From Candidatus Poribacteria bacterium (lineage in GTDB: Bacteria; Abyssobacteria; SURF-5): a DNA stretch of 14,930 bases. The stretch is from NCBI GenBank assembly GCA_016215705.1, contig JACRIR010000066.1, forward strand, positions 1 through 14,930, given 5' to 3'. Shown in pieces: positions 1 through 14,930 of the stretch. A program made the position numbers and the translations under genes. Within the stretch, counting starts at the first letter, position 1. The number at the start of each line of letters is the position of its first letter. The notes beneath the pieces were generated by a model, which did no database searches, had not been told where the DNA came from, and was given only the letters and a program-made list of their open reading frames with translations.

Positions 1-1
1 A

Positions 2-238
2 GAAGAGTTGCGGAGAAAGACCAAGACAGCGGGTTTCAGCAGAGTTGAATGCAAATATCTCCAAGGCATATGGGGAGTCCTGGCGCAGGAACTCACTATA
101 CTCTTTTGGCATGACAAGTTCTTGAATTCACTAACAACGCTTTTAACGTTTCCCATTGCTTTCTTATTTGGATATCTTGACTGTGTACTGAATCATGCTT
201 CAGGCAATAGCATATTGTTGGTGGCCAGAAAATCCTGA
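2..238 (+). CDS. 3' end of a probable SAM-dependent methyltransferase (partial)
   Basis: An open frame runs in from the window edge and stops at TGA 236-238, giving about 78 residues with no start inside the window that I trust. The text reads like the tail of a class I methyltransferase. Near its beginning it has a hydrophilic helix followed by AGFSRVE, like the 'aGF' strand after the last helix of the fold. It ends in ILLVARKS, matching the usual closing beta-strand 'ilivarKp'. A hydrophobic stretch (about residues 48-65) lies between. The next gene, a GT2, starts 39 nt downstream on the same strand, so this is probably the previous member of a glycan gene run. The family call rests on two short motifs only. 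The catalytic SAM-binding half lies outside the window. Confidence 0.5.
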   Translation, partial: EELRRKTKTAGFSRVECKYLQGIWGVLAQELTILFWHDKFLNSLTTLLTFPIAFLFGYLDCVLNHASGNSILLVARKS

Positions 239-277
239 TCGCGCCAGGATTGCTTCGAGCGGACAGTTCTCACAATA

Positions 278-976
278 ATGAAAGTTTTGATAATCATCCC
301 TGCCCTTAACGAGGAAGCTAGTATATCTAGGGTAATTGAAGAAATACGCGCCGGCGTGGCCAACCAGGAAATAGTGGTAGTGAATGACGGGTCCACAGAC
401 GGCACCGCTGTTGAGGCCGAGCATTCCGGCGCTACGGTTCTAAGTCATCACTTCAATCTCGGGTACGGCGCCACGCTGCAGACGGGATACAAGTATGCTC
501 TGCACAAGGACTACGATGTTCTTGTTCAAATCGATGCGGACGGACAACATGACCCTTCGTATATCCTTCGCCTGATAGAGCCCGTTTGTGAAAATCGCGC
601 GGACGTAGTCATTGGGTCGAGGTTCCTGGGTGAAGGTAACTACGAAATGCCGTTCGCAAGAAGATGCGGCAGCATAATATTCAGCAAGATCACAACGATC
701 CTCACCGGCCAGAAGGTCACCGATCCGACATCGGGCTTTCGGGCAATAAGCCGCAAGGCGTTTGCGTTTTGCGCGCGTGACATCTATCCGTCGGATTTTC
801 CCGATGCGGACGTTCTGATTATGCTGAAGAAAGCCGGTTTCAGAGTCATCGAGGTTCCGGTGAAAATGCGACCAAGCGCGGGAAATAAGACGATGCATTC
901 AGGCTTGAGAACAGTGTATTATGTTTTCAAGATGTTCCTTTCGATTTTTGTTACTGTTTTTCGCGAAATACTATGA
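278..976 (+). CDS. GT2 glycosyltransferase, polyprenyl-phosphate-sugar synthase (DPM1/GtrB-like)
   Basis: This 232-residue family 2 glycosyltransferase has a GT-A fold. Visible motifs are IIIPALNEE at residues 5-13 (nucleotide-binding strand), VVNDGSTDGT at 34-43, the metal-binding DAD at 86-88 (IDADGQHDP), GSRF at 113-116, and TDPTSGFRA at 148-156. The last motif is characteristic of dolichyl- or undecaprenyl-phosphate sugar synthases. It lacks the C-terminal pair of membrane helices found in GtrB, although the last 20 residues are hydrophobic and could sit on the membrane. The likely reaction is transfer of a hexose from a nucleotide sugar to a polyprenyl phosphate at the inner face of the membrane. 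It is followed after 16 nt by a small DUF2304-type membrane protein, a pairing seen repeatedly with this GT2 subgroup. The RBS is weak. The sugar and the lipid cannot be read from sequence. Confidence 0.85.
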   Translation: MKVLIIIPALNEEASISRVIEEIRAGVANQEIVVVNDGSTDGTAVEAEHSGATVLSHHFNLGYGATLQTGYKYALHKDYDVLVQIDADGQHDPSYILRLIEPVCENRADVVIGSRFLGEGNYEMPFARRCGSIIFSKITTILTGQKVTDPTSGFRAISRKAFAFCARDIYPSDFPDADVLIMLKKAGFRVIEVPVKMRPSAGNKTMHSGLRTVYYVFKMFLSIFVTVFREIL

Positions 977-992
977 TTGGGGGGGTGCTATC

Positions 993-1361
993 GTGTCGCC
1001 AAAAGCTCGCATTTTCATAGGAATGGTCAGCGTTCTTCTGATTTTGTTCATTGTAGAAATGGTGAGGCGGAGGAAGTTGAGAGAGGAGTTCTCGTGGTTG
1101 TGGCTGTTGGCCGGTTTTACGGCGCTTGTGGTGGGTGAATGGTATGGACTGCAACTGTTCCTCACCCGAATCAGCGGGGCAGTCTCGTCTCTCAGCATAA
1201 TCTTCTTCCTAAGCATCACATTCCTAATGGCAGTGTGCATCCATATGGCAACCAAAATCTCGCTATTGATGACGCAAGTAAAGAACCTCACCCAGGAACT
1301 TTCCATTCTCCAGAATGAGGTAAAAACGAGAAGTGCAAGCTCCTCGCAAAGCGCACGTTAG
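993..1361 (+). CDS. DUF2304-type small membrane protein
   Basis: I start this at GTG 993. A G-rich ribosome-binding stretch (979-985) sits 7 nt before it, whereas an earlier in-frame ATG at 921 lies inside the GT2 gene and has no RBS. The product is about 122 residues with three hydrophobic segments: roughly residues 5-18 (IGMVSVLLILFIVEM), 34-52 and 64-84. Between the first two is a basic loop (VRRRKLREEFSWLW). The charged C-terminal tail could form a short coiled coil (TQVKNLTQELSILQNEVK). The 'R-rich loop then EFSWLWLL' pattern after the first helix fits DUF2304, whose members usually neighbour a DPM1-like GT2. A role as membrane anchor or partner of the upstream GT2 is inference. Its end overlaps the next gene by 29 nt, implying one transcript. 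Confidence 0.7.
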   Translation: MSPKARIFIGMVSVLLILFIVEMVRRRKLREEFSWLWLLAGFTALVVGEWYGLQLFLTRISGAVSSLSIIFFLSITFLMAVCIHMATKISLLMTQVKNLTQELSILQNEVKTRSASSSQSAR

Positions 1362-3264
1362 GCTGCAAACCGCAGCCCTTTTGGCCCTTCTGGCTTTCAT
1401 ATGCTATTGGAATTCACTCCGGGCCTCATTCCACTACGACGATTATCCAATGATCCTGGATATCGATTGGAACACCCCAAAGTATCTTCTCCACATTCTC
1501 CGGTACCAGCCTCAGCGTTTCGTGGTTTTCAGTAGCATCTGGCTTAATTACGCTCTTGGGGGATTGAATCCTTCCGGCTACCATTTTTTCAACGTTGCGG
1601 TCCATGGGTTGAACTCAGTATTGATTTTCCTGTTGGCGGAAAAATTGTTCGCATTTGGTTTCGCGCCGTCGCTGGGAACGCTCACCGGAAAATCTGTGCG
1701 AATGAATTCGCATTCACAGGTACCTTCCTTGACCGGTCAATCAAGGGGAAAACTCGGTGAACCGTCTGGTTCCGCCAGGCTGGCGGCTTTTGCGGTCGGC
1801 GCATTGTTTGCCGCTGACACCGCGCTTACGCAATCGGTGTCGTATATCCAGGGACGTTCATCCTCGCTTTGCACTCTTTTCTTCTTGGCTTCCTTTTACT
1901 CTTACTGCGCCGCCGCAGAACATGATATTGAGGGGACAGTGGGAGACAAGACAGGGAAACCAGTTTCACTCTTCGCTGCGCTCAGGAAGAAAGATTCTGA
2001 CGGAGTCATGGCGGGAAACAAAATAATGACAGTCTTTCGTATTCTGTCGGCAACGGTCACCTTTGTGCTAGCCTGTATGACAAAAGAGATCGGAGTCACG
2101 CTCGTGGCTGTGCTTGTCATATTCGAATTCGTTTATGTTCTGAGATGCAGGGCCAGGAACTTGAGGGTGAACACAATCCTTCGGCTGCTCCCCTTTGCGC
2201 TTGTCCTAGGTTCGGTTTTCGTCGCGCGCGTTCTGCTATACGGCGCAATAGGAGAGGTTCGTTCCATCCGCGAATTTTGGCCTAATCTGCTCACCCAACT
2301 TTCCATCAATGTCACGTATATCCGAATGTTGCTTCTTCCTATCGGGCTCTCAATCGAGCATGACTATCCCATATACCATTCCTTGTCCGAGATACGCGTG
2401 ATTTACTCACTAGCATTGCTGTGCGGCCTGATTGTTGCCGCAGTGGCCGCCGTCCGACGAATGCCTATGTTCACGTTCGGGTTCTCATGGTTTCTGATTA
2501 CCTTGCTTCCCACAACACTTATACCAATATGGGATGTCATCAGCGAACACTGGTTATACCTGCCGTCAGTCGGCTATTTTCTGATGGTTGGGGGGCTCTT
2601 GGAGAATCTGGTACGGAGACATCTTTGCGGGAATGACAAGAAGCAGCGAGACGCCGTGGCGGTCATTATTCTGGTCGCCATATTCCTTTACGGCAGCGGG
2701 ACCATATTGCGCAATACAGTCTGGCGGAACGGGGCCACGTTATGGGCCGACGCAGTTGAGAAAGCGCCTAACAGAGTGAGACCGCGCACAAATCTGGCGA
2801 TGGCGCTTGCCGATAGAGGAGAAACACGAAAAGCAATAGACGAACTCAGGATTGCGCTCTCGATTGACCCGTATTCATATGAAGCGCACAGTAATCTCGG
2901 GACCATTTACTCGCGCGAGGGCGAATATGATCGCGCCGTGGAACAGTTTCAGCTTGCTATTGCGATTTTTCCCGACCCGTTCAACCCGCCTCCGATGGAG
3001 GTTATGAACGTGGCTCGCGCGTTCTACAATATGGGGCTCGCATACCAGCAAATGGGGAGGTTCAATAGCGCGCTTCAGGCATATGACAAGGCAATCAGGG
3101 TTGCGCCCCAAATGGGCGAGGCCTACAGCAACATGGGAACGGTCTATTTCGCTATGGGCCGCCACGCAGAGGCTGAGATGAGTTTTAAAAAAGCGCTGTC
3201 AATCAACCCGTCTCTCGATCTTGCGCGGAAAAATCTCGAGCTGCTTGAAGGCCTCACTCCTTAA
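1333..3264 (+). CDS. TMTC/ArnT-like GT-C glycosyltransferase with C-terminal TPR domain
   Basis: This 643-residue integral membrane protein starts at GTG 1333 inside the upstream gene. The N-terminal ~460 residues carry about ten membrane segments. The first large loop has the acidic pair HYDDYP (D36-D37), the place of the catalytic or metal Asp in GT-C enzymes that use polyprenyl-phosphate sugars. SEHWLYLPSVGYF at 404-416 matches the conserved 'ERyLYLPSvG' block of TMTC (DUF1736) proteins. Four TPR units follow at about 484-513, 516-548, 561-592 and 595-626, with a Pro-rich break (FPDPFNPPP) after the second. TMTC proteins transfer mannose to proteins in animals. The bacterial relatives are mostly uncharacterised, so acceptor and sugar are unknown. 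Two hydrophilic loop inserts (about 111-149 and 196-230) look atypical. Position after a GT2 and a DUF2304 protein suggests that they supply its lipid-linked donor. Confidence 0.8.
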   Translation: MQAPRKAHVRLQTAALLALLAFICYWNSLRASFHYDDYPMILDIDWNTPKYLLHILRYQPQRFVVFSSIWLNYALGGLNPSGYHFFNVAVHGLNSVLIFLLAEKLFAFGFAPSLGTLTGKSVRMNSHSQVPSLTGQSRGKLGEPSGSARLAAFAVGALFAADTALTQSVSYIQGRSSSLCTLFFLASFYSYCAAAEHDIEGTVGDKTGKPVSLFAALRKKDSDGVMAGNKIMTVFRILSATVTFVLACMTKEIGVTLVAVLVIFEFVYVLRCRARNLRVNTILRLLPFALVLGSVFVARVLLYGAIGEVRSIREFWPNLLTQLSINVTYIRMLLLPIGLSIEHDYPIYHSLSEIRVIYSLALLCGLIVAAVAAVRRMPMFTFGFSWFLITLLPTTLIPIWDVISEHWLYLPSVGYFLMVGGLLENLVRRHLCGNDKKQRDAVAVIILVAIFLYGSGTILRNTVWRNGATLWADAVEKAPNRVRPRTNLAMALADRGETRKAIDELRIALSIDPYSYEAHSNLGTIYSREGEYDRAVEQFQLAIAIFPDPFNPPPMEVMNVARAFYNMGLAYQQMGRFNSALQAYDKAIRVAPQMGEAYSNMGTVYFAMGRHAEAEMSFKKALSINPSLDLARKNLELLEGLTP

Positions 3265-4291
3265 GCGCGAGCTCCCGTGCGGAGATTCGGTATTTCCTCA
3301 GCCAGGCTGCAAACTCCTTGCCGCTGACTTTCTTCAGTCGGCGCATGTCCCTCCGCTTCTCCCACATTCGGGGGATGCCTCCCAGCGCAGCCCAGTATGC
3401 GCGGACGAGGACACGAGCAAGCCGCCCCAGGGACGCCTGGTCCGCAAATTTTCCCGAGGCCCCCTTCCCCGCCAGCGCGCCATAGCCCTGCAGCGCAAAC
3501 CTGACACCCGTGTAGTAAACGCTCAGGAGCAGCGACAGGATCGGAAAATACTTGACGGCGATCCACACGCGGTTCCTCTCGACGTGGAAAGCTTTGAATT
3601 CCGAGTACCACCCTGCCGACCCGGAGATTTTGTGGTACACCACAGCGGTCGGCACATAAAGGCATTTCCAGCCGGCCCACCGCGCGCGAAGGCCGATGTC
3701 AGTATCATCTCCGTAAGAAAAAAATTCTTCGTCGAATAAGCCAATCTCGTCGAGCATCCGTTTCGAATAAATTGACCCGCAGCCGGGCGCAAAAAAGATT
3801 TCCTCCAGCTTGTCGTATTGGCCGGTATCCTTCTCGAACCGGCCCCGTCCACGATTCAGGCCGTCGGGATATATCAGATGGCCGACTGCGTCTATCAGTT
3901 CCGGCTGGTCATAAACCAGCAACTTCGAGGCGCACATTCCGACATCCGGATAAAGCTGCATCGGATTAACCAATTCCTCGAGCCAACGTTTATCGCAGGA
4001 GGTGTCATTGTTCAAAAGGGCGATATACTTTCCCTTTGCCTGCTCGATTCCCCTGTTGTTGCCGCCCGCGAATCCATAATTCTTGTCCAGTTTGATCAGC
4101 CGCACAAAGTCCGCATATTGTTCTTCGAGCAGCGCGTTTGACCCGTCGATTGAGCCGTTATCGACGACAATCACCTCGAAGTCGCGAAGGGTCTGCGCCT
4201 TCAAGGAATTCAGACACTCCTCGAGAAGATGTTTGCCGTTCCAATTGCAAATTATTACTGATACAAGGAGAGTTTGCATGCTTCCAATCAT
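3254..4291 (-). CDS. GT2 glycosyltransferase, rhamnosyltransferase-like
   Basis: This 345-residue GT-A enzyme has VSVIICNWNGK at residues 10-20, VVDNGSIDGS at 42-51, and NYGFAGGNNRG at 71-81 (the typical donor-binding block of WbbL/RfbF-like enzymes). It also has the metal motif NND at 94-96, APGCGSIYSKR at 168-178 and FFSYGDDTDIGLRARWAGW at 190-208, the acceptor-side acidic cluster of this family. A hydrophobic segment near residues 247-265 and a basic tail suggest peripheral membrane contact. The probable role is addition of a deoxyhexose or hexose to a growing surface glycan in the cytoplasm. The gene is convergent with the TPR glycosyltransferase, and their stop ends overlap by 11 nt. Met5 is an alternative start, and neither start has a strong RBS. 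The sugar specificity is not readable. Confidence 0.85.
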   Translation of the reverse strand: MIGSMQTLLVSVIICNWNGKHLLEECLNSLKAQTLRDFEVIVVDNGSIDGSNALLEEQYADFVRLIKLDKNYGFAGGNNRGIEQAKGKYIALLNNDTSCDKRWLEELVNPMQLYPDVGMCASKLLVYDQPELIDAVGHLIYPDGLNRGRGRFEKDTGQYDKLEEIFFAPGCGSIYSKRMLDEIGLFDEEFFSYGDDTDIGLRARWAGWKCLYVPTAVVYHKISGSAGWYSEFKAFHVERNRVWIAVKYFPILSLLLSVYYTGVRFALQGYGALAGKGASGKFADQASLGRLARVLVRAYWAALGGIPRMWEKRRDMRRLKKVSGKEFAAWLRKYRISARELALKE

Positions 4292-4475
4292 GTATGTGCT
4301 ACTGTCTTTTCATAATTGAGGTTGCCGCTTGGGCGCATGATCTTAAGGGGTATCCCGCCGCCGTGGGATTGTGACTTTATGAGAACGGCCAAAACAAAGC
4401 CGATGAATCACTACCCTGCCGGAGTGATTCTAACATAAGCAATGATTGCTATCAATGTCTCTCCTCATCATAACT

Positions 4476-4492
4476 CCCCTTTGCAAAAGGGG
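4476..4492. repeat. Short copy of the CCCCTTTGC palindromic repeat
   Basis: CCCCTTT and AAAGGGG arms surround a GCA loop. The core matches the larger palindrome 90 nt downstream, so this is a second, shorter copy of the same element. Repeats with this core are common between genes in many bacterial genomes. Confidence 0.7.
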
Positions 4493-4568
4493 GAAAAGCA
4501 AAAATCCCACCTGCTCCCCCTGAAATAATCCCCCTAACCCCGAGCGAATATCCCTGCCTCCACAAAAG

Positions 4569-4613
4569 AAATCCCCCCTAACCCCCCTTTGCAAAGGGGG
4601 GAAGGGGGGATTT
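4569..4613 (-). terminator. 45-nt G/C palindrome, probable terminator of the macroglobulin gene
   Basis: The core CCCCCCTTTGCAAAGGGGGG (4582-4601) is a perfect 20-nt palindrome. It is flanked by AAATCCCCCC and GGGGGGATTT, so the whole 45 nt folds with only a small internal mismatch (TAA against AA). On the minus strand the hairpin is followed by ATTTCTTTTG, and it starts 53 nt beyond the macroglobulin stop codon. That placement fits a factor-independent terminator. It also has the form of a dispersed repeat that may have been adopted for this use. Confidence 0.55.
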
Positions 4614-4665
4614 GTGAGCGAGGTGGACCGCAAGGCCGCCTCACTTGTTTGACAGTGTGCGAATG

Positions 4666-7600
4666 TCAGTTCTTGATCTCAAGCACTACGGGTTTAGCGA
4701 AGTTCTCGACCGATGGGTCGTAGTATTCGTAGACGCGGGACACAGGCGTCTTTGCTTTGACCGGGAATTTCGCCCTGAGTTGGTACGAGAGTCTTAGTTC
4801 TGCACGCGGGCCGATCTTGCTGAGGTAAACGATTATCTGGCGTCCCGTCAGTGTGTATTTCTCGATTGTTTTTTGTTCGACCAGTTTCTGCAACCCGTCG
4901 GACTGCACTTCGAAGCCGGGGGGAACGCCCAAATCCACGATGACCATGTTGGCGGCTGCCGGCCGGTTATTGAATATGCGGACATTGCAGGAAACCATAT
5001 CATCCTTCTCGAGGCGGGTCTTGTCGTAATTGACTTCAATCGTCAAGGGCTCCTGCAGCGCTTTCTCGTCAGCTCGCCATGGCAGGTAGTAGCGCCCGAC
5101 AATCTGATAAAGCATGCTTCCCTTGCCTTCGAACCGGATTCTCACGTTATTGTTCCCCTTGTGCACGTGGGGCTTCAGGTCCACAAATCTCATCACATCG
5201 CTGTCGGCCGACGTAATCTTAATTGTCGTGACCGTCTTGTCATCGTGGCTGATGCTCACGTTCCCGTTGACATCCTCGGTTGCGTTGCCAAGCGCGATAA
5301 TCATGGCCTTAAGGGCGAGCACGGTCGCCTGAGTCGAATACCATGTGCCCGCCGGGTCCTTCGCGCGTATGAGGTAGGTCATCGCCTTGTTGACAACATC
5401 GGAATGGCGGCCTGACCTGATGAACGCGATAGTCGCCATCGCAGTTGTCTCGATGTCGGCGCCTTTTCCGTTCCCAAATGTCATAGTTTCCAGTTTGGAT
5501 TCCCAATGGATCGCGCCATTCTCTTCCTTTTTCAGCTCCAACAGTTTGAGGAACGCATCTTCGTTCTGCTTGTCGGCTAATACGAGCGCGTTTGCACAAA
5601 GTGCGAGCAGGTATGGATCGTTTGCCTCATTCAAGTGGTTCTTTATGTAACTCACCGCCTTCTGCGCCTCGGGACCGTTGTAGCCCGATTCCAGAAGCGC
5701 CCACGCTATGTATGCGGTCACGGGCAGGTTACTATTCTGAATGCGTCCCCAGCTTTCCTGATGCAGATAGGACTGATCTGGCGACCAGCTTCCGTCGTTT
5801 TGCTGCTTCGAGAGCAACCAGCGCTGAGTCCTGTCGATGACAGCCGGGTCAACCTCGTGCACTTTGGACATGTCCTTGAACTCCATGAGGCCATAGGCCG
5901 TCAGAATCTGATTCGCTGGCGGATTTCCGAACCACTCGAATCCGCCTCCGGCAACCTCGAAGCTCAAGAGCCGCTGATAACCCGTATTGATAAACCCCTC
6001 GGCCTTCATCTGCACTTCAGGCGTTATCTGTTTCGTGGTCTTCATGTAATCGACCACGAGAATGTTAGGATAAGTCGTCGAGGACGTCTGTTCGAAACAG
6101 CCGAAAGGCATTTGAAGGATGCTGTCAAGTCCCTCGACAACCTGGCTGAAAATGCCGGGATAGATTTTCACCAGGATTGTGCTTGCATCATCTATGGCGC
6201 CCGGCGGAATCTCAATGGTCTTTTCGACTGCGCCGGAGAGCCGGTCATTATAGTTGACAAGCGTTTCCTTGCCGTCGGGCAGAATCAGGACTTGCCGCTT
6301 AATCGCGTCATTCATCTTGCTGCCGAATCCGTGAACGGTCAGAGTCCGCCAGCCGACCTTCTTTGCCATGATAGTGAAATAGACAACCGCGACTTCATCT
6401 TTCTCGAGATCGATCTCCTTCACAGGATCGTCGAGTAGCTCGAACCAATCTTCCCGCGTGACTTCGAGTCGCACCTTTTGCGAACCGGGGAGATAATTGT
6501 AAACTGCGACAGGGATCGAGATTCTGTCGTTCTGGGTCAGCGCCGGAGGCAAGTCAATGTCAACAAAGAAATCCTGGAACACGCGCAGAGGGGTAGACAC
6601 GCTCCCGAGCGCGCCGCCAAGCGAAGATGCCATGGTCGCCATGCGCCACGTCGTTATTGAATCGGCCATCGAGAGAGAGACGCGCGCGTCGCCGTTCGGG
6701 CCGGTTATGATGGCCGGGTTGAAGTATAGTGTTTCGGGGAAGTATTCGCGTATGCGCACCTGGGGCTTGTCTTCGCCTGAAACAGTGGAAGCGACACCCG
6801 ACTTGGAAAGCTCATCCTTTTCCTTGTCGCCCACTGCATTGAAGGCAGCCTTCATTTGGGCCATCGGGGCCATGGCAGCCTCCTCGACCCTGCCGGCCAT
6901 ATCTGCCATACGACCGAGCAAGCGTCTTTCTTTCATTTCAGGCGAGTACGAGACTCTGACATCGTCCGTGGTGTTTGCCTTCTCGTCAGGTCCTATGCTC
7001 ACGAGTTGGAATGTGAGATAGTCATTCCACATGAAGCCCGCGTTCTCCACGCGATAGAAATTCCCCCACGGGTCCTTTGCGTCCGCAGCCTTCAGGAGGC
7101 GTTCGTCAACGAGGACAGCGAGGCTCTCCCCCTGGGATGGGAATCGACTGTGGCGTTTCTGGAATCGTTTCAGCGCCTCTTCCACTTTTTTTGTCTTCTC
7201 ACTCATGATCTTCTCTGCTTCTGTCCGGACAGCAGACTGTTTCGAGTCATATGTGTTGACTCTCAACGATGGCTCGCGGAGTGTTTCGGCAGAGGCAAGC
7301 AGAACGCGCGCAGCCTCCTTGCGCAATGATATTTCTTCCGGCCGGTTCGCCGGAGCATCCTTGAGGATGATGTCGTCGACATCATAGCCATGAATCTCAT
7401 AACGAGGTTTCATGAGTTCTTTTTCGAGTGTGAAGTAGACCTTTTCGAGTCCGGGCTGCATCTCTTGAAGCGCGAAGACGCTTTCGTCAACGATGCTGAC
7501 GCCGAGTGCGGCAAGCACTGGATGCCCCGTCTTGTCACGAACGAAGAACTGGATGCTCGCTTCTTCGCCCGGCCGGTATACGGCTTTGTCAGGTTTCACG

Positions 7601-9546
7601 TCGATTGTCAAATCATTTGCCGGATTGACATAAAGGAGCCGCGAATCACGGACAATGTCGGACGCCGGCGTTATCTGGTATGCGTTCATTTGCAGACTGC
7701 CGGAAAGGTCGGGCGAGAGAGCGACTTCGAGTTGGCCGCGTCCGTTCTGCAATTCGAGCGAGCGGGTCAGCACGGTCTGCCCTTCTTTTATAAGATCGAC
7801 ATACACGGTTCCCCTTGTGCGCGTAGCGAGAACCGTGGCTCGCACGCTGTCGCCGACTTTGTATAGAGCCTGGTCCGTGCGCAAGAGAATGTGATGCTCG
7901 CCCGGCTGCGCATAAAGGGTTATCGTTTTCTCGGCGCGATTGCCCTGTTTGTCGCGGGCGCTGACAGTGATGTCGTGTTGGTTGGCGGTCGGAGTCAGCT
8001 TAATGCTCGTGATTCCGAGCGCATCGGTTTTCAGACCGGTTATCTTCGTGTTCGTCGGGGCAATGCTCACGTCGACGTTGGCAACCGCGGGCCGTCCGTC
8101 AGGATAAGTGGCGACAATGTACACAATATTCTCGACGTCCGGCACGAGGGTTCCGCTTTCAGGAATCGCCACCACTATCAGCGGATCAGCGGCGACGTTC
8201 ACGTTTCGAGTTATTCCTTCCTTGTGGTCGGCCCCATCGACTATTCGCAAGTCTATTTTGACAAACGCCTTCCCCTGCTGGAGCGGCTGGCCGACAAAAT
8301 ATTCCGGCAGCTTTGCCTCAAACGAGTAATGGCCTGCCGAATCCGTCTTCCCTTCCACGCGCAGAAATTGGCTGAATTCGACGTCGAATCTGGACAGTTC
8401 AACGACGACAATTCCATTGGTGACCGGTTTTCCGAAAAAATAGTCGCTTTGCACTTCGCCCCGGAGAGTTTCACCGGGCATGTAGTAATCCTTTTCCGTG
8501 GTCAGGTTAATCTTGAATTTCGGAAGGGCATAACGTTTCACCGTGACGTCCTTTTCGATTACGCTCTCCCCCACGGCTGCCCTTATTTTGTATGTTCCCA
8601 CATTGACTTCATCAGCCAGCATGAAATCTGCGGCTGCGATCCCGAATCTGTCGGTCTTTGCGTTGAGCTTGAATACCTTGTTTCCTTTTGCGTCCTGGAC
8701 TTCTATGAGCGCGCCCTCATTCGAAGCGGGCTGAAGGTTTGCGGTCAAAAGCGAAAGGCTGCGAATGTGTATGGTCTGGCCCGGCTGATACAAGGGCTTG
8801 TCGGTTGTAAGAAGGACCTTATAGGTTTTCTCGAGTCGGATGGGATTCTCAATGACATCCTCTCCAAGTGACGAGTTCACATGAACAACAAGGGTCTGTT
8901 GCCCTGTGACATTCTTGGGGATATCGAACGAAGCGTTCACGGTTCCGCTCTGGTCGGTGCGACCCCGAAATAGAGGGATTTCACGCGACGAACTCTTTAT
9001 GGCAAAGGTTACGCCCGCGTCAGGTATTGGTTCGCCGGTTGAATGGTTGAGCGCTATTAGTCGCAGCGAGGGTTTGCTGCCAACCAACAGCCTGTCCGAT
9101 CCGATTAGATGTGTTTCAAGTATGCCGACGGATTCCGCAAGGCTCTTCTTCCCCTCAATTTTGCCACCATCCGACAGCGTGAGGGTGTATTCGATGCAGT
9201 ACAGTTGCAGGTTCCTGTCCGGCGCGGGCGCCACCGCCATCTGATATGTGTGGTTCTTTTTGATTGCGAACACTGTGCTCGACTTTTTGGCAACAGTCTT
9301 GCCTTCGAGACTGACTATGCTTACCTCCAATTGCCCCCATTCGGGCGCCCCGCTTTTCCATTCGACCGGAATCTCGATTTTTGCGGTGTTCGCGTCAATG
9401 CGTGCATGAATTTTCGGCTCGTCAATGGCTGCAACAACTGGTTGGCGCCCTTCTGCGGCGAGAGCAATGAATTGGTGGATCACTACAAGACTGAGCGCAA
9501 GAAGAATGAGAATTGAGCAGATGTTGAGTAATCTTAATCTTTTCAT
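4666..9546 (-). CDS. Secreted bacterial alpha-2-macroglobulin with thioester and unusual bait region
   Basis: I start at ATG 9544-9546 because AGAGGGA lies about 10 nt before it. A more upstream ATG would add 15 residues before the signal peptide. The 1626-residue product opens MKRLRLLN, then a hydrophobic core, with probable cleavage after IALA near residue 30. There is no lipobox. Macroglobulin domains follow: MG2-like with TDKPLYQPGQT at about 248-258, then repeated MG modules. VYRPGEEASIQFFVRD at about 656-671 and VSIVDESVFAL at about 683-693 mark the bait-bearing module. The A2M block is REYFPETLYFNP at about 933-944 with DSITTWRMATMASS at about 962-975. The thioester is GCFEQ with Cys1150 and Gln1153, followed by an alpha-helical thioester domain to about 1425 and a C-terminal receptor-type domain. 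Family role: traps attacking proteases in the periplasm. No penicillin-binding protein 1C gene, its frequent partner, adjoins it. Residues about 782-867 resemble a GspG pseudopilin domain. Confidence 0.92.
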   Translation of the reverse strand: MKRLRLLNICSILILLALSLVVIHQFIALAAEGRQPVVAAIDEPKIHARIDANTAKIEIPVEWKSGAPEWGQLEVSIVSLEGKTVAKKSSTVFAIKKNHTYQMAVAPAPDRNLQLYCIEYTLTLSDGGKIEGKKSLAESVGILETHLIGSDRLLVGSKPSLRLIALNHSTGEPIPDAGVTFAIKSSSREIPLFRGRTDQSGTVNASFDIPKNVTGQQTLVVHVNSSLGEDVIENPIRLEKTYKVLLTTDKPLYQPGQTIHIRSLSLLTANLQPASNEGALIEVQDAKGNKVFKLNAKTDRFGIAAADFMLADEVNVGTYKIRAAVGESVIEKDVTVKRYALPKFKINLTTEKDYYMPGETLRGEVQSDYFFGKPVTNGIVVVELSRFDVEFSQFLRVEGKTDSAGHYSFEAKLPEYFVGQPLQQGKAFVKIDLRIVDGADHKEGITRNVNVAADPLIVVAIPESGTLVPDVENIVYIVATYPDGRPAVANVDVSIAPTNTKITGLKTDALGITSIKLTPTANQHDITVSARDKQGNRAEKTITLYAQPGEHHILLRTDQALYKVGDSVRATVLATRTRGTVYVDLIKEGQTVLTRSLELQNGRGQLEVALSPDLSGSLQMNAYQITPASDIVRDSRLLYVNPANDLTIDVKPDKAVYRPGEEASIQFFVRDKTGHPVLAALGVSIVDESVFALQEMQPGLEKVYFTLEKELMKPRYEIHGYDVDDIILKDAPANRPEEISLRKEAARVLLASAETLREPSLRVNTYDSKQSAVRTEAEKIMSEKTKKVEEALKRFQKRHSRFPSQGESLAVLVDERLLKAADAKDPWGNFYRVENAGFMWNDYLTFQLVSIGPDEKANTTDDVRVSYSPEMKERRLLGRMADMAGRVEEAAMAPMAQMKAAFNAVGDKEKDELSKSGVASTVSGEDKPQVRIREYFPETLYFNPAIITGPNGDARVSLSMADSITTWRMATMASSLGGALGSVSTPLRVFQDFFVDIDLPPALTQNDRISIPVAVYNYLPGSQKVRLEVTREDWFELLDDPVKEIDLEKDEVAVVYFTIMAKKVGWRTLTVHGFGSKMNDAIKRQVLILPDGKETLVNYNDRLSGAVEKTIEIPPGAIDDASTILVKIYPGIFSQVVEGLDSILQMPFGCFEQTSSTTYPNILVVDYMKTTKQITPEVQMKAEGFINTGYQRLLSFEVAGGGFEWFGNPPANQILTAYGLMEFKDMSKVHEVDPAVIDRTQRWLLSKQQNDGSWSPDQSYLHQESWGRIQNSNLPVTAYIAWALLESGYNGPEAQKAVSYIKNHLNEANDPYLLALCANALVLADKQNEDAFLKLLELKKEENGAIHWESKLETMTFGNGKGADIETTAMATIAFIRSGRHSDVVNKAMTYLIRAKDPAGTWYSTQATVLALKAMIIALGNATEDVNGNVSISHDDKTVTTIKITSADSDVMRFVDLKPHVHKGNNNVRIRFEGKGSMLYQIVGRYYLPWRADEKALQEPLTIEVNYDKTRLEKDDMVSCNVRIFNNRPAAANMVIVDLGVPPGFEVQSDGLQKLVEQKTIEKYTLTGRQIIVYLSKIGPRAELRLSYQLRAKFPVKAKTPVSRVYEYYDPSVENFAKPVVLEIKN

Positions 9547-9658
9547 GGTTTCCGTCCCTCTTTCGTTTGCCGGCATACGAGATACCGACACTTGTTTGTG
9601 GACCGTGTTCCTGCCAGTATAAACGAACGAGGAGACAAAAAGATTTGTGATACAAGAA

Positions 9659-9702
9659 TCCCTTCTTGAAAAAACCTTTGGGCTTGCCCTTGAAAGAAGG
9701 GA
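9659..9702 (-). terminator. Possible stem-loop terminator after the HAD gene
   Basis: TCCCTTCTT (9659-9667) and AAGAAGGGA (9694-9702) form a perfect 9-bp inverted repeat about 17 nt beyond the HAD stop codon. A small GGGC-TT-GCCC hairpin sits in the loop. Read on the minus strand the stem is followed by TTCTTGTATC, only a weak U-rich tail. It separates the HAD gene from the macroglobulin gene on the same strand, so termination or attenuation is plausible but not certain. Confidence 0.4.
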
Positions 9703-9718
9703 CGTACTGGGGATTTCT

Positions 9719-10393
9719 CTACGCCATTCGGATGTTCATGATAGTGGGCACTTTAAGGCCCGCAGTGCAGGGAGAGTTCTTATACCCCATATCGGCCGTG
9801 ATTCCACCGTCAATCCTGGCCGAGACGACGACAAAATCGAAGTCTTTGTCGAGGCATGTCGTGCGCCTGCCACCTTGAAAAAGAGCCTCAAATCCGTGCT
9901 TGAAGCTGCCTTCACCTTGCGTCCAGAGCGATTCCGCTATCGTCTCGTAGATCAGGGCGCTTTCGTCGAGAAGACGCTCGTCGTGGAGGAAAACGATGGC
10001 GCTGTCGATAGGCTCATCCGACGGCATATTCGCGATAACGAGCATTTGTGCGGATGCGTCGGATGGATTCAACCCGTATTTCTCGGCTGCGGGCGCGTAC
10101 TTCTTGCCCCACATTCCGTCCGTCACCTTATCCCTGCCGAAGACATGATCGAAATAGGCGTCAAGGCAGACGGCCTGCAATACCTTCTGCGAATAGTCCA
10201 GTTTCGCCGAACTTGTGACCACGTGGCGGTAGCCCTTGTTCAGCATTCTATTCAGTGTCTTGATGATGTCCTTGCGCAGAACATAAGAATCATCCGGGCC
10301 GGGGTATGCGTCTCCGCTCCTCACCGAAATGATGTTTCTGAAGGAACCGAGTGTCTCGTCCAGGTCCCAGCAAATGATCTTCGGCTTCGTCAT
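9719..10393 (-). CDS. HAD-superfamily phosphatase, NIF/FCP1-like
   Basis: I start at ATG 10391-10393 because AGGGGA lies 6 nt upstream of it. An upstream in-frame ATG would add 8 residues without an RBS. The 224-residue product begins with the HAD motif I, CWDLDETLGSF, where D10 is the expected nucleophile and D12 the acid/base. Motif II is HVVTSSAKLDYS near residues 57-68 (T60/S61). It is followed by a DAYFDHVFGRDKVTDGMWGKK block that, as in CTD-type NLI-interacting-factor phosphatases, precedes the conserved lysine (K98 or K99). The later acidic motif is less clear (IANMPSDEP at about 120-128, FLHDERLLDES at 135-145). Substrate unknown; cytoplasmic, no signal peptide. It appears to be transcribed alone, divergent from the ETF-QO gene. 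A housekeeping sugar-phosphate or protein phosphatase role is equally possible. Confidence 0.75.
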   Translation of the reverse strand: MTKPKIICWDLDETLGSFRNIISVRSGDAYPGPDDSYVLRKDIIKTLNRMLNKGYRHVVTSSAKLDYSQKVLQAVCLDAYFDHVFGRDKVTDGMWGKKYAPAAEKYGLNPSDASAQMLVIANMPSDEPIDSAIVFLHDERLLDESALIYETIAESLWTQGEGSFKHGFEALFQGGRRTTCLDKDFDFVVVSARIDGGITADMGYKNSPCTAGLKVPTIMNIRMA

Positions 10394-10450
10394 TGGTTTC
10401 CCCTTTCGAAAGACCAAGATCGACGCAAGTCGCCCCGAAAGTTTTCAGGT

Positions 10451-10481
10451 AGTGTATCATATTTCTGTAAGGTAATGTCAA
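10451..10481 (-). promoter_or_regulatory. Candidate sigma70 promoter for the HAD gene
   Basis: On the minus strand a perfect TTGACA (10481-10476) is followed by GATACA at 17-nt spacing or TACACT, preceded by TG, at 19-nt spacing. The -10 element is imperfect. The start would lie some 50-60 nt before the HAD start codon. Confidence 0.4.
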
Positions 10482-10492
10482 GAAGTACACTT

Positions 10493-10573
10493 GTCATTCC
10501 CGCGAAAGCCGGACCGAGTCTTCTTGTCGTAACAGTTGTACCAGCAATGGATTCCCGCTTTCGCGGGAATGAC
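10493..10573. repeat. dRS3-like repeat element with 17-nt inverted arms
   Basis: GTCATTCCCGCGAAAGC (10493-10509) is exactly inverted as GCTTTCGCGGGAATGAC (10557-10573). The right end also folds on itself as ATTCCCGC-TTTC-GCGGGAAT (10551-10570), which fits the Neisseria dRS3 pattern ATTCCC-N8-GGGAAT. The whole 81 nt looks like two half-sites flanking a 47-nt spacer, as in small non-coding mobile or repetitive elements. There is no coding content. Confidence 0.7.
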
Positions 10574-10626
10574 GAAAGCGGGCGGAGATGACAAAATCTC
10601 AGGCTGAATATCACGCCCCAATCCGC

Positions 10627-10656
10627 TTGACAAGCTGCGTCATAGCCACATATAAT
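10627..10656 (+). promoter_or_regulatory. Consensus sigma70 promoter upstream of the ETF-QO gene
   Basis: TTGACA (10627-10632) and TATAAT (10651-10656), both perfect hexamers, are separated by 18 nt. Transcription would begin near 10663, leaving a leader of about 260 nt before the ETF-QO start codon. No other plus-strand gene lies between, so the promoter serves the ETF-QO gene or a non-coding RNA within that leader. Confidence 0.65.
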
Positions 10657-10721
10657 AAAAATGCCCATTATACATGGCGTCAAGAGTTTCTGCGCATGGA
10701 GGAGAGCCCTCACCAGCCGTT

Positions 10722-10741
10722 ATTCCCGCGAAAGCGGGAAT
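10722..10741. repeat. Second dRS3-like hairpin repeat
   Basis: ATTCCCGC-GAAA-GCGGGAAT is a perfect 8-bp stem with a GAAA tetraloop, the inverse orientation of the copy at 10551-10570. It lies inside the presumed leader of the ETF-QO transcript, where it would form a very stable RNA hairpin. Confidence 0.7.
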
Positions 10742-10846
10742 CCATAATAATTGCGGCGAGGGACATGTGTAATTACTTATGACGTTCTGTATAGTAGGAA
10801 GATTGCTCTTCACCCCAGTTAATGAATGAAGAATCAGCAGACCAGT

Positions 10847-10909
10847 TTTGACTCACTAATCACCGGACTCGGGGAGCCGTTGTCGTGACGGCTCCGGAAT
10901 CAGGTCAAA
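10847..10909 (+). promoter_or_regulatory. Nested stem structure in the ETF-QO leader
   Basis: An inner stem GGAGCCGT (10873-10880) / ACGGCTCC (10888-10895) with a 7-nt loop is enclosed by TTTGAC (10847-10852) / GTCAAA (10904-10909). The structure ends 5 nt before the AGGAG ribosome-binding site at 10914-10918. It could influence translation of the next gene. It matches no riboswitch I recognise and has no U tract that would make it a terminator. Confidence 0.4.
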
Positions 10910-10925
10910 TCATAGGAGAATAGTT

Positions 10926-12635
10926 ATGACCGTCGAACGCGAGAGTATGGAGGTTGATGTGTTGTTTGTCGGCGGTGGCCCGGCGAATCTCGCTGCTGCC
11001 CTCCATTTGAAAAGACTTATCAGTAAACACAATGAAGATATCGAAGCCGGCAAGAAGCAGGGCGAAAAGTTCGGCGACGATTTCATGGTCGCTCTCATCG
11101 AGAAAGCGCAGGAAATCGGGCTCCACGGTCTATCCGGCGCGGTCATGGACAAGAAGACGCTCCTCGAATTGTTCCCGGACTTTGATGAAAACTGCGGCGC
11201 TGTCGACTGCAAAGTTGACTCGGAGGACGTTCTCTTCCTGACACAGACAGGTAAGCTGAAAGCGCCCATCACTCCTCCCCCACTGGACAACCACGGCTTC
11301 TACACCGTCTCGCTCGCCAAGTTGACAAAATGGATGGCGGAACAGGTCACGGAGGCCGGCGTGGATATTTTCGCGGGCTTCCCGGGTGTCGAACTGCTTT
11401 ACGACGAGAACAAGGTCACCGGCGTGAGGACCGGCGATAAGGGCATCGACGCGGAGGGCAATCCAAAGTCCAATTTTGAGGCCGGAATGGACCTACTGGC
11501 CAAAGTTGTTGTGCTCGGTGAAGGCCCGCGCGGATTCCTCGCGAAGAAGCTGATCGAAAAATTCAGCCTTCAAAAGGGACGCAATCCACAAACGTTTGTC
11601 ACCGGCGTCAAGGAAGTATGGCAATTGGCCGAAGGAAGACTGAAGCCGGGCCAAATAATACATACAATGGGATATCCGCACGACTGGAAGACTTACGGCG
11701 GCGGATTCATTTACAGCATGAAGGACAACATGGCGTCTGTCGGCCTGATGACCGGCCTCGACGCGCGCGACCCGCAGGTTGACCCACACCGCTACTTCCA
11801 GATGTTCAAGACGCATCCGGTCGTGAAAGACCTTCTTGCAGGCGGCAAGATACTACAATACGGCGCCAAGACGGTTCCTGTCGGTGGGTGGTACTCGGTG
11901 CCGAAAATGGCCGTCAACGGCTGCGTGCTGGTTGGCGACTCGGCAGCGCTCTTCGACCCGATGCGCATCAAGGGCATCCACCTCGCTATGAAGTCGGGAA
12001 TGCTCGCCGCCGAGGCGATCTTCGAGGCGCTCGTGAAGAAAGACTTCTCCGAAGCACAACTAGGCAAATACGAACAGGCCGTCAAGAGCAGTTATATAAA
12101 AGAAGAGATGTGGAAGTCGCGTAACTTCCACCAGGGATTCCACGGCGGCCGCGTTGCCGGACTCGTCAATGCCGGTCTCCAATTCATCACCGGCGGGCGC
12201 GGCCTGGTTGACCCGATGACGACCGAGGAAGACTACAAAGCAACGGTCACCGTCGCCCAATACTATGGAGGAAAGAATCCCGAAGAGGTCAACAAAATCT
12301 CATTCGACAATGCGCTGACACTCGACAAATTGACCGACGTATATCAATCGGGCACTATTCACGAAGAGAAGCAGCCGTGTCACTGCAAGATTCTGAACCT
12401 TGACTACTGCAACAAAGAAGAAAACTGCAAGAAGAAGTACAACCGCTCGTGCGTGAAATTCTGCCCTGCGTTTGTGTACGAGGAGGAAGTCGACGAGAAG
12501 ACCGGCAAGAGCAAGCTGAAGATCAACTTCTCGAATTGCCTGCACTGCAAGACGTGCGACATCAAATGTCCGTACGCCAATATCCTCTGGACCCCGCCCG
12601 AGGGCGGCGGCGGCCCAAAATACTCGCTTGTATAA
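10926..12635 (+). CDS. Electron transfer flavoprotein-quinone oxidoreductase (ETF-QO)
   Basis: The start is ATG 10926, with AGGAG at a 7-nt spacing. The 569-residue product carries an N-terminal FAD-binding motif VDVLFVGGGPANLAAALHL (about 10-28, with Asn21 where Gly is usual). It also has LSGAVMD at 69-75 and GCVLVGDSAALFDPMRIKGIHLAMKSG at about 332-358, the second FAD contact and ETF-QO signature. The C-terminal ferredoxin domain has CPAFVYE at 513-519, CLHCKTCDIKCP at 538-549 and the family ending PPEGGGGPKY. ETF-QO takes electrons from reduced EtfAB and passes them through FAD and an Fe-S cluster to membrane quinone. No etfAB gene lies in the window. Cysteines 485, 487, 495, 501, 509 and 548 are additional to the four cluster ligands of the mitochondrial protein (here 513, 538, 541, 544). 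This form could hold two clusters. A FixC-type electron-bifurcating partner is less likely because the ferredoxin domain is fused. Confidence 0.92.
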   Translation: MTVERESMEVDVLFVGGGPANLAAALHLKRLISKHNEDIEAGKKQGEKFGDDFMVALIEKAQEIGLHGLSGAVMDKKTLLELFPDFDENCGAVDCKVDSEDVLFLTQTGKLKAPITPPPLDNHGFYTVSLAKLTKWMAEQVTEAGVDIFAGFPGVELLYDENKVTGVRTGDKGIDAEGNPKSNFEAGMDLLAKVVVLGEGPRGFLAKKLIEKFSLQKGRNPQTFVTGVKEVWQLAEGRLKPGQIIHTMGYPHDWKTYGGGFIYSMKDNMASVGLMTGLDARDPQVDPHRYFQMFKTHPVVKDLLAGGKILQYGAKTVPVGGWYSVPKMAVNGCVLVGDSAALFDPMRIKGIHLAMKSGMLAAEAIFEALVKKDFSEAQLGKYEQAVKSSYIKEEMWKSRNFHQGFHGGRVAGLVNAGLQFITGGRGLVDPMTTEEDYKATVTVAQYYGGKNPEEVNKISFDNALTLDKLTDVYQSGTIHEEKQPCHCKILNLDYCNKEENCKKKYNRSCVKFCPAFVYEEEVDEKTGKSKLKINFSNCLHCKTCDIKCPYANILWTPPEGGGGPKYSLV

Positions 12636-12660
12636 CCGTCCCTCTTGCTCACATTCAACT

Positions 12661-12697
12661 AATCCCCTGCGGCCAATACCGCAGGGGATTCTTCTTT
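12661..12697 (+). terminator. Rho-independent terminator after the ETF-QO gene
   Basis: AATCCCCTGCGG (12661-12672) pairs perfectly with CCGCAGGGGATT (12679-12690) around the 6-nt loop CCAATA, and TTCTTT follows. It begins 25 nt after the ETF-QO stop codon. Confidence 0.85.
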
Positions 12698-12791
12698 GCC
12701 CTATTCCCGCGAAGATGTGCGTTTAACTACTCTTTATCAAAATCACGAATTCTTGTCGCGATTCTCGCAGCACATTGTATGAAACTCACAC

Positions 12792-12860
12792 GGGCGCAAT
12801 GAATTGCGCCCCTACAGGCATATACCAGAGATTTCTGTAGGGGCGCGATTCATCGCGCCC
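12792..12860. repeat. Compound palindromic repeat (GGGCGC family)
   Basis: There are two hairpins, GGGCGCAAT-GA-ATTGCGCCC (12792-12811) and GGGCGCGAT-TC-ATCGCGCCC (12841-12860). They are themselves joined by a 12-nt inverted pair GCGCCCCTACAG (12806-12817) / CTGTAGGGGCGC (12835-12846). The element can therefore fold either as two small hairpins or as one long stem. The TGTAGGGGC edge recurs at about 13735. Confidence 0.75.
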
Positions 12861-12871
12861 GATGCGGCGAC

Positions 12872-13040
12872 TTGGTTGCGGCTTCGCTGCGCCGTGTCAA
12901 TCCGTGGATAAGAATGACTCTTTTTCTTCTTCTCCCCGAATCCGTGAAATCCGTAGGCTGAGCCCCGCGAAGTCCCGCGCTTCGCGGGATTCCCAATGCT
13001 CTTTCTTTTGTTTGGTTGCGGCTGCGCCGCGCTGTGATCC
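12872..13040. repeat. Direct repeat pair TTGGTTGCGGCT
   Basis: TTGGTTGCGGCT occurs at 12872-12883 and 13012-13023, exactly 140 nt apart. Related GC-rich sequence follows both copies (TCGCTGCGCCGTGTCAATCC and GCGCCGCGCTGTGATCCC). The spacing and similarity suggest a duplicated dispersed repeat. Confidence 0.5.
12964..12988. repeat. GC-rich hairpin
   Basis: CCCGCGAAG (12964-12972) pairs with CTTCGCGGG (12980-12988). An alternative pairing TCCCGCG (12973-12979) with CGCGGGA (12983-12989) is possible. It resembles the tips of the ATTCCCGC repeats seen near 10551 and 10722. Confidence 0.55.
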
Positions 13041-13120
13041 CATCTTCTTCTTTTTCATTCGCGTCATTCGCTTTTCCATTTGTGTGATTCGTGATCCAAC
13101 TCTTTTTCTTCTTTTTCCCT

Positions 13121-13143
13121 TTGCGACCTTTGCGCCTTTGCGG
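13121..13143. repeat. Short TTTGCG tandem run
   Basis: TTTGCG occurs three times in succession with short CC-containing spacers. On the minus strand it reads as CGCAAAGG units, a motif common in intergenic repeats of many bacteria. It adjoins the 3' end of the cupin gene. Confidence 0.5.
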
Positions 13144-13156
13144 TGAAATCAGGCTA

Positions 13157-13498
13157 TTAGTCCGTCTTCGGAATAAGGCAAATAAACCTCGCCAACTCGC
13201 CGGTCACATTCTTGAACTGGTGATATTCCTCAGGCGGGATGAATACGACGCTTCCGGCAGGAGCCGTTCGCGCTCCATTCTCTGATACAACATCAAGCTT
13301 TCCGTCGAGGATGAAAACCTCGTGTTCCCACGCATGCTTATGGTACGGCGTATTCCCACCTGGCCGCACGTCAAACACCCTCATATAGAAATTCTTTGCG
13401 CCGTCATCCTTCGATACCGCCCACCGGATGGCAACATCTTTCGCGCCCTCGTCCTTCACTTCCCGAAGCTCGATGTCCTTATAATTCGCTATCTTCAT
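13157..13498 (-). CDS. Small single-domain cupin protein
   Basis: This 113-residue product starts at ATG 13496-13498, with a perfect AGGAGG 5 nt upstream. Cupin motif 1 is GGNTPYHKHAWEHEVFILDG at residues 47-66, with H53, H55 and E60 as likely metal ligands. Motif 2 is AGSVVFIPPEEYHQFKN at 81-97, with H93 as the fourth ligand. All four metal positions are present, so it should bind a divalent metal. The length is normal for a one-domain cupin, with no extra catalytic domain. Such proteins range from dioxygenases and isomerases to sensors, and nothing here selects among them. It is flanked by repeat tracts on both sides and appears monocistronic. An extended -10 promoter lies about 110 nt upstream. 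Confidence 0.88.
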   Translation of the reverse strand: MKIANYKDIELREVKDEGAKDVAIRWAVSKDDGAKNFYMRVFDVRPGGNTPYHKHAWEHEVFILDGKLDVVSENGARTAPAGSVVFIPPEEYHQFKNVTGELARFICLIPKTD

Positions 13499-13606
13499 CT
13501 CAACCTCCTGTGAAACCGGTTTGTGGTCCAGGGTCGAATCTCAAGGGAACTGAACACTCAAGAACACCACTTGCATCGAAGTCGTGTCAAACCATACCCT
13601 CGTACG

Positions 13607-13615
13607 ATTATAGCA
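13607..13615 (-). promoter_or_regulatory. Extended -10 promoter for the cupin gene
   Basis: On the minus strand the sequence is TGCTATAAT, a perfect TATAAT with the TGn extension. No -35 match is seen at 16-18 nt, which extended -10 promoters can do without. The transcript would have a leader of about 100 nt before the cupin start. Confidence 0.45.
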
Positions 13616-13734
13616 GATAGCGTCGCATAGCGCGGGTAGGGCTCAGCCATGCAGATACACACGAGTGGACAAAGCGAGGCGAAGCCTAGTGTGCTGTCAA
13701 TACAAAATGTGCGGGTATTGGCGCTTGGTTCTTC

Positions 13735-13762
13735 GTAGGGGCACGGCGCGCCGTGCCCTTAC
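13735..13762. repeat. Palindromic repeat GGGCACGGCGCGCCGTGCCC
   Basis: A perfect 20-nt palindrome (13739-13758) is flanked by GTA and TAC, making a 28-nt palindrome with a single mismatch. The GTAGGGGC edge is shared with the element at 12792-12860, so the two probably belong to one repeat family with different cores. Confidence 0.7.
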
Positions 13763-13813
13763 ACATATCAACACAATTAACTTGACCTGACACTCGTTTT
13801 GTTTGTTTCATCC

Positions 13814-13999
13814 TTATGACTCCCGGCGATAGACATCTTTGCGATGACCGATCTTGACCACCCAAACGGTCATTTCCTCATCTTGAATCGAGTATACGAT
13901 GCGGTATTTCCCCTGGCGCAGTCGGCACCTCTCGTATCCGGTCAGTTTCTCGCATCCTGCGGGACGAGGATTCTGGGCAAGATTCTTCTTGACAAAGGT
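13814..13999 (-). pseudogene. 5'-truncated RelE/ParE-family toxin remnant
   Basis: The frame ending at TAA 13814-13816 matches the C-terminal 60 residues of RelE-type ribosome-dependent mRNA interferases. The matching blocks are QNPRPAGCEKLTG, then RLRQGKYRIVYSI, then VVKIGHRKDVYRR, which are the conserved central loop, the two core strands with their basic residues, and the final helix-strand end. The usual 25-30 N-terminal residues (helical hairpin) are missing. Upstream of about 13999 the frame stays open but reads unlike RelE and runs antisense into the MaoC gene. I find no start codon with an RBS and no antitoxin gene. It is best read as a decayed toxin-antitoxin locus. A functional short toxin is unlikely. 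Confidence 0.7.
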
Positions 14000-14018
14000 G
14001 GGCGCGCCGATAAATGAT
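13989..14018 (+). promoter_or_regulatory. Candidate promoter for the MaoC pair
   Basis: TTGACA (13989-13994) is followed 18 nt later by AATGAT (14013-14018), a perfect -35 with a 4-of-6 -10. The start would be near 14025, about 40 nt before the MaoC start codon. The -35 box lies inside the relE remnant. Confidence 0.35.
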
Positions 14019-14066
14019 AGTTTCGCCTTGTTCCTTTCGTCTTTCCCCTTTACTAGGAGGTGGACC

Positions 14067-14645
14067 ATGAGCCGCCAGGATTTCGAGAAGTTCTTCAAGA
14101 CCGAAAAGCAAAGGCAGTTTGACACTGACTTCTTCAAAGAGGCCGAGAACTACGAGGCCTGGGACGAGATCGATTTCGAGTCCGGCGAGGAGATTCTCGG
14201 CGAGCAGACTTTCACCATCAAGGCCGAGGACATGAAGTTTTTCGCGGAGGCGGTCCTCGATGATAACCCTCTTATGAACGATGAAGGGTTTGCGGAGAAA
14301 TCCTTGTACGGAACGCTTGTTCCGCATCCGCTCTTCATTACACCGATAGGTTTCTGGTGCATCGGGGTTCGGGGGCGCGGCAACTGGGTCAGAACCCCCG
14401 GCGCGCGCAATCCGGGCCAGGACATCGAGGTTTACGAGCAGTTCCGCGTGGGAGAAACGATCCATATCAAGGCGCGCCCCCACGACCGGTACATCAAGAG
14501 AGGTAAGTATTATCTTCAATATAAGGCCGATTTCTACAATCAGGACAACGTTAAGAAGGCCACTTGGATCGCCACACTGATCCTTCCAAAGACAAAGGCC
14601 GACATAAGGGAATTTCTAAAGGGCAGGCGAGGTGTCGAAATATAG
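14067..14645 (+). CDS. MaoC-like hotdog protein, probable non-catalytic hydratase subunit
   Basis: The start is ATG 14067, with AGGAGG at 14055-14060 and a 6-nt spacing. A longer in-frame opening to 13899 overlaps the relE remnant and has no RBS. The 192-residue product belongs to the MaoC dehydratase N-terminal (FAS1-like) hotdog family. VLDDNPLMNDEGFAEKSLYG at about 63-82 corresponds to the hydratase motif D-x-N-P-x-H, but the His position is Met70. VPHPLF follows at 85-90, and the region YEQFRVGETIHIKARPHDRY at about 123-142 gives the second hotdog strands. It lacks the catalytic His, so it probably acts as the structural and substrate-binding partner of the next gene product, 21 nt downstream, in a two-subunit (R)-enoyl-CoA hydratase. 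The substrate is unknown. Confidence 0.8.
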   Translation: MSRQDFEKFFKTEKQRQFDTDFFKEAENYEAWDEIDFESGEEILGEQTFTIKAEDMKFFAEAVLDDNPLMNDEGFAEKSLYGTLVPHPLFITPIGFWCIGVRGRGNWVRTPGARNPGQDIEVYEQFRVGETIHIKARPHDRYIKRGKYYLQYKADFYNQDNVKKATWIATLILPKTKADIREFLKGRRGVEI

Positions 14646-14666
14646 CGCGGCGAGGAGATGAGAGTC

Positions 14667-14930
14667 GTGCATACGTTGACATTCGATTCCGTTCAAGTGG
14701 GCGATGAGCTTCCATCTGTCAGCAGGTCGGTTACACAGGAAACTTTTTGGAAATTTGCGGTAGCTTCACTCGATTACAACCCTGTCCATTGCGACCCCGA
14801 TTGGGTTGCGACGGCCCAGCCATTTGGAATACCTCAAACAGTGGCTCATGGTATGATGACCATGTCGTTCATGTTGTCGGTAGCATCGAGTTGGGCCTAT
14901 CCGTCGGGGCTGAACATAAGGAAAATGACA
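14667..14930 (+). CDS. MaoC-like (R)-hydratase catalytic subunit (3' partial)
   Basis: I take GTG 14667 as the start because GAGGAG (14652-14657) is 9 nt before it. The in-frame ATG at 14658 directly abuts that RBS and would be too close. The frame stays open for 88 residues to the window end. DYNPVHCDPDWVATAQPFG at residues 36-54 is the complete hydratase 2 motif, with the catalytic Asp36 and His41. AHGMMTMSF at 60-68 is the conserved glycine/helix following it. The preceding VGDELP stretch is the usual first strand. With the upstream protein, which lacks this His, it forms the active half of a heteromeric hotdog hydratase acting on an enoyl-CoA or enoyl-thioester. The C-terminal third is beyond the window. 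Confidence 0.82.
   Translation, partial: MHTLTFDSVQVGDELPSVSRSVTQETFWKFAVASLDYNPVHCDPDWVATAQPFGIPQTVAHGMMTMSFMLSVASSWAYPSGLNIRKMT

What the first reader, a model, noticed from the sequence alone, without database searches (positions are those of the whole stretch)
6946..7203. A GspG pseudopilin-like domain inside the bait region of an alpha-2-macroglobulin
Residues about 782-867 of the macroglobulin hold an N-terminal amphipathic helix (EEALKRFQKRHSRFPS), then DPWGNFYRV, then LVSIGPDEKANTTDDVRV. That order, helix with 'RFP', then DPWGNPY, then S-(L/I)-G-x-D-x-x-x-x-T-x-D-D, is the signature of the C-terminal domain of type II secretion major pseudopilins, including the calcium-binding acidic loop. 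It sits between the VSIVDESVFAL block and the REYFPETLYF block, where the protease-sensitive bait belongs. A Met/Ala-rich flexible stretch follows it. I know of no described macroglobulin with this insert. It could present a pilin-like decoy, sense calcium or dock on a secretion machine.
Basis: partly seen in the sequence, partly recalled or inferred. Interest (0 to 1): 0.75.

Follow-up and report, generated by a model that had tools for sequence, protein, structure and literature searches.

The report
Protease trap carrying a pseudopilin domain
A whole family of bacterial relatives of our blood protease trap alpha-2-macroglobulin carries, right beside the 'bait' that proteases cut, a small calcium-binding domain borrowed from a bacterial secretion machine, and no published description of it was found.

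Summary
The minus-strand gene at 4666-9546 encodes a 1,626-residue thioester alpha-macroglobulin. Residues 782-866 are a real T2SSG/GspG-type domain: 25-33 bits against a 21-bit cut-off, profile match to solved GspG 3g20 at E 8e-9, and a confident model whose seven best structural matches are all GspG/PulG (Z up to 9.7). It is not a one-off. All 86 aligned family members from many phyla, and all 17 members met in a similarity-unbiased sample of 386 genomes, carry it at the same site. The three side-chain calcium ligands of GspG are kept in 82 of 86. Related macroglobulins outside the family lack it, and the tree needs only one gain.

The domain is not the bait itself. It lies just before a disordered Ala/Gly/Met-rich stretch, the likely bait, in the slot that holds the anaphylatoxin domain in complement C3. 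It lacks the pilin membrane helix, so it cannot polymerise as a pseudopilin. Most likely mechanism (inferred): a calcium-stapled folded spacer that presents the bait and stops it being pulled through the central channel. Docking on a secretion machine, and calcium sensing, remain open. No description was found in the open literature searched. Function is untested.

The parts
4666..9546 (-). gene of the alpha-macroglobulin (P0002, 1,626 aa, ATG at 9546; an upstream in-frame GTG at 9591 is the mechanical ORF start)
9454..9546 (-). hydrophobic N-terminus (residues 1-31), probable signal peptide without lipobox Cys
   Evidence: sequence read directly; inference
8548..8817 (-). MG2 domain (244-333)
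   Evidence: Pfam PF01835
8323..8532 (-). MG3 domain (339-408)
   Evidence: Pfam PF17791
7468..7884 (-). A2M_BRD region (555-693), up to the first part of MG6
   Evidence: Pfam PF07703
7387..7491 (-). conserved VDESVFALQEMQPGLEKVYFTLEKELMKPRYEIHG (686-720), the linker leading out of MG6
   Evidence: pairwise identity 0.68 at 700-720
7222..7386 (-). variable linker with a helix and the NTY motif (721-775)
6949..7203 (-). T2SSG/GspG-type domain (782-866), inserted between MG6 and the bait
7063..7074 (-). DPWG motif (825-828), Asp invariant in 86 of 86
6961..6996 (-). calcium loop IGPDEKANTTDD (851-862); ligands by homology with 3g20: side chains D854, T859, D862
   Evidence: (PMC3396595)
6769..6939 (-). 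disordered Ala/Gly/Met-rich stretch (870-926), probable true bait
   Evidence: pLDDT about 25-45; composition
6463..6759 (-). alpha'NT-like REYFPET plus MG6/MG7 (930-1028)
   Evidence: Pfam PF00207
5302..6153 (-). thioester domain (1132-1415)
   Evidence: Pfam PF07678
6088..6102 (-). thioester motif GCFEQ (1149-1153)
4705..4956 (-). A2M receptor-binding type domain (1531-1614)
   Evidence: Pfam PF07677

Best explanation
This is a secreted or periplasmic bacterial thioester alpha-macroglobulin whose bait segment has two parts: a folded GspG-type domain of about 82 residues, then about 60 disordered residues. Shown by computation: the domain is homologous to GspG, keeps its fold and calcium ligands, is consistent with a single gain, is fixed across the family members seen, and occupies the slot between MG6/linker and alpha'NT where complement C3 holds its anaphylatoxin domain. 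Inferred: a protease cuts the disordered stretch; the C-terminal stub retracts through the central channel, as proposed and supported by mutagenesis for human A2M; the thioester (GCFEQ) is activated and couples to the protease. The GspG-type domain, kept rigid and protease-resistant by calcium, acts as a folded spacer and stopper: it holds the bait out from the body, steers cutting to the flexible part and stays on the N-terminal half after the cut.
For: Domain identity: Pfam T2SSG over cut-off; 58 of 86 family members match T2SSG on their own; family profile finds only GspG/PulG entries in the PDB, best 3g20 at E 7.7e-9; model of the insert pLDDT 92-98 over most of the core, Foldseek best hit 3g20, probability 1.00, VIA-align Z 9.7, rmsd 2.9 over 104 residues, top seven all GspG/PulG. 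Conservation inside the least conserved part of the protein: D825 86/86, G852 85/86, D854 82/86, D861 and D862 85/86; calcium ligand set complete in 82/86, ligands from 3g20 as reported in PMC3396595. Two-part bait: residues 870-926 disordered (pLDDT about 25-45) next to an ordered domain in the 1,200-residue model; that stretch is 17% Ala, 15% Gly, 6.5% Met against 6.3, 6.1 and 2.2% in MG7-TED, and has pairwise identity 0.16 against 0.29 for the domain. Trap parts present: MG domains, TED, GCFEQ, receptor domain; whole-protein fold matches CD109, A2ML1, A2M. One origin: tree on MG7-TED needs one change for the label over 92 carriers. Trigger mechanism in human A2M: PMC9352918.
Against: No activity of any member is known; protease capture is inferred from homology. 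A flexible bait works in other macroglobulins without a folded spacer, so the need for this domain is unexplained. Strict conservation of a calcium loop might mean a binding or sensing role rather than a mere spacer. I could not measure on the model where the domain sits relative to the channel, and inter-domain placement in the 1,200-residue model is uncertain (pTM 0.55).
Confidence: 0.5

Rival explanations
1. Docking module: the GspG-type domain binds a type II secretion pseudopilus, a type IV pilus or the secretin, so the trap is exported by it or stationed at the gate where proteases pass.
For: The domain is a true homologue of the major pseudopilin. All eight carrier genomes tested have secretins and T2SSE/PilB-type ATPases.
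Against: The hydrophobic assembly helix is missing in all 86 (no 19-residue window reaches 1.6; prepilin-like motif 2 of 86). In G242, G103 and G359 no canonical GspG is seen; in G103 and G242 the macroglobulin is the only T2SSG match (genomes 83-93% complete). Secretins and these ATPases are common, so co-occurrence says little. No conserved gene neighbour, such as a gsp operon, was found.
Confidence: 0.15
2. Calcium switch: the domain folds only with calcium, so the trap is armed outside the cell or in calcium-rich surroundings and its bait changes in exposure with calcium.
For: Ligand set complete in 82 of 86 while the surrounding sequence drifts. The same loop binds calcium in GspG 3g20 and as a peptide from bacterial peroxidases (PMC3396595).
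Against: No evidence of a switch here; a structural calcium explains the conservation as well. Four members have an altered loop (L083, L087, L104, L107) and yet keep the insert.
Confidence: 0.15
3. Released or exposed effector: like C3a, the domain is freed or unmasked by cleavage and then acts as a signal or ligand.
For: It sits in the anaphylatoxin slot, between the linker after MG6 and alpha'NT.
Against: The expected cut lies on its C-terminal side, so one cut leaves it attached to the N-terminal half; the variable linker 721-775 shows no strongly conserved site (identity 0.23). The fold is not anaphylatoxin-like.
Confidence: 0.08
4. Evolutionary passenger: a domain that landed in a tolerant slot and is kept only because it folds.
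For: The slot tolerates inserts: L009 seems to hold two copies, and a relative, L143, holds an OmpA domain there.
Against: One gain kept in 92 of 92 carriers over many phyla, with near-invariant ligand residues.
Confidence: 0.1

Closest known systems
Metazoan A2M / CD109 / A2ML1 / TEP1 (alpha-macroglobulin superfamily)
   Same: MG2, MG3, BRD, MG7, TED with GCxEQ, receptor-type domain; best PDB sequence hits human A2M (E 3e-71) and CD109; best fold hits CD109, A2ML1, A2M
   Different: A GspG-type domain precedes the bait; to my knowledge none of these solved relatives has one
Escherichia coli ECAM (YfhM) and Salmonella A2M, bacterial type I A2Ms
   Same: bacterial thioester macroglobulins, same overall layout
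   Different: far more distant in sequence (5a42 E 1.4e-7) and, as far as I know, no folded insert in the bait; type I genes adjoin pbpC in a number of bacteria (PMC5764988), whereas no shared neighbour was found here
GspG/PulG/EpsG major pseudopilin (Pfam T2SSG)
   Same: C-terminal fold, DPWG motif and calcium loop
   Different: no N-terminal transmembrane assembly helix or conserved prepilin site; embedded in a 1,626-residue protein; shorter stretch between the helix and DPWG than in most GspG
Complement C3/C4/C5 anaphylatoxin domain
   Same: a small folded domain in the same slot of the same scaffold
   Different: unrelated fold; here a long disordered stretch follows the domain
PERCAL calcium loops of bacterial heme peroxidases (PMC3396595)
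   Same: G-x-D-x-x-x-x-[TN]-x-D-D loop in a non-pilin protein
   Different: there short loop-bearing insertions in a peroxidase domain, here a whole T2SSG domain

Membership tests
alpha-macroglobulin superfamily | MG domains, TED and receptor-type domain in order | tested here: met
   Pfam MG2, MG3, A2M_BRD, A2M, TED_complement, A2M_recep over cut-offs; fold match
alpha-macroglobulin superfamily | CxEQ thioester motif | tested here: met
   GCFEQ at 1149-1153, invariant in six aligned members
alpha-macroglobulin superfamily | flexible bait between MG6 and alpha'NT | tested here: met
   870-926 predicted disordered; composition
alpha-macroglobulin superfamily | covalent protease capture after bait cleavage | not testable with these tools
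   needs protein
GspG major pseudopilin (as a protein) | T2SSG C-terminal fold | tested here: met
GspG major pseudopilin (as a protein) | calcium-ligand residues D, T/N/S, D | tested here: met
   82 of 86; ligands per PMC3396595
GspG major pseudopilin (as a protein) | N-terminal prepilin cleavage site and hydrophobic assembly helix | tested here: not met
   no hydrophobic window of 1.6 or more in any of 86; motif in 2 of 86 against 15 of 22 GspG-like frames
GspG major pseudopilin (as a protein) | stand-alone gene in a gsp operon | tested here: not met
   part of a 1,626-residue frame; no shared neighbours
C3-type anaphylatoxin domain | position between the linker after MG6 and alpha'NT | tested here: met
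   C3 aligns from residue 930 on and the cobra venom factor alpha chain up to residue 709; the insert lies between
C3-type anaphylatoxin domain | disulfide-linked helical anaphylatoxin fold | tested here: not met
   model has one long helix and a small sheet, best matches GspG; Cys 0.5% in the domain

The most novel reading that the evidence does not exclude
A multi-phylum family of bacterial protease traps, nearer to the animal A2M/complement line than the studied E. coli protein, uses a captured pseudopilin domain as a functional element of its trigger (calcium-dependent gate or docking site), a bacterial counterpart of the anaphylatoxin domain in complement.
Probability: 0.3. Interest if true: 0.8.

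Novelty: new variant of a known kind. Interest (0 to 1): 0.62.

Why it matters
It defines a widespread bacterial macroglobulin subfamily with a fixed domain in the trigger region, shows that the bait/anaphylatoxin slot has been filled by unrelated domains (anaphylatoxin in complement, GspG here, OmpA in a relative), and takes a secretion-system domain out of its usual context. It offers a clean test of whether an added folded module can tune the plug-in-channel trigger proposed for all A2M proteins, and sequences for tracing the link between bacterial and animal macroglobulins.

Tried and rejected
Chance match: rejected. Assembly chimera or single-genome oddity: rejected, the same joint occurs in unrelated genomes. 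Recent capture from the host's own gspG: not supported, the insert lies nearest to other macroglobulin inserts, but the 99-column domain tree is poorly resolved; monophyly of inserts is neither shown nor rejected (p-AU 0.234). Conserved operon partner (pbpC, gsp genes): none found across 81 loci beyond phylum-local clusters (crude ORF clustering). Absence of a T2SS in carriers as a refutation of docking: inconclusive, all tested carriers have secretin and ATPase. NCBIfam: no named family over cut-off. Literature: no paper holds both 'T2SSG' and 'macroglobulin'; macroglobulin with pseudopilin, planctomycetes or armatimonad terms gave nothing relevant. Only open-licence PMC papers were searched.

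Full report
What is there. The finding's coordinates lie inside a minus-strand gene, 4666-9546, encoding a 1,626-residue protein. Pfam finds MG2, MG3, A2M_BRD, A2M, TED and A2M_recep, and PF08334 T2SSG at residues 782-862. The T2SSG score is 25.1 bits in the whole protein and 32.7 bits for the segment alone; the curated cut-off is 21. The thioester is GCFEQ (1149-1153).

Is the domain real. Three lines agree. (a) Sequence: 58 of 86 family members match T2SSG on their own at E 0.01 or better, and the family profile run against the PDB finds only GspG/PulG entries, 3g20 first at E 7.7e-9. (b) Structure: AlphaFold2 with 86 sequences gives pLDDT 92-98 over most of the core; Foldseek ranks GspG 3g20 first, probability 1.00, TM 0.59 on the target, although its E-value is only 0.009; VIA-align gives Z 9.7, rmsd 2.9 A over 104 residues, and the first seven rows are all GspG/PulG, followed by type IV pilins. 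(c) Conservation: in the most variable part of the protein D825 is invariant in 86 of 86, G852 and D861/D862 in 85 of 86.

Calcium site. In 3g20 the ligands are the side chains of D117, T122 and D125 and main-chain oxygens of P114 and V119, within PGPDGVPNTEDD (PMC3396595; the discussion of that paper counts position 8 as a main-chain contact). The window has IGPDEKANTTDD, with D854, T859 and D862 in the corresponding positions. The set D, T/N/S, D is complete in 82 of 86 members; three more have N for the first Asp and one (L107) has lost the loop. Calcium binding itself is inferred.

How widespread. A search of one genome for each of 84,980 species found 456 relatives of the MG6-insert-thioester segment; the 80 best were kept, from records titled Armatimonadota, Planctomycetota, Hydrogenedentota, WOR-3/Stahlbacteria, Cloacimonadota, Poribacteria, KSB3, Eremiobacterota, Acidobacteriota, Myxococcota/Deltaproteobacteria, Chloroflexi and Bacillota bins, mostly MAGs, so some labels may be wrong. 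All carry the insert. That set was chosen by similarity to a query that includes the insert, so a second sample was taken: 386 genomes chosen by kinship only. Seventeen of them hold a member of this family, in about 14 family-level groups, and all 17 have the insert: five seen by alignment and twelve by a profile of the insert (a few of those twelve are the same species as training rows). More distant macroglobulins fetched at the same time gave no insert hit even at E 1. They include second copies in two carrier genomes (L139, L140, thioester GCGEQ) and a family with GCFEQ (L141-L143).

Evolution. A tree of 112 proteins built on the MG7-TED part only, without the insert, needs one change for the insert label over 92 carriers (support of that branch is modest, SH-aLRT 72). 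One gain and no complete loss is the simplest reading. On 99 columns, the domain tree puts the window's insert nearest to other macroglobulin inserts; it cannot prove or reject one clade against GspG (p-AU 0.234).

Position and the two-part bait. PDB comparisons align the cobra venom factor alpha chain up to residue 709 and C3 from residue 930 on, so the insert fills the slot of the C3 anaphylatoxin domain. Between the domain and REYFPET lie about 60 residues (median 63.5) rich in Ala (17%), Gly (15%) and Met (6.5%), the least conserved stretch measured (pairwise identity 0.16; domain 0.29; MG7 0.60), and predicted disordered in a 1,200-residue model (pLDDT about 25-45 at 870-926). That stretch, not the T2SSG domain, is the likely bait.

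Mechanism. In human A2M the trigger is retraction of the cleaved bait's C-terminal end (alpha'NT) from a channel formed by MG2, MG3 and the linker (PMC9352918). The family keeps these parts. The inferred model is that cutting of 870-926 triggers the same change, while the calcium-stapled domain, N-terminal to the cut, serves as a rigid, protease-resistant spacer and stopper that presents the bait. I give this 0.5. Docking on a pilus or secretion machine (0.15) is weakened by the missing assembly helix and by carriers without canonical GspG (G103, G242, G359), but all eight carriers tested have secretin and ATPase genes, so it stays open. A calcium switch (0.15), a C3a-like released fragment (0.08) and a passenger domain (0.1) are the other rivals.

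Context. The protein is much nearer to metazoan A2M (E 3e-71) and CD109 than to E. coli ECAM (E 1.4e-7), and its fold ranks CD109 and A2ML1 first. T2SSG domains outside pseudopilins are not unique to this gene: the window's genome and G189 each have a FecR-like protein with a C-terminal T2SSG-like domain (L002, L169; the FecR label is my reading, not a test). In L143, a macroglobulin of a related family, an OmpA domain (PF00691, 45.6 bits) lies between the MG region and MG7, so the slot accepts different domains.

Novelty. No paper in the open-licence library combines T2SSG and macroglobulin, and other searches gave nothing on point. NCBIfam has no model that names it. Subscription papers could not be searched. 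I file it as a new variant of a known kind: an alpha-macroglobulin subfamily with a pseudopilin-type domain in the bait slot.

Noticed in passing
L143 (G265:C364), frame from 2060, residues 829-914: A related macroglobulin carries an OmpA-family domain (PF00691, 45.6 bits) in the region between the MG domains and MG7, i.e. about the same slot.
   Followed up: partly
L009:955-1974: Insert region of 331 residues with two DxWG motifs but one calcium loop, apparently a tandem copy of the T2SSG domain with one copy decayed.
   Followed up: no
L137/L140 (G145) and L138/L139 (G282): Two genomes hold a pair of macroglobulins: one with the insert, GCFEQ and a bait lengthened to hundreds of residues, one without the insert and with GCGEQ.
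   Followed up: partly
L002 (own genome, C199) and L169 (G189): Proteins that look FecR-like with a T2SSG-like domain at the C-terminus, a second non-pilin use of the domain.
   Followed up: partly
L006:3559-4281: The bait stretch holds CAQCHEPH, a CxxCH haem-attachment-like motif (Paired_CXXCH_1, E 0.004 to 0.01, under cut-off).
   Followed up: no
window 4666-9546: The bacterial protein is far nearer to animal A2M, CD109 and TEP1 than to E. coli YfhM, which bears on the old question of gene transfer between animals and bacteria.
   Followed up: partly
L157 (G087:C80): A 684-residue secreted-looking protein with a T2SSG-like segment near its N-terminus, unrelated to macroglobulins.
   Followed up: no
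L107:1419-2306: A Blastocatellia member keeps the position and a DPLG remnant but has lost the calcium loop.
   Followed up: no
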